Below are positions 1 through 64,000 of a stretch of DNA of 64,000 bases, in pieces. The translations under genes were made by a program, and so were the position numbers. The notes under the pieces were generated by a model, which did no database searches, had not been told where the DNA came from, and worked only from the letters and a program-made list of their open reading frames with translations. Origin of the DNA: Nocardia vinacea (GTDB lineage: Bacteria > Actinomycetota > Actinomycetes > Mycobacteriales > Mycobacteriaceae). How positions within the stretch are numbered: the first letter of the stretch is position 1; the number at the start of each line of letters is the position of its first letter. The DNA lies in contig NZ_CP109149.1 in the NCBI RefSeq assembly GCF_035920345.1, positions 2,356,001-2,420,000 on the forward strand, read 5' to 3'.

Positions 1-263
1 CGCGTGGATACCGGGTACCGACTCGGGTGATCCCCGATGTTCTCGTGCGGGCGATTGCATTGTTCGACAAGGGGATTCGATTGACAGTGCCGATGTTGGG
101 TCGTACCGAGCAGCTCAGCTCCGAGAAAGCGCGGCGGGAACTCGGATGGTCGATGCGGCCGGTGCGGGAGACGGTGCTGGATACCGCGGAGAGTTTGATC
201 GAGTTCGGCGTCGTGCCACGGGCTGCCGACGCGGCGGCGCGTCGGACAGCCGTGAATGCGTAG
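1..263 (+). CDS. NAD-dependent epimerase/dehydratase family protein, C-terminal part
   Basis: The reading frame is open from base 3 to the stop at 263, so the gene begins left of the window; only about 86 residues are visible. The segment with VPMLGRTEQLSSEKARRELG followed by W and a P-rich turn is the usual C-terminal end of extended short-chain dehydrogenases of the dihydroflavonol-4-reductase type, where a conserved Lys-Ala-Arg-Arg-Glu-Leu-Gly-Trp stretch closes the substrate domain. The Rossmann fold and catalytic Tyr-Lys lie outside the window, so the substrate cannot be judged. Family assignment is fairly safe; specific function is unknown. Confidence 0.7.
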   Translation, partial: RGYRVPTRVIPDVLVRAIALFDKGIRLTVPMLGRTEQLSSEKARRELGWSMRPVRETVLDTAESLIEFGVVPRAADAAARRTAVNA

Positions 264-272
264 GGCGGGGCC

Positions 273-488
273 ATGCTGATCGCGACACTCATCATCGGCA
301 CCATCGGTTTGGTGCGACGCTGGTTGGGGAGGCGGACACCGGAGACGAAATCCGGTGCGCCGCAATGGCGAAATGCGGTGCGCCGGATCATCGGGTCGGT
401 CAGGTTGCGGCGACCGGGTCCGGCATTGGCGGCGGTGATGACGTTGGCCGGGATGATTTGGGTGGGACTGGCGCTCGCGCCGTGCTGA
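273..488 (+). CDS. small hypothetical membrane protein
   Basis: A 71-residue frame lies between the epimerase and the oxidoreductase, both on the same strand, starting 10 bases after the epimerase stop. It has a short hydrophobic N-terminus (residues 1-13), a very basic middle and a hydrophobic C-terminus (about residues 50-70), so it could be a two-segment membrane protein. No clear ribosome binding site precedes the ATG and I recognise no family. It may be a real small gene of the operon or spacer that happens to stay open. Confidence 0.3.
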   Translation: MLIATLIIGTIGLVRRWLGRRTPETKSGAPQWRNAVRRIIGSVRLRRPGPALAAVMTLAGMIWVGLALAPC

Positions 489-514
489 TCGGTTCGGCCT
501 GGTAGACAGAAAGG

Positions 515-1402
515 GTGACGGCTGCGCGACGCAAGTTCCGGTTCGGTGTCACTCTGCTCGCTCCCGCTTCGCGGGCGGAGTGGATACAGAAGTGTCGCAG
601 GGCCGAGGAACTCGGGTACGACGTGGTCGGTGTGGCCGACCATCTGGGGTTGCCCGCGCCGTTTCCGGCAATGATTCTCGCGGCCGAGGCGACCGAGCGG
701 GTTCGGTTGACGACGTTCGTATTGAATACGCCGTTCTACAACGCGGCGCTCTTGGCGCGCGAGGCCGCGACGGCCGATCAACTCACCGATGGACGGGTCG
801 AGTTGGGACTCGGAGCCGGGTATGTCCGGGAGGAATTCGAAACGGCCGGAATCACTTTCGAGAGCGCGGGCAAGCGGGTCGAGCAGTTGGCGGCGACCGC
901 GGCGACATTGCGGCGGTTGTTCGCCGATCCCGAGTATCAGCCCCGGCCCGCGCAGCCCTCGGGTCCGCCACTGGTCATCGCCGGTTGGGGCGATCGGCTG
1001 CTGCGGGTCGCGGCCGAATATGCCGATATCGTCGCGCTGCCGGGTGCCGCTCCGGCGTACAACGGTGGACCACTGCAGTTCGTCGGACCCGCCGCCACCG
1101 ATGCGCGGATGGCGTACCTGCGGGAGTTGCTCGGGTCACGGGCCGAGGAGGTCGAGCTGAATATCCTGCTGCAGCGGGTAATTCCACCGGAGGAACGGTC
1201 GGCCGCATTGGAACTGTATGGGCCGCATCTGCCCACCGATGTCGCCGACCGCCCAGAGGAGTTGCCCGCATTGCTGATCGGCACGGCGAAGGAAATGGCG
1301 CGGCAGTTGGAAGAGCGCCGGGAACGGTTCGGATTCAGCTACGTCTCTGTGCTGGAGACCAGCATGGAGCCGATGGGCGCGGTCATCGAACTGCTGCGCT
1401 GA
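515..1402 (+). CDS. LLM class F420-dependent oxidoreductase (TIGR03621-like)
   Basis: A 295-residue luciferase-like TIM-barrel protein. The N-terminal FRFGVTLLAPASRAEW, then DVVGVADHL, the strand RVRLTTFVLNTPFYNAALLA and the signature DGRVELGLGAGYVREEF are typical of the F420-using branch of the bacterial luciferase family common in mycolata. The start is GTG at 515 after AGAAAGG. These enzymes use coenzyme F420 rather than FMN; the substrate is not deducible. It is followed by a gene on the opposite strand, so the operon ends here. The family call is strong; F420 rather than FMN use is inferred from the subfamily. Confidence 0.85.
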   Translation: MTAARRKFRFGVTLLAPASRAEWIQKCRRAEELGYDVVGVADHLGLPAPFPAMILAAEATERVRLTTFVLNTPFYNAALLAREAATADQLTDGRVELGLGAGYVREEFETAGITFESAGKRVEQLAATAATLRRLFADPEYQPRPAQPSGPPLVIAGWGDRLLRVAAEYADIVALPGAAPAYNGGPLQFVGPAATDARMAYLRELLGSRAEEVELNILLQRVIPPEERSAALELYGPHLPTDVADRPEELPALLIGTAKEMARQLEERRERFGFSYVSVLETSMEPMGAVIELLR

Positions 1403-1425
1403 ATGCGGGGACACGCCACGGCAGG

Positions 1426-1851
1426 TCAGTCCGCGACATTGTGTGCGGCCAGCCAGTCGGCCGCCCGTTTGCGGGAAGCCCGACTCAGCCAGGCGTCCTG
1501 GATGACCTCCGCCAACTCCTGCCTGCTGAGTTCACCGATGCGGCTGCCGCGCACCAGGACCGATAGATGCCCGTCGAAATGCGGGGTGGTGAAGAACGGT
1601 GAATCCGGATCCTGTACCAGCGCGAGTTTGTCGGACTCCGAGGGCACCCAGATCACGATCACATCGGTATAGCGCTCACCGGTGTCCGGGTCGAAAGCGT
1701 CGGGGCGCGGATTGCGGAAGAAGACGAAGGATTTGCCGCCGACCTGGTACACCGCATTGCCGTGCGGTCCGTCCACCCGGTTGACGAACGGCATGCCGGT
1801 GGCCAGTTCGTGCACGTCGGCCACCTTGGCTCGTCGCGAAACTCTCGCCAT
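1426..1851 (-). CDS. MmcQ/YjbR family protein
   Basis: A 141-residue protein with the pattern of the MmcQ/YjbR (DUF419) fold: an N-terminal helix ending in ATGMPFVNRVDG, a core strand GKSFVFFRNPRPD, a second strand TDVIVIWVPSESDKLAL and a C-terminal helix ELAEVIQDAWLSRASRKRA. I chose the ATG at 1851 because the upstream TTG at 1896 adds residues not expected for the family and lacks a ribosome binding site. The fold resembles a DNA-binding CyaY-like fold, but the cellular role is unknown. It is transcribed away from the regulator gene at 1999. Confidence 0.75.
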   Translation of the reverse strand: MARVSRRAKVADVHELATGMPFVNRVDGPHGNAVYQVGGKSFVFFRNPRPDAFDPDTGERYTDVIVIWVPSESDKLALVQDPDSPFFTTPHFDGHLSVLVRGSRIGELSRQELAEVIQDAWLSRASRKRAADWLAAHNVAD

Positions 1852-1966
1852 ATCAGCAGCGTAGACCGCAATCGCAGATCGGAGTTGAACCTTCAATGGA
1901 GGACGGTCGGTTTGCCGTCGAACTCTCGACGCAACCTATATGCGTACGCCATCATGAGATAGCGAA

Positions 1967-1978
1967 TGTGAGCTCACA
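1967..1978. promoter_or_regulatory. 12-bp palindrome TGTGAGCTCACA upstream of the Ald regulator
   Basis: TGTGAGCTCACA is a perfect palindrome ending 20 bases before the GTG of the GAF regulator gene, in the space between that gene and the divergent MmcQ/YjbR gene. A TATATG element lies about 30 bases upstream. Position and symmetry suit a dimeric regulator site, perhaps autoregulatory. The binding protein is not known. Confidence 0.35.
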
Positions 1979-1998
1979 CTAACGATGGGGTTAACGAG

Positions 1999-3219
1999 GT
2001 GGCACAATTCCGCACCCTCACCCAACAACGGGCCGCACTGGAAAAAGAATGGGCGCGTTGGGCGACGGCTCCGAGTAGCACTCTCGGTATACCCGCGGGT
2101 TCGACCTCGCTACGCAATGAGGTCATCCAGTCCTGGCAGCGCTCGCTGACGACCGTCGATCCGAATCGCACCGAGGCGCCCGGTTTGGGCGATGTCCGCG
2201 ATCGCTGGACCGAATCGCCACTGCGCCAACCGATTACCGAGCTGGCCGGTGATCTGCGCGATATCTCCGAGGACTCCGGCTATCTCGCGGCAGTCACCGA
2301 TGCCGCGGGCACCATCCTCTGGTCCTGCGGCGATCGCGCGCTGCGCCGCCAGGCCGAGGCGGTGAACTTCGCGCCGGGCGGCTGCTGGGACGAAAGCCAT
2401 ATGGGTACCAACGGATTGTCGCTCGCCCTGCACAGCGACCGCCCGACCACCGTGTTCTCCGCCGAACATCTGGTCGCCGCGCTGCACGGCTGGGTGTGCT
2501 ATTCCGTGCCGATCCACGCACCCGACGGCCGCCAGGTCGGTGCGCTCGATCTGTCCAGTTCCTGGGAGCGTTCGCATCCGATGGTGATCACCTCGGTCCG
2601 CGCGCTGGTCACCGCGGTCGAGACAATGTTGCGGGCGGCCGCACCGACACCGGCGCGCGGTGTGCGGCTCGAATGTCTGGGCGGCGCACGGCTGGTCCGC
2701 GACGGCAGGCCGGTGCCATTGCCGCCGCGCCACCTGGAAATTCTGGCGCTGCTCGCGCTGGAGCCCGACGGGTTCACTCCCGAACAACTGCAGGCCGCGG
2801 TCTACGGCGACCGTCCGGTGTCCTCGAGCACGCTCAAGGCCGATGTCTCACATCTGCGGCGCACGACCGGCGGTGAGATCAGCAACCGCCGCTACATGCT
2901 CACCGGTCCGGTCTCCTGCGATGCGGTCGATCTGCTCGCCGCGATCCAGGCGGGCGACACCACCTCGGCGGTCTGGCTCTACCGCGGACCGCTGCTGCCC
3001 GGTTCGGACACTCCCGGCGTGCTGCAGTGGCGCAACCATCTCGATGTCGGGGTGCGCACCGCGGTACTGGCTAGTGACCGCGCCGATCACGCCGTCGCCT
3101 TCGGCGAGCACTCACCCGGCGATATCGAGGTGCATGAGCACGCGCTGCGGTTGCTACCCGCCGACGATGTGCGCCGGGCCGTAGTCGTCGCCCGGTTGTA
3201 CACCGCACTGCGCTCCTGA
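1999..3219 (+). CDS. GAF-domain transcriptional regulator with C-terminal winged-helix domain
   Basis: A 406-residue protein starting at GTG. Residues about 30-60 hold the LRNEVIQSWQRSL helix found in AcoR-type activators, followed by a GAF sensor domain (about 75-215) with GYLAAVTDAAGTILWSCGD, a Cys-Trp-Asp-Glu stretch and HMGTNG. The C-terminal part (about 220-406) has no AAA+ sigma-54 module; instead VRLECLGGARLVRDGRPVPL followed by PPRHLEILALLAL looks like an OmpR/SARP-type winged helix, then helices ending in HALRLLPADDVRRAVVVARL, reminiscent of a BTAD-like domain. It lies 88 bases upstream of the aldehyde dehydrogenase gene and probably controls it, sensing an aldehyde or alcohol. The ligand is unknown. 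Confidence 0.75.
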   Translation: MAQFRTLTQQRAALEKEWARWATAPSSTLGIPAGSTSLRNEVIQSWQRSLTTVDPNRTEAPGLGDVRDRWTESPLRQPITELAGDLRDISEDSGYLAAVTDAAGTILWSCGDRALRRQAEAVNFAPGGCWDESHMGTNGLSLALHSDRPTTVFSAEHLVAALHGWVCYSVPIHAPDGRQVGALDLSSSWERSHPMVITSVRALVTAVETMLRAAAPTPARGVRLECLGGARLVRDGRPVPLPPRHLEILALLALEPDGFTPEQLQAAVYGDRPVSSSTLKADVSHLRRTTGGEISNRRYMLTGPVSCDAVDLLAAIQAGDTTSAVWLYRGPLLPGSDTPGVLQWRNHLDVGVRTAVLASDRADHAVAFGEHSPGDIEVHEHALRLLPADDVRRAVVVARLYTALRS

Positions 3220-3307
3220 GTCACCCCTGTAACAACGGCACCAACCTCGCACCAACCTTCTCGGGACATAGTGGCCCGGCAGGCAGATTCGCGAGGAGCG
3301 CCCACAC

Positions 3308-4825
3308 ATGATCTACGCCAAACCGGGGTCCGCCACCGGCATCGTCACCTACGCCAGTCGCTACGACAACTTCATCGGTGGCGACTGGGCGGCTCCGATC
3401 GAGGGCAGGTACTTCGAGAACCCGTCCCCGGTGGACGGCGAAACCTTCTGCTCGGTGGCACGATCCTCCGCGGCCGATATCGATATGGCCCTCGAAGCCG
3501 CGCACCTCGCCGCCGGGAATTGGGCCGCCACCTCGCCCGCCCAGCGCGCGAATATCCTCAACAAGATCGCCGACCGGATCGAGCACAGCCTCGAACCCCT
3601 CGCCATCGCCGAAACCTGGGACAACGGCAAACCCGTTCGCGAAACCCTCGCCGCCGACCTGCCTTTGGCGGTCGATCACTTCCGCTACTTCGCCGGCGCC
3701 ATCCGCGCCCAGGAGGGCAGCATCGCCGAAATCGATGCCGACACCATCGCCTACCACTTCCACGAACCACTCGGCGTGGTCGGTCAGATCATCCCGTGGA
3801 ACTTCCCGATTCTGATGGCCGCGTGGAAGCTGGCCCCGGCCCTGGCGGCGGGCAACTGCGTGGTGCTCAAACCCGCCGAGCAGACCCCGGCATCGATTCT
3901 GCTGGTGATCGAGCTCATCGCCGACCTACTGCCGCCCGGAGTTCTCAACGTGGTCAACGGTTTCGGTATCGAGGCGGGCAAGCCGCTGGCGGCGAGTCCG
4001 CGCGTGGCCAAGGTCGCCTTCACCGGTGAGACCACCACCGGACGGCTCATCATGCAGTACGCGAGCGAGAACATCATTCCGGTCAGTCTGGAGTTGGGCG
4101 GTAAGAGCCCCAATATCTTCCTGCCCGATGTCATGGCCGCCGATGACGAGTTCCTGGACAAGGCCGTCGAGGGTTTCGTGATGTTCGCCCTCAACCAGGG
4201 CGAGGTGTGCACCTGTCCCTCGCGCGCACTGATCCATTCGTCGATCTACGACGAATTCCTGGCCCGCTGCATCGAGCGGACCAGAGCCATCAGGGGCGGT
4301 AATCCGCTCGACGACACCACCATGATCGGAGCCCAAGCCAGCAACGACCAATTCGAAAAGATCCTCTCCTACATAGATATCGGCAGGCGGGAAGGCGCCC
4401 GCGTACTCACCGGAGGCGAAGCACGCAAGGTGGACGGACTGCCGGGTGGCTACTACATCCAGCCGACGATTTTCGAGGGCACCAATACGATGCGGATCTT
4501 CCAGGAGGAGATCTTCGGCCCGGTGGTGGCGGTGACCAGGTTCGACACCGTCGAAGAGGCGACCATGATCGCCAACGACACCCTTTACGGCCTCGGCGCC
4601 GGGGTGTGGACCAGGGAGATCACCACGGCCTACCGGATGGGCCGAGCAATCAAGGCAGGGCGAGTATGGACCAACTGTTTCCACGCGTACCCCGCACACG
4701 CCGCCTTCGGCGGGTACAAGAAGTCCGGCATCGGCCGGGAAAACCACAAAATGATGCTCGAGCACTACCAGCAGACCAAGAATCTGCTGGTCAGTTATTC
4801 ACCGACAAAACTCGGATTCTTCTGA
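3308..4825 (+). CDS. aldehyde dehydrogenase (acetaldehyde/ThcA type)
   Basis: A 505-residue NAD(P)-dependent aldehyde dehydrogenase, full length for the family. The NAD-fold motif [20 protein letters not shown], the glutamate of SLELGGKSP (residue 262) and the nucleophile in NQGEVCTC (Cys301) are intact, as is [10 protein letters not shown]. The sequence class matches actinobacterial acetaldehyde dehydrogenases such as ThcA and mycobacterial Ald homologues that oxidise short aldehydes to acids. A GAGGAG sequence precedes the ATG. The gene overlaps the next one (DUF779) by one base (TGATG), which indicates translational coupling, and follows its probable regulator. Exact substrate is inferred, not shown. 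Confidence 0.92.
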
Positions 4826-5229
4826 TGCATCGCAGAGTAGCCCGCGTCGCGATCACCGAGCGGGCGCGAGAAGTGTTGCGCCGGTTGATAGAACAGCACG
4901 GACCGGTGCTGTTCCACCAATCCGGCGGCTGCTGCGACGGCAGTTCACCGATGTGCTTCGGGGTGCGCGAATTCCGGGTCGGCGCCGCGGATGTGCTGCT
5001 GGGCCGACTACCGTGGCATACCGAATTCTGGATCAGCGGCGATCAATTCGAACTGTGGAAACACACCCATCTCACCGTGGACGTGGTCGCCGGGCGCGGC
5101 AGCGGATTCTCGCTGGAGGCGCCCGAGGGTGTGCGGTTCATCATCAGATCGCGGCTGCTGACCGATGAGGAGACAGCGGTGTTGGCGGCCGGACCGCCAC
5201 CACGGACGGGAGCCGATCGGATGAGTTGA
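4825..5229 (+). CDS. DUF779 family protein coupled to aldehyde dehydrogenase
   Basis: A 134-residue protein whose ATG shares a base with the stop of the aldehyde dehydrogenase gene. It carries the family hallmark GGCCDGSSPMC with three cysteines, then a conserved core with YRI-like strand WHTEFWISGDQFELWKHTHL. DUF779 proteins are almost always beside acetaldehyde dehydrogenases; their biochemical role is not established. The cysteine cluster suggests metal binding or redox activity, which is inference. A strong hairpin follows at 5339, so this is the last gene of the unit. Confidence 0.9.
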   Translation: MHRRVARVAITERAREVLRRLIEQHGPVLFHQSGGCCDGSSPMCFGVREFRVGAADVLLGRLPWHTEFWISGDQFELWKHTHLTVDVVAGRGSGFSLEAPEGVRFIIRSRLLTDEETAVLAAGPPPRTGADRMS

Positions 5230-5338
5230 CTGCCGAAAAGTCAGTCGCCGGTGCCTGATTCACGCCTGCGGGTGCGTCCGCGGGCGGCCAACGGGTGATC
5301 GGCCAGGGGGTCCGCAGCCCCGGGCCGACACCACGAAG

Positions 5339-5372
5339 CCCCGCCGTCCCGCTGCAGACCGGGACGGCGGGG
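5339..5372. terminator. strong hairpin between convergent genes
   Basis: CCCCGCCGTCCCG pairs perfectly with CGGGACGGCGGGG across an 8-base loop (13 bp stem). It sits between the DUF779 gene (+) and the gabD2-like gene (-), which converge here, so it can serve both strands. There is no U-tract, as is common for actinobacterial terminators. Confidence 0.8.
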
Positions 5373-5381
5373 TCCGGTGTC

Positions 5382-6935
5382 TTACCGACCAGGCAGGAAA
5401 CGGAAGCCGCGGGTGAGCGTCATCAGCAGCCGCTGCCATTTGTCCTGCGAAATCACCGGCGGCGCATCGAGATTCATGAACCGCGTGACCACCACGGTCT
5501 GCGGTTCGGTGAACTTCAGCAGCCCGTCCGAGCCGTGCCTGCGCCCGACACCGGAGATACCCATACCGCCCATCGGGGCTGCGGTGGTGCCCCAGGCCGG
5601 GGCATAACCCTCGTCGACGCAGACGGTGCCCGCGTGCAGCCGCTCGGCGATCCGCTCCCCCGCGTCCTTGCTCTCCGCCCAGACGCTCGCGTTCAAGCCG
5701 TATTCGGTGTCATTGGCCAACCCGATCGCCTCCTCGACGCTATCGACCGGGTAGATCGAGACCAGCGGGCCGAAGGTTTCGTTGCGGCCGCATTCCATCT
5801 CGCCGGTGACATCGGCGAGCACCGTGGGTTCGAAGAACAGCGGTCCCAGATCCGGGCGCGCCTTGCCGCCCGCGAGTACCTGAGCGCCCTTGGAAGTCGC
5901 GTCGGCGACGTGCTTCGAGACGGTCTCCAATTGCGCCTCGGAGATCAGGCTGCCGATATCAGCCGAATGGTCATAGGCCGCACCGAGTTTCGCGGCCTGA
6001 ACGGCGGCGACGAACTTCTCGGTGAACTCCGCGGCGACCGCCTTCTCCACATACAGTCGTTCGATCGAAATACACAGCTGACCCGCATTGGAGAAGCACG
6101 CGCGCACCGCGGCCTTGGCGGCCTTGTCGAGCTTCGCGCCGCGGGTGACGATCATCGGGTTCTTGCCGCCGAGTTCGGCGGAGAAGCCGATGAGCCTGCG
6201 CCCGCACTGTTCGGCCAGGGTGCGCCCGGTCGCGGAGGAGCCGGTGAACATCAGGTAATCGCAGTTGTCCACGATGGCGGTGCCGACCACGGTGCCCGGT
6301 CCGGTGACGACGGCGAGCAGGTCGCGGGGCAGTCCGGCCTGGTACAGCAGTTCGGCGCCGGCCAGTGCGGAGAACGGGGTCTGGCTATCGGGTTTGACGA
6401 TTACCGCATTGCCCGCGAGCAGCGCCGGGATCGAATCGCCGATGGACAGCAGCATCGGATAGTTCCACGGCGCGACCACACCGACGACGCCCTTGGGCTG
6501 GTGACGCACGGTCGCCCGGTTGAGCACCGGGAAGGCGCCGGGAACACGGTGCGCGTCGAGCAGATCGGGCGCGACCCTGGCGAAGTAGCGGGCCGCGAAC
6601 ATCAGGCCCATGATCTCTTCCTGGGCGGCCCAGCGCGCTTTACCGGTTTCGGCCTGGATCACGTCCATCAGGAATTCGCGCTGTTCGACGACCAATTCGC
6701 GGTATCGCTCGAGTACCGCGGCACGATCCTTGGCCGAGCGCACGGCCCATCGGGACTGCGCGGCCTTGGCCTTGTCGAATGCGGCGGCCACGTCATCGGC
6801 GGTGCCCACGGGTACGCTGCCGAGTGCGGTGCCGGTGAAGGTTTCGGCGATGGTTTTGCGCGCACGGGCGTCCGGATCAGCGATCGCGGCGAGCGCACTC
6901 AGGCGGTCGAAGACTTCGGCATTCGGCGCGGGCAT
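5382..6935 (-). CDS. gabD2: succinic semialdehyde dehydrogenase (GabD2 type)
   Basis: A 517-residue aldehyde dehydrogenase distinct from the one at 3308. It has APWNYPMLLSIGDSIPALLA, the catalytic Glu in SAELGGKNPMIV, the nucleophile in NAGQLCISIERLYV, and NETFGPLVSIYP. The N-terminal FDRLSALAAI and the overall pattern match mycobacterial GabD2 (Rv1731), an NADP-dependent enzyme linking 2-oxoglutarate or GABA breakdown to succinate. It stands alone on the minus strand, opposite a DoxX gene. An ATG at 6935 preceded by GGAGGC supports the start. The family is certain; substrate assignment follows the closest known subfamily. Confidence 0.88.
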   Translation of the reverse strand: MPAPNAEVFDRLSALAAIADPDARARKTIAETFTGTALGSVPVGTADDVAAAFDKAKAAQSRWAVRSAKDRAAVLERYRELVVEQREFLMDVIQAETGKARWAAQEEIMGLMFAARYFARVAPDLLDAHRVPGAFPVLNRATVRHQPKGVVGVVAPWNYPMLLSIGDSIPALLAGNAVIVKPDSQTPFSALAGAELLYQAGLPRDLLAVVTGPGTVVGTAIVDNCDYLMFTGSSATGRTLAEQCGRRLIGFSAELGGKNPMIVTRGAKLDKAAKAAVRACFSNAGQLCISIERLYVEKAVAAEFTEKFVAAVQAAKLGAAYDHSADIGSLISEAQLETVSKHVADATSKGAQVLAGGKARPDLGPLFFEPTVLADVTGEMECGRNETFGPLVSIYPVDSVEEAIGLANDTEYGLNASVWAESKDAGERIAERLHAGTVCVDEGYAPAWGTTAAPMGGMGISGVGRRHGSDGLLKFTEPQTVVVTRFMNLDAPPVISQDKWQRLLMTLTRGFRFLPGR

Positions 6936-7109
6936 CGGTGCCTCCTACTTGTGAGTAACCCCCGGATACACACAACATACGCCGCCTGCCGTAGCCATAG
7001 CAGCCACTACCCGGGTTTGGCAGGTGACAACGCCTATTCGACCGAAACTGTCACGTTCGCGAGAGCTGATTTGTCTCATGAGCACCTGAACCCCATCGAG
7101 GGAGGAACC

Positions 7110-7478
7110 ATGAATATCGCACTCTGGATCGGACAGATCGTGCTGGCCGTCGTGTTCACCGCATCCGGGATCGCGAAATCCACACAATCCAAGGAGAAGT
7201 TGGTCGAGATGGGCCAGACGGGTGTCGCGGTGTACCCGAAGACGGTGGTGCGCTTGACCGCCTACGCCGAATTGCTCGGTGTCATCGGCATTATCGTGCC
7301 GTGGTGGACCGGGATCGCGCCGGTGCTCACCCCGCTGGCGGCGGTCGGTTTCGCCGTGGTGATGATCGGTGCGATCAGCTCGCACATACGTCTGCGCGAG
7401 CCCCGCAACATCGCGATCACCACGACGATCCTGATCATTGCCGTACTGGTCGCCATCGGCCGATTCGCCGGCCTGTGA
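7110..7478 (+). CDS. DoxX family membrane protein
   Basis: A 122-residue protein with four predicted membrane segments (about residues 3-22, 46-66, 72-92, 100-119). WIGQIVLAVVFTASGIAKS near the N-terminus is characteristic of the DoxX/DUF4267-like group. GGAGG at 7101 places the start at ATG 7110. DoxX proteins are small integral membrane proteins often tied to redox stress, but the function of this branch is not defined. It is divergent from gabD2 and followed by a gene relic. Confidence 0.8.
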   Translation: MNIALWIGQIVLAVVFTASGIAKSTQSKEKLVEMGQTGVAVYPKTVVRLTAYAELLGVIGIIVPWWTGIAPVLTPLAAVGFAVVMIGAISSHIRLREPRNIAITTTILIIAVLVAIGRFAGL

Positions 7479-7569
7479 CCGCGTTAATTGAGCCCACACC
7501 GGGCTCGCTCCATGCGCACGCGGGTCGACGAAGCGCTCAAAGGCAGAGCACGGGTTCGCGTGGCCCGGT

Positions 7570-7847
7570 ATCAGCGAGGTCGCACCGCTGCGCACCGAGG
7601 AATTGATCGCCGGTTGAGCAATTCCTTTGCCGCCGTGGACTTCTTCGAACGACGCGGACTGGCGTTCATGGTCGCCGTCAACTACTTCGACGGCGCACCG
7701 GTCTACACAGTCGAGGAGGTCCGCGACGCCCTGGACCTCGACGACCACATCCCGGTACTGCTCGGCGACGCCCGAAACCGCCAGTCCTGCAAGAACAACC
7801 CTGCTGACGCTGGTCCAGCATCTCATCGAACGGGCCAGCGCAAGTAG
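7570..7847 (+). pseudogene. decayed copy of the conservon GTPase gene (cvnD-like)
   Basis: This stretch matches parts of the intact GTPase gene at 11096-11704. ATCAGCGAGGTCGCACCG through GAATTGATC matches 11213-11251, then the sequence jumps to GCCGGTTGAGC, matching from 11454, i.e. about 202 bases are missing and the frame is broken. From there SNSFAAVDFFERRGLAF and VEEVRDALDLDDHIPVLL are nearly identical to the intact protein. A second frame change, one extra base near 7800, precedes LVQHLIERA. The P-loop part is absent. It lies directly upstream of the conservon, so it is probably the remnant of a neighbouring conservon or of a duplication. Confidence 0.85.
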
Positions 7848-7866
7848 GACGGGTATGTCAACTCGA

Positions 7867-7883
7867 GTCCCGCTCAGCGGGAC
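7867..7883. promoter_or_regulatory. perfect 17-base palindrome upstream of cvnA
   Basis: GTCCCGCT-C-AGCGGGAC forms an 8 bp inverted repeat with a one-base centre, 34 bases before the first ATG of the conservon. It could be an operator for the conservon or the terminator of the decayed upstream gene; such a tiny loop favours a protein-binding site. Confidence 0.35.
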
Positions 7884-7917
7884 ATGAGCAACGAAATGGT
7901 CACAACTGGTTTAGGTT

Positions 7918-10371
7918 ATGGCGATGTTCAGAGCGAGGCTCGGGGTCCGAACGCGGATTCTGGCGATCGCGCTCGTGCCGAGCCTGACTCTGCTCGTGGT
8001 CGGCGTGGGCGCGGCGGGATATCTGGTTGCCGAGGGAAATAAAGCCAAGGACTGGGCGGCACAGAATCAGCAGGCGATACCCGCGGCCCGCGAATTGCTC
8101 GAGGCTGTCCAAGGCGAACGTGCGGTTACGCTGGCCGCGCTAACCGGCGACGAGACGCTCACCCCCACCCTGGGCGCGGCCCGCATGCGCCTCGACAGCG
8201 CGCTGAAGGGGCTGCTCGATGCTTCGGCCGGATTGCGGGAGGTGGACGATTCGAAGATCGGCGATAACGCCGCGAACTTCACCACCCTCACGGCGTCGAT
8301 GACACAGGTCCGCACGCTGACCGATGCCGGGACGTTGCCAGTCCCCGACGCATACAACTTCTACAACAGGCTGCTCGACATCTTCACCTTCGGCACCGAG
8401 CTAGCCGAGCAGAGCGCACCGGATGCCGAGATCGGCGTGCACATCGCCGACAGTATGCGGATCTTCCTGGTGGTCGAGGCGATGTCGCGCAGCACCGCGC
8501 TCGCGGGCATGATCGCCAATGCGAACGGGCCGACCCCCATTCCGATGGAGGAGTTCCTGCGCGAGATCGGCTTCTATCACGCCGAGGCCGCCAATCTCGC
8601 AGGCGAACTGGACCGCACGCAGCGCGAGAGCCTGCAGACGCTGACGACTAGCCAGGCCTGGCAGCAGCTGACCGCCATGGAAAACGCGCTCGCCCAACGC
8701 AATACATCAGCGACGAGTACCACCTCCAGCTCGTCGAGTTCGTCCAGCAGCACTACCAAACAGGCGACGCCGCCAGCCTTGCCGTTGAGCACCCAGGAGT
8801 GGCACAGTGCCGCCGCCGAGGTGAACCGCGGCCTGATCGATGTGTGGATCACCCAGAGCAAGTACTCGCAGCAGTTGGCCGAGGAGAAGGCCGACGATGC
8901 CACCGCGCGATCCGCGTGGGCCGGTGGCGGTGTCGTCGTGGTCAGCCTGCTGGCATTCTTGATCGCGATCCTGCTGGCCAACCGAGTCATCAACCGGCTC
9001 GAGCGGCTTCGCGGTGAAACCCTCGCGCTGGCCGATGAGCGGCTGCCCGAGCTGATGCGTCGGCTCGGCGAGGGTGAGCTCATTGATCCGGAGGCCGAAT
9101 CAGCGGAACTGGATTACGGTCACGACGAAATCGGCCAGGTGGCCCAGGCCTTCCAGCACGCGCATGCCGCGGCCGTGGCGGGCGCGGTGACCGAGGCACG
9201 CACCCGTGAGGGCGTGAAGGCGGTCTTTCTGAATATCGCGCACCGCAGCCAGATCGTGGTGCACCGGCAACTGGAGATCCTCGACAAGGCCGAAGAGCGC
9301 CAAGAGGATCCCGTCATGCTGGACACGCTGTTCCGGCTCGATCACCTCGCCACTCGCGAACGCCGCAATGCCGAGAACCTGATCATCCTCGCCGGTGGTC
9401 AGCCGGGCCGTCAGTGGCGCAATCCGGTGCCGTTGATCGACCTGGTGCGCAGCGCGGTCGGCGAAACGCTGGACTACGCAAGGGTGCGGGTATCGCGGCT
9501 GCCTGAAACCCATGTACACGGGGCGGTGGTGGCCGACTTGATCCACCTGCTCGCCGAGCTGGTCGACAATGCGACCTCCTTCTCACCGCCGCAGTCGCGG
9601 GTCGAGGTGAGCGGCAATGTGGTGGGGAAGGGCGTGGTCACCGAGATCAGCGATCAGGGGATGGGCATGGCCGAGTCCGAGATCGCCCGGGTCAACGAGA
9701 TGCTGCGCAAGCCACCGGATTTCGGTGTCGCGGCATTGTCGTCGGACTCCCGCCTCGGACTGTTCGTGGTCGCACAGCTGGCCACCAGGCACGGGGTGTC
9801 GATCCGGCTGACGGAATCCGACTACGGCGGCATCCGCGCTATCGTGCTCATCCCGTCGGCTCTGCTCGCCGATGAACCAGCCGCGCTGACAACGGGTTCC
9901 GAGCAGCTGGAATCGGCGCGCCGACGACGGCACCCGGTCCCCTTCGTCGACTCCTCTCCCTTTGGTGGCGCCGAAACCGAGTCCGCCGTGCTCACCGCAC
10001 CTGCGCTGGCATCGCCCGCGATCGAGTCATCGGCGCCGCGCCCTGCGTTCGAGGCGCCGCAGCCCACCGCAGCGGATACCAGGCCCGCGCTACCGCGCCG
10101 GAACCGGCAGGCCAGCATCGCACCACAGTTGACGCAGCCGACCGTGGTCGAGCCGGAAGCCGAAGAGTCGCAGGAGCGGGAGCGCTCCGCGGAGCAGGCC
10201 CGAGATCTGATGTCCGCCATCGAAAATGGGACCAGGCAGGGCCGCCGCGCCGTCCCCGATGCCGTGCTGCCCGAAGTGGCGGCCGCCGAGCAATTCGGCA
10301 CCTATCAGGGACCGAGCGGCAATCCCTCGGATGAACAGGAAGGCAACGGTGACTTCTTCCAGCCCCGGTGA
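7918..10371 (+). CDS. cvnA: conservon sensor histidine kinase with nitrate/nitrite-sensing domain
   Basis: An 817-residue membrane kinase. A first membrane segment at about residues 14-36 and a second at about 335-356 flank an extracytoplasmic nitrate/nitrite-sensor-like helical domain. A HAMP-like segment follows. The ATPase domain shows the N-box ELVDNATSFSPP (about residue 547), DQGMGM (about 580) and SRLGLFVVAQLATRHG. The usual histidine region is degenerate, as in other conservon kinases. The C-terminal 170 residues are Pro/Ala/Glu-rich and disordered-looking. A serine/threonine-rich insertion lies in the sensor domain at about residues 264-283. It heads a four-gene set (kinase, roadblock, DUF742, GTPase), which in Streptomyces forms a membrane-associated complex resembling eukaryotic GPCR signalling. 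Confidence 0.9.
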   Translation: MAMFRARLGVRTRILAIALVPSLTLLVVGVGAAGYLVAEGNKAKDWAAQNQQAIPAARELLEAVQGERAVTLAALTGDETLTPTLGAARMRLDSALKGLLDASAGLREVDDSKIGDNAANFTTLTASMTQVRTLTDAGTLPVPDAYNFYNRLLDIFTFGTELAEQSAPDAEIGVHIADSMRIFLVVEAMSRSTALAGMIANANGPTPIPMEEFLREIGFYHAEAANLAGELDRTQRESLQTLTTSQAWQQLTAMENALAQRNTSATSTTSSSSSSSSSTTKQATPPALPLSTQEWHSAAAEVNRGLIDVWITQSKYSQQLAEEKADDATARSAWAGGGVVVVSLLAFLIAILLANRVINRLERLRGETLALADERLPELMRRLGEGELIDPEAESAELDYGHDEIGQVAQAFQHAHAAAVAGAVTEARTREGVKAVFLNIAHRSQIVVHRQLEILDKAEERQEDPVMLDTLFRLDHLATRERRNAENLIILAGGQPGRQWRNPVPLIDLVRSAVGETLDYARVRVSRLPETHVHGAVVADLIHLLAELVDNATSFSPPQSRVEVSGNVVGKGVVTEISDQGMGMAESEIARVNEMLRKPPDFGVAALSSDSRLGLFVVAQLATRHGVSIRLTESDYGGIRAIVLIPSALLADEPAALTTGSEQLESARRRRHPVPFVDSSPFGGAETESAVLTAPALASPAIESSAPRPAFEAPQPTAADTRPALPRRNRQASIAPQLTQPTVVEPEAEESQERERSAEQARDLMSAIENGTRQGRRAVPDAVLPEVAAAEQFGTYQGPSGNPSDEQEGNGDFFQPR

Positions 10372-10744
10372 TCTCAACTGGCTCCTCGACGACCTCGTCG
10401 ATCGACTGGCCGGCGTGCGCTACGCCGTAGTCCTATCCACCGACGGCCTACTGCTGGGCCGCTCCACCGCCATGACCCGCGAAGACGCCGAACACTTCGC
10501 CGCCATGTCCTCCACCCTCTACGGCCTCGCCCGTAGCGCCGGCGCCCGCTTCGACGGCGGCGGAGTCCGCCAAGCCGTCATCGAACTCGACCGCGCCGTA
10601 CTGTTCGTCACCTCCGCAGGCGACAACGCCTGCCTCGCACTACAAGCCACCGAAACAGCCAACCTCGGCATGGTCGCCTACGAAATGAACGTCACCGTCC
10701 AACGCGTCGGCACCTACCTATCCACCCCAGCGCGTTTGCCATGA
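10349..10744 (+). CDS. cvnB: roadblock/LC7 domain protein of the conservon
   Basis: A 131-residue roadblock/LC7 protein. LNWLLDDLVDRLAGVRYAVV, then STDGLLLGRS and a central QAVIELDRAVLFVTSAGDN are the family core. The start is GTG at 10349 with AGGAAGG upstream, inside the end of the kinase gene (23-base overlap), so the two are translationally coupled. Roadblock proteins dimerise and act as regulators, typically GAPs or scaffolds, for small GTPases; here the partner is the GTPase at 11096. Confidence 0.9.
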   Translation: MTSSSPGDLNWLLDDLVDRLAGVRYAVVLSTDGLLLGRSTAMTREDAEHFAAMSSTLYGLARSAGARFDGGGVRQAVIELDRAVLFVTSAGDNACLALQATETANLGMVAYEMNVTVQRVGTYLSTPARLP

Positions 10745-11115
10745 CACACGGCGGTGGGCAATGGTTCGACGACGAGGCCGGTCCGCTGGTCCGGCCCTAC
10801 GCGGTCACCCGCGGGCGGGTGATGGGGGCAGGCCATGACCTGGACATGCTCACCGTGGTCGTCACGGCCGATCCGCCGCCCACCCTGCGGCGGACCGACC
10901 CGGAATACGCGGATATCGTACGACTGTGCCGCGCACCGCAGTCGGTCGCCGAGGTGGCGGCGTATCTGAAACTTCCCTTGGCAGTCACCAAGATTCTCGT
11001 CGGCGATCTGATCGGCGAGGGCCACTTGATCTTCCGGGCACCGGTGCAGCCGGACGCAGGACCCGGCGATCTCAACATATTGCGAGCGGTACTGGATGGC
11101 ATCCGAAAACTTTGA
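10741..11115 (+). CDS. cvnC: DUF742 protein of the conservon
   Basis: A 124-residue DUF742 protein that starts at an ATGA overlap with the roadblock gene. GPLVRPYAVTRGR at the N-terminus and a winged-helix-like C-terminal half with CRAPQSVAEVAAYLKLPL and VLVGDLIGEGHL-like residues are diagnostic. DUF742 proteins are the third conservon component; the C-terminal half looks like a winged helix, though DNA binding is not established for the family. It overlaps the GTPase gene by 20 bases. Confidence 0.9.
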   Translation: MTHGGGQWFDDEAGPLVRPYAVTRGRVMGAGHDLDMLTVVVTADPPPTLRRTDPEYADIVRLCRAPQSVAEVAAYLKLPLAVTKILVGDLIGEGHLIFRAPVQPDAGPGDLNILRAVLDGIRKL

Positions 11116-11704
11116 CCCGACCCGGCCAGCTGCGACACCGCAGCTCGCGGCCTCGGTCAAAATTCTCATCGCCGGCGGATTCGGCGTCGGCAAAACAACC
11201 ATGGTGTCCTCGATCAGCGAAGTCGCACCGCTGCGCACCGAGGAATTGATCACCGAGGTCTCCACCGGAGTCGACGACCTATCCGGCGTCGAACACAAAA
11301 CCACCACCACCGTCGCCCTCGACTTCGGCCGCATCACCATCGACCACGACCTCGTCCTCTACCTATTCGGCACACCCGGCCAAGACCGATTCTGGTTCCT
11401 CTGGGACGAACTCTCACGCGGCGCACTCGGGGCCGTCGTCATCGCCGACACCCGCCGGTTGAGCAACTCCTTCGCCGCCGTGGACTTCTTCGAACGCCGC
11501 GGACTCGCATTCCTCGTCGCCGTCAACTGCTTCGAAGCCGCACCCGTCTACACCATCGACGAAGTCCGCGACGCACTCGACCTCGACCCCCACATCCCAG
11601 TCATGCTCTGCGACGCCCGCGACCGCACCTCCTCTAAAGAAGTACTGCTGAACCTGGTACAGCACCTCATCGAACGGGCCGGGCGGGCTCCTGTCGCCAC
11701 CTGA
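11096..11704 (+). CDS. cvnD: conservon Ras-like GTPase
   Basis: A 202-residue GTP-binding protein. The P-loop GGFGVGKTT is at about residue 26, the switch region holds TTTVALDFGRI, and the G3 motif appears as FGTPGQDRFW; the NCFE stretch at the base-recognition position is typical of this bacterial group, which departs from NKxD. It closes the conservon. The stop at 11704 faces minus-strand genes. A broken copy lies at 7570-7847. Confidence 0.92.
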   Translation: MASENFDPTRPAATPQLAASVKILIAGGFGVGKTTMVSSISEVAPLRTEELITEVSTGVDDLSGVEHKTTTTVALDFGRITIDHDLVLYLFGTPGQDRFWFLWDELSRGALGAVVIADTRRLSNSFAAVDFFERRGLAFLVAVNCFEAAPVYTIDEVRDALDLDPHIPVMLCDARDRTSSKEVLLNLVQHLIERAGRAPVAT

Positions 11705-11801
11705 TCGTGGCCAAGGGACCTTCGAAGCCGTTGTCGGCCAGAAAGACCCGGACTGCGGCGAGGCTGTCGTGCGGTTCCAGCTCAGTGATGTCGGTGCTCA
11801 T
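11667..11801 (-). pseudogene. possible truncated small reading frame downstream of FGE
   Basis: A minus-strand frame begins at ATG 11801, 48 bases after the FGE stop and behind AAGGG. Its first residues MSTDITELEPHDSLAAVRVF look like a genuine protein start, but after about 33 residues it runs antisense into the end of cvnD and stops at 11667. It may be the leftover 5' end of a gene once cotranscribed with FGE. I do not recognise a family. Confidence 0.25.
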
Positions 11802-11848
11802 TTCTGATGCCCTTGAACGCGGAACGCAGTCCGTCGATCCGGATCGAT

Positions 11849-12886
11849 TCACGATCGAACGATCAACCGGAAACCCAGATGTGAGGTCGAGGTCTCAACA
11901 GCCTGGGCCATTCGGGCCGCGGGTCGGTACCGCCGGCAATAGTTCAGGGCGCACAGGTGTGAGCCGCCCTTGATGACGCGGCGGCCGATGCGCGGCTGCG
12001 CTCTGTCGCGACTGTTTTCTTCCGTGCCGCCTCGCGGATCGACGGCGACACAGCAGGCATGCGCTTGGCTCTGGTGCGCGGTGTACCAGTCCTGGGTCCA
12101 CTCCCACACGTTGCCGACCATATCCACCAGGCCGTATCCGTTCGCAGGGAAGGAACCCACCGGCGACGTTCCTTCGAATCTATCCACCCGCGTGTTGTGG
12201 TACGGGAATTCGCCGTGCCAGGTGTTGGCCATCACCGTATTCCCCGGCTCGAATTCGTCACCCCACGCGAACTCGGCGCCCTCCAAACCCCCTCGGCAGG
12301 CGTACTCCCATTCGGCCTCCGTCGGTACGTCCTTACCCGCCCAGTCGGCGTATGCCGCGACGTCGTCCCACGCGATGTGCACCACCGGATGGTCGGGCCG
12401 CTTCCGGATCGAGGTACCCGGTCCCTGCGGATGCCGCCAATTCGCACCGGGAACCCAATGCCACCACTGATACGGGCGGTCCATGCGCACAGGACGATCC
12501 GGCTTGACGAACACCGACGAGCCCGCGACCAGCTGATCAGGATCGGCATCGGGGTAGTCAGCTGCCGTCGGCGCCCGCTCGGCGACGGTGACGTAGCGGG
12601 TGTGGGAGACGAATCTGGCGAATTCGGTATTCGTCACCGGACGCGGGTCGATCCAGAATCCGCCGACCGACACCCGGTGTGCCGGCGCCTCCTCGGGATA
12701 GTGGCTGTCCGAGCCCATGGTGAACGTGCCGCCCTCGATCCACACCATCCGCTCGTGCCCGCCCGGTGCCGGTGACCGGGTAGGGGTGGTCGGCGAATTC
12801 CTGGCACCGCTGTCCGTCGCGCGGCTCGAATCCGGACGATGATCACTGTGCTGTAGCCCGTTCGCTGCTCCACTCATACTGTCCAA
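11849..12886 (-). CDS. formylglycine-generating enzyme (sulfatase maturation)
   Basis: A 345-residue SUMF1/FGE family protein that converts the active-site cysteine of type I sulfatases to formylglycine. WIEGGTFTMGSDSHYPEEAP opens the fold, GKDVPTEAEWEYACRGG and NVWEWTQDWY are family blocks, and the paired catalytic copper-binding cysteines are present in GGSHLCALNYCRRYRPAAR, spaced as in Streptomyces and mycobacterial (Rv0712) FGE. The first 45 residues are low-complexity. It is transcribed divergently from the sulfatase at 13321, its obvious client. The start may be ATG 12886 or 12877. Confidence 0.93.
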   Translation of the reverse strand: MDSMSGAANGLQHSDHRPDSSRATDSGARNSPTTPTRSPAPGGHERMVWIEGGTFTMGSDSHYPEEAPAHRVSVGGFWIDPRPVTNTEFARFVSHTRYVTVAERAPTAADYPDADPDQLVAGSSVFVKPDRPVRMDRPYQWWHWVPGANWRHPQGPGTSIRKRPDHPVVHIAWDDVAAYADWAGKDVPTEAEWEYACRGGLEGAEFAWGDEFEPGNTVMANTWHGEFPYHNTRVDRFEGTSPVGSFPANGYGLVDMVGNVWEWTQDWYTAHQSQAHACCVAVDPRGGTEENSRDRAQPRIGRRVIKGGSHLCALNYCRRYRPAARMAQAVETSTSHLGFRLIVRS

Positions 12887-13020
12887 CTATCCACCGCCGA
12901 CGAAAATCCGGGTATGTGATTCGATTTCATCACCGCGGCGGTCCTATTCCGCATCCGGCATCCTGGTGGTTATCGCGGCATCGGCCGAGCCTGCGGAGTA
13001 TCGTCAAGCCTGTCCACAGG

Positions 13021-13167
13021 GTCGGCCGTCGTTGCCGATACTGGTGCTGAATCGCGACCCCGACCGCGAGTTCGACTACGTAGCGGCGCCGAGCAGGCGG
13101 TCGACTGTCCGACGCGCAGGGCTGGACGGTGGTCAGCATCAGGAACGACCGGGCGACGGTATTTGAA
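13021..13167 (+). pseudogene. decayed C-terminal copy of the HAD phosphatase gene
   Basis: The bases around DPDREFDYV and, two frames later, GWTVVSIRNDRATVF match the last 48 codons of the intact HAD gene at 15748-16734, where the protein reads DPDREFDYVAGAEQALQLAR then GWTVVGIKDDW. At least two frame changes separate the matching blocks and the stop codon is lost. Nothing else of the gene is visible upstream. It fills most of the 434-base gap between FGE and the sulfatase, together with the promoter region. Confidence 0.8.
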
Positions 13168-13277
13168 GCGCCGCAGGGCAACTCGCCTTCGAGGCGAGGG
13201 CCGCAGTTCGACGCCTGACCTCGTTCTCACCCGTCGTGGGTGAAGTGAGCGTATCCGCGGCTGCCTAGATTTCGGTC

Positions 13278-13302
13278 CGGGGGTCTACCCATCGGGGGTC
13301 TA
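13278..13302. repeat. short direct repeat upstream of the sulfatase gene
   Basis: CGGGGGTCTA occurs twice, at 13278 and 13293, with a 15-base period, immediately before the ribosome binding site GAGGAGAAC of the sulfatase gene. It could be a pair of regulator half-sites; nothing identifies the regulator. Confidence 0.3.
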
Positions 13303-13320
13303 TCTGTGAGGAGAACGCCC

Positions 13321-15678
13321 ATGGCAATCCCATTCCGCGGTGTGGTCAACCTCGATATCCGCGATTCGGTCCCGGACTGGGGCCCTTACGAGCAGCCGAA
13401 GGCGCCATCGGGATCGCCCAATGTCGTGTACATCGTGCTCGATGACGTCGGGTTCGGTGCCATGAGCTGCTACGGCGGTCCGATCGAGACGCCGAATATC
13501 GATCGGATAGCCGCGAAAGGCCTGCGCTACAGCCAGTGGCACACCACCGCGCTGTGCTCCCCGACCCGCTCCTGTCTGCTCACCGGCCGCAACCACACCA
13601 CCAACGGCATGGCCTGCATCAGCGAGTGCGCGGTCGGATTCCCGGGAGCCAACGGCCACATCCCACCGGAGTGCGCCACCCTCGCCGAGGTTCTGGTCGA
13701 GCAGGGCTTCAGCACGGCAATGGTCGGCAAATGGCATCTGTGCGCCGAGGACGAGATGAATCTGGCGTCCACCAAGCGCAATTGGCCCGTAGGCCGTGGG
13801 TTCGAGCGCTTCTACGGATTCCTCGGAGCGGAGACCAACCAGTGGTATCCGGATCTGGTGCACGACAACCATCCCGTCGAGCAGCCGTCGACACCGGAGG
13901 AGGGCTATCACCTCAGCGTCGACATCACCGACCGAGCCATCGAATACATCGACGACGTCAAGGCCATCGCCCCCGATCGTCCGGTCTTCCTCTACTACGC
14001 CCCGGGCTGCGCGCACGCTCCGCACCACGCACCCCGCGAATGGATCGAACGCTACCGCGGCCGGTTCGACGCGGGATACGAGGCAATGCGCGCGGAAAAC
14101 CTCGACCGGCAGAAGCAGATGGGCCTGGTCCCCGAGAACACCGAACTGCCGCCACTCAACCCGATCGGCACCCCCGAGACCCGCAGCGGACCCGACGGCG
14201 AGCCGTTCCCGCCGCTGGACTACACCCGCCCCTGGGACACCCTCGCCGATGACGAGAAGCGATTGTTCTCCCGCATGGCAGAGGTGTACGCGGGATTCCT
14301 CTCCCACTGCGACGACCAGATCGGCCGCCTGCTCGACTACCTGGAACGCATCGAGCAACTCGACAACACCATCATCGTGGTGGTCTCCGACAACGGGGCC
14401 AGCGGCGAGGGCGGACCGGATGGCTCGGTCAACGAGAACAAGATTGCCAACAGCGTCCCCGACGACCTCGCCGAGAACCTGGCCAAACTGGACGAGCTGG
14501 GCGGTCCCAAGACCTACAACCACTACCCGAACGGGTGGGCGGTGGCGTTCAACGCCCCCTTCAAGATGTGGAAGCGGTACTCGTTCAACGGTGGTACCTG
14601 CGATCCGTGCCTGATCTCCTGGCCCGCCGGGATCAACGCCCACGGCGAGATCCGCGACCAGTACCACCACGCCGTCGACTTGGTGCCAACTCTGCTGGAC
14701 TGTCTCGGAATCCAACTTCCCGACATGGTGAAAGGCCACGCTCAGGTGCCGCTGCAGGGGGTGAGCATGCGCTACAGCTTCGACGCGGCCAACATTCCGA
14801 CCGCCAAGCACTCGCAGTTCTACTCCATGCTCGGCGGACGGGGGATATGGCACGACGGCTGGAAAGCCGTCACCACCCACCCCACCCTCAGCGGCTGGAG
14901 CCACTTCCCCGACGACACCTGGGAGCTCTACCACACCGAGGTGGACCGTTCCGAGATGCACGACCTGGCCGCCGAGGAACCGGGCAAGCTCGCCGAACTC
15001 ATCGGCCTGTGGTTCTACGAAGCGGGGACCAACCAGGCATTCCCGCTCGATGACCGCTCGGCCGTCGAAATTCTCACCACCTCCCGCCCCCAGCTCACAC
15101 CGCCGCGCAACCGTTACGTGTACCGGCCGGGCGGCGCGGAGGTACCGGAGTCGGTCGCGGTCAACATCCGAAACCGCTCCTACTCGATCGGAGCGCTCGT
15201 CGACCTGCCCGGCCCGGACGCCTCCGGTGTGCTGTTCTCGCACGGCGGCCGGTTCGGCGGGCACGCCCTCTATATCAAGGACAACCGGCTGCACTACGTC
15301 TACAACTTCCTGGGCAGCGAGGAGCAGCGGATCATCGCGACCGAAGATCTACCCCCCGGCCAGAACCTGATCCTGGCCGCCTCCTTCGACAAGGACAGCG
15401 AAGATCCGCCCGGCACCGCTCGCGGAGTCCTGAGCCTCTACTACGGCGACCGCAAAGTCGGTGAAGGCCGAATCCGCACCCAGCCCGGCAAATTCAGCAT
15501 CGCCGGGGAGGGCCTCCACGCGGGCCGCGACAACGCCGAAGCCGTCACCGACGACTACCCCGGAACACGACCCTGGTCCCTCACCGGCGGGACCCTACAC
15601 CGGGTCGCTGTCGACGTCAGCGGCGAACCGTTCGTCGACCTCGAACGCGAAGCCGTCGCCATGCTCTCGCGCGAGTAA
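13321..15678 (+). CDS. type I arylsulfatase (AtsA-like)
   Basis: A 785-residue sulfatase without a signal peptide, so cytosolic, close in length and order of motifs to mycobacterial AtsA (Rv0711). The maturation motif C-S-P-T-R (Cys79), followed by SCLLTGRN, is the formylglycine site. VYIVLDDVGFGAMSCYGG supplies metal-binding aspartates, VGKWHLC the conserved Lys/His, and VVSDNGASGEGG the distal metal site. The C-terminal 200 residues form the extra beta domain of this large subclass. GGAG before ATG 13321 fixes the start. The physiological substrate is unknown. Its maturase lies upstream, divergent. Confidence 0.93.
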   Translation: MAIPFRGVVNLDIRDSVPDWGPYEQPKAPSGSPNVVYIVLDDVGFGAMSCYGGPIETPNIDRIAAKGLRYSQWHTTALCSPTRSCLLTGRNHTTNGMACISECAVGFPGANGHIPPECATLAEVLVEQGFSTAMVGKWHLCAEDEMNLASTKRNWPVGRGFERFYGFLGAETNQWYPDLVHDNHPVEQPSTPEEGYHLSVDITDRAIEYIDDVKAIAPDRPVFLYYAPGCAHAPHHAPREWIERYRGRFDAGYEAMRAENLDRQKQMGLVPENTELPPLNPIGTPETRSGPDGEPFPPLDYTRPWDTLADDEKRLFSRMAEVYAGFLSHCDDQIGRLLDYLERIEQLDNTIIVVVSDNGASGEGGPDGSVNENKIANSVPDDLAENLAKLDELGGPKTYNHYPNGWAVAFNAPFKMWKRYSFNGGTCDPCLISWPAGINAHGEIRDQYHHAVDLVPTLLDCLGIQLPDMVKGHAQVPLQGVSMRYSFDAANIPTAKHSQFYSMLGGRGIWHDGWKAVTTHPTLSGWSHFPDDTWELYHTEVDRSEMHDLAAEEPGKLAELIGLWFYEAGTNQAFPLDDRSAVEILTTSRPQLTPPRNRYVYRPGGAEVPESVAVNIRNRSYSIGALVDLPGPDASGVLFSHGGRFGGHALYIKDNRLHYVYNFLGSEEQRIIATEDLPPGQNLILAASFDKDSEDPPGTARGVLSLYYGDRKVGEGRIRTQPGKFSIAGEGLHAGRDNAEAVTDDYPGTRPWSLTGGTLHRVAVDVSGEPFVDLEREAVAMLSRE

Positions 15679-15747
15679 CGGCACGGACGACCACCAGGCG
15701 TTGCGGAAAGTAGAAGACAGGCAGCACCTGGTGCGAGGAGTGATGCC

Positions 15748-16734
15748 ATGACCACACATGACCAGACCGAGACTGACGCCCGTCTCACCTGGCAGCGCAC
15801 TGCACCAGCCGGCGATCCGCTTCCGAGCTGGAGGGACTCCGTCAGCAAACAGGAAGTGGTGGACTTCGTCGATCGGGTGACCACCGAAGGCGGTCCCGAC
15901 GAAGTCCCGCCGGAGGACCGGATCGCGGTCTTCGACAACGACGGCACCCTGTGGTGTGAGAAGCCGATGCCGATCCAACTCGACTTCGTCTTACGCCGCC
16001 TGGTCGTGATGGCCGAGCAGGATGAGGCCCTGCGCACCCGCCAGCCCTGGCAGGCCGCCTACACCAAGGACTACGGGTGGCTGAACGACGTGATCACCAA
16101 GCACTACCACGGCGACGACAGTCAGCTGAAAGTGCTGGCCGCCGGTGTCCTGGCGGCGTTCGCCGAAACCAGCGTGGAAGAGTTCGAGGCCCACGCCGAC
16201 ACGTTCCTACGCACCGCCCGACATCCCACCCTCGACCGCGACTACCTGGCGTGCAGTTACGCGCCGATGGTCGAACTACTGAAATACCTGGCCGCCAACG
16301 GGTTCCACAACTACATTGTCTCCGGCGGCGGCCGCGACTTCATGCGGCCGATCAGCCAGGACGTGTATGGAATCCCGCGGCAACGGGTCATCGGCAGCGG
16401 GGTATCGCTGGCTTGGAAGGACGACGGATACAGCGGCACCATCGTCCGCGAGCCCAAGGCCGATGTCTTCGACGACGGTCCCGAGAAGCCGGTGCAGATC
16501 TGGAACCGTGTCGGTAGGAGGCCTCTGCTGGCAGCGGGAAACAGCAACGGGGACATCCCGATGCTGCAGTTCTCCGAACAGCCGAACCGCCCCGCGTTGC
16601 GGTTGCTGCTGCTGCACGACGACCCCGACCGCGAGTTCGACTACGTCGCGGGCGCCGAGCAGGCTCTCCAGTTGGCCCGCAACAACGGATGGACGGTAGT
16701 CGGCATCAAGGACGACTGGACCACCGTGTTCTGA
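15748..16734 (+). CDS. HAD superfamily phosphatase (phosphoserine phosphatase-like)
   Basis: A 328-residue HAD hydrolase. Motif I is VFDNDGTLWCEKP (two catalytic Asp), motif II NYIVSGGGRDF, motif III includes a Lys in REPKADV, and motif IV AAGNSNGDIPML. A helical cap lies between I and II. Such phosphatases occur next to arylsulfatases in other actinobacteria. It follows the sulfatase by 69 bases with GAGGAGTG before the ATG, so the two are probably cotranscribed. Substrate unknown. A broken copy of its 3' end precedes the sulfatase. Confidence 0.85.
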   Translation: MTTHDQTETDARLTWQRTAPAGDPLPSWRDSVSKQEVVDFVDRVTTEGGPDEVPPEDRIAVFDNDGTLWCEKPMPIQLDFVLRRLVVMAEQDEALRTRQPWQAAYTKDYGWLNDVITKHYHGDDSQLKVLAAGVLAAFAETSVEEFEAHADTFLRTARHPTLDRDYLACSYAPMVELLKYLAANGFHNYIVSGGGRDFMRPISQDVYGIPRQRVIGSGVSLAWKDDGYSGTIVREPKADVFDDGPEKPVQIWNRVGRRPLLAAGNSNGDIPMLQFSEQPNRPALRLLLLHDDPDREFDYVAGAEQALQLARNNGWTVVGIKDDWTTVF

Positions 16735-16919
16735 CCGATCCCGACCCGCCAGCGTCCCGGCCCGATACCGATCAACATCCACAGCCGGACCCCGCCGCCG
16801 TGGCCATCCGAGTGGCGAACGTATGCATCAATACCTGTTCGCCACCGCAGGCAGTTCGGGTGTCGGCCCGATGCGCGGTGGCATCAGCGCCAGCACGACC
16901 GGTAGTTCCTTCCGCGCAT

Positions 16920-17417
16920 TCAGGCTTGATGCAACCAGGAAATGAAGAGCAGCACGCCACCGACGGCCAGCAGCAGTGATACCGGAATCGGCCACCACGG
17001 GCCGTGCCGACCGAGCAGCCGGCGGGTCAGACGCACCTGCACCGCACCGAGTCCGGCCAGCGCCAGTCCCCATACGGGCAGTAGCCCAACCCCGAGCAGT
17101 GCGTGTACCGCCCAGGCCCCGGCCAGCGTCGGACCACCCCACGAGTGCTCGAGATCGTTGTCCGCGATGAGCGGATAGCAGATTCCGCGCACCGCCGCGA
17201 TTGTTGCCAGGAAAGCAAGAAACCAGGTCAGCAGGCCGATCACACCGGCCAGCACCGAATGCATGACTGCACGCACTGCCAAGGAATCTCGCGGCGCGAT
17301 GAAAATGCCCAGCAACCGGCGAGGGACCCGAAACCGGCTCGCTATGGGGCCGAGACCGATCACTGGCGCAACCAACGCATATGCGGCCCAACGCAACAGT
17401 GAGTGAACCGTGGTCAT
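16920..17417 (-). CDS. hypothetical four-helix membrane protein
   Basis: A 165-residue protein with four hydrophobic segments (about residues 8-26, 50-75, 98-122, 143-163). The second is preceded by a basic stretch, and the loop between helices 2 and 3 contains LIADNDLEHSWGGPTLAGAW. I do not recognise a named family. It is convergent with the HAD gene across 185 bases in which I see nothing else, and divergent from nothing: the NUDIX gene lies behind it on the same strand. Confidence 0.65.
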   Translation of the reverse strand: MTTVHSLLRWAAYALVAPVIGLGPIASRFRVPRRLLGIFIAPRDSLAVRAVMHSVLAGVIGLLTWFLAFLATIAAVRGICYPLIADNDLEHSWGGPTLAGAWAVHALLGVGLLPVWGLALAGLGAVQVRLTRRLLGRHGPWWPIPVSLLLAVGGVLLFISWLHQA

Positions 17418-17456
17418 GTCATCGACCGTATCCCGCGCAGCCGATGCGCGGGCACC

Positions 17457-17873
17457 TCAGGCCAATCGGCCCGCATCGACGAGGTCGTCGAACAGCAACT
17501 GATCGACCGGCGGCACCAGCGCGCGATCCGCATAGGAGAACCAGGCGACCTCTTCGATTTCACTGCTGGCCGCGAGGGTGCCGCGGTAGTCGGCGGTGTA
17601 GCAGCTCATCCGGACGACCACATCGCTGGCCGGTCCATGCAGTGCGGCCTCGTAGGTGCCGACGTGGGCGACGGATTCCGGGAGCAGCGCGACGGTCAGT
17701 TCCTCTTCGATCTCACGCAGCAGCGTCTGCAGGTCGGACTCCGTGCCCTCGCGTTTGCCGCCCGGAATGTAGAAGATGTCCTTGCCCTTCGGGCGCGCGC
17801 ACAGGATGCGGCCGTCTTCGATGCGTACCCACGCGACCGTGTCGATCAGCTTCGGCACTCGCCCATCCGCCAC
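17457..17873 (-). CDS. NUDIX hydrolase
   Basis: A 138-residue NUDIX protein with the box GGKREGTESD...REIEEELTV (G-x5-E-x7-R-E-U-x-E-E-x-U; the Gly after the last pair is Thr here). The N-terminal strand DTVAWVRIEDGRILCARPKG and PKGKDIFYIPGGKREG suit a nucleotide-sugar or (d)NTP hydrolase. The start is GTG at 17873. Substrate cannot be told from sequence. Confidence 0.85.
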   Translation of the reverse strand: MADGRVPKLIDTVAWVRIEDGRILCARPKGKDIFYIPGGKREGTESDLQTLLREIEEELTVALLPESVAHVGTYEAALHGPASDVVVRMSCYTADYRGTLAASSEIEEVAWFSYADRALVPPVDQLLFDDLVDAGRLA

Positions 17874-17898
17874 CGCCGCAGCCTAATGGACGTATCGA

Positions 17899-18390
17899 TC
17901 AATGGGCGTGCTGGAGGTCGGCGGGCAGGATGGAGCGCCCGCCCGCCGCGCCGGGACCATCGACGGGGCGCAGGTCCTGCCCGCGTACCCGCTCGCCGCA
18001 TTCGGCGCAGACCGGTTCGATCACCGTGGTCTTACCGCAGGATTCGTGCACGGCCTGCACCGGCGGGCCGTCAGGTGCGGCCCACTGGTCACCCCATTGC
18101 CGCATGGTATTGACGACGAGCCAGAGTGAGCGGCCCTTTGGGGTCAGCCGGTAGTCGTAGCGGACCGGATTCTCCTGATAGGGCACCTTGACCATGATGT
18201 CGTGCGCGACGAGGTGTTCCAGGCGCTGGGTGAGCACATTGCGCGCGATGCCGAGACGCGCGCGGAAGTCGTCGAAGCGGGTCACGCCGAAGAGTGCGTC
18301 GCGCACGATCAGCAGCGTCCACCATTCGCCGACCACCTCCAGACACTGGGCGACCGAGCAGTTCATCTCGTCGAAGCTGGTCCTGCGCAT
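17899..18390 (-). CDS. HxlR family transcriptional regulator
   Basis: A 163-residue regulator. NCSVAQCLEVVGEWWTLLIV with the sensor-type Cys near the N-terminus, then RFDDFRARLGIARNVLTQRL (recognition helix) and RYDYRLTPKGRSLW (wing) are the HxlR winged helix. A C-terminal zinc-ribbon-like extension, CGKTT...CAECGERV, is common in actinobacterial members. Starts at 18390 and 18402 are both possible. It faces a thioesterase remnant on the other strand; in such pairs the regulator often controls the divergent gene, which here is lost. Confidence 0.85.
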   Translation of the reverse strand: MRRTSFDEMNCSVAQCLEVVGEWWTLLIVRDALFGVTRFDDFRARLGIARNVLTQRLEHLVAHDIMVKVPYQENPVRYDYRLTPKGRSLWLVVNTMRQWGDQWAAPDGPPVQAVHESCGKTTVIEPVCAECGERVRGQDLRPVDGPGAAGGRSILPADLQHAH

Positions 18391-18449
18391 GAGCCTCAGC
18401 ATAGTCGGTTGCTTCAAAGAACTCACTAGCCTAACGGTTCGTTTCCCCA

Positions 18450-18579
18450 ACAGCCGGTCCTCGTCCGCGCGACCAATGTCAGTACCGGCGGCGGTTGGTC
18501 AGTCGACGACATCGCTATCTGGGATCGCGGCGGCGCACTGATCGCCTCTGCCCGGCAAACCCGCCGAGTCCTCGGCTGA
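18450..18579 (+). pseudogene. C-terminal stub of a thioesterase-family gene
   Basis: The plus-strand frame ending with TGA at 18577-18579 reads VLVRATNVSTGGG followed by WSVDDIAIWDRGGALIASAR, which resembles the end of TesB-like acyl-CoA thioesterases (the D-x-x-I-W-x-R-x-G-x-L-I-A-S pattern). There is no start codon or upstream half; the sequence begins abruptly next to the HxlR gene. I read it as the residue of a deleted gene once divergent from the HxlR regulator. Confidence 0.55.
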
Positions 18580-18663
18580 ATCGGGAACTGTCGTGACTTC
18601 TGTTGTCGCGGCGCAGGAGATAGGGCCCCACCCACGCATGGTGATCATGACCAGGTGTGGTTA

Positions 18664-19776
18664 CTACGCCACGTGCACGGTGAATCCGGTGTGACCCATG
18701 GCTGCGGCGACATGGTCGGCGGCGGCTTTGAGGTCGCGGGTCGGGGGTAGCGAGCCGTCGAAGGTGGTGACCGACAGATCGTCGGCGGTGGTCTCCCAGG
18801 TGCCCGCGATACGGCCGCCGATGACCAGGATGGGAGAGATCCAACCCGCTGCCCGACTCACCCGGGCGCGATGTTCGGTGCGGAGTAGTTCGGTGTCGCC
18901 CGTGCCCGGTCCGAGGACGTATTGGTCGAAAGCGCCCAGCAGATGTACCGAGGTGCCGGTCGGTTCGGTGGCGGCCAGTTCGTCGGCGTGTTCGGTGAGT
19001 ATGTAGGCGCGCCTGCCCGCGATATCGACCTCGGTGAGTGCGTCCCCGAGTTCCGAGAACCACCGGCGCACCGTCGTCTTCTTCAGACTGTTGCGGCTGA
19101 GCCAAGCGTCGAAGGTTTCCGGTGTCGCCGGGCCGTACGCGCCGAGGTAGCCGGCAATAGCCAAGGGTGCGGCGGCATCGGGTTCGGGTAGGCCGCGCCA
19201 ACCGTTGATCAGATGGGCCGGGCTGGTGAAGGTGATCCGATTGCCTTGCGCGGGACCGTGACACAGTGCCCCCTGCCAGGCCAGCGGCTTGAGCAGCGCA
19301 CCCCAGCCGGAGCGCAATTCCTCGCCGAGCCGATGGAATGCGGGTTCGGCGACCAGCGCTTCGACCAGTTCGTCGCGGCTGAGCACCACGCCATCGAGCA
19401 CCTGGGCCACCGCATCGGCCAGCGCCGCGACCTCCGCCGGCGACGCCCCGAAAGTGCGCTGCCAAGCGGGCTTTTCCCAGGTGCGGGCGGACCCGATCAA
19501 GGAGAGGATCGCTGCCGCCATATCGGGGGCGAGCGCGTGCAGAGTTCCGCGCATGGCCCAGGTCTTCATCAGGGTGCCCGCCGCCAATTCCGGTGATAGG
19601 GCACCTGGATCGGGTTTACTGCGCCGCAGCGCCACCGCGAGATCCGCGGCCGCGGTCACCTGGGCCTGCACACCGCACAGCCGCTCGACGATCTGGGCGA
19701 CCCCGACATCGTTGGGTGACGCGACGAATTGCCTGCGCAGCCGCCAAGCGAAAACCTGATCCCAGGTGACGTGCAC
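18664..19776 (-). CDS. winged-helix DNA-binding domain protein (HTH_42/AlkZ-like)
   Basis: A 370-residue protein of the HTH_42 (DUF1006) family. The N-terminal WRLRRQFVASP and the block VCGVQAQVTAAADLAVALR-like residues (VERLCGVQAQV), then TWAMRGTLHALAPDM are the hallmarks. Related proteins (YcaQ, AlkZ) are DNA glycosylases that unhook crosslinks or excise azinomycin adducts; their catalytic Gln-x-Gln motif appears here as VQAQV. Whether this member is a glycosylase is inference. It stands alone, with a short gap to the M56 gene. Confidence 0.75.
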   Translation of the reverse strand: MHVTWDQVFAWRLRRQFVASPNDVGVAQIVERLCGVQAQVTAAADLAVALRRSKPDPGALSPELAAGTLMKTWAMRGTLHALAPDMAAAILSLIGSARTWEKPAWQRTFGASPAEVAALADAVAQVLDGVVLSRDELVEALVAEPAFHRLGEELRSGWGALLKPLAWQGALCHGPAQGNRITFTSPAHLINGWRGLPEPDAAAPLAIAGYLGAYGPATPETFDAWLSRNSLKKTTVRRWFSELGDALTEVDIAGRRAYILTEHADELAATEPTGTSVHLLGAFDQYVLGPGTGDTELLRTEHRARVSRAAGWISPILVIGGRIAGTWETTADDLSVTTFDGSLPPTRDLKAAADHVAAAMGHTGFTVHVA

Positions 19777-19845
19777 CTATGCCCCTCCTCTGTTCTGCCG
19801 ACCGACCAGACCCAACCCCTTACCGGGTCCGGTGCAGTACCGGAT

Positions 19846-20793
19846 TCATCCCAGCACTGTGCTGCAGAACAGTACTCCGACCGCGATCTCGAGAAGACCC
19901 ACTACGGTCGCCGCCATCACGGCGAGCAATGCGGTCCGGTTCGTCGCGCGACGCACCGCGCCGACCGGCGCGACCAAGCGCTCGGCCCGATCCAGTACGG
20001 CAGTTGCCGCTGCGCTCAGCGCGACCGTCGGGGGCGGTTCGGTCGCGCCGACGATCGCGAGCAGGCCTCCGAGCAGCGGCTCCCGGCCGTGCGTGCGCGC
20101 CGCCGTATCGTCGGCGCACATCTCGAGTAGTCGGCCGATTTCGTGCACCCCGTCGGTCACCAGACGCATCCCGGGCAACGTGATCGCGATGCCGCGCAGG
20201 AATCGGAGCAGTCCGGCATGCCGCTCGCTCAGATGTGCATGCTCGTGGGCGAGCACCGCGGCGAGCTGTTCGTCGGTCAGCGCGTCGACAGCCGCGCTGG
20301 TGACGACGATGGTGTCGGGCCGTCCGGGCACGCAATAGGCTTGGCGCTCCGGCGAATCCAGCACGACCGCACCGACGCCGGGCACGCGACGACCGACCAT
20401 GCGGACGGCGCGTCCGTGCGCGATGGTTTTGCGTCGCATGTACAGCATCGCCTGTGCGACGTGTGCCAGGATGCCGAGGAGCGCGACGGCGACCAGCGCC
20501 GCGCAGGTCAGGGTGCCCAATTGGACGAGCAGGCCACCGTGCAGGCGCATCGGCGTCGCCAGCGCGTCAAAGCTGTCGCGCAGCGTATCGATGGGATGCC
20601 AGTAGGTGGCGAATTCGACGATCAGCATGGCGGCCGCGATCGCCCACGCACCCAGTGCGCCCGCGATCGCGACCAGCCACGCGAGCACCCCGAGCCGGGG
20701 CGCGACACCGCGCCGAGTCAGTCCGCGCAGCACGGTCGGGCCGAAGGTGGCCACCAGGCTGCCGTAGATCATCAGGCTGACGGCTACGTTCAC
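19846..20793 (-). CDS. M56 family membrane metallopeptidase (BlaR1-like)
   Basis: A 315-residue membrane protease with the zinc motif in LAHEHAHLSERH and hydrophobic segments at about residues 1-24, 36-64, 95-118 and at the C-terminus. It lacks a penicillin-binding sensor domain, like mycobacterial Rv1845c. The start overlaps the stop of the BlaI gene by four bases (20790-20793), so the two are coupled. By analogy it would inactivate the BlaI repressor or signal to it after envelope stress. Confidence 0.88.
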   Translation of the reverse strand: MNVAVSLMIYGSLVATFGPTVLRGLTRRGVAPRLGVLAWLVAIAGALGAWAIAAAMLIVEFATYWHPIDTLRDSFDALATPMRLHGGLLVQLGTLTCAALVAVALLGILAHVAQAMLYMRRKTIAHGRAVRMVGRRVPGVGAVVLDSPERQAYCVPGRPDTIVVTSAAVDALTDEQLAAVLAHEHAHLSERHAGLLRFLRGIAITLPGMRLVTDGVHEIGRLLEMCADDTAARTHGREPLLGGLLAIVGATEPPPTVALSAAATAVLDRAERLVAPVGAVRRATNRTALLAVMAATVVGLLEIAVGVLFCSTVLG

Positions 20794-21170
20794 GGCGCCT
20801 CTGGGGTTTTGCGTGAGGTCAGGCGGCGCAGCGCGGCACGCAGTCCAGCCGACTCCTCCTCACTGATCCGATCGACGAAATGGCTGAGCACCAGATCCGA
20901 GCGCCCGCCCGAACCCAGTGCCTCGAGCATGAGCCGTGCGCTGTGTTCCTCGCGGGTCAGCGTCGGCCAATATCGATATGCCTTGCCCGCGCGTTCGCGC
21001 GCCAACCAGCCCTTGCGGTGCAGATTGTCCATGGTCGACATGACCGTGGTGTAGGCAATACCGCGCTCGGCGGCCAGTTCGTCGAAGATTTCGCGGACCG
21101 TTGTGGTCTCCGCGTCCCGATCCCAAATGCGGTCCATGATCACCGCCTCCAAATCCCCGAATCCACGCAC
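20790..21170 (-). CDS. BlaI/MecI/CopY family repressor
   Basis: A 126-residue repressor starting at GTG 21170. RGFGDLEAVIMDRIW and the winged helix IAYTTVMSTMDNLHRKGW are nearly the family consensus, followed by the dimerisation helices. In mycobacteria the homologue (Rv1846c) represses genes for antibiotic response and ATP synthase. It is the first gene of a two-gene operon with the M56 protease, which is the usual arrangement of a signal-responsive repressor system. Confidence 0.92.
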   Translation of the reverse strand: MRGFGDLEAVIMDRIWDRDAETTTVREIFDELAAERGIAYTTVMSTMDNLHRKGWLARERAGKAYRYWPTLTREEHSARLMLEALGSGGRSDLVLSHFVDRISEEESAGLRAALRRLTSRKTPEAP

Positions 21171-21244
21171 GATGCCGACTCCCTCATCAACTACTGGACA
21201 TCTCTGACGTCCCAGGGTAGCTGGCTCGGCTTGTTGCTACGTAG

Positions 21245-21372
21245 TCATACCGTAGATTCGTTCGATAGCGGCACGCTCTGCTCGAAGCTGAAGACGTTCT
21301 CCGGATCGTATCGGGCCTTCACCTGACGTAGCCACTCGCGGCCGGCACCGTAGTACTCGCACTCCCGATCCA
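21245..21372 (-). pseudogene. C-terminal fragment of a BBE-type FAD-linked oxidoreductase
   Basis: On the minus strand the frame before TGA at 21247 reads ECEYYGAGREWLRQVKARYD then PENVFSFEQSVPL, the diagnostic last 35 residues of berberine-bridge-enzyme-like FAD oxidases (YYG...L..VK..YDP.NVF...QS.P). A stop lies immediately upstream and no FAD domain is present. It is a remnant and occupies most of the gap between the BlaI gene and the metallophosphoesterase. Confidence 0.85.
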
Positions 21373-21510
21373 ACGCTCATCGTCCAATTCTCGGCGCTCT
21401 CACTTGCATCGACCCGATGAGCTGCCCGCGCCGCCGCGCAGTCTCCGCTCTACGCACTCGCCGGTCAGCACTATCCGCACCTTGTCCCCGACTGAACATA
21501 GAGTGCTGCC

Positions 21511-22719
21511 GTGGACGTGGTGATCGCTATTGGAGTCGTCATTGGTGCGGTAGTCGGCGTGCTGGGAGTGGTTGGCGTGCACTGGTTTCTGTGGCGGCGG
21601 CTCGTATGGGATACGACCGAGCGCGGGTCGATCGCTCGCCGGGTGGGGACCGGGGTGATCGTCGCGGGGACAGCACTTTTGATCGGTGCATTTGCGTCCG
21701 AATCGGCCGGGGTTCCATTTCTGATCACGCAGATCATCGCCTGGCCCGGCTATATGTGGGGCGCGCTCTTCCTCTACCTCGTGCTGTGGCTGTTGGTGGG
21801 TGAGCTGGTGCGGCCGCTTTTCCGGCGTTGGATTGCGCATTCGAGGACGGCCGAGGACGCTGCGGAAACTGCGGCCGGAGATCATCCCGCGCCGGTTTCA
21901 CGGCGGCTCTTCGTCTCTCGAGCGGTGGGCGCTGCGGCGACACTGGCGGCGGTGACCACGGTGGGCTACGGCACCCACAGCGCGCTGACCGGCCCGCGAG
22001 TAAAGCAGTTGACGGTGCCGCTGGCCAATCTGCCGCGCGCCGCGCACGGCTACCGGATCGCCGTGGTCAGCGATATTCATCTCGGTCCGATTCTGGGCCG
22101 CGGATTCGCCGAGCGGGTGGTCGAGACGATCAACGGCACCCAGCCGGATCTCATTGCCGTGGTGGGCGATCTGGTCGACGGTAACGTCGAACACCTGCGC
22201 TCGGCCACCGAACCACTGGCGCGATTGCGCGCACGACACGGCGCCTATTTCGTCACCGGCAACCATGAATACTTCTCCGGTGCCGAGCAGTGGATCGAGC
22301 ATGTGCAGGAACTCGGACTGCGGCTGCTGGCGAACAGCCGCACTGAGCTGCCGTATTTCGACCTGGCCGGGGTCAACGATATTCAGGGCGAACGTATCGG
22401 GCAGGGGCCGGACTTCGCCGCCGCGCTCGGCGACCGTGATCTCGCGCGTACCGCGGTGCTGCTGGCGCATCAGCCGGTGCAAATCCACGACGCGGTCGAG
22501 TTCGGCGTCGACCTGCAACTGTCCGGCCACACCCACGGCGGCCAGTTATGGCCCGGCAATTACCTTGCGGGCCTGGCCAATCCGACCGTCGCAGGCCTGG
22601 AGCGCTACGGAGACACCCAGCTCTATGTCACCCGCGGGGCGGGCGCGTGGGGACCTCCGGTCCGGGTCGGCGCCCCCTCCGATATCACCGTTGTCGAGCT
22701 GGCGTCGAAACAGGCGTGA
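21511..22719 (+). CDS. membrane-anchored metallophosphoesterase
   Basis: A 402-residue calcineurin-like phosphoesterase. Three hydrophobic segments occupy the first 110 residues. A twin-arginine-like stretch SRRLFVSRAVGAAATLAAV at about 130 precedes the catalytic domain. The metal motifs are all present: VVSDIHLGP, AVVGDLVDG, VTGNHEYF, LLAHQP and SGHTHGGQLWPG. The family includes YkuE-type lipid-linked phosphatases, and the membrane anchor suggests a membrane phospholipid or cell-envelope substrate. The start at GTG 21511 is the first of the frame. Confidence 0.88.
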   Translation: MDVVIAIGVVIGAVVGVLGVVGVHWFLWRRLVWDTTERGSIARRVGTGVIVAGTALLIGAFASESAGVPFLITQIIAWPGYMWGALFLYLVLWLLVGELVRPLFRRWIAHSRTAEDAAETAAGDHPAPVSRRLFVSRAVGAAATLAAVTTVGYGTHSALTGPRVKQLTVPLANLPRAAHGYRIAVVSDIHLGPILGRGFAERVVETINGTQPDLIAVVGDLVDGNVEHLRSATEPLARLRARHGAYFVTGNHEYFSGAEQWIEHVQELGLRLLANSRTELPYFDLAGVNDIQGERIGQGPDFAAALGDRDLARTAVLLAHQPVQIHDAVEFGVDLQLSGHTHGGQLWPGNYLAGLANPTVAGLERYGDTQLYVTRGAGAWGPPVRVGAPSDITVVELASKQA

Positions 22720-22755
22720 CACGCTACGGTACTGCCACACCTCCCACGACCGACT

Positions 22756-22784
22756 GGGCCCCATCGAATCTCCGGATGGGGCCC
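22756..22784. terminator. hairpin between convergent genes
   Basis: GGGCCCCATC and GATGGGGCCC form a perfect 10 bp stem with a 9-base loop, midway between the metallophosphoesterase stop (22719) and the katG stop (22793). Position and symmetry suit a bidirectional terminator. Confidence 0.8.
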
Positions 22785-22792
22785 GGTCGAGA

Positions 22793-25502
<2,710 letters not shown>

Positions 25503-25538
25503 GCCCAGGAGTCTCGTCCGTTTTCTGGAACGAGTCAA
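25503..25538 (-). promoter_or_regulatory. furA promoter and autoregulatory site
   Basis: Read on the minus strand, TTGACT (25538-25533) begins 36 bases before the furA GTG and GAGACT occupies the -10 position (xAxxxT), so the GTG would be at or near +1. TTGACT is followed by CGTTCCAGAAAAC, which resembles the conserved TTGACT...TTCCAGAAAA element known from mycobacterial furA promoters, where FurA binds over the -35. The comparison is from memory; the sequence itself is plain. Confidence 0.65.
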
Positions 25539-25829
25539 GCATTCCTGCCGATGTTTCGGGTTTCGGTGCTGCGTCTGATCGAGAGGTATGTATCGAGGTG
25601 GGGGCGCGGCGGTGCGGTTGCCAGGTCTACAGCGCCATCATGACCGGCCTCGACCATCCGCACGCCCCGCACTTGGCAACGCTCAGCAACCGGTGCTCAA
25701 CACTCGATAGACGGCTAGAAGAGTGCACTCGGGCCTGCGTAGTTGGTCCGCGGGAAAATGGTTGGTCGGGAGGATGTTCGGACTGCTAACCTCGGCGAGA
25801 CCGTGACATCACGCGAGGAGGTGAGACCC
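25539..25829. other. intergenic region between furA and the GNAT leader
   Basis: About 290 bases with no credible gene. The right end holds a possible -10 element TAACCT at 25787-25792, about 40 bases before the leader peptide; a TTGGTC 19 bases further upstream is only a weak -35 candidate. I see no AT-rich WhiB7-type element beside the -10. Confidence 0.4.
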
Positions 25830-25889
25830 ATGCAGGCTGTATCGATGTGGGAGCTCCCTCTCGTCATCACGGTTGGGCGAACGATGTAG
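25830..25889 (+). CDS. 19-residue leader peptide upstream of the GNAT gene
   Basis: A 19-codon frame, MQAVSMWELPLVITVGRTM, starts at ATG 25830 behind GAGGAGGTGAG, the strongest ribosome binding sequence in this part of the window and far better than that of the gene it precedes. It ends with TAG two bases before the 5' arm of a hairpin whose 3' arm covers the GNAT start region. Such a layout is that of translational attenuators, where a ribosome stalled on the leader frees the downstream gene. The hydrophobic LPLVIT stretch recalls macrolide-stalling leaders, but this is only a resemblance. Confidence 0.6.
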   Translation: MQAVSMWELPLVITVGRTM

Positions 25890-25891
25890 AC

Positions 25892-25935
25892 GTCGCCGGG
25901 AGCGCCTGGGAGACAAGGCAATCCCGAAAGGCGAC
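25892..25935 (+). promoter_or_regulatory. candidate attenuator hairpin sequestering the GNAT ribosome binding site
   Basis: GTCGCC (25892-25897) pairs with GGCGAC (25930-25935) and GGGA (25898-25901) with TCCC (25922-25925), leaving a GAAA bulge; a small inner GCCT/AGGC pairing is possible in the loop. The presumed Shine-Dalgarno GAAAGG (25926-25931) lies in the bulge and 3' arm, and the GNAT ATG is at 25941. The leader stop at 25887-25889 abuts the 5' arm, so a ribosome at the leader's end would open the stem. Confidence 0.5.
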
Positions 25936-25940
25936 AACCA

Positions 25941-26738
25941 ATGAATTCTGAGCATTCAACTGCGGGTATGGGCGAGCCAACCGTAGTAGTCACGCGGGCC
26001 GCGCTGACGCAGTGGCACGCGCTGGACAACGACCGGGTGGTGGGCTGCGGCGACGCTTCGCGGCGCCCCGACGGCCGGATCTTTCTCAGCATCGACTCCT
26101 GGCACGACGCGGTCTTCGACCAGCTCGCCCACGCGATGCTGACGGACCTTCCGGCCCCGCTGTACACGGTCGTCGATGAGATCGACGTGGGCCTGACATC
26201 CAGCTGGGAGCGAGTCGGTTTCACGACTCGGCGCCGTGAGTGGGAATACCTCGTGCGCACCGACCCGCGGGTCACCGGACTCGACGCGACGCCCCCGCCT
26301 CCGGGTACCACGATCGTCGTCGGCGGTGACGCGGAGCAGGGTCCGCTGCGTGCATTGGACCGCGCGATACGCCTCGAGGTCGAGGCTGCTGTCGGATGGC
26401 AGCAGATGCCGGCGGAGGTGTTGCCCCGCCTGAGCGGGAACACCCCGCTGGATCTGTCGAAGTATGTGGTGGCAGCACAGCCCGATCGATACGTGGGACT
26501 GGTCCGGGTGATGCAGCGCCGTCACTGGGCAAGGATCGGGCTGATCGCAGTCCGGGCCGATCAGCATCGCCGCGGTATCGGGCGGGCGCTGCTAGCCCAC
26601 ACGCTGGGCGCATTGCACCACCGCGGGATCGACACGGCGTCAACCGAAGTCAACGAATCCAACACAGCGGCCACGGCACTGTTGGAGGGCATCGGAGCCC
26701 GACGCGCAAGCAGCAACCTGGAGTTGGTGCTGCGATGA
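25941..26738 (+). CDS. GNAT family N-acetyltransferase
   Basis: A 265-residue protein with two GNAT-like halves. The N-terminal half (to about 110) keeps the fold but no acetyl-CoA motif. The C-terminal half has motif [21 protein letters not shown], then [20 protein letters not shown], as in active enzymes. The acceptor is unknown; the linkage to an IF-1 gene and a leader-peptide attenuator suggests a role at the ribosome or in resistance to a translation inhibitor, which is inference. The next gene overlaps by four bases (ATGA). Confidence 0.85.
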
Positions 26739-26968
26739 CAGATGCGACGAAGAGCAGAAAGGGTATCGAAATAGAGGGCACCGTCATCGAATGCCTCCGC
26801 AACGCCACCTTCACGGTAGAGCTTCCGAACGGGCACAAGGTGCTCACCCACATCAGCGGGAAGATACGGAAGAACTACATCAAGATCATGCTGCATGATC
26901 GGGTACTGGTGGAGCTGAGCCCCTACGACCTCACCCGCGGCCGAATCGTGTTCCGGTACAGGACGTAG
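26735..26968 (+). CDS. translation initiation factor IF-1 paralogue
   Basis: A 77-residue S1/OB-fold protein. [40 protein letters not shown] and [19 protein letters not shown] align over the full length of IF-1. It is not in the usual adk-map-infA-rpmJ setting, and positions that are almost fixed in actinobacterial IF-1 differ (for example [10 protein letters not shown] instead of HYIRILPEDR), so it is probably a second, specialised copy. It is translationally coupled to the GNAT gene and followed by a strong terminator. It could replace or compete with housekeeping IF-1 when translation is blocked. Confidence 0.9.
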
Positions 26969-27012
26969 CCGGCCCGGGACACCGCCGAGTCGGCTCCGTC
27001 CCGACACAAACA

Positions 27013-27039
27013 CGGCGGCCGGATTGCATCCGGCCGCCG
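27013..27039 (+). terminator. terminator hairpin after the IF-1 paralogue
   Basis: CGGCGGCCGGAT and ATCCGGCCGCCG form a perfect 12 bp stem with a 3-base loop, 45 bases after the IF-1 stop. The 215 bases from here to the next gene hold nothing else I can name. Confidence 0.8.
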
Positions 27040-27254
27040 ATACCGCGTCGGCCTCCGACACCGAAGGGCTGTCTTGGGTCAAGATCATGGCAGGAACTGG
27101 CTGGTCACAAGGTTGGTGCCGGGCGTAAGACCTCTTTCAGACTGCGCGCTCATAGCCGATGGGCGTGTGGTTACCGTGGCAGTCGTGGGCGCGAGGAGCA
27201 CTGTCCGGAAGCAACCGGGGACCTCAGTGGTGCCGGCTGGCGCGGTGCTGTAGA

Positions 27255-27704
27255 TCAGTCCTCCCTTTGCCGGAAACCGAGTAGGGATCTGCGGAGACCG
27301 CTGAACACATAGCCGGCCGCCCACACTGAAATCAAAATGAGAACAACGAACAGCGGTAGCCAGCTGTCCTTATGGTGATCGACGCTCCACCAGACCCCCG
27401 TAAACAGAATCGCGCAGATAAACAGCAGGATGTCGCGCAAGCCGCCGCGATAGGAGGCGGCCGCTCTGCGCAGCGGCCGGTATCGGTTGACGGTCGCGAC
27501 CAGGTCGTCGATGCGACTATCGATGCTCCGTTGGAGTTCGGCTCGCCGCTCCACCTCCTCCGGAGGTAGGCGGTCCAGCAGTTCCATATCCTGCTTGATC
27601 GTCTTGCGGACATCCGGGCCCCTCAGATATCCCACCGCTGCACCGAGAGCCAATCCACCGGCGATCGGCGCGATCCCCACGGCAAGGTCAGCCAACGCGG
27701 ACAT
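27255..27704 (-). CDS. hypothetical membrane protein with central helical region
   Basis: A 149-residue protein. A glycine-rich hydrophobic N-terminus (about 5-26), a charged helical stretch rich in Glu and Arg (about 30-85) and two C-terminal membrane segments (about 92-108 and 116-134) are visible. The ATG at 27704 lies inside the end of the upstream ubiquitin-like gene (17-base overlap), so the two are probably coupled. I recognise no family. Confidence 0.65.
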   Translation of the reverse strand: MSALADLAVGIAPIAGGLALGAAVGYLRGPDVRKTIKQDMELLDRLPPEEVERRAELQRSIDSRIDDLVATVNRYRPLRRAAASYRGGLRDILLFICAILFTGVWWSVDHHKDSWLPLFVVLILISVWAAGYVFSGLRRSLLGFRQRED

Positions 27705-27990
27705 GCTTCGCTCTCCCTAGCCACCCTATCGATATCGCGGCAAGCACCAGTGTCTCGACTATCGGGTAGGCGGCGAGCCGATCGCCCGGCCGTGGGTGGT
27801 GGCCGAAGGCGACGGATTCACCGTTCACCAGCATGCGGTCGACCTCGGCGTGCGGGATGCCTGCGGCCTCGACGATGTCTTTGACGGTCTGATGCGGACG
27901 GATCGGCCGGAGCTGTGCCGCGCACCGCGCGGCCAAGGGCACGAAGTCGTTCAGCTCGGCATACACCCGCGGTTCGACACTTGCGGTCAC
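27688..27990 (-). CDS. Mut7-C-type ubiquitin-like domain protein, RNase domain missing
   Basis: A 100-residue protein from GTG 27990. VEPRVYAELNDFVPL, TVKDIVEAAGIPHAEVDRML and VNGESVAFGHHPRPGDRLAA are the N-terminal beta-grasp domain normally fused to a Mut7-C PIN-like RNase domain in a protein of about 250 residues. Right after AAYPIV the sequence departs into an unrelated hydrophobic tail (VLAAISIGWLG) and stops, so the RNase domain is absent. It is either a truncated gene that gained a new tail or a stand-alone domain. The overlap with the membrane protein gene supports expression. Confidence 0.7.
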   Translation of the reverse strand: MTASVEPRVYAELNDFVPLAARCAAQLRPIRPHQTVKDIVEAAGIPHAEVDRMLVNGESVAFGHHPRPGDRLAAYPIVETLVLAAISIGWLGRAKHVRVG

Positions 27991-28489
27991 AGGACCATTG
28001 TCGCCCCGACACACAACAACAGTCCTCATCCGGTGCTGACCGAACGCATCCGCGCATGTCCTCACCTGCCGCTGATGGCGTTGAACAAATGCACGCCGAC
28101 GCCGAATACGGCTGGCGACCGGGCCGGGTCTACTTTCCGGACACTTCGGCCAATCCGGGGCAGATACGTCAATGTTCCGTCTCGTTCGTTGGGCACCACG
28201 GAGTCCGGCCCGCCACGCGGAAATGTTGTGAGGAGGCGGGAATCCGTGAGAGTTGCGACTTTTGTCTTCACGTCGGGGGAAACGTCGTGGGCGACGGATC
28301 GATGTGGAAGACTCGATCACGGCGGGCGGCTCCACACAGGCGGAGACCCTCGTTGGTGACGAGAGGCCTTGTTCTCGTTGCCGGCTATCAGGATCTGGTA
28401 CTTCGAAATCCCTTGCTGGTCTGGTTCATGAACCGGACGGGCGAGGGTGAGTCACACGTCAGAAGTGACCGACTACGAAGGAGATAGCC
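27991..28489. other. 500-base intergenic region upstream of the DyP operon, with palindrome
   Basis: No convincing gene. GGTTCATGAACC at 28423-28434 is a perfect 12-base palindrome 55 bases before the ATG at 28490, well placed as an operator for the DyP operon. The right end has AAGGAGATA as the ribosome binding site of that operon. Several open frames on both strands here lack family features and codon bias. Confidence 0.45.
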
Positions 28490-29065
28490 ATGGCGAGTGC
28501 GCAACAGGCAACGCCGGCCAGGCGGCCACGAAAGGGCAAGAAGAGCGGGCCGGTGACCGAGTATTGCGCCTTGTGGCATATAAAGCCCGGACATGCCGAG
28601 CAGGTGATCGATGAGATTGCGGCGGGCCTGTCGAGCCGGGGGGATGTACGGGACATGTATAAGAAGATCGGCGTTCACGACGCCAGGTATGTGGTCCTCG
28701 ACAACGGTACGCGGCTTCTCATCACGATCAGCTTCGACTTGGATTTCGACCCCTACTTCGACGACGCCATCGCATCCCTCGTCGGCGGCGACAAGAGCCA
28801 GATCAAGTTCGGCTGGATGAATCATCTTGTGGAGGCACCCGAAGGCGGCTACGACTCCATGTCGTGGGAGGCGTTCAAGAATTGGCTGGTCGAGACCCAG
28901 ACGGAAGCCGATATCTTCGCCAATACCAACGACGCGACCGTGCAAGAGATCGACAAGGCGCTGCGTGTGCAGCAGGCGTTCCAACAGGTGCTCGACCACC
29001 CCGAGGCCGCGCAGGCGCTCCAGCACCCGGCGTTGAAGCCGCTGCTGGAAGAAGCGGCGGGCTGA
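28490..29065 (+). CDS. hypothetical protein, possible alpha/beta-barrel fold, first gene of DyP operon
   Basis: A 191-residue soluble protein. After a basic N-terminus, EYCALWHIKPGHAEQVIDEI and GVHDARYVVLDNGTRLLITI, then DLDFDPYFDDAI look like one ferredoxin-like repeat (strand, helix, strand) as found in dimeric alpha/beta-barrel enzymes; DyP peroxidases have the same fold. The C-terminal third is helical and acidic. I do not recognise a named family. A strong site AAGGAGATAGCC precedes the ATG. The next gene follows after 56 bases on the same strand. Confidence 0.75.
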   Translation: MASAQQATPARRPRKGKKSGPVTEYCALWHIKPGHAEQVIDEIAAGLSSRGDVRDMYKKIGVHDARYVVLDNGTRLLITISFDLDFDPYFDDAIASLVGGDKSQIKFGWMNHLVEAPEGGYDSMSWEAFKNWLVETQTEADIFANTNDATVQEIDKALRVQQAFQQVLDHPEAAQALQHPALKPLLEEAAG

Positions 29066-29121
29066 ACCCGCACGGCGGAGCCGGTTAGCGGCTGCCGCTG
29101 GTTATGGAGGCGAACGCATCC

Positions 29122-30465
29122 ATGGCAACAGTAGAAGAGCCTGTCATGCTCGAATTGGACGATATCCAGAACGGGGCCATACATCCGCGGCCCTCGCCGT
29201 ATGTCGGCGCCTATATTGTGCTGCGCATCGACGACCGGCGCGCCGGTCGTGAGCTGTTACGCAGGCTGATTCCGGCGATCGCCGACGCCACGAGCCCGAT
29301 GGATCCAAGCCGCCAGGCGTGGGTCAGTGCCGGACTCAGCTTCCGGGGCCTCGAGGCGCTGGGTGTTCCGCAGGACTCGCTCGACAGCTTCCCCCTGGCG
29401 TTCCAGCAGGGCATGGCCGCGCGGGCGGCAGAGCTGGGGGATGTCGGTGACAGCGCCCCCGAAAACTGGGAGAAACCGTTTGGCACCCCGGATGTCCATG
29501 TCGGGCTCAGCGCGCTCTCGCCCGACGCGGCGCGGCTCGAGCCCGTACTCGCCCGTGCCCGGACGGCGTTTGAGGAACTCTCCGGGGTCACCGCTCTATG
29601 GAGCCTGGATTGTCACGTGCTGCCCACGGAGAAAGAAGCTTTCGGGTTCCGGGACGGCATCAGTCATCCAGCAATTGAAGGCAGCGGTATTCCGGGATCG
29701 AACCCCCAAGAGAAGCCCCTCAAGGCGGGCGAGTTTTTGCTGGGCTATGAGAATGAGCGGCATGAGCTGTCTCCGATGCCGCGGCCCGAGGTTCTGGGTA
29801 AGAACGGCACCTATGTCGCTTTTCGCAAGCTGCACCAACGTGTTGCGGCGTTTCGCCAGTATCTGAAGGCGAACTCCTCGACTCCGGAAGAGGAAGACTT
29901 TCTGGCGGCAAAGATGATGGGGCGCTGGCAGAGCGGCGCACCGTTGGCGCTGTGTCCGATGCGCGATGACCCCGAGCTGGGTGCCGACCCGAAACTCAAC
30001 AATGATTTCCTCTACAAGGATGATGATCCGCAGGGCTTGAAAACACCCGCCGGCTCGCACATTCGACGTCTGAATCCGCGCGACTCGGACATCAGCGGCT
30101 TCGCGCGTTTTCATCGCATGATCCGGCGCGGCACCAGCTACGGCCCGATGCTTCCGCCCGGGGTCATCGACGACGATGGTGCCGAACGAGGGTTGGCGTT
30201 CGTCTTTGTCGGCGCGAACTTGGAGCGGCAATTCGAGTTCGTCCAGTCGGAGTGGGTGAACAAGGGGCAGTTCTTTCATGGCCCCGTCGGCGATAAGGAC
30301 CCGATCGCGGGCGCGAACAGCGGAAGCGATCACTTCACCATCCCTCAACAGCCGATCCGCCGACGGCTACAGGGTCTGCCGGCTTTCGTCGTCACACGGG
30401 GAGGCGAGTATTTCTTCGTGCCCGGCCTGCGCGCCCTGCACTGGTTGGCCGATCTCGAGACCTGA
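29122..30465 (+). CDS. DyP-type heme peroxidase
   Basis: A 447-residue dye-decolorising peroxidase. The distal motif GFRDGISHPAIEG (G-x-x-D-G, about residue 175), the proximal His in SHIRRLNPRDSD (about residue 313), the distal Arg in ERGLAFVFVGANLERQFEF and the end motif TRGGEYFFVPGLRALHWL are intact. At about 450 residues without a Tat signal it belongs to the longer cytosolic types rather than the encapsulin-linked B type. GGAGG at 29107 supports ATG 29122, not 29104. It lies in a same-strand run with a small unknown protein, DUF4331 and a TPR protein. Physiological substrate unknown. Confidence 0.93.
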   Translation: MATVEEPVMLELDDIQNGAIHPRPSPYVGAYIVLRIDDRRAGRELLRRLIPAIADATSPMDPSRQAWVSAGLSFRGLEALGVPQDSLDSFPLAFQQGMAARAAELGDVGDSAPENWEKPFGTPDVHVGLSALSPDAARLEPVLARARTAFEELSGVTALWSLDCHVLPTEKEAFGFRDGISHPAIEGSGIPGSNPQEKPLKAGEFLLGYENERHELSPMPRPEVLGKNGTYVAFRKLHQRVAAFRQYLKANSSTPEEEDFLAAKMMGRWQSGAPLALCPMRDDPELGADPKLNNDFLYKDDDPQGLKTPAGSHIRRLNPRDSDISGFARFHRMIRRGTSYGPMLPPGVIDDDGAERGLAFVFVGANLERQFEFVQSEWVNKGQFFHGPVGDKDPIAGANSGSDHFTIPQQPIRRRLQGLPAFVVTRGGEYFFVPGLRALHWLADLET

Positions 30466-30592
30466 CGAGGGAACACAGCGATCCCACGCTCCCTGGCCCG
30501 CCTACACTTCCCGATGGGGTGGCCGGCACCTGCGCTGGGTGAGATCGCGCTCTACCAGAGTCGTTTCGATGGTCTACAGGAGTTGGTGAGAA

Positions 30593-31744
30593 ATGTCTGA
30601 CCATAATTCCGGGCCTCGGGCCTTAGCAGATCCCGTTGTGGACATCACCGACGTCTACGCCTTCCCCAGTCCGGAACAGCCCGGCTTTCTGGTCTTGGCG
30701 CTCAACGTGTTTCCGAACGCAGAACCAGCCGCGCAGTTTTCCGATGCGGTCGACTACCGATTCCGACTGCGGCCGGTCACGATCCCGCGCGGAACCACTC
30801 CCGCGTTTGTTGTCGGCGAGAAGGAATACACCTTCAGCTTCCGTTTCGCGGGCCCGGTCGAGCACCAGGCCGGCTCGCCGCTCGCGCAGGAAGGCACCTG
30901 CACCGCCTCAACCGGCCAGACCGCGTCCTTCCGGGTGAACGACGAACAGGGTGGAAAGGCTCACGGCCTGCGCGCCTTTGCCGGACGGCGGATGGATCCA
31001 TTTTTCTTCGACGGCGTCAGGGCGGCGCAAACGATCATGACCCGACAGTTGGCGTTTGTCAGCCCCGGCGACAGCAGGCAGTACCGCCAAAACGTCCTCA
31101 GCATCGTCGTCGAACTCGACATCGCCACGACTTTCGGGGCGGACGCCGGACCGCTGTTTGCCGTCGTCGGCGAAACGATGATTCCCGGGCCGATCACGGT
31201 CCGTCTCGAGCGCTTCGGCCGCCCCCTGATGAAGAGCGTCGTCCTCGGCGCAAAGGACTTCGATACCGTCAACCGGGATCTGGATATTCGCGATCTGTAT
31301 AACCAGGAGGACCCATACAACCTGGGGCCGACATACCTTGGTGCGTACCGGGCGCGGATGAACGCGAATCTCGGCTTCTGGGATAGCCTCGACCACAAGA
31401 TTGACTGGCCGCCGGACGCGCACGGCACCCACCCTCTGACCGAGCTGCTGTTGGCCGATTTCATGGTGATCGATGTGTCGAAGCCGTATGCCGAGGATAG
31501 CTACTTCGAGATCGAGCGGGCGTTGTTGAACGGCGCCAGCCATCAGAGCTGTGGTGGCCGAAGCCTCAATGACGATGTCGGAGACACGATTGTGACGACG
31601 CTGATCAATGCCGGGAACGGCGCCCGGATCAGCGACGGTGTCGACCAACAGGCAGTCCGGGCCTCTCGCACCTTCCCATATCTCGTTCCCCCGGAACTGA
31701 ACCCTCCGGCCAAGATCGAGCTTTCCCTTGACAAGTCCGGGTGA
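30593..31744 (+). CDS. DUF4331 family protein
   Basis: A 383-residue protein of the DUF4331 family. VDITDVYAFPSPEQPGFLVL near the N-terminus, DYRFRLRPV, GRRMDPFFFDG and the late DVSKPYAEDSYFEIERALLN are family blocks. Most DUF4331 proteins are exported; this one has no signal peptide, so it would stay in the cytosol with the peroxidase. Function is unknown. GGAGTTGG precedes the ATG, 127 bases after the DyP stop. It overlaps the TPR gene by four bases (GTGA). Confidence 0.85.
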   Translation: MSDHNSGPRALADPVVDITDVYAFPSPEQPGFLVLALNVFPNAEPAAQFSDAVDYRFRLRPVTIPRGTTPAFVVGEKEYTFSFRFAGPVEHQAGSPLAQEGTCTASTGQTASFRVNDEQGGKAHGLRAFAGRRMDPFFFDGVRAAQTIMTRQLAFVSPGDSRQYRQNVLSIVVELDIATTFGADAGPLFAVVGETMIPGPITVRLERFGRPLMKSVVLGAKDFDTVNRDLDIRDLYNQEDPYNLGPTYLGAYRARMNANLGFWDSLDHKIDWPPDAHGTHPLTELLLADFMVIDVSKPYAEDSYFEIERALLNGASHQSCGGRSLNDDVGDTIVTTLINAGNGARISDGVDQQAVRASRTFPYLVPPELNPPAKIELSLDKSG

Positions 31745-32832
31745 GGACGGTGATGACGAGACGCAGCGACCCGGCAGCAACCGGCGGAGTGATCGATGGC
31801 GAGTTACCAACGACGGCAGGTGCTCTCGCGCTGGCGAATCTGCAAGCGCAGATCGACGGCCAGCAGCGGATGGCCCTCGCGGGAGGGCTCGACGTGGGTG
31901 GTCGAGCCGAGCTCATTGAACTCGTGGCGCTGCGGGGGCACATCCTCGGTTGCATCGCAGACTACGAATGGGCGCAAGCGCGGGCCGAACAGCTCACGCA
32001 CCATCGCCCGGCTGACGGCGTAGCCCTCATCGCGCGCGCCCGGGCGCGGGCGACATTCCATCGCTTCACCGATGCGCTGGGTGACCTCGATAAAGCCCGG
32101 CGGCTCGGAGCAGATCCCCCCGTGGTGGATGCCGAACACGCCGCGATCCTGCAGGCGGTCGGACGCTACGACGAAGCCCTCACATTCATGCGGGAGGCTG
32201 TGAAACGCCGAGCCGATTTCGCCTCTGTCGCGGCGCTGGCTTCGCTCTGCGCTGAGAGCGGGGATGTGGCCACCGCCGAGCATCTATTCGACGAGAGTCG
32301 GGATCACTACCGTGGGGTCTCGCCGATTCCGCTGGCGCAGCTCTACTTTCGGCGCGCCAAAATGTGGCTCGCGCAGGGAAACCTCCCACGCGGGCACAGT
32401 TGGCTCAGCGCCGCGCATCGCCGCCTTCCGGCCTACGCCCCCGCGCAAGGCCATCTGGCCGAAGTCGAGGCGGCCCTCGGCGAGACCGACTCCGCGATCG
32501 CCCGGCTGCACCCGCTGACGATCTCCTCCGACGACCCCGACTACCCGGCACAACTCGCCCGCATACTGAGCGAGGTCGGCCGCGTAGAAGAGGCTCGTGA
32601 ATGGCGTGCCCGGGCGGCAGCCCGCTACGACGAACTGGTCGCGCGACATCCCGAGGCCTTCGCCGACCACGCGGCGGAGTTCTTGCTCGACGCAGGTGCC
32701 GACCCCCATCGGGCACTACTGCTCGCGAGGAGGAATCTCGAGGTCCGCCAGACACCACGGGCCCATGAGCTCCTTTCTCGTGCCACGCGTGCGGTTGACG
32801 GTGCTCGGGCCGGAGGCAGGAGAAGGGCGTAG
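31741..32832 (+). CDS. tetratricopeptide repeat protein
   Basis: A 363-residue protein (GTG 31741 or ATG 31753) made of helix pairs of TPR type: LIARARARATFHRFTDALGD then LDKARRLGA, HAAILQAVGRYDEALTFMRE, and SWLSAAHRRLPAYAPAQGHL. Conserved small-Tyr-Ala patterns repeat about every 34 residues. It is coupled to the DUF4331 gene and should be a scaffold for the operon's proteins. The last 16 residues (AVDGARAGGRRRA end) are low-complexity and a transposase remnant starts about 60 bases later, so the C-terminus may have been cut and replaced. Confidence 0.8.
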   Translation: MRTVMTRRSDPAATGGVIDGELPTTAGALALANLQAQIDGQQRMALAGGLDVGGRAELIELVALRGHILGCIADYEWAQARAEQLTHHRPADGVALIARARARATFHRFTDALGDLDKARRLGADPPVVDAEHAAILQAVGRYDEALTFMREAVKRRADFASVAALASLCAESGDVATAEHLFDESRDHYRGVSPIPLAQLYFRRAKMWLAQGNLPRGHSWLSAAHRRLPAYAPAQGHLAEVEAALGETDSAIARLHPLTISSDDPDYPAQLARILSEVGRVEEAREWRARAAARYDELVARHPEAFADHAAEFLLDAGADPHRALLLARRNLEVRQTPRAHELLSRATRAVDGARAGGRRRA

Positions 32833-32889
32833 CGGACGTCATCGTTATCGGTGCCGAACCGGCCAGTATGTTCGCCACACAAGCAACGG

Positions 32890-33085
32890 TGCGCCCTCAT
32901 TGGAGCGTCATCGTCCAGAGCCTTGGTCCCGGCCTCGAGGAACGCCTGTTTCCACTTGCCGACCGATGCCGTGCTCACCCGCGCCGCCTGGCAGCTTCCG
33001 CGGCACTCATCTCCCCGGCCAGCACCGACAACACCACCCGCACCTTGTCCTCGACCGGAACCTTCAACCGCCGTGACCTGGCCAC
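32890..33085 (-). pseudogene. remnant of an IS3-type transposase OrfA
   Basis: On the minus strand RRLKVPVEDKVRVVLSVLAG and EMSAAEAARRRG end at a stop (32975); in the neighbouring frame the protein continues VSTASVGKWKQAFLEAGTKA. Together they are the helix-turn-helix start of IS3-family OrfA, split by one missing base near 32981. The rest of the transposase and the terminal repeats are absent. It sits between the TPR gene and dinB. Confidence 0.75.
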
Positions 33086-33173
33086 AGGATCGGCTCCTTC
33101 CCGGCTCGATGGGCTCGGAGCGTAAACCGAGCAGCCCTGCCAAGAAGTTTGACTCGCGAGAGGGCGATCTATG

Positions 33174-33187
33174 CGAACATATGTTCG
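33174..33187 (+). promoter_or_regulatory. LexA (SOS) box at the dinB start
   Basis: CGAACATATGTTCG is a perfect copy of the actinobacterial/Bacillus-type SOS box core (CGAAC-N4-GTTCG). A TTGACT at 33149-33154 is a good -35; the box covers the -10 to +1 zone and the ATG at 33181 lies inside it. LexA bound here would block the polymerase directly. Confidence 0.85.
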
Positions 33188-34431
33188 TGTCCAGGTCTGT
33201 CCGCTCGACGTCGCCGCGTTCCCGACGGCCGCGGATCGAGCCGCGGGCCGAGGCGTCGATCCTGCATGCCGATCTCGACTCGTTCTATGCCTCGGTGGAA
33301 CAGCGCGATAATCCGCGGCTGCGGGGGCGGCCGGTGATCGTCGGTGGCGGCGTTGTGCTGGCGGCCAGCTATGAGGCGAAGGCGTTCGGGGTGCGTACGC
33401 CGATGAATGGTGGTGCGGCGCTGCGGCTTTGCCCACATGCAATTGTGGTGCCGCCGCGCATGTCGGCCTATGCCGAGGCGAGCAAGGCCGTCTTCGAGGT
33501 CTTCCACAACACGACGCCGGTGGTCGAGGGCATTTCGATCGACGAGGCGTTTCTCGATGTGAGTGGGCTGCGGCGGATCGCGGGCGAACCCGTCGAGATC
33601 GGGCGGCGGTTGCGGGATGCGGTGCGCGAGCAGGTCGGGTTGCCGATTTCGGTCGGTATCGCGCGGACGAAATTCCTGGCGAAGGTGGCCAGCGCGGTTG
33701 CCAAACCCGACGGGTTGCGCCTGGTGCCTCCGGGACTCGAACTCGATTTCCTGCATCCGCTGCCGGTCGAACGACTATGGGGCGTCGGCGAAGTCACCTC
33801 CCGCACCCTGCACGAACACGGCATCACCCGCATCGGTCAACTCGCCGAACTCGGTGAATCACCGTTGCGCGCCATTCTCGGACCCGCCGCGGCACGGCAC
33901 CTGTACGCCCTGTCCTGGGCGCGCGACCCGCGGCGCGTCGAATCCGGCGTCCGCCGCCGCTCCATCGGCGCGCAACGCGCACTCGGTCGTCGGCACCGAT
34001 CACCCGACGAGGTCGAGGCCTACCTGCACGGCCTCACCGACCGCCTCGGCCGCCGATTGCGCGCGGCCGACCGGGTGACCCGAACCGTGGTGCTGCGCAT
34101 GCGTTTCGACGATTTCACCCGTGCCACCCGCTCGCACACCCTGCCCGAGGCCACCGATCACACCCAAACCATCCTCTACGCCGCGCGCACCTTACTCAGC
34201 ACCGCGATGCCCATGATCCAAGAGCGCGGCCTCACCCTCATCGGGCTGGCTCTCACCAACCTCGACAACGCCGACGCCGTCCAACTCACCCTGCCGTTGG
34301 AACCCCGCGCCACCAACACCCTCGATGCCACGCTCGACGACCTGCGCCGCCGCTTCGGCTCGGCCGCCGTCACCCGTGCCGCCCTCATCGGTCGCGGCGA
34401 AGGCCTCTCGGTCCCACTGCTGCCGGACTGA
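33181..34431 (+). CDS. dinB: DNA polymerase IV (Y family)
   Basis: A 416-residue translesion polymerase. The catalytic carboxylates are in LHADLDSFYASVEQR and ISIDEAFLDVSGL; GIARTKFLAKVASAVAKPDG and the helix-hairpin-helix WGVGEVTSRTLHEHGI follow; the little-finger domain ends with QLTLPL, a beta-clamp binding motif, so it resembles mycobacterial DinB1. The start is ATG 33181 or GTG 33187, both on or beside the LexA box, so the message is probably leaderless. It copies damaged DNA during the SOS response. Confidence 0.93.
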   Translation: MFVSRSVRSTSPRSRRPRIEPRAEASILHADLDSFYASVEQRDNPRLRGRPVIVGGGVVLAASYEAKAFGVRTPMNGGAALRLCPHAIVVPPRMSAYAEASKAVFEVFHNTTPVVEGISIDEAFLDVSGLRRIAGEPVEIGRRLRDAVREQVGLPISVGIARTKFLAKVASAVAKPDGLRLVPPGLELDFLHPLPVERLWGVGEVTSRTLHEHGITRIGQLAELGESPLRAILGPAAARHLYALSWARDPRRVESGVRRRSIGAQRALGRRHRSPDEVEAYLHGLTDRLGRRLRAADRVTRTVVLRMRFDDFTRATRSHTLPEATDHTQTILYAARTLLSTAMPMIQERGLTLIGLALTNLDNADAVQLTLPLEPRATNTLDATLDDLRRRFGSAAVTRAALIGRGEGLSVPLLPD

Positions 34432-34551
34432 TGCGCTCGAACGCGCCGTGTATCCTCCATGCAGGCCGGTTCGGCGGGGGGTGACCATCGAACTTTCGGA
34501 AACCACGGATGAGCAGGCCATAGCTGTTGCCGTGCGTCCGAGGAGATTTCG

Positions 34552-34911
34552 ATGCCATACGCACTACTCGGCCTGATCACAGTGGCCCTGTGGGTCTACT
34601 GCCTGGTCGACATCATCACCTGCCCCGATGCGGGCATCCGGAATCTGCCGAAGCTGGCGTGGCTCATCGTCGTCATCCTGGTGCCGACCGTGGGCGCACT
34701 GTTGTGGCTGTTCGCGGGCCGCCCACTGCGCGAAGGCGGCCCGCGTTCCAGCACCCGCTACGCCGAATACGACCGGCCCGGCCGCTACGTCCCACAGAAT
34801 CCGGACGATGACGAAGCTTTCCTGCGCGGCCTGCGTGAACGCGCCGAGTCGCAGCGCCGCGAGGCCCGCCGCCAGGAGGAAGAGCGCCGGCGCGAACAAG
34901 GCGAACTGTAA
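34552..34911 (+). CDS. PLD nuclease N-terminal domain membrane protein
   Basis: A 119-residue protein. LLGLITVALWVYCLVDIITC (first membrane segment) and LAWLIVVILVPTVGALLWLF (second) with the intervening basic linker are the PLDc_N domain, common in actinobacteria as a short stand-alone protein. The C-terminal third is a charged helix rich in Arg and Glu. GGAGATTTCG precedes the ATG. Function unknown. Confidence 0.85.
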   Translation: MPYALLGLITVALWVYCLVDIITCPDAGIRNLPKLAWLIVVILVPTVGALLWLFAGRPLREGGPRSSTRYAEYDRPGRYVPQNPDDDEAFLRGLRERAESQRREARRQEEERRREQGEL

Positions 34912-34947
34912 GCGTCCTCGATTCGCGCGAGCGGTCCACCGACGCGG

Positions 34948-35795
34948 TCAGAGGCGTTCGATGATGGTGGCGTTGGCGAGGCCGCCTGCTTCGCACATCG
35001 TCATCAGGCCGTAGCGGCCTTCGGACTGCTCGAGGTGGTTGACCAGGGTGGCGAGGATACGGGTGCCGGAGGCGCCAAGAGGGTGATGGACCATTCGATT
35101 TCCGGGAAACGCGCCTCGAGTTCATCGTCGGCGAAGGCTGGGCGCAGTCCGGCCAGACCTTCGGCGGTGGTGCTCGGGCGGATGGCCTCATCGGCGGTGA
35201 GCGTGCCCGCAGGGACGAGTTCGCTGTCGAACCCGCCAGCCGCGGCGGTTTCAGCGGCCAATCGGTGCGAGCGGGCGGCGAACGCGTCGAGCGTCTCGCG
35301 GTCCAGCTTCCAGCGCTGGGCGATGATTTCGGCCGAAATACCCTGTCCGATAAGACCTTCCGGGAAGCGGTGGGCCAGCGGACCGCAGTTGGCGTCCTTA
35401 CCCTGAGCGTTGGAGAACATCGGGACCCGGCTCATCGACTCCACACCGCAGGCGATCGCGATGTCGTAGGCACCGGCGATCACACCCTGCGCCGCGAAAT
35501 GCGCGGCCTGCTGGCTGGACCCACATTGCCGATCGACAGTGGTCGCGGGCACGGACTGCGGGAACCCGGCGGCCAGCACTGCGGTGCGCGAAATATTGAG
35601 CGCCTGCTCACCACTCTGGGTGACGCAACCACCGATCACATCATCGACGAGTGCCGGATCGAGGTCATTGCGTTCGACCAGGGTCCGCAGCACCTCTGCC
35701 AGCAGTGTCGCCGGATGCACATCCGCGAGCCCACCACCGGGTTTCCCCTTCCCGGAGGGTGTGCGAACAACGTCGACAATAACCGCGGATGTCAT
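34948..35795 (-). pseudogene. thiolase (acetyl-CoA acetyltransferase) with internal deletion
   Basis: The 5' part encodes a normal thiolase N-domain: VIVDVVRTPSGKGKPGGGLA and the acyl-accepting Cys in TTVDRQCGSSQQAAHFA, down to DDELEARFPEIEW. There the sequence jumps, out of frame, to HPLGASGTRILATLVNHLEQ and ends MTMCEAGGLANATIIERL, the C-terminal end with the second catalytic Cys. About 110 residues, including the GHP loop's upstream part, are missing, and the frame read from the start stops at 35004. It lies downstream of prk on the same strand, with 121 bases between. Confidence 0.88.
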
Positions 35796-35916
35796 GACGG
35801 CTCCCTACTGTGTCTGCGATCGTCCATGCGAACGACGATTAACTTATGACACTGTACGCCGCCCCACCTCACCCCCGCGACTCCCGTTGGGCGTGCACCC
35901 GCATGCTGCTACACCA

Positions 35917-36795
35917 TCAGCGAGAACGCTTGGGGCGCTTATCCATCAACCGCAGGATCAGCGGGGTGAAGATGAGTTGCATGGCCAGATCCATTTTCCC
36001 GCCGGGGACGACAATGCAGTTGGGGCGGGACATGAAGGAGTCGTGCAGCATGGACAGCAGGTAGGGGAAGTCGATGACCTTGGGGTCGGCGAAGCGGATG
36101 ACGACGAAACTTTCGTCCGCGGTGGGGATGGTGCGGGCGATGAAGGGGTTCGAGGTGTCCACGGTGGGGACGCGCTGGAAGTTGACGTAGGTGTGGGAGA
36201 ACTGGGGGCAGATGTATTTCACGTAGTCGGGCATGCGGCGCAGGATCGTATCGATTACGGCCTCACTGGAATAGCCGCGTTCGGTCTTGTCCCGGATCAC
36301 CTTCTGGGTCCATTCGAGGTTGACGATCGGCACCACCCCGACCAGTAGATCCGCGTATTGCGCGACATTCACCGAATCGGTGACGGCGGCGCCGTGCAGG
36401 CCTTCGTAGAACAGCAGATCGCTGCCCGGCGTCAGATCCTCCCACGGCGTAAAGGTGCCTGCGGGTTGCCCGTATGGTTTGGCTTCCAACTCGTCGTGCA
36501 AGTATTTGCGCACCGAACCGACGCCGGTCTCACCGTAATCGCGGAACAGCGTCTCCAACTCTTTCAGCAGATTCGCCTCCTCACCGAAATGCGAGAAGGT
36601 GCGATTGTCGCTCTGCTCCGCCTCGGCCATCGCGAGCTTCATCTCGTTACGGTCGTAGCGATGGAACGAATCCCCCTCCACGATCACCGCATTGATGCCT
36701 TCGCGACGGAATATCTCCTGAAAGGTCCGCGTGACACTGGTCGTGCCCGCACCGGATGAGCCGGTAATGGCGACGACGGGATGTTTGACCGACAT
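35917..36795 (-). CDS. prk: phosphoribulokinase
   Basis: A 292-residue class I (octameric bacterial) phosphoribulokinase. The P-loop AITGSSGAGTTS is at about residue 9, the catalytic region EGDSFHRYDRNEMK follows, and FYEGLHGAAV and YVKYICPQFSHTYVNFQRVP are family blocks. It phosphorylates ribulose 5-phosphate to RuBP for the RuBisCO encoded upstream in the same direction. The 110-base gap to fbp is occupied by a dispersed repeat. CTCCT complement (AGGAGG) stands before the ATG. Confidence 0.95.
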   Translation of the reverse strand: MSVKHPVVAITGSSGAGTTSVTRTFQEIFRREGINAVIVEGDSFHRYDRNEMKLAMAEAEQSDNRTFSHFGEEANLLKELETLFRDYGETGVGSVRKYLHDELEAKPYGQPAGTFTPWEDLTPGSDLLFYEGLHGAAVTDSVNVAQYADLLVGVVPIVNLEWTQKVIRDKTERGYSSEAVIDTILRRMPDYVKYICPQFSHTYVNFQRVPTVDTSNPFIARTIPTADESFVVIRFADPKVIDFPYLLSMLHDSFMSRPNCIVVPGGKMDLAMQLIFTPLILRLMDKRPKRSR

Positions 36796-36815
36796 GACAC
36801 CTCCTCGATTGCCGG

Positions 36816-36903
36816 ACTGTGTTCAATTTGCGGTGCTCCCGGTGCCCCCCCCGTGGTCACGCTGCGCTACCGCCTCCGGGCGCTTCGCTCGCACGCCGGG
36901 GAT
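36816..36903. repeat. dispersed repeat, copy 1 (between prk and fbp)
   Basis: About 88 bases that align with 38029-38109: shared blocks include CTGTGT, GCGCTCCCGG-like GGTGCTCCCGG, GCTACCGCCTCCGGGC and TCGCTC followed by CACGCCG. The repeat fills nearly the whole intergenic space and touches the fbp stop region. It carries short internal palindromic pieces and could fold, but I see no single clean stem. Confidence 0.7.
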
Positions 36904-36904
36904 T

Positions 36905-37969
36905 TCAGCGCCCGGCCGGACGGAACAGCGACCGCGACCCGAACAGTGAACTGTCGAAGCTGGGCCCTTCCTCGGGCTCGCTGTGATAGCGCTCGATCCG
37001 CGCGACCTCATTACGCGAACCGAAGATCAGCGGTACCTGCTGATGCACCTGCTCCGGCGTCACCTCCAGCACTCGATCACCGCCGGTGGTCGCCCAGCCC
37101 CCGGCCTGTTCGACGATGTAGGCAATCGGATTCGCGCCGTACAGCAACGACACCCGCCCCGGCCGCCGAGTGTCGTATGGATAGAGGTAGACCCCGCCGC
37201 GGGTGAGGATGTGGAAGGTATCGGCGACCAATGACGCGACCCAGCGCATATTGAAATCCCGCCCCCGTGGCCCGTCCACACCGTCGAGACATTCGTGGAC
37301 ATACCGCCGCACCGGCCGTTCCCAGAACCGCTCATTGGCGGCATTGATCGCGAATCCCGAAGTATCCTCCGGGATTCGCATCCGCGGATGGGTCAAAACG
37401 AATGCGCCGATCTCCCGATCCAGGGTGAATCCGTCGACGCCGCTGCCCGTAGTGAGCACCAGCATGGTCGCCGGCCCGTACAGCGTGAATCCCGCGCAGA
37501 CCTGCCGCACCCCCGGCTGCAAGAAGTCCGCGGTACTCGGCGCACCGTTGTCCGGTGCCCGCAGCACACTGAAAATCGTTCCGACAGGCAGATTTACATC
37601 GATATTCGAGGATCCGTCCAACGGATCGAAGGCCAGCAGATATTTGCCGCGCCGATGCACGTCGGGCACCGGATGGATATCGGTCATCTGCTCCGATAAC
37701 AGCGCCGACAGATGCCCCGTCCATTGGGTCTCGGACACCATGATGTCATTGGCGATGGCGTCGAGTTTGCGGTGCACCGTCGGCGGCAGGTTATCGGGTT
37801 CGGAGGCGCCCAGTGAGCCGACAATGGCACCCCTGGTCACCTGGTTGGCGATGATTTTCGTCGCGGTCGCGACGACATTCACCAGAGCGGAGAATTCACC
37901 GGACGATCCGGGATGCCGGTGCTCCTCCTCGATCGTGTATCGGGTGAGGGTCTTCAGTCCTTCTGGCAT
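36905..37969 (-). CDS. fbp: class I fructose-1,6-bisphosphatase
   Basis: A 354-residue class I FBPase. The metal/phosphate site is in LLAFDPLDGSSNIDVNLPVG, and substrate-binding residues in RYVHECLDG and GGVYLYPYDTRRPGR and GANPIAYIVEQAGGWAT. Actinobacteria usually rely on GlpX (class II) for gluconeogenesis, so a class I enzyme inside the cbb cluster is likely the Calvin-cycle FBPase (cbbF). It is 15 bases downstream of cbbX on the same strand. Confidence 0.95.
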   Translation of the reverse strand: MPEGLKTLTRYTIEEEHRHPGSSGEFSALVNVVATATKIIANQVTRGAIVGSLGASEPDNLPPTVHRKLDAIANDIMVSETQWTGHLSALLSEQMTDIHPVPDVHRRGKYLLAFDPLDGSSNIDVNLPVGTIFSVLRAPDNGAPSTADFLQPGVRQVCAGFTLYGPATMLVLTTGSGVDGFTLDREIGAFVLTHPRMRIPEDTSGFAINAANERFWERPVRRYVHECLDGVDGPRGRDFNMRWVASLVADTFHILTRGGVYLYPYDTRRPGRVSLLYGANPIAYIVEQAGGWATTGGDRVLEVTPEQVHQQVPLIFGSRNEVARIERYHSEPEEGPSFDSSLFGSRSLFRPAGR

Positions 37970-37984
37970 GAGTTCTCGATCTCG

Positions 37985-39082
37985 TCACGCGGGCGCCCGT
38001 GCGGTCGGCCCATCCGGCTGCTGTCCTGCTGTGTCCGATTGGCGGCGCTCCCGGGGCCCTGCGTGCTCACGCGAGCTACCGCCTCCGGGCCCGTCGCTCA
38101 CGCCGCGGAATACGCTGCTGCCGTAGACATCTCGGTCGGTCAGCGTGATCAGGTCGGTTTTGGTGAGCGGTCGCCGCAGTTCGACCAGCCGTTTGGCCTG
38201 CCGTAACCGGCAGCGGTCCAGGGCATTGCGCACGCTGCGCGCATTGGAGAATCGGGGGCGGCTCATTCGCAGCGTGAGATATTCGCCGAAGGCGGCGTAT
38301 CCGGTGTCGTCGAACCGGAAATTGTCCCGTGCCACCATGAGTTCGGCGATGCGCACCAACTCGTCGTGGGTGTAGTCGCTGAATTCCAGATGATGGGCCA
38401 CCCGCGAGGACAATCCCGGATTCGCCGAGAAGAACTTGTCCATCCGATCCGGATAGCCCGCGAAGATCACCACCAGGCTGGTGCGCTCGCTCTCCATCTC
38501 CTGCAGCAGGATCTCGATGACTTCCTGTCCGTAGTCACGTTCGTTCTCCGGGCGGAACAGGTAGTAGGCCTCGTCGATGAACAGCACTCCCCCGGCCGCC
38601 TTGGCCAGGGCCTCCTTCGTTTTGGGTGCGGTGTGTCCGATGAACTGGCCGACCAGATCGTCGCGAGTTACCGTGTGCACCTCGGGTTTACGGATATAGC
38701 CGAGCGCGTGCAGCATCTCGGCCATCCGCAGGGCGACGGTGGTCTTGCCGGCGCCGGGGCCGCCGGTGAAACTCATATGCATCGTCGGCCGAGAGGCTTG
38801 CAGGCCGAAGCGCTGCCTGGCCCGATCGATCAGCAGCAGCGCCGCGATCTCACGCACCCGCCGCTTCACGTTCGCCAGACCGACGAGTTCGGCATCGAGC
38901 CTGGTCAATACGTCCGCGACGTCATTGCCCGCGATATCGCTGGACAGATCCAGCACCGCATCCTCGGCGAGCAGCTCCTCCGGCGGTGTGTCCGCCGGCA
39001 CCGCACGTACCGGCCTGCCGTCGTCCGCACCGGGCCGGTGCAATCGGAAACCGCTTGCCGCGCTCGACCTTTCAGCCGCCAT
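37985..39082 (-). CDS. cbbX: red-type RuBisCO activase CbbX
   Basis: A 365-residue AAA+ protein. Walker [10 protein letters not shown] is near residue 107, Walker [12 protein letters not shown] and the pore-loop/sensor region [20 protein letters not shown] follow, with [20 protein letters not shown] in the C-terminal helical domain: the CbbX pattern. It remodels inhibited red-type RuBisCO. I prefer ATG 39082, overlapping the cbbS stop, to ATG 39112. The last 35 or so residues (Gly/Arg/Pro-rich) are encoded by a copy of a dispersed repeat and are probably not native to the family. Confidence 0.93.
38029..38109. repeat. dispersed repeat, copy 2 (inside the 3' end of cbbX)
   Basis: About 80 bases matching copy 1 at 36816-36903 in the same orientation: CTGTGTCCGATTGGCGGCGC, then CTCCCGGGGCCC, GCTACCGCCTCCGGGC and CGTCGCTCACGCCG. 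It lies within the cbbX reading frame and encodes most of the odd C-terminal tail of the protein. Confidence 0.7.
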
Positions 39083-39494
39083 ACCGGGTACCCGACCGTT
39101 CGTCGGTGGCATACGAGTGCAGGCCGTAGGTCTGGCGCCGGTCCGGTCCCTCGGTGCGAGTCAGCAGGAATCCGGGCTCATCGACGGGACGCTGCACCAG
39201 AAAGCTCAGTGCGGTGGTCTGTCTGCCATAGCGGGCGTCGTAGGCGAGAACCCGGATGTAGTGTCGCGGGAAAGTATTGCGGCATGCGTCGATCTCGGCG
39301 AGCACACCGTCGGGCTCGTCGAGATCGAACAGCGGCAGCCCCCACATCTCCCAATAGGCGTTGCGGGGGTGCGGATCATCGGTGTATTCGATGGACACCG
39401 GCCAGTTGTTGAGCAAGGCGTAACGCACCTGAGCCGCGATCTCGGCGTCGGTGAGTTCGGGCAGATACGAGAAGGTTCCGTGGCGCAGATACAT
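39072..39494 (-). CDS. cbbS: RuBisCO small subunit, red type
   Basis: A 140-residue small subunit. [40 protein letters not shown] and [20 protein letters not shown] match form IC/ID small subunits, including the C-terminal extension (about 30 residues) that red-type subunits use to line the central pore. It is 17 bases downstream of cbbL and overlaps cbbX by 11 bases. Confidence 0.95.
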
Positions 39495-39511
39495 GTGCGG
39501 AGTCCTGTCGT

Positions 39512-42057
<2,546 letters not shown>

Positions 42058-42068
42058 AACGCCGGGCG

Positions 42069-42104
42069 GTGGAGTCCGAGGGGCACGACACCCGGACTCC
42101 ACCC
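42069..42104 (+). terminator. terminator after cbbR
   Basis: GGTGGAGTCCG and CGGACTCCACC form a perfect 11 bp stem with a 14-base loop, starting 12 bases after the cbbR stop. The rest of the gap up to 42327 (about 220 bases) holds nothing I can name. Confidence 0.8.
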
Positions 42105-42327
42105 GACTGGCGATCGCAATGATCGCGCAGGTCATCGGCGATGAATTCGCCATTGGGTTGATTGTGGACCGAATACTCGCTCAGCAGCACGTTTCGCTGT
42201 TACGAGCCGGTGAATATCGTGTTCCGCGCGGCCCGATTCCCTGACCGAAATTCTATCGGATGGCACAGCCACGCCTCCAAGGCACCCTGCCCCGACGAGA
42301 GGGCCACGCTGTGCCAGACTGGCGCGC

Positions 42328-43185
42328 ATGGCTGGCGGGGAAACGTTGATTTCGAATGTGTCCGATACCGCGCGTTGGGTGACCACCTACCGCGCGATGG
42401 AGACCGCGCGCGAAGATGCGCTGTTCCACGATCCGCTCGCCGAACGCCTGGCCGGCGAACGCGGATATGCCATGGTGGCGGCCGCATCGCGAATAATGCG
42501 CAATGGCTGGCCGGTCGTCACCCGAACCAGAATCATCGATGATCTCATCGCGACCGCCATCGCCGAGGGCTGCGACCGCGTGCTCAATCTCGCCGCCGGA
42601 CTCGACACCCGCCCCTACCGCCTGGGCCTGCCGGCCGATTTCGTCTGGGTGGAGGCCGATCTGCCCGCACTCACCGCGGAGAAGGAGGCCGCTCTCGCGG
42701 AGGAGAAGCCGCACTGTGCGCTGATCCGCCGTGGTGTCGACCTGGCCGATCCGGCCGCGCTGGCGGCGTTCCTGGACTGGGCCCTCGGCCCGCTCGGTCC
42801 CGAAAATTCCCCCGCCACAAAGGCTTTGGTGCTCACCGAGGGTCTGCTGATGTACCTGGAGGAGGAGACGGTCCGCGCCATCGCCGCCGCCCTGTCCCGG
42901 TCGGAGATCCGTTGGTGGGTCATGGACGTCACCGTGGCAATGAATCGCATGCGGTCGAGTTCGATGTTCGAGAACGCACCCCTCAAATTCGAACCCGGCA
43001 ACGGCATCGCCTACTTCGAAGATCTCGGCTGGCGCTCCCGCGAAGTCGAACATCTCCTCGTGCACGCCCGCAAACTCCACCGCGCACCCTGGTACCTGCG
43101 CCCATTCACGTATCTCCCCCAGCCCAACCCACGCAAACCCGGCCGCAACCCCTGGTCCGGCATCGTCCGCTTCGAAAGCGACTAG
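42328..43185 (+). CDS. class I SAM-dependent methyltransferase (TIGR00027 family)
   Basis: A 285-residue methyltransferase of the putative O-methyltransferase family expanded in mycobacteria and Nocardia. The SAM site is VLNLAAGLDTRPYRLGLPAD, followed by VWVEADLPALTAEKEAAL and LTEGLLMYLEEETVRAIAAA. Substrates in this family are mostly unknown. It starts at ATG 42328 and is convergent with the sulfatase gene. Confidence 0.88.
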   Translation: MAGGETLISNVSDTARWVTTYRAMETAREDALFHDPLAERLAGERGYAMVAAASRIMRNGWPVVTRTRIIDDLIATAIAEGCDRVLNLAAGLDTRPYRLGLPADFVWVEADLPALTAEKEAALAEEKPHCALIRRGVDLADPAALAAFLDWALGPLGPENSPATKALVLTEGLLMYLEEETVRAIAAALSRSEIRWWVMDVTVAMNRMRSSSMFENAPLKFEPGNGIAYFEDLGWRSREVEHLLVHARKLHRAPWYLRPFTYLPQPNPRKPGRNPWSGIVRFESD

Positions 43186-43246
43186 AGGGCCCGTCACGGT
43201 CAGTCCGAGACGGACGCGCCGGACGTTCCGGCGAGCCACCGCGAAC

Positions 43247-44773
43247 CTAGCGGCAGGCGCGGCCGACACAGGTGGTCAATTCGGTGAGACGATGGTCGAG
43301 TTCGGTGATGGTGGCGGTGTGCTCGGCTCGCCCGGTCGGCGTCTTGATCAGGTTGGTCAGTTGGTAGGGATCTGTGGCTAGGTCATAGAGCTCGTATTCG
43401 CGGTCAGCGAGCGGGCGTTCACGGTCGTACCAGCGCACATACAGATACCGCTCGGTGCGCACCGCGACCCAGGAGGGCATGTCGAAGGTATACATCGCCG
43501 GTGTCTCGGTGCCCGGGATCTGTTCCTGGGCAATGCCGTTGCGGCCGTTCCCGCCCGGGCCGCCGTATTCGGCGGCGAAGTCGGTGCGCCAGCCGCTGGT
43601 GTCACCGTGCAGCACCGGTGCGAGCGAACGACCGTCCATCCGGTCGGGGGTGGCGAGAGCGGCCCAATCGAGGATGGTGGGTGCGAGGTCGATCGACAGA
43701 CCCATCGCATCGGTGGTGCCGTGGCTGATACCGGGACCGGCGACAGCGAGGGGTACTCGCATGGATTCCTCGTAGGGCGCCATCTTCTGGGTGAGCCGGT
43801 GGGCGCCGAGGCTGTAGCCGTTGTCAGAGGTGAAGATCAGATAGGTGTTGTCGAGCTGGCCGGTGCGGTCGAGGGTATCGACGATCGCGGCGACCATCTC
43901 GTCCAACGATTTCAGTGCGCCGAGCCGGTTTGTGTAGTCGATGTCGTTGGTCGCCGCGATCGTCGCCGCGCGGGCGTCCGCGGTGTCGATAAGCCAACTG
44001 GGTTTGTCGGAAACATCGGGCTCCTGGAAGTTCGCCGACCGTGGTGCCGCGGTCGGCGCGGTCTCGGCCAGATGCCGTGGCGCGGGCGGGATCGGGAAGT
44101 GCGGCGCCGTGGAGGCGGCGTACCAGAAGAACGGCTGCCCGGTGGTGGCGGCTTCGGTGATGAACCGAACGGATTTTTCGCCGATGACGTCGGTTTCGTA
44201 ATCCTTCGGCGCGACACCGTATTTCACGTGAGTGCCGTTCTCGTTGAGAGTGTAGTTGTAACCGGCGTAGAGAAAGTTGTCGATGCCCGCGTTCCAGTCG
44301 TCCCAGCCGGGTGGAATGTGGTCGGGGTCGTGTTCGAGGCCGTTGAGATATTTACCGGCCATCCCGGTGCGATAACCGGCGTCGTGCAGATATGTCGCGA
44401 TGGTGTGGGATTCGTTGCCGTTGGCGCGGAACGCTTCGAAGCCGCCGACTTCACCACTGTTGGTGAGAACGCCGGTGTTGTGCCCGTATTCTCCGGTCAA
44501 AATCGACGACCGGGCAGCGCAGCAGATCGGCATCGGCGCGAAACCGTTGGTGAAATCGACACCGCGGTCACGGATCAGCGTGGCGGTGCGCGGCATCGCC
44601 TGCCACACCGGCGTGGTCATCGCATCGAGGTCATCGGCGAGGATCATCACGATGTTGGGGCGACGAGCATCGCCGTGAAGGGGGGTCGCCGCCACCACCG
44701 ACAAGCACGTCGCGACCGACAGCACCGATACGGCAGCCACGGTCAACCAACGCAACGAACCACGCCGATCCAT
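43247..44773 (-). CDS. exported type I sulfatase
   Basis: A 508-residue sulfatase. MDRRGSLRWLTVAAVSVLSV with the following residues to about 30 is a signal peptide. RRPNIVMILADDLDAM gives the metal-binding Asp pair; the formylglycine site is C-C-A-A-R in ICCAARSSILTGEYGHN, the Ala variant of C-x-P/A-x-R; YLIFTSDNGYSLG holds the distal metal ligands. The overall order suits N-acetylglucosamine-6-sulfatase-like enzymes. Being exported, it must be matured in the cytosol before secretion, presumably by the FGE at 11849. I chose ATG 44773 because it begins the signal peptide. Confidence 0.9.
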   Translation of the reverse strand: MDRRGSLRWLTVAAVSVLSVATCLSVVAATPLHGDARRPNIVMILADDLDAMTTPVWQAMPRTATLIRDRGVDFTNGFAPMPICCAARSSILTGEYGHNTGVLTNSGEVGGFEAFRANGNESHTIATYLHDAGYRTGMAGKYLNGLEHDPDHIPPGWDDWNAGIDNFLYAGYNYTLNENGTHVKYGVAPKDYETDVIGEKSVRFITEAATTGQPFFWYAASTAPHFPIPPAPRHLAETAPTAAPRSANFQEPDVSDKPSWLIDTADARAATIAATNDIDYTNRLGALKSLDEMVAAIVDTLDRTGQLDNTYLIFTSDNGYSLGAHRLTQKMAPYEESMRVPLAVAGPGISHGTTDAMGLSIDLAPTILDWAALATPDRMDGRSLAPVLHGDTSGWRTDFAAEYGGPGGNGRNGIAQEQIPGTETPAMYTFDMPSWVAVRTERYLYVRWYDRERPLADREYELYDLATDPYQLTNLIKTPTGRAEHTATITELDHRLTELTTCVGRACR

Positions 44774-45046
44774 CGAGAACTCCCTACCTGGAATATCGAA
44801 ACCGGACACACCACATATCGACGCGCCACGCGATATCGACAGCATTTCGACGCGCGACCAGCCAATGGATCTCTCATCAACTCCTCAATTTCACCAGAGC
44901 CACGGTACTGCCACATAATTCGAATCGAGGCCAGCGACAGGCACCCGCGATTGCGATAGGTGCCGTCCGAGACCACGAGCGGTTTCCACCGCCCGACGCC
45001 GAGCGCTAGGGCAGCGTTCGGCGACACGCCTCACCACGTCACGAAT

Positions 45047-46471
45047 TCAGAACTGGCTGTGTTGGGAGTCGAAGGTGAGGATGCGGCCGCCGAGCAGGAT
45101 CTGGGCACCGGCGGCCAGGGTGGTCAGTTGGTTCGGCATGGCGCGGAGCCACTCCTGGTGGCCGGGCATGCGAATGTAGGTGCCGTTGGCCGAGCCCTGG
45201 TCGACCACGGCGACATCCCATTCGACCAGCCGAACCTCCATATGCGCCCGCGACATCGCGCCCGAGCTGTCCGGCAGCCGGATCGGCCGCGCACCGCGGT
45301 GCACCGCCTCGGCATGTTCGGGTTCCCGCCCGAGGACGATGTCGTTATCGAGTACGAACGATGTCCCGTCATCGAGCATGAGCAACCCCAGCGGTGGCCG
45401 CACTCCCTCGGTCAACACGCAGGTCAACTGATCCATCCGAATCCCGCACACCGCGCAGAACGACACCCGCGGATCGTTCAAATGCTGCCGCGAACACATG
45501 AATCCCCGAACGACAGCCCTACCACTGCCGGCCATCCCATTTTCCAAATGCTTCGCCAGCGCTGCCGCCACGCCGTTCTCAGACTGCACGCCCTTCTGCA
45601 GCCCGACTCGTCGCCGTTCCCCGACGCTCGACACCGCATTCCTCGGCGGCAGATTTCCCATGCCCATCGCGGACGCTCGCTCCCACGGTGCGGCTTTCCC
45701 CGCCGATCCGCCCCCGATCGGCGGCCGCACCGCACCGCCTTCCGGCTGTGGCTCGACCTCGCTTTCCGACCTGATCGCCACCGGATCGATGGCTTCGACC
45801 GGCTGCCTCGGAAACTCGCGCCGTTCCACGTCCTCGACCCCCGGCGCTGCTCCCACATCTTCCGCCGATGCCACGGCCTGAAGCACCTCATCTCGCACCG
45901 ACTCGACGCCGGGAGACCTCCGCATCGTCGGTGCACGAGCCGACACAGGCACCCCCAACCACAACACCGCCCCGGAACCGGGCACCGTTCCCTCACCGAG
46001 TCCGGCGATGCCGCGACCCGGTAGCGCCGACTCGGTCATCCCGCCCTCGTCCACGAACAGCCCGATCCCGATCTCGGGTGCCGGGATCACCACGCGGTCG
46101 ACCGTGAATCCGGCATCCCGGCCGCGCAATACTTCTGTGCGATCCGAGCTCTCCAGCACCGCCGTCACACCACCGTGCAGATATAACGCCACGCCCGTCG
46201 CGCTAGGGGTGATCACCCCGAATTCGACTTGGTCCTCGTCGTCCAGGCTCATCAACCAGGTGGTGGCAAGTCGTGCAAACATGCGTCCGCTGCGCGGTAT
46301 CTCCGAGACACCCGCTTCTCGCACCAGCTCGAGCAATGCTGTCATCGTCTGCGCCGCACGCGATTCGGCATCGGCGGCAATATCCGAACGATGCGCGACG
46401 ACCAGCACGACACCGCCGCTGTTCGCGATCAGATGCGTACCACCCGGCAGCACCTCGAGCTGCCGACTCAC
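45047..46471 (-). CDS. FHA domain protein with zinc-ribbon-like motif
   Basis: A 474-residue protein from GTG 46471. The N-terminal 180 residues (QLEVLPGGTHLIANSGGVVL on) have no family I know but resemble a GAF/PP2C-like regulatory fold. A long disordered Pro/Glu stretch is followed by a Cys cluster, FMCSRQHLNDPRVSFCAVCG, and a C-terminal FHA domain with DIVLGREPEHAE, SRAHMEVRLVEW and DQGSANGTYIRMPG. FHA domains bind phosphothreonine, so the protein is likely tied to a Ser/Thr kinase. It overlaps the membrane protein gene by four bases and is the last of three genes. Confidence 0.85.
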   Translation of the reverse strand: MSRQLEVLPGGTHLIANSGGVVLVVAHRSDIAADAESRAAQTMTALLELVREAGVSEIPRSGRMFARLATTWLMSLDDEDQVEFGVITPSATGVALYLHGGVTAVLESSDRTEVLRGRDAGFTVDRVVIPAPEIGIGLFVDEGGMTESALPGRGIAGLGEGTVPGSGAVLWLGVPVSARAPTMRRSPGVESVRDEVLQAVASAEDVGAAPGVEDVERREFPRQPVEAIDPVAIRSESEVEPQPEGGAVRPPIGGGSAGKAAPWERASAMGMGNLPPRNAVSSVGERRRVGLQKGVQSENGVAAALAKHLENGMAGSGRAVVRGFMCSRQHLNDPRVSFCAVCGIRMDQLTCVLTEGVRPPLGLLMLDDGTSFVLDNDIVLGREPEHAEAVHRGARPIRLPDSSGAMSRAHMEVRLVEWDVAVVDQGSANGTYIRMPGHQEWLRAMPNQLTTLAAGAQILLGGRILTFDSQHSQF

Positions 46472-46911
46472 AGCAATCGCCCACCCTGGAACCGCCACCG
46501 ATGGAACACCACCCGCATCGGCCCGTTCACGATGAGCCAGAACACGATCCACGTCACGATGAACTGGATGAGGAACGCCGTCATCGACGGATGCAACGCG
46601 CGCGGCAGCACAATGGTCGTATGGTGCACGAGGACCCACATCAGCGCCGCCTCGTTGATCACCGTCCAGAAGCCGAACAGCGTGGGCCAGTCCTTCTCCC
46701 ACCGGAATTGCTGCAGAAAATGGTAGAGCAATTCCCACAGTACGCCGACGAACACGGTCGCCAGCAGCACCGACAACGTCACCCGATAGGCATTGCCGAG
46801 TGACAGCGGTCCGGTCGGCAGGACCGGCGTAATGATCACCGCGACCAGCAATCCGATCACGCCGAGCGCGAGCATACGGGTCTGAATCCGCCCGTTCAAA
46901 GTAAGCAGCAT
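46468..46911 (-). CDS. hypothetical membrane protein of the FHA operon
   Basis: A 147-residue protein with four hydrophobic segments (about 12-32, 44-66, 80-97, 110-130). The loop HFLQQFRWEKDWPTLFGFWT between segments 2 and 3 is conserved-looking and aromatic. It begins three bases after the flavoprotein stop and overlaps the FHA gene by four bases, so it is firmly part of this operon. I do not recognise a named family; it may anchor the other two proteins at the membrane. Confidence 0.8.
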   Translation of the reverse strand: MLLTLNGRIQTRMLALGVIGLLVAVIITPVLPTGPLSLGNAYRVTLSVLLATVFVGVLWELLYHFLQQFRWEKDWPTLFGFWTVINEAALMWVLVHHTTIVLPRALHPSMTAFLIQFIVTWIVFWLIVNGPMRVVFHRWRFQGGRLL

Positions 46912-46914
46912 TGA

Positions 46915-48456
46915 TCAGATCTTCTTGTTCATCGCCCACAACCACCATTGCCGAGTCGAGCGCAGCGGCCCCATCCGCTGGCAGAAACCCAGCGCCGCAA
47001 GATCGTCCGCGATCTCCCGCGCCGCGATCTGCAACCCCAGGAAGGTGTCCACTCCCGGAAACGGTCCACCCAGCGTCGCACTACCTGATGCATAGATGCG
47101 TCCGCTGCCACTTCGCGTGCCGATCAACTCGAAGGTGGTCGCCACATCCATGCGCCCCACCGGATTGCGGCCGGCACCGGCATGATCCAGCAGATCCGCC
47201 AGCAACCGATGTTCGCGCACGTCGGCCTCCAACCCGGTGCAGTCGATTATGTAATCGGCCGAAATGTCGAAGGGCTGGGTAGGCGGCGGAAGCGGCAGCG
47301 CCGCCGTGGGATCCGGCACGATCGTGGTGATCACCCCGCCCTGCTCCCGCCCGGGCCGCAGATCGCGCGCACTGCCCGCCATCACCTGATACCACCCCTC
47401 CTTACGCCCGCGCCGCAGCTGCTCCTGCCAATTCGAGCGCACCGGGGTGTTGGTCCCGCCCATCTCCTGGTAGGCCTGCGCGCGCTGTTCCCCTTGCAGC
47501 GTGCGCATTTTCGCTTTGAGCTGCCCGCCCCATACCGACTTCGGATAGTTGAATCCCTGATATGACCACCCGTCGCCGCCCTTGCGTCGACTGAAAATAT
47601 TCGGTCCATGCGCGGCGGCGACATAGTGCCGAAACAGATGCAGGATCTGGGTGTTCAGCCGCAGTTTGTCCCGGTCATCGATGAGCCGTTGCAACACCCG
47701 ACTGGCCACGATCCCGCTGCCGCGGATCATCACCTTTCCCGGCCTGCGCTGCAGTGCCTGATACACGTGCTCATGCGGTTCATACGCATTGACCACGCGC
47801 GTCGGATCCCGGTACTTCTCCCGATATTCCTGCAGATCCGGCAACAACTTCAGCCCCGGATAGCCCACGCCCACATGGATGTACGTGCTACGAAACGCGA
47901 TCCGCTTGGTCGGGGCAGCACCAACGGGCGGAGTCAGGACGCTGAAGTACCCACCGCCGTAGCGTTTGCGCACCATGCGCACATGCCCTTTATGCAACGA
48001 ACCCGCATATCCGATCCGATGGAACTCCCGTTCCATCGCAACGAACGCCTGCCCCGCCCTGGGCGTGTAGTAGTTGCTGAAGATCGGCTCGGTGAACACA
48101 TTCCACAGCGGTCGGATCGTTCTTTCCGCCAGCGCCTCGCGCACCGCATACGACGGAAAGCCCCAGATATTGTCCGGCATCGAGGCCGAGTCGCTGCGCA
48201 ATCGCTCCCCGCGCGGGATCTGCGATACCCGCGTCAGATACTCATAGGACGACCACGGCACCTCCTGTGGCCCGAGCACCGCCATCGCTGCCGCCGCAAC
48301 GCCGTAGATCCGCAGGGTGTCGTAGGTGACGAAGGATCCGATCCCGCTGCCGATGGTCACGAACGGAACGTCCACCACCGGAATGCCCGCCCGGCCCACC
48401 ATCTCGTCGGTCCACACGTCGGTTTCGACGAGTTCGCGCGTGATATCTCCCCGCAT
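46915..48456 (-). CDS. FAD/NAD(P)-binding flavoprotein of unknown function
   Basis: A 513-residue protein. VPFVTIGSGIGSFVTYDTLR is a dinucleotide-binding start (G-x-G-x-G displaced), a second fold appears at VMIRGSGIVASRVLQRL, and DYIIDCTGLEADVREH and IYASGSATLGGPFPGVDTFL form the typical flavoprotein C-terminal FAD contact. It looks like a pyridine-nucleotide disulfide-type or monooxygenase-like oxidoreductase, but is no known enzyme. It is the first gene of the operon with the membrane and FHA proteins. Confidence 0.75.
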   Translation of the reverse strand: MRGDITRELVETDVWTDEMVGRAGIPVVDVPFVTIGSGIGSFVTYDTLRIYGVAAAAMAVLGPQEVPWSSYEYLTRVSQIPRGERLRSDSASMPDNIWGFPSYAVREALAERTIRPLWNVFTEPIFSNYYTPRAGQAFVAMEREFHRIGYAGSLHKGHVRMVRKRYGGGYFSVLTPPVGAAPTKRIAFRSTYIHVGVGYPGLKLLPDLQEYREKYRDPTRVVNAYEPHEHVYQALQRRPGKVMIRGSGIVASRVLQRLIDDRDKLRLNTQILHLFRHYVAAAHGPNIFSRRKGGDGWSYQGFNYPKSVWGGQLKAKMRTLQGEQRAQAYQEMGGTNTPVRSNWQEQLRRGRKEGWYQVMAGSARDLRPGREQGGVITTIVPDPTAALPLPPPTQPFDISADYIIDCTGLEADVREHRLLADLLDHAGAGRNPVGRMDVATTFELIGTRSGSGRIYASGSATLGGPFPGVDTFLGLQIAAREIADDLAALGFCQRMGPLRSTRQWWLWAMNKKI

Positions 48457-48610
48457 TTTCGGGATGCTACCGGCCGAAACTTAGCAACCGCTTTCGATTA
48501 CCTTGCCCGCGCACGCATTCCACACCGCCGACCGACGACAGCGCGACGCGCGCGGAGCAATCTGCGCCAACCTGCCACGCCGCACCCCCGCCCCGACGTA
48601 CCATCCCTGC

Positions 48611-49021
48611 GTGGCCGACGCGATTCGTTCCACCCCACTGCGGGTCCTGGTCTACAGCAACGACGCCGATACCCGGCGCCAAGTAATGCTGGCACTGGGC
48701 AGACACCCGCACCCTGAGCTGCCCGCCTTCGAATACCTCGAGGTGGCGACCGCGCCCGTGGTCATCGAGCAGATGGATGCGGGCGGTATCGATCTGGCCA
48801 TCCTGGACGGCGAGTCCGCCCCGGCGGGCGGGCTCGGTATTGCCAAACAGCTCAAGGACGAGATCGCCCAGTGCCCACCGATTCTGGTGCTCACCGGTCG
48901 CCCCGACGATGCCTGGCTCGCGACCTGGTCGCGCGCCGAGGCCGCCGTGGCCCATCCGATCGATCCGATCCGGCTCACCGAGGCCGTTGTCACGGTGCTG
49001 CGAAACCGCACCGCTGCCTGA
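48611..49021 (+). CDS. stand-alone receiver-domain protein (Rv3143-like)
   Basis: A 136-residue protein starting at GTG 48611. LRVLVYSNDADTRRQVMLAL has the acidic pair, AILDGESAPAGGLGIAKQLK the phosphoacceptor Asp (about residue 66), and ILVLTGRPDDAWLA the conserved Thr. The lysine expected before the cis-Pro is replaced (AVAHPIDP), so phosphotransfer may be altered. There is no output domain. The homologous orphan receiver Rv3143 also precedes nuoA in mycobacteria. It ends with its own terminator, so it is probably a separate transcript. Confidence 0.85.
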   Translation: MADAIRSTPLRVLVYSNDADTRRQVMLALGRHPHPELPAFEYLEVATAPVVIEQMDAGGIDLAILDGESAPAGGLGIAKQLKDEIAQCPPILVLTGRPDDAWLATWSRAEAAVAHPIDPIRLTEAVVTVLRNRTAA

Positions 49022-49040
49022 CCTCGATCTCCCTCATCGC

Positions 49041-49064
49041 GCCCGCGTCCCCGAGGACGCGGGC
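49041..49064 (+). terminator. terminator between the receiver gene and nuo
   Basis: GCCCGCGTCC-CCGA-GGACGCGGGC: a perfect 10 bp stem with a 4-base loop, 20 bases after the receiver gene stop. Confidence 0.85.
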
Positions 49065-49414
49065 ACTCTGATGTCCCGTGACGGCGCTATCGCTTAGCGA
49101 TCCGACGGGTCGGATTACCCCCGATTCAGTCATAAATAGCAGTCCCGTTTTCGATCAAAGACCCCAATCGAATAAATGGTCGACCCGTCGCGACGGTTGT
49201 AGGCTGTGCCGTAGCTCACATGAGCGCGGGCCTCGATATGACAGACCCGCGCCGTGCGAGCAGGCCATGAGGCGAGTCTGACCGAGGCGGACAACGACGT
49301 CAGCCCGCCTCGGAAGCTGCCGTCGTGATTCCGACGCCGACGATCACATCCCCGGCGCCGTCGGACATGACGCCCAACCGCCAGCTACAGCTCGCAAGGA
49401 GGGGAAGTGCAGTC
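49065..49414 (+). promoter_or_regulatory. nuo upstream region
   Basis: About 350 bases without a gene. ATCCGAC-GG-GTCGGAT (49100-49115) is a perfect 7 bp inverted repeat, followed by an AT-rich dip at 49128-49180 with TAAATA (49135-49140) that could hold the promoter -10. The right end contains AAGGAGGGG, about ten bases before the nuoA GTG. Confidence 0.4.
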
Positions 49415-49795
49415 GTGAATATCGAGATGCCCACTCTGGTCCTCGGCGCGGTCGCCGCCGCGTTCGCGGTGTTTTCCGTCATCCTCTCGGCCCTCATCGG
49501 TCCCAAGCGCTACAACCGGGCCAAACAGGAGGCCTACGAGTGCGGCATCGAACCGACACCGCACGCCGTCGCGGGTGGGCCGGGAAGCGTTACCGGACAA
49601 CGCTTTCCGGTGAAGTACTACCTCACCGCCATGTTGTTCATCATCTTCGATATCGAGATCGTGTTCCTCTACCCGTGGGCTGTCCACTTCGATGCGCTCG
49701 GTCTCTTCGGTCTCGCGGCGATGGCGCTGTTCATCTTCAACGTCTCGGTGGCCTACGCCTACGAATGGCGCCGCGGCGGTCTCAGCTGGGACTGA
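49415..49795 (+). CDS. nuoA: NADH-quinone oxidoreductase subunit A
   Basis: A 126-residue three-helix membrane subunit of complex I. KQEAYECGIEP and FPVKYYLTAMLFIIFDIEIV are invariant features; the Cys loop shields the quinone site entrance. GTG 49415 is chosen because AAGGAGGGG precedes it and the length matches the family. First gene of nuoA-N. Confidence 0.95.
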   Translation: MNIEMPTLVLGAVAAAFAVFSVILSALIGPKRYNRAKQEAYECGIEPTPHAVAGGPGSVTGQRFPVKYYLTAMLFIIFDIEIVFLYPWAVHFDALGLFGLAAMALFIFNVSVAYAYEWRRGGLSWD

Positions 49796-49872
49796 TCGCC
49801 CATACGCACTGGCCCGCAAGGCATTACGCCATGTCGGGCCGTACGCACAGTGGAAGTGAGAGTTAGTCGAAC

Positions 49873-50423
<551 letters not shown>

Positions 50424-50427
<4 letters not shown>

Positions 50428-51194
50428 CCTTCGACTCCCCCGAAAATACCGAAACCAGGACGCCGCAGGAGTTCGTCGACGCCGCGGCCACCGCGGGCCC
50501 GGAAGGCACACCGCCGGAAGCGGATTCACCGTCGGCCGAGGTGATCGGCGTGCGCCACGGCATGTTCGGTGTCACCGGCTCCGGCGACACCTCCGGCTAC
50601 GGCCGCCTGGTCCGTCCGGTGACACTGCCCGGCAGCACCCCGGCGCCCTTCGGCGGCTACTTCGACGAGGTCGTCACCGAATTGCATGCCGCACTCGGCG
50701 CGGTCGGCGCCGGCTGGGAGACCGTCATCGAGAAGGTGATCGTCTTCCGCGGCGAACTGACCCTGCACGTGCGGCGCGAACATCTGGTGACGGTCGCCAA
50801 GGTGTTACGCGACTACGCCGCACTGCGTTTCGAGCTCTGCCTCGGCGTGAACGGCGTGCACTACCCGGAAGACACCGGCCGCGAATTGCACGCGGTCTAT
50901 CACCTCATGTCCATCACCCATAACCGGCGCCTGCGCGTCGAGGTCTCCGCACCGGACGCCGACCCGCATATCCCGTCGCTGTTCAGCGTGTATCCGACCA
51001 CCGACTGGCATGAGCGGGAGACCTACGACTTCTTCGGCATCCTCTTCGACGGCCACCCTTCGCTGACGCGCATCACCATGCCCGATGACTGGCGTGGCCA
51101 CCCCCAGCGCAAGGACTACCCGCTCGGCGGGATCCCGGTCGAGTACAAGGGCGCGCGCATTCCGCCGCCCGACGAGCGGAGGGCGTACAAGTAA
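50424..51194 (+). CDS. nuoC: NADH-quinone oxidoreductase subunit C
   Basis: A 256-residue 30-kDa-type subunit. [15 protein letters not shown] and the signature [20 protein letters not shown] are present, and [16 protein letters not shown] closes the domain. The first 60 residues are an actinobacterial extension. Start and stop overlap the neighbours (ATGA, TAATG). Confidence 0.96.
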
Positions 51195-52528
51195 TGAACG
51201 ACATCGACACCCGGCCCGGCGTCCACAACGACACCGGGCCCGAACCCGCTGTGGTCACGGTGGCGGGCCAGGACTGGGACGCGGTCACCGAAACCCTCGA
51301 CAGCGCGGGTGAAGAACGCATCGTCGTCAATATGGGTCCGCAGCATCCGTCCACGCACGGCGTACTGCGGCTGATCCTCGAAATCGAGGGCGAGACGGTC
51401 ACCGAGGCCCGCTGCGGCATCGGCTACCTGCACACCGGCATCGAGAAGAATCTCGAATTCCGGAACTGGGCGCAGGGCACCACCTTCGTCACCCGGATGG
51501 ACTATCTGTCCCCGTTCTTCAACGAGACGGCGTACTGCCTCGGCGTCGAGCGGCTGCTCGATGTCGAGGACCAGATTCCTGAACGCGCCACCATCGTTCG
51601 CGTCATGCTCATGGAGCTCAATCGGATCTCCTCCCATCTGGTCGCGCTGGCGACCGGTGGTATGGAGTTGGGTGCTCTCACCCCGATGCTGTTCGGTTTC
51701 CGGGAACGCGAGCTGATTCTGGATGTCTTCGAGACCATCACCGGCCTGCGCATGAATCACGCGTACATCCGGCCCGGCGGTCTCGCCCAGGACCTGCCCG
51801 ACGACGGCGTCACCAAGGTCCGTGAGCTGCTGAAACTTTTGCCCAAGCGGCTGCGCGATATGGATCATCTGCTCACCCAGAATCCGATCTGGAAGGCACG
51901 CACCCAGAACGTCGGCTACCTGGATCTCGCCGGCTGCATGGCACTGGGCATCACCGGTCCGGTGCTGCGTTCGACCGGTCTGCCGCACGATCTGCGCAAG
52001 GCAGCGCCGTATTGCGGTTACGAGAACTACGAATTCGATGTGCCCACCACCACCGGCTGCGACTGCTACGGCCGCTACTGGATTCGGGTCGCGGAGATGA
52101 AGGAGTCGCTCAAGATCGTCGAGCAGTGCCTGGACAAACTGCGGCCGGGGCCGGTGATGGTGGACGACAAGAAGCTCGCCTGGCCCGCGGATCTGCAGCT
52201 GGGGCCGGACGGACTCGGCAACTCCCCCAAGCACATCAACCGCATCATGGGCACATCCATGGAGGGGCTCATCCACCACTTCAAACTCGTCACCGAGGGC
52301 ATTCGGGTCCCGGCGGGGCAGGTGTATGTGGCAGTGGAGTCGCCACGTGGCGAACTCGGTGTGCATATGGTCAGCGACGGCGGCACCCGCCCGTATCGGG
52401 TGCACTATCGCGACCCCTCGTTCACGAATCTGCAAGCGGTGGCGGCGATGTGCGAGGGCGGGATGGTCGCCGATGTCATCGCCTCCGTCGCCAGCATCGA
52501 CCCGGTGATGGGCGGAGTTGACCGATGA
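51194..52528 (+). CDS. nuoD: NADH-quinone oxidoreductase subunit D
   Basis: A 444-residue 49-kDa-type subunit. [16 protein letters not shown], the quinone-site residues around it, and GKLEHLASG-equivalent [20 protein letters not shown] are visible, ending in [20 protein letters not shown] and DPVMGGVDR. It forms the quinone pocket with NuoB. Overlaps nuoC by one base and nuoE by four. Confidence 0.97.
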
Positions 52529-53232
52529 CCGAGATCCTGTTGAAGCTGTCCACCCGACCGCAGCCTTTCTTGCCGTTCGTGCGCGAGCGATTGGAGGTCG
52601 ATGCCAAGGAGATCATCGCCCGCTATCCGGAGCCGCGCTCGGCGCTGCTGCCGCTGCTGCATCTGGTGCAGGCCGAGGAGGGCTGCGTCACCGGCACCGG
52701 CATCGAATTCTGTGCCGAACAGCTGGGCTTGACCGGCGCCGAGGTCACCGCGGTGGCGACCTTCTATTCGATGTACCGGCGCACCCCCACCGGCGACTAT
52801 CACGTCGGTGTCTGCACCAACACGCTCTGCGCGGTGATGGGTGGCGATGCCATTCTCGAGACCCTGCAGCGCCGACTCGGCATCGGGCACGGCGAGACCA
52901 CGGCGGACGGTTCGATCACCCTCGAGCACATCGAATGCAACGCGGCCTGCGATTTCGCGCCGGTGGTGATGGTCAATTGGGAGTTCTTCGATAACCAGAC
53001 CCCGGAATCGGCTGCCGCACTGGTGGATTCGCTACGCCGAGGCGAGCAGGTGACACCCACGCGCGGTGCGCCGCTGTGCACGTTCAAGCAGACCGCGCGC
53101 ATCCTCGCGGGCTTCCCGGACGAGCGCCCCGGGGTGCTCGACGGTGCGGCGGGCGAGGCGACGCTGGCCGGTCTGCGGGTTGCGCAGGAACAGAATATGC
53201 AAGCGCCGGAACCGAAGCCGGGCGAGGAATGA
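52525..53232 (+). CDS. nuoE: NADH-quinone oxidoreductase subunit E
   Basis: A 235-residue 24-kDa-type subunit with the N1a [2Fe-2S] ligands in [15 protein letters not shown] and [16 protein letters not shown]. The C-terminal 60 residues after the domain are a low-complexity extension. Overlaps nuoF by four bases. Confidence 0.96.
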
Positions 53233-54548
53233 AGATGACACTGACTCCCGTACTCACCCGGTATTGGGACGACCCGCAGTCGTGGACCATCGAGCACTAC
53301 CGTGGCCACGATGGCTATCAGGCCATCCGCAAGGCCTTGCGGATGGAACCCGATCAGGTCATCCAGACCATCAAGGACGCCGGTTTGCGCGGTCGCGGCG
53401 GCGCGGGCTTCCCGACCGGGATGAAATGGAGCTTCATCCCGCAGGGCACGGGCCCGGACGGCGTCACCAAACCGCACTATCTCGTGGTCAATGCCGACGA
53501 GTCGGAACCCGGTACCTGCAAGGACATTCCGCTCATGCTGGCCACCCCGCACACCCTCATCGAGGGCGTCATCATCGCGGCGTATGCGATTCGGGCGGCA
53601 CACGCGTTCATCTATGTGCGCGGTGAGGTCGTACCGGTGCTGCGGCGGCTGCAGGCCGCGGTCGCGCAGGCGTACGCGGCCGGATTCCTCGGGAAGAACA
53701 TTCTCGGCTCCGGCTACGACCTGGAACTCATCGTGCACGCCGGCGCCGGTGCGTACATCTGCGGTGAGGAAACCGCGCTGCTGGATTCGCTGGAGGGGCG
53801 GCGCGGCCAGCCGCGACTGCGGCCACCGTTCCCGGCCGTCGCGGGTCTGTATGCCTGCCCGACGGTGGTCAACAATGTGGAATCCATCGCGAGCGTGCCG
53901 CCCATCATCCTGAACGGCACAGCCTGGTTCCGGTCCATGGGCAGTGAGAAGTCCCCGGGCTTCACGCTGTACTCGCTGTCGGGGCACGTCGCCCGGCCGG
54001 GGCAATACGAAGCGCCGCTGGGCATTACGCTGCGCGAACTGCTCGGCTATGCCGGCGGTGTGCGCGCCGGACATCAGGTGAAGTTCTGGACGCCGGGCGG
54101 TTCGTCGACGCCGCTGTTCACCGACCAACACCTCGACGTGCCACTGGACTACGAGGGTGTCGCCGGTGCGGGATCCATGTTGGGCACGAAGGCATTACAG
54201 ATCTTCGACGACACGACGTGTGTGGTACGCGCGGTGCTGCGCTGGACCGAGTTCTACGCCCACGAATCCTGCGGTAAATGCACGCCCTGCCGCGAGGGCA
54301 CCTACTGGCTCGTCCAGCTGCTGAAGCGGATCGAGGCCGGACGGGGCACCGAATCGGATCTGGAGAAGCTTCTCGATATCAGCGACACCATCAACGGCAA
54401 ATCGTTCTGCGCACTCGGCGACGGCGCGGCCAGCCCGATCATCTCCTCGCTGAAGTACTTCCGCGAGGAATACGTCGACCATCTGCGGCTCGACGGCTGC
54501 CCGTTCGATCCCGCGCGATCCACCGCCTGGGCCGAAGGAGTCCGATGA
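53229..54548 (+). CDS. nuoF: NADH-quinone oxidoreductase subunit F
   Basis: A 439-residue 51-kDa-type subunit with the NADH/FMN site [31 protein letters not shown], and the N3 [4Fe-4S] cluster motif [17 protein letters not shown]. It is the entry point for electrons from NADH. Starts at an ATGA overlap with nuoE (ATG 53229; second ATG at 53235). Confidence 0.97.
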
Positions 54549-57013
54549 CTGCCACTGTGAACACCAATACCAGCGGACTCGTACCCGCTGACCTGGTCAC
54601 CGTCACCATCGATGACACCCAGGTGAGCGTTCCCGCGGGCACCCTGCTGATCCGGGCCGCCGAACTCATCGGCATCCAGATCCCGCGCTTCTGCGATCAT
54701 CCGCTGCTGGACCCGGTCGGCGCGTGCCGTCAGTGTCTGGTCGAGGTGGAGGGGCAGCGCAAGCCGGTCGCGTCCTGCACCATGGCCGTCGCCGACGGCA
54801 TGATCGTGCGCACCCAGCTGACCTCACCTCCCACCGCAAAGGCACAGGAGGGAGTGATGGAGCTGCTGCTCATCAACCACCCCCTCGACTGTCCGGTCTG
54901 CGATAAGGGCGGTGAATGCCCGCTGCAGAACCAGGCGATGTCGAGTGGTCGGTCCGAAACCCGCTTCGACGGCGTGAAACGCACCTACCCCAAGCCGATT
55001 CCGCTGTCCACTGCCGTGCTGCTGGACCGGGAACGCTGCGTGCTGTGTGCCCGTTGCACTCGTTTCTCGCAGCAGGTCGCTGGGGATCCGTTCATCGAAC
55101 TCATGGATCGCGGTGCGCTCGAACAGGTCGGCACCGCACAGGCCGAACCGTTCGACTCCTACTTCTCCGGCAATACCGTGCAGATCTGCCCGGTGGGTGC
55201 GCTCACCGGCACCAGCTATCGGTTCCGGGCCCGTCCGTTCGATCTGGTCTCCAGCCCGAGCGTCTGCGAGCACTGTGCATCGGGCTGTGCACAGCGCACC
55301 GACCATCGGCGCGGAAAAGTGTTGCGCCGCTTGGCGGGTGACGATCCGCAGGTCAATGAGGAGTGGAACTGCGATAAGGGCCGGTGGGCGTTCACCTATG
55401 CCACCGAACGCGATCGGCTCACGACACCGCTGGTGCGCGGCTGGGATGGCAACCTCGCACCCGCATCCTGGTCCGAGGCCTTGGCCGCCGCGGCGGAGGG
55501 TTTGGCGTCGGCCTTCGGGAGCGCGGGCGTGCTGGTCGGTGGTCGCGTCACCGAGGAAGACGCCTACGCCTACGCCAAATTCGCCCGAGTTGCCCTGGGC
55601 ACCAATGACATCGACTTCCGCGCCCGAGCGCATTCGGCCGAAGAGGCGGATTTCCTCGCCGCCCGTATCGCCGGACAGGGTGTCACCGTCGACTACGACG
55701 CCCTGGAGAACGCACCGGTCGTACTGCTGGCCGGACTCGAGCCGGAAGAGGAGTCGCCGATCATCTACCTGCGGCTGCGCAAGGCGGCACGCAAGCGCGG
55801 TCTGCCGATATTCTCGCTCGCCGCTTACTCCTCGCGCGGGCTGGATCGGATGTCGGGCACGCTGTTGCAAGCCGTGCCCGGGGCAGAGCCGCATCTGCTC
55901 GATGCCATGCGCACCGGCGAAACGGACGCTGCCGCTTTGGCGACCGCCGCACAGCTGTTGCGTCAGCCCGGTGCAGTGGTGCTGATCGGTGAGCGGATGG
56001 CCGGAATCCCCGGCGCAATGTCCGCCGCCGTCCGGCTTGCCGAAGAAACCGGTGCCGCCTTGGCCTGGGTGCCGCGGCGCGCCGGTGAACGCGGTGCGGT
56101 CGAGGCGGGTGCGCTGCCCGGCCTGCTGCCCGGTGGTCGACCGGTCGTGGATCCCCGTGCGCGCCAAGAGGTTCGCACGATCTGGAATGTCGCGGAATTG
56201 CCGGTCACCGCCGGTCGCGATACCGCCGCCATTCTGGAGGCCGCGCCGACCTTGGGCGCACTGGTCATCGGCGGCGTCGATATCGCCGACTTCCCGGACC
56301 CCAAGGCGGCGCTCGAGGCCATCGACGCCGCTCGCTTCGTGGTCAGCCTGGAGTTGCGGCACAGCGCGGTCACCGAACGCGCCGATGTCGTCTTCCCGGT
56401 AGCCTCGGCAATGCAGAAATCGGGCACCTTCCGCACCTGGGAGGGCAGGCCGCGGCAATTCGATGCGGCACTCGGCGATTCGATGGTGCTCCGAGAACCC
56501 GCACCACTGTCGGATCAGCGGGTGCTGCAGGCCATCGCGACCGAGATGACGGTGGCGCTCGGACTCCCCGATACCGAAGCCGCGCGCGCCGAACTCGCCG
56601 AACTCGGCGCCTGGGACGGTCCGCCGGTGCCCGCGCCCGCGCATCGGCCGCATCCGGTGACCCGACCCAATCCCGGCACGGCCATCCTGTCGGGCTGGCG
56701 GATGCTGCTGGATCAGGGGCGCATGCAGGACGGCGAGCCGAATCTGGCGGGTGTCGCGCGGCCGCCGGTGGTGCGGCTGTCCCCAACCACCGCTGCCGAA
56801 ATCGGTGCCGCCGATGACGATCCGATCGTCGTCGCCACCGATCACGGCACCATCACGCTGCCACTGCTGATCACCGATCTCCCCGATCGGGTGGTCTGGC
56901 TGCCGCTGAACTCGCCGGGCTGCTCGGTCAACGAACAGCTCGCCACCCAGCCGGGCGGTGTGGTGCAGCTGCACCGCGCCGACGAGAGGATGAAGGAACA
57001 CCGCCATGAGTGA
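54545..57013 (+). CDS. nuoG: NADH-quinone oxidoreductase subunit G
   Basis: An 822-residue 75-kDa-type subunit. The N-terminal [2Fe-2S] ligands are in [20 protein letters not shown], the His/Cys cluster in [19 protein letters not shown], then [17 protein letters not shown] and CPVGALT, and an additional N7-type cluster in [16 protein letters not shown] molybdopterin-oxidoreductase-like domain fills the rest. Overlaps nuoF by four bases and nuoH by eight. Confidence 0.96.
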
Positions 57014-58814
57014 TCTCTCTCTTTTCGGCCATGACCCGCTGTGGCTCGTCATCGGGAAATCCCTGGCGATCTTCGCCTTCCTGCTGCTCACGCCGATGAT
57101 GGCGGTGTATCTGGAGCGCAAGATCGTGGCCTGGATGCAGATGCGCGTCGGCCCGAACCGGGTCGGCCCCAAGGGCACGCTGCAGGCCGTCGCCGACGGC
57201 GTGAAGATGGCGCTGAAGGAAGATATCGTACCGGCCATCGTCGACAAGCCGATTTTCATTCTGGCGCCGGTCATTTCAGTGGTGCCCGCGTTCATGGCAT
57301 TCGCGGTCATTCCGATCGGGCCGGAAGTTTCGATCCTCGGCCACCGGACCGCACTGCAGCTCACCGATCTGCCGGTTGCGGTGCTCTACATCCTCGCCAT
57401 CACCTCGATCGGCGTGTACGGCATTGTGCTGGCGGGTTGGTCGTCGGGTTCGACATATCCGCTGCTGGGCGGATTGCGCTCGACCGCGCAGGTGATCTCC
57501 TACGAGATCGCGATGGCGCTGTGCTTCGCGACGGTGTTCCTGCTCGGCGGCACCATGGCCACCTCCGGGATCGTGAAGGCGCAGGAGGGCACCTGGTACG
57601 TCTTCCTGCTGCTGCCGTCGTTCCTGATCTACTGCGTGTCGATGGTCGGTGAGACCAACCGTGCGCCGTTCGACCTGCCCGAGGCCGAAGGCGAGTTGGT
57701 CGGCGGCTTCCACACCGAATACTCCTCGCTCAAATTCGCCATGTTCATGATGGCCGAATACATCAATATGGCAACAGTTTCCGCGCTCGCCACCACGCTG
57801 TTCCTCGGCGGCTGGCACGCACCGTTCCCGATCAACCTGTGGGACGGCGCGAATTCCGGCTGGTGGCCCGCGCTGTGGTTCATCGCCAAGATGTGGACTT
57901 TCCTGTTCGTGTTCATCTGGTTGCGCGGCACGCTGCCCCGCCTGCGCTATGACCAGTTCATGAATCTCGGCTGGAAGCTGCTGATCCCGACCTCACTGCT
58001 GTGGGTGATGCTGGTCGCCACCGCCCGGGCGCTGCAGAACGAGGGCTACGAGATCCAGACGCCACTGCTGGTGATCAGCGGAATCATCATCTCCGGACTG
58101 ATCGTGCTGATGTTCCTGCGGGCCGGACGCAAACAGGGTGCGCCGCCGACGGTCGAGGAACCTGCCTCGACGGAATCGGGCACTGCGGTCTTCCTCGGCT
58201 TCCCGACGCCACCGATGCCGGATCCATCGACGCGGCGTCCGGAACCCAAGGCGGGACTGCTGGAACCATTGATGGGCTTCGCGGTGACCTTCCTGACCAT
58301 GTTCAAGAAGCCCAATACCGAGTCCTACCCGGAACAGAAAGTTCCGACCGCGCCCCGCTATCACGGCCGCCACCAGCTCAATCGGCATTCGGATGGTCTG
58401 GAGAAGTGCATCGGCTGCGAGTTGTGCGCATGGGCCTGCCCCGCGGATGCGATCTACGTCGAGGGCGCGGATAACACCGAGACCGAACGCTTTTCGCCCG
58501 GCGAACGCTACGGACAGGTCTACCAGATCAACTACCTGCGCTGCATCGGCTGCGGATTGTGCATCGAGGCATGCCCGACCAGGGCGCTGACCATGACCAA
58601 CGAGTACGAGATGGCCGATGACAATCGCGCCGATCTGATCTACGAGAAGGACCGGCTGCTCGCTCCGCTGCAGCCCGGTATGACCGCACCGCCGCACGCG
58701 ATGTATCCCGGTGCGACGGAAGGCGATTACTACCGCGGCAACGTCCCCGGCGGTGAAGGCGGTTCGGATACCAGGGAGCCCGCCGCCGCGGGCGTGGAAG
58801 GAGGCGTGCGGTGA
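57006..58814 (+). CDS. nuoHI: fused NADH-quinone oxidoreductase subunits H and I
   Basis: A single 602-residue frame. Residues 1 to about 415 are NuoH: eight or so membrane helices, [20 protein letters not shown] near the start, [20 protein letters not shown] in the middle, and [20 protein letters not shown] late. After a short Pro-rich linker ([19 protein letters not shown]) it continues without a stop into NuoI (about 418-602): [33 protein letters not shown] and [20 protein letters not shown], the two [4Fe-4S] motifs. These are separate genes in most bacteria. No ribosome binding site or well-placed start for a separate NuoI is visible in the linker. Downstream nuoJ overlaps by four bases. 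Confidence 0.9.
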
Positions 58815-59680
58815 CCGAATTCATCCTGGCCGCCGAGCCACTGACCCACACCTCCACCGGCGAGACCGTCCAATTCTGGATCCTCGGCCCGCTCGCGGTG
58901 ATCGGCGCACTCGGCATGGTTTTCGCGGGCAAGGCCGTGCATTCGGCGATCTGCCTGGCCGCCACCATGATCGTGCTCGCGACCTTCTATATGGCACAGG
59001 ACGCGCTGTTCCTCGGCGTCGTGCAGATCGTCGTCTACACCGGCGCGGTCATGATGCTGTTCCTGTTCGTGCTCATGCTGGTCGGCGTCGACTCCCCCGA
59101 ATCGCTCGGGGAAACACTGCGCGGGCAGCGGCTCTCGGCCGCCGCCGTCGGACTCGGCTTCGGGCTGCTGCTGATCAGCGGCATCGCCAACGGCATCCGC
59201 AACTCCGGAACCACCTATCCGGCAAAGGGATTCGCATATCAAGACGTGATCGGCCAACTCGCCGAACTGATCTTCGTCCGGTATGTGTGGGCCTTCGAAC
59301 TCACCGGCGCACTGCTCATCACAGCCACCATCGGCGCGATGATCCTGGCGCACCGGGAGAATTTCGGGCCGCGCCTGGATCAGCGGGAGCTCTCACGCCG
59401 CCGCTTCCGCGGCGCCTACGACCCGGCCCGGCCCTCCGACCGCGCCACCCCGCTGCCGACGCCGGGTGTGTACGCCAGGCACAACGCGGTCGATATTCCG
59501 GCGCGGCTGCCGGACGGATCCTTCGAGGAGCTGTCGGTCAGCACCATCCTGCGGCATCGCCGCACCAGGGCGCTCACCGAGGCGGCGGTCATCTCGGTCG
59601 GCACGACCCCGACCTTCGCCTCGGAGGTCGAGGAGCCCGAAACCCCCGCCCGCGAGGCAGACGAGGAAGGCAAGCGGTGA
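58811..59680 (+). CDS. nuoJ: NADH-quinone oxidoreductase subunit J
   Basis: A 289-residue membrane subunit. [20 protein letters not shown] and [20 protein letters not shown] are the typical helices; the fifth helix [20 protein letters not shown] ends the membrane part. The remaining 90 residues are a soluble actinobacterial tail. Starts at GTG overlapping nuoHI and ends over the nuoK GTG. Confidence 0.95.
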
Positions 59681-59976
59681 ATCCTGAGAACTACCTGTTC
59701 CTGTCCGCCCTGCTGTTCACCATCGGCGCGGCCGGTGTGCTGCTGCGGCGCAACGCCATTGTGGTGTTCATGTGCATCGAGCTGATGCTCAATGCGGTGA
59801 ATCTCGCCTTCGTCACCTTCGCCAGGCTGCATTCGAATCTGGACGGTCAGGTGTTCGCGTTCTTCACCATGGTGGTGGCCGCCGCCGAAGTCGTCGTCGG
59901 ACTCGCCATCATCATGACCATCTTCCGCGTCCGCCGTTCGACCTCGGTCGACGACGCCAACCTGCTGAAGTTCTGA
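59677..59976 (+). CDS. nuoK: NADH-quinone oxidoreductase subunit K
   Basis: A 99-residue antiporter-like MrpC-type subunit with three helices. [20 protein letters not shown] carries the conserved Glu of helix 2 and [20 protein letters not shown] the Glu of helix 3, both on the proton path. GTG 59677 overlaps nuoJ by four bases. Confidence 0.97.
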
Positions 59977-59977
59977 C

Positions 59978-61891
59978 GTGGATACCGCAACGCTCTGGAT
60001 GCTGCCCGCGCTGCCGCTGGCCGGCGCCGTCGTGCTGCTGCTGATCGGGCGCTACAGCGATAAGTGGGGGCATCTGCTCGGCTGTGCCACCGCGCTGGCC
60101 TCGTTCGGCTTCGCCGTCGTCGCGTTCTTCCACATGCTCGACCGTGATGATGCTGCCCGCGCAATCCACAAGGATTTTTTCAGCTGGGTGCCGGTCGACG
60201 GGTTACAGGTGGACTTCAGCCTCCAATTGGACCAGCTGTCGGTGTGTTTCGCGCTGCTGATCACCGGCGTCGGATCGCTGATCCACATCTATTCCGTCGG
60301 CTATATGAACCACGATCCGGGACGGCGGCGGTTCTTCGCCTACCTGAATCTGTTCCTGGCGGCGATGCTGCTGCTGGTGCTGGCGGACAACTACCTGGTG
60401 CTGTATCTCGGCTGGGAGGGCGTCGGTCTGGCCTCCTATCTGCTGATCGGTTTCTGGTACCACAAGCCGACCGCGGCAACCGCGGCCAAGAAGGCGTTCG
60501 TGGTCAACCGGGTCGGCGATATGGGGCTGGCCATCGCCATGTTCACCATGTTCGCGACCTTCGGCTCGATCGACTTCGGCTCGGTGTTCGCGACCGCGCC
60601 GCAGGCGGGCGAGGGCACGCTGACAGCGATCGGGTTACTGCTGCTGCTGGCCGCGTGCGGTAAGTCCGCGCAGGTACCGCTGCAGTCCTGGCTCGGTGAC
60701 GCGATGGAGGGTCCGACACCGGTCTCCGCGCTCATCCACGCGGCCACCATGGTGACGGCGGGTGTGTATCTGATCGCGCGCTCCGGGCCGATCTTCGATC
60801 TCGCGCCCAATGCACGGCTCGGTGTGGTGCTGGTGGGTGCGGTGACGCTGCTGTTCGGTGCGATCGTCGGTTGCGCGAAGGACGACATCAAGAAGGCGCT
60901 TGCGGCGTCCACCATGAGCCAGATCGGTTATATGGTGCTGGCCGCAGGCCTCGGCCCGGCCGGATACGCGGTCGCCATCATGCATCTGCTCACCCATGGC
61001 TTCTTCAAGGCCGGGCTGTTCCTCGGGGCCGGATCGGTCATGCACGCGATGGATGACGAGACCGACATGCGCCGCTACGGCGGACTGCGCAAACTGCTGC
61101 CGGTCACCTACGTCACCTTCGGGCTCGGCTATCTGGCGATCATCGGAGTGCCGCCGTTCGCCGGATTCTTCTCCAAAGATCGGATCATCGAGGCAGCGTT
61201 CAACCAAGGCGGCGCAAGCGGTTTGGCACTGGGTGCGGTGACACTGTTCGGTGCCGGGCTGACCGCGTTCTACATGACGCGCGTGATGATGATGACGTTC
61301 TTCGGCGAGCCTCGCTGGCCCGAACACTTACGCGGCTCCGCCGCGGGGGCCGATACCCATCCGCACGAGGCACCCGCGGTGATGACCGGCCCGATGATTC
61401 TGCTCGCGATCGGTTCGGTGGCGGCGGGTGGACTGTTCGTCTTCGGGTCGTCGCTGCAGAACTGGCTCGAACCTGTGGTCGGGGCGCATCACGGCGAGGA
61501 GGTCGTGCCCGCGGGCGTGGTGACCGCCTTGGCGCTGCTCGTGGTCGCTGTCGGAATCGGCTTCGCCTACAACCAGTTCGCGCAGCGTGAGATTCCCGAG
61601 ACCGCACCGGAAGCGGTGTCGGCGTTGACGATCGCGGCTCGCAAGGATCTCTACGGCGACGCGGTCAACGAGGGCGTATTCATGCGTCCCGGTGCGTATC
61701 TGACCCGGTCGCTGGTCTTCCTCGACAATCGCGGCATCGACGGCATCGTCAACGGGACTGCCGCGCTGATCGGCGGACTGTCCGGGCGAATCCGGAAGGT
61801 GCAGTCCGGCTTCGTCCGGTCGTATGCCCTGTCCATGTTCACCGGCGCGGCACTGGTGGCCGCCGCCCTGCTGGCAGTGAGGCTCTGGTGA
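59978..61891 (+). CDS. nuoL: NADH-quinone oxidoreductase subunit L
   Basis: A 637-residue antiporter-like subunit. [20 protein letters not shown] holds the key Glu, [20 protein letters not shown] and [16 protein letters not shown] the central Lys/His helix region, and [20 protein letters not shown] the broken helix. The long lateral helix and terminal anchor follow. It pumps protons. GTG start one base after the nuoK stop. Confidence 0.97.
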
Positions 61892-63507
61892 GTGACTTTC
61901 CCTGGTTGACCACGCTGTGGTTATTGCCGGTTGTCGGCGCGGTGGCGGTGCTGTTGTTGCCCGCGTCGCAGCGCACCCTGGCGCGCGTGCTGGCATTCGG
62001 TGTCGCATTGGCGGTGCTGGTGCTCGGCATCGTATTGGCCGTGCGGTTCGAACCCGGTGGGGCGCAATATCAGTTCGTCGAATCGCACGAGTGGATTCCG
62101 GCCTTCGGCGCGGGTTACACCCTCGGGTTGGACGGGATCGCGCTGGTGCTGGTGCTGCTCACCGCGGCGCTGGTACCGCTGCTGATCCTGGCCGGGTGGA
62201 ACGATGAGCGCGAGGTCGGCAGCGGGCGTCGGGTGTCGCACACCTACGTCGCGTTGACATTGCTCGTCGAGGCGATGGTGCTGATTTCCTTTGTCTCACT
62301 CGACATTCTGCTGTTCTACGTGTTCTTCGAGGCGATGCTCGTTCCGATGTACTTCCTCATCGGCGGATTCGGGCCGCGCAGTGCCGATCTGGCGCATCGT
62401 CAGCAGCGCTCGCGGGCGGCGGTGAAATTCCTGCTGTACAACCTGTTCGGCGGTCTGATCATGTTGGCCGCGGTGATCGGGTTGTATGTGCTCACCGCAC
62501 GGCAGGGCCTCGGATCCGGAACGTCGGGCACCTTCGATTTCCGCACCGTGGTGGCGGCAGCCAATGCCGGACAGCTCGGCGCCGGTCCGGCGGTGCTGAA
62601 TGCACTGTTCCTCGGGTTCATGTTCGCCTTCGCGGTGAAGGCGCCGCTGTGGCCGTTGCACACCTGGCTGCCGGATGCGGCGGTGGCGGCGACGCCGTCG
62701 AGTGCGGTGTTGATGATGGCGGTGGTCGACAAGGTCGGCACCTTCGGCATGTTGCGCTACTGCCTGCTGCTGTTCCCGGATGCCTCGGGAACCTATGCGC
62801 CCCTGGTGATCACGCTCGCGGTGATCGGCATCATCTACGGCGCGCTGCTGGCCATCGGACAGACCGATGTGATGCGGCTGATCGCCTACACCTCGATTTC
62901 GCACTTCGGATTCATCATTCTCGGCATCTTCGCGATGACCAGTCAGGGGCAGACCGGGGCCACGCTCTACATGGTCAATCACGGCATCTCGACCGCGGCA
63001 CTGTTCCTGATCGCGGGATTCCTGGTGTCGCGCAGGGGCACTCGGGCCATCGCCGCCTATGGCGGGGTGCAGAAGGTGGCGCCGGTGCTGGCGGGCACCT
63101 TCTTCATCGCCGGTCTCGCCACCCTGTCGCTGCCGGGCCTGGCGCCGTTCATCAGCGAATTCCTGGTGCTGCTCGGCACATTCAACCGGTACGGATTCGC
63201 GGCGGTGATCGCGACCGGTGCGCTGGTGCTGGCCGCGCTGTATGTGCTGTGGATGTACCAGCGGATGATGACCGGGCCGGTCAAGGAGGGCAACGAGCGG
63301 CTCTATGATCTGGTGCCGCGCGAGTTGGCGGTGGTGGTGCCGTTGATCGCGGCGCTGCTGTTCCTCGGCATCTATCCGAAACCGGTGCTGGACTTCATCA
63401 ATCCCGCGGTGGGTCAGACGCTCACCACCATCGGCGTCCATGATCCCGCGCCGAAGACGCCCGCGATCCCCGCAGCGGGGGCCGATCACGGAGGTGCCCA
63501 CAAATGA
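61888..63507 (+). CDS. nuoM: NADH-quinone oxidoreductase subunit M
   Basis: A 539-residue antiporter-like subunit. [20 protein letters not shown] contains the functional Glu, [20 protein letters not shown] and [20 protein letters not shown] the Lys helices, and [20 protein letters not shown] follows. GTG 61888 overlaps nuoL by four bases; the C-terminal tail is His/Gly/Ala-rich. Confidence 0.97.
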
Positions 63508-64000
63508 GCAGTCTGCTCGCGGCAAGTATGCCCGCGCCGAGCATCGAATACGCCAAGTTGTCACCGATGCTGATCGTGTTCGGCGTGGCGGTGGTCGGGG
63601 TGCTCGTCGAGGCGTTCGCGCCGCGCCGCCACCGGTACGCCATCCAGGTGCCCCTCGGGCTGGCCGGGTTGGTGGCGGCGCTGGTTGCGGTGCTGCGGTT
63701 GTTCGGGACCGAGGCGACCGTGATGGTCGGTGCGGTGGCGATCGACGGTGTGACGCTGTTCCTGCAGGGCACGATCCTCGTCGTGTCGATTCTGGCGCTG
63801 CTGTTCATGGCCGAACGCGGTGCCGAGCCGCGGCCGCAGGTGCGTTCCGGTCCCGGGACATGGAGTGTTGCCGCGGCCGCTGTCGGCCGTGGCGTGGACG
63901 CGTTCACCCCGCAGGCCTCCGCGGTGCCCGGTAGTGCGGGTGAAATCGCCGCGGTCCGTGCGGGTGTCGCGACCACCGAGGTGTTCCCGCTGACCATGCT
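63504..64000 (+). CDS. nuoN: NADH-quinone oxidoreductase subunit N, N-terminal part
   Basis: The frame starts at ATG 63504 in an overlap with nuoM, behind GGAGGTG, and runs off the window after 165 codons. SIEYAKLSPMLIVFGVAVVG and AIDGVTLFLQGTILVVSILA are the first helices of the antiporter-like NuoN; a Pro/Ala-rich loop (about 100-150) is longer than in E. coli but usual in mycolata. The conserved Lys/Glu helices lie outside the window. Confidence 0.92.
   Translation, partial: MSSLLAASMPAPSIEYAKLSPMLIVFGVAVVGVLVEAFAPRRHRYAIQVPLGLAGLVAALVAVLRLFGTEATVMVGAVAIDGVTLFLQGTILVVSILALLFMAERGAEPRPQVRSGPGTWSVAAAAVGRGVDAFTPQASAVPGSAGEIAAVRAGVATTEVFPLTM

Follow-up and report, generated by a model that had tools for sequence, protein, structure and literature searches.

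A leader RNA common to many actinomycetes that may control a GNAT acetyltransferase and a second IF-1 by sensing ribosomes held at the start of a short reading frame

In the genome of Nocardia vinacea (10.36 Mb, one contig), a stretch of 64,000 nucleotides, here called the window, carries a very short open reading frame immediately ahead of genes for a GNAT acetyltransferase and a second copy of initiation factor 1 (IF-1). This arrangement raises the question of whether the short frame controls the genes behind it and, if it does, what it senses. Our preferred answer, to which we assign a probability of about 0.6, is translational attenuation, in which the leader would sense a ribosome held at its own start codon. 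The observation at this single locus is real, and the feature extends far beyond the locus, being common to many actinomycetes.

The leader reading frame (uORF) spans 25830-25889 on the forward strand, as do all elements of the leader, and comprises 19 codons, MQAVSMWELPLVITVGRTM followed by a stop. Its strong ribosome binding site, with the Shine-Dalgarno sequence (SD) GAGGAGGTGAGACCC at 25815-25829, had been placed correctly in an earlier note on this DNA. Five conserved stretches make up the RNA. Region 0 (ACCGTGA, 25800-25806) is the predicted 5′ end of the transcript and has its partner at 25867-25873 within the uORF, whereas region 1 is the leader SD itself, which would be the partner of region 2 (GGGAGCTCCC, 25849-25858) in the off state. 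Region 2 can pair alternatively with region 3 (GTCGCCGGGAGCGCC, 25892-25906), the 5′ arm of a sequestering hairpin whose 3′ arm, region 4 (25917-25935), holds the GNAT SD GAAAGG (25926-25931), spanning the bulge and the arm. Only 2 nt separate the uORF stop from this hairpin (25892-25935), and the earlier proposal that it buries the GNAT SD was borne out by folding: the isolated hairpin has a stability of −22.8 kcal/mol, compared with −12.6 for shuffled sequences (z −3.85, none of 200 shuffles being as stable). The whole 144-nt leader shows no unusual stability (z −1.20, 24/200 shuffles as stable).

Behind the hairpin lie the tandem GNAT acetyltransferase gene (25941-26738, forward strand, 265 aa) and the gene for the IF-1 paralogue (26735-26968, forward strand, 77 aa), and their overlap by ATGA is as had been described. 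The paralogue scores 105.6 against a TIGR00008 cut-off of 61.15, and it separates from canonical IF-1 in a grouping with support of 100/100. The nearest named relative of the GNAT, among the best 80 of 157 named loci, is from Nocardia vinacea (93% identity). An assignment of this protein as RimI, the S18 acetyltransferase, was rejected (TIGR01575 score 41.8, below the cut-off of 86.4). What the earlier note had called a strong terminator after IF-1 contains a real GC-rich stem of 12 pairs at 27013-27039, but a T-rich tail is found on the minus strand only, so the stem does not qualify as a canonical intrinsic terminator of the GNAT–IF-1 operon. A PADLOC scan gave no matches. Elsewhere in the window, upstream of the operon and on the opposite strand, are a catalase-peroxidase-like protein of the peroxidase family (PF00141, 22793-25024) and, adjoining its gene, a Fur-family regulator (PF01475, 25071-25538, minus strand); a Dyp-type peroxidase-like protein followed by a DUF4331 protein is encoded at 29104-31744 on the forward strand.

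The leader is preceded by a putative WhiB7/WblC-type promoter (25754-25792, forward strand), which is an addition to the earlier observations. It consists of GAAAAT, 3 bp, a −35-like TGGTCG, 18 bp and the −10 element TAACCT, and it departs at the fourth −35 base from the TKGM of the WblC consensus (GAAAWY, 3 bp, TKGMNN, 16-19 bp, TANNNT; available parts of PMC7157823). Because the rule for WblC promoters given in the same parts of that source sets the start site 7 or 8 bp past the −10 element, the transcript would begin near ACCGTGAC, at 25800, the 8th base past −10. A reduced motif (GAAA-N4..6-TKG), which is also present in the window, occurs upstream of 117 of the 186 distinct leaders that we collected, compared with a shuffled mean of 2.9. 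By class, it is present at 81/106 GNAT, 14/15 monooxygenase, 20/46 hydrolase and 2/4 IF-1 leaders, and it was not found upstream of patatin-like (0/7), PrmC-like (0/7) or unassigned (0/1) leaders. The strict consensus lies upstream of 21 leaders in the set as first counted, 190 sequences that represent the 186 distinct ones, with 0.00 expected from shuffles. From these counts, control of the GNAT-class leaders by WhiB7 is likely, and for others such control would be absent or unseen. One locus (L178) also encodes a WhiB protein with an RPRGRPRK tail, which we take to be a marker of WhiB7.

How broadly the leader is distributed was examined with covariance models and by way of the GNAT gene, one comparison set of genomes having been chosen by hand, partly for carrying GNAT. 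A first model, built from 11 leaders, matches 126/148 genomes of the genus (E of 0.1 or less) and 77/296 genomes of the class (E of 1e-4 or less), the window's own genome being included in both counts. With a wider model, 15 of 296 genomes sampled across the phylum have matches, and all 15 belong to the same class or closer. Among 60 genomes examined, the window's own included, 11 further genomes have a GNAT match below 1e-30, and the leader is found in ten of these; the exception is a 38% relative (L013). Two of the ten leader-bearing genomes have ATT in place of ATG. These may be set beside two GNAT leaders of the same genus (L008 and L011) in which, by eye, ATT replaces ATG, a one-base shift occurs ahead of region 2, and the 5′ pairing is kept with bases changed on both sides.

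The earlier note had looked to homologous loci for a shared leader with covarying stems. Within the best 80 of 157 named GNAT loci, the leader is directly upstream in all 80 (59.7-177.1 bits; at least three of them, L094, L097 and L152, are also among the 11 sequences from which the model was built), and IF-1 follows GNAT in 79 (71-96% identity; the exception is L137). The shared leader was thus confirmed, and of the stems the 5′-terminal helix covaries somewhat and the one that hides the SD hardly does.

For the pair counts we used 81 of 92 non-redundant leaders, 11 rows from PrmC-like genes and ATC-start hydrolases being left out. In the 5′-terminal helix, 91.5% of cells are paired (slid controls, at most 50.5%), and its covariation score is 0.158 (controls, at most 0.065). 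This helix has 14 cells changed on both sides, a number reached by none of 500 shuffles and approached by one slid control with 12, whereas the number of its pairs with such changes is matched by 34/500 shuffles. The remaining helices are also paired far more often than their slid controls: 97.0% of cells for helix 1:2 (at most 69.6%, with no excess over shuffles), 96.3% for 2:3 (at most 59.0%) and 86.7% for 3:4 (52.9%). Across the 81 leaders all three are nearly invariant, and their covariation is not clearly above controls. Regions that have to pair with two partners, as 2 and 3 do, are not expected to vary much, and the pair counts are no proof of helices 1:2, 2:3 and 3:4.

The earlier idea of a self-contained module does not survive the survey, as the same leader also precedes four other gene classes. 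The 186 distinct leaders, whose class shares are not frequencies because matches were selected by hand for fetching and typing, comprise 106 before GNAT (104 with IF-1 near) and 46 before alpha/beta hydrolases in two groups, together with 15 before FAD monooxygenases, 7 before patatin-like and 7 before PrmC-like genes, 4 directly before IF-1, and 1 unassigned. For example, the window's own genome has a second copy (L154, G000:C1:614632-614782, minus strand) before an alpha/beta hydrolase related to the solved esterase 4ao6 (E 4e-35). One leader-preceded monooxygenase (519 aa) exceeds the NCBIfam cut-off for rifampin monooxygenase (835 versus 800), and one PrmC-like protein exceeds that of TIGR03704 (404.9 versus 248.8). 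In one genome (G011), GNAT is without an IF-1 neighbor in the stretch examined, and IF-1 stands elsewhere behind its own copy of the leader.

Plasmid sequences in PLSDB carry the leader as well. In Embleya it is directly upstream of an RGI-predicted rox gene, and in Streptomyces directly upstream of a GNAT-infA pair. On a Tsukamurella plasmid (L307, 1369-2192) it is followed by a gene that overlaps infA and encodes a hypothetical protein of 152 aa, so that another partner takes the place of GNAT. In two loci with rifampin monooxygenase-type genes (L209 and L240, each 201-353), the first approximately 38 residues resemble by eye the starts of the hydrolases behind this leader, which gives the impression that leader and gene start were acquired as one piece.

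An SD followed by ATG, GTG, ATT or ATC is present in all 186 distinct leaders, although the search pattern required a middle T in the start codon and other codons were sampled unevenly. With this limit, GTG is used by 91, ATG by 81, and ATT and ATC by 7 each. The AUU and AUC starts are found in 7/7 PrmC-like leaders, in 5/23 of one hydrolase group and in 2/106 GNAT leaders. A second model added seven leaders before PrmC-like genes, all with AUU or AUC, which makes 14/14, although these seven genes were recognized by eye, and for three of the seven leaders the match is confined to the first half of the model. A near-cognate start behind an extended SD would fit slow or reversible initiation complexes.

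If the leader worked like those of erm and cat genes, a drug together with the nascent leader peptide would arrest translation towards the end of the uORF, and the stalled ribosome would itself open 3:4. The uORF stop abuts the hairpin as such a mechanism would have it, and the peptide WxLPL..VTVGR is kept within several classes. Nevertheless, of the 180 placed leaders, 65 have the region-2 stretch in a different frame of the uORF although the RNA is unchanged. In addition, only 10 of 84 leaders show a gain in SD opening above 0.2 when the last sense codon is masked by a ribosome, and we consider this account unlikely. The core of region 2, CTCCC, begins 21-25 nt past the start codon in 180/186 leaders (the other six were not located), and it falls in frames 0, 1 and 2 in 115, 7 and 58 of these 180. 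Over much the same RNA, some lineages hence encode MNAVSMWVLPLVVTVGRLT and others MNAVSMWVLPSSSRSGD ahead of the stop, and most Streptomyces loci encode VNTVTHGCSLNPSRSGG or near variants. The leader body thus has no arrest peptide that is conserved across the 180 placed leaders.

The part of the earlier proposal that called for a leader frame and an SD-burying hairpin, that is, a translational attenuator, therefore stands, but a leader peptide conserved over its full length does not, since the frame varies with lineage and gene class. Codons 2-3 are NA, NT or NV in 155/186 leaders, and a role for the peptide near the start is possible. In 86/92 non-redundant leaders the uORF stop lies 0-16 nt ahead of the hairpin core, where shuffles would give 8.7. 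The RNA is thus conserved more than the peptide. Because the SD, start codon, codons 2-3 and position of the stop are kept while the frame varies, selection seems to have acted on where the uORF begins and ends, not on its full peptide.

This constancy also bears on two other accounts. The leader could be an RNA that binds a ligand or protein, for example in autoregulation by IF-1 or a ribosomal component; the uORF would then be incidental. Its strong conservation across many lineages and the translation factors among its targets would suit such a role, which we nonetheless hold to be improbable: every class examined retains the SD, the start codon and the placement of the stop, most targets are not translation factors, and an Rfam search with 1901 bases at E up to 1 gave no match to the leader (a lone unrelated hit, elsewhere, was below its gathering score). 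Less probable still is that the uORF is a plain translation enhancer acting through reinitiation, as has been proposed for actinobacterial leaders with spacings of 10-11 bp (available parts of PMC4833913). Here the uORF stop and gene start are separated by a median of 50 nt, which makes reinitiation unlikely, the distance being 20 or less in 1/87; moreover, a hairpin that buries the SD stands between them.

We folded nascent RNA ending just past region 3, with the 3′ edge of the ribosome at +15, for 89 of the 92 leaders; here and in full-length folding (85/92), leaders with a region that could not be located were dropped. The mean probability of helix 2:3 is 0.06 in free RNA, and it rises to 0.75 with a ribosome on codon 1 and 0.59 on codon 2 but is 0.04 on codon 3 and 0.00 on codons 4-6. 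These limits shift with the assumed edge, since with +13 codon 3 still gives 0.29 and with +17 codon 2 gives 0.28. Helix 2:3 reaches a probability of at least 0.5 in 71/89 leaders, compared with 3/89 when the downstream sequence is shuffled. As 2:3 forms only with a ribosome on codon 1 or 2, the spacing is that required for a start-codon sensor.

In full-length RNA at equilibrium, masking ribosomes on early codons brought no opening. A first measure of SD accessibility was blunt because the GAAA sits in the bulge; for the GG of the SD, the mean open probability over 85 leaders is 0.17 with or without a start-stalled ribosome. The window leader goes from 0.11 to 0.36 with such a ribosome, and its 2:3 probability is still 0.00. 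Because 3:4 wins at equilibrium in the full-length RNA, 2:3 would have to be trapped during transcription.

A switch at the level of transcription would place the decision elsewhere, with leader translation determining intrinsic or Rho-dependent termination before the gene. Actinobacterial whiB7 and are5sc leaders do combine a uORF with a terminator (available parts of PMC10727445 and PMC12421871). In the present family, however, the 12 nt that follow the hairpin SD hold only short T runs: of 91 relatives, 83 have a longest run of 1, 7 of 2 and 1 of 3. The sequestering hairpin is thus no intrinsic terminator, and the gene SD is itself inside the hairpin. We regard transcriptional attenuation as rather unlikely.

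A sensor of the start codon might work as follows. In the off state, the leader start would be enclosed by the 5′-terminal helix (region 0 with 25867-25873) and helix 1:2, and the gene SD would be hidden in hairpin 3:4. Ribosomes translating through the uORF would cover region 2, allowing 3:4 to form, and the stop codon just ahead of region 3 would end their passage there. In the on state, a ribosome or initiation complex held at codon 1 or 2 would cover region 1 and end just short of region 2, which could then pair with emerging region 3 before region 4 exists, leaving the gene SD free. Ribosomes would most likely be held by compounds that block initiation or formation of the first peptide bonds. 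At two other leaders, both from S. coelicolor, drugs of the lincosamide type are reported to stall ribosomes at uORF start codons (available parts of PMC12421871).

Production of the GNAT–IF-1 pair would consequently require both active WhiB7 and the arrest of ribosomes near the start. Conserved anatomy and geometry were shown here and nascent-RNA pairing was computed; we infer translation of the uORF, the held ribosome as signal, kinetic trapping and transcription driven by WhiB7. A drug or a component of translation is the probable substrate of the GNAT, and the IF-1 paralogue would probably assist initiation under the same stress. One target does not fit: the drug of rifampin monooxygenase acts on RNA polymerase, which is at odds with a purely ribosomal trigger.

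More tentatively, and with a probability that we put below one half, the leader could be a movable gauge of start-codon occupancy throughout the class, set by geometry (the region-2 core at 21-25 nt) instead of by peptide. It would have come to stand ahead of enzymes that inactivate drugs, of a stress IF-1 and of a PrmC-like methyltransferase. The PrmC-like version, with AUU or AUC in 14/14 cases seen, might then read initiation fidelity, with the IF-1 paralogue as possible feedback.

If the start-codon reading is true, one regulatory RNA is common to several resistance-type and translation-factor genes across actinomycetes, and it would be possible to predict which drugs induce them. The tandem GNAT, second IF-1, hydrolases and PrmC-like enzyme would gain a testable role in the response to ribosome inhibition. 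Moreover, the leader offers a natural test of whether ribosomes are sensed by position or by peptide, and of uORFs that start with AUU or AUC.

No description of the leader family was found in the literature searched, a scope that leaves most subscription papers and all supplements outside, and none is given in the available parts of PMC7157823, PMC12421871, PMC10727445, PMC8079986, PMC4833913 and PMC1262725. By its layout the leader would count among the translational attenuators, and no family of this sort is described in that literature. Attenuators of the erm and cat type have a leader reading frame and a gene SD buried in a hairpin, without a terminator, and all three traits are shared by the present leader. 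It differs from them in that RNA geometry is conserved while the reading frame varies, in that the predicted site of sensing is the start codon instead of a late, peptide-specific one, in that one leader is common to unrelated genes, and in the AUU and AUC starts of some classes. A near-cognate start codon under the control of an initiation factor is also known from E. coli infC, which has an AUU start and is autoregulated. Unlike in infC, the AUU or AUC is here on the uORF, and the gene behind it encodes a PrmC-like protein, a hydrolase or a GNAT.

The promoter motif resembles that of the WhiB7/WblC regulon, which also has GNAT targets (available parts of PMC7157823 and PMC10727445). The protein nearest in fold to the window GNAT is MAB_4324c, which is on a list of WhiB7 ChIP targets in the same parts of these sources; neither an IF-1 nor a translational leader of this type appears in the available portion of their main-text account. 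The leaders of whiB7/wblC, are5sc and tiaA are likewise attenuators based on a uORF, in their case responding to antibiotics, and come from the same phylum (available parts of PMC10727445 and PMC12421871). For are5sc and tiaA, stalling at the start codon has been shown (available parts of PMC12421871), whereas it is predicted for the present leader. Those leaders take terminator and anti-terminator forms and encode other uORF peptides, according to the same parts of both sources, whereas here the predicted switch is the SD of the gene itself.
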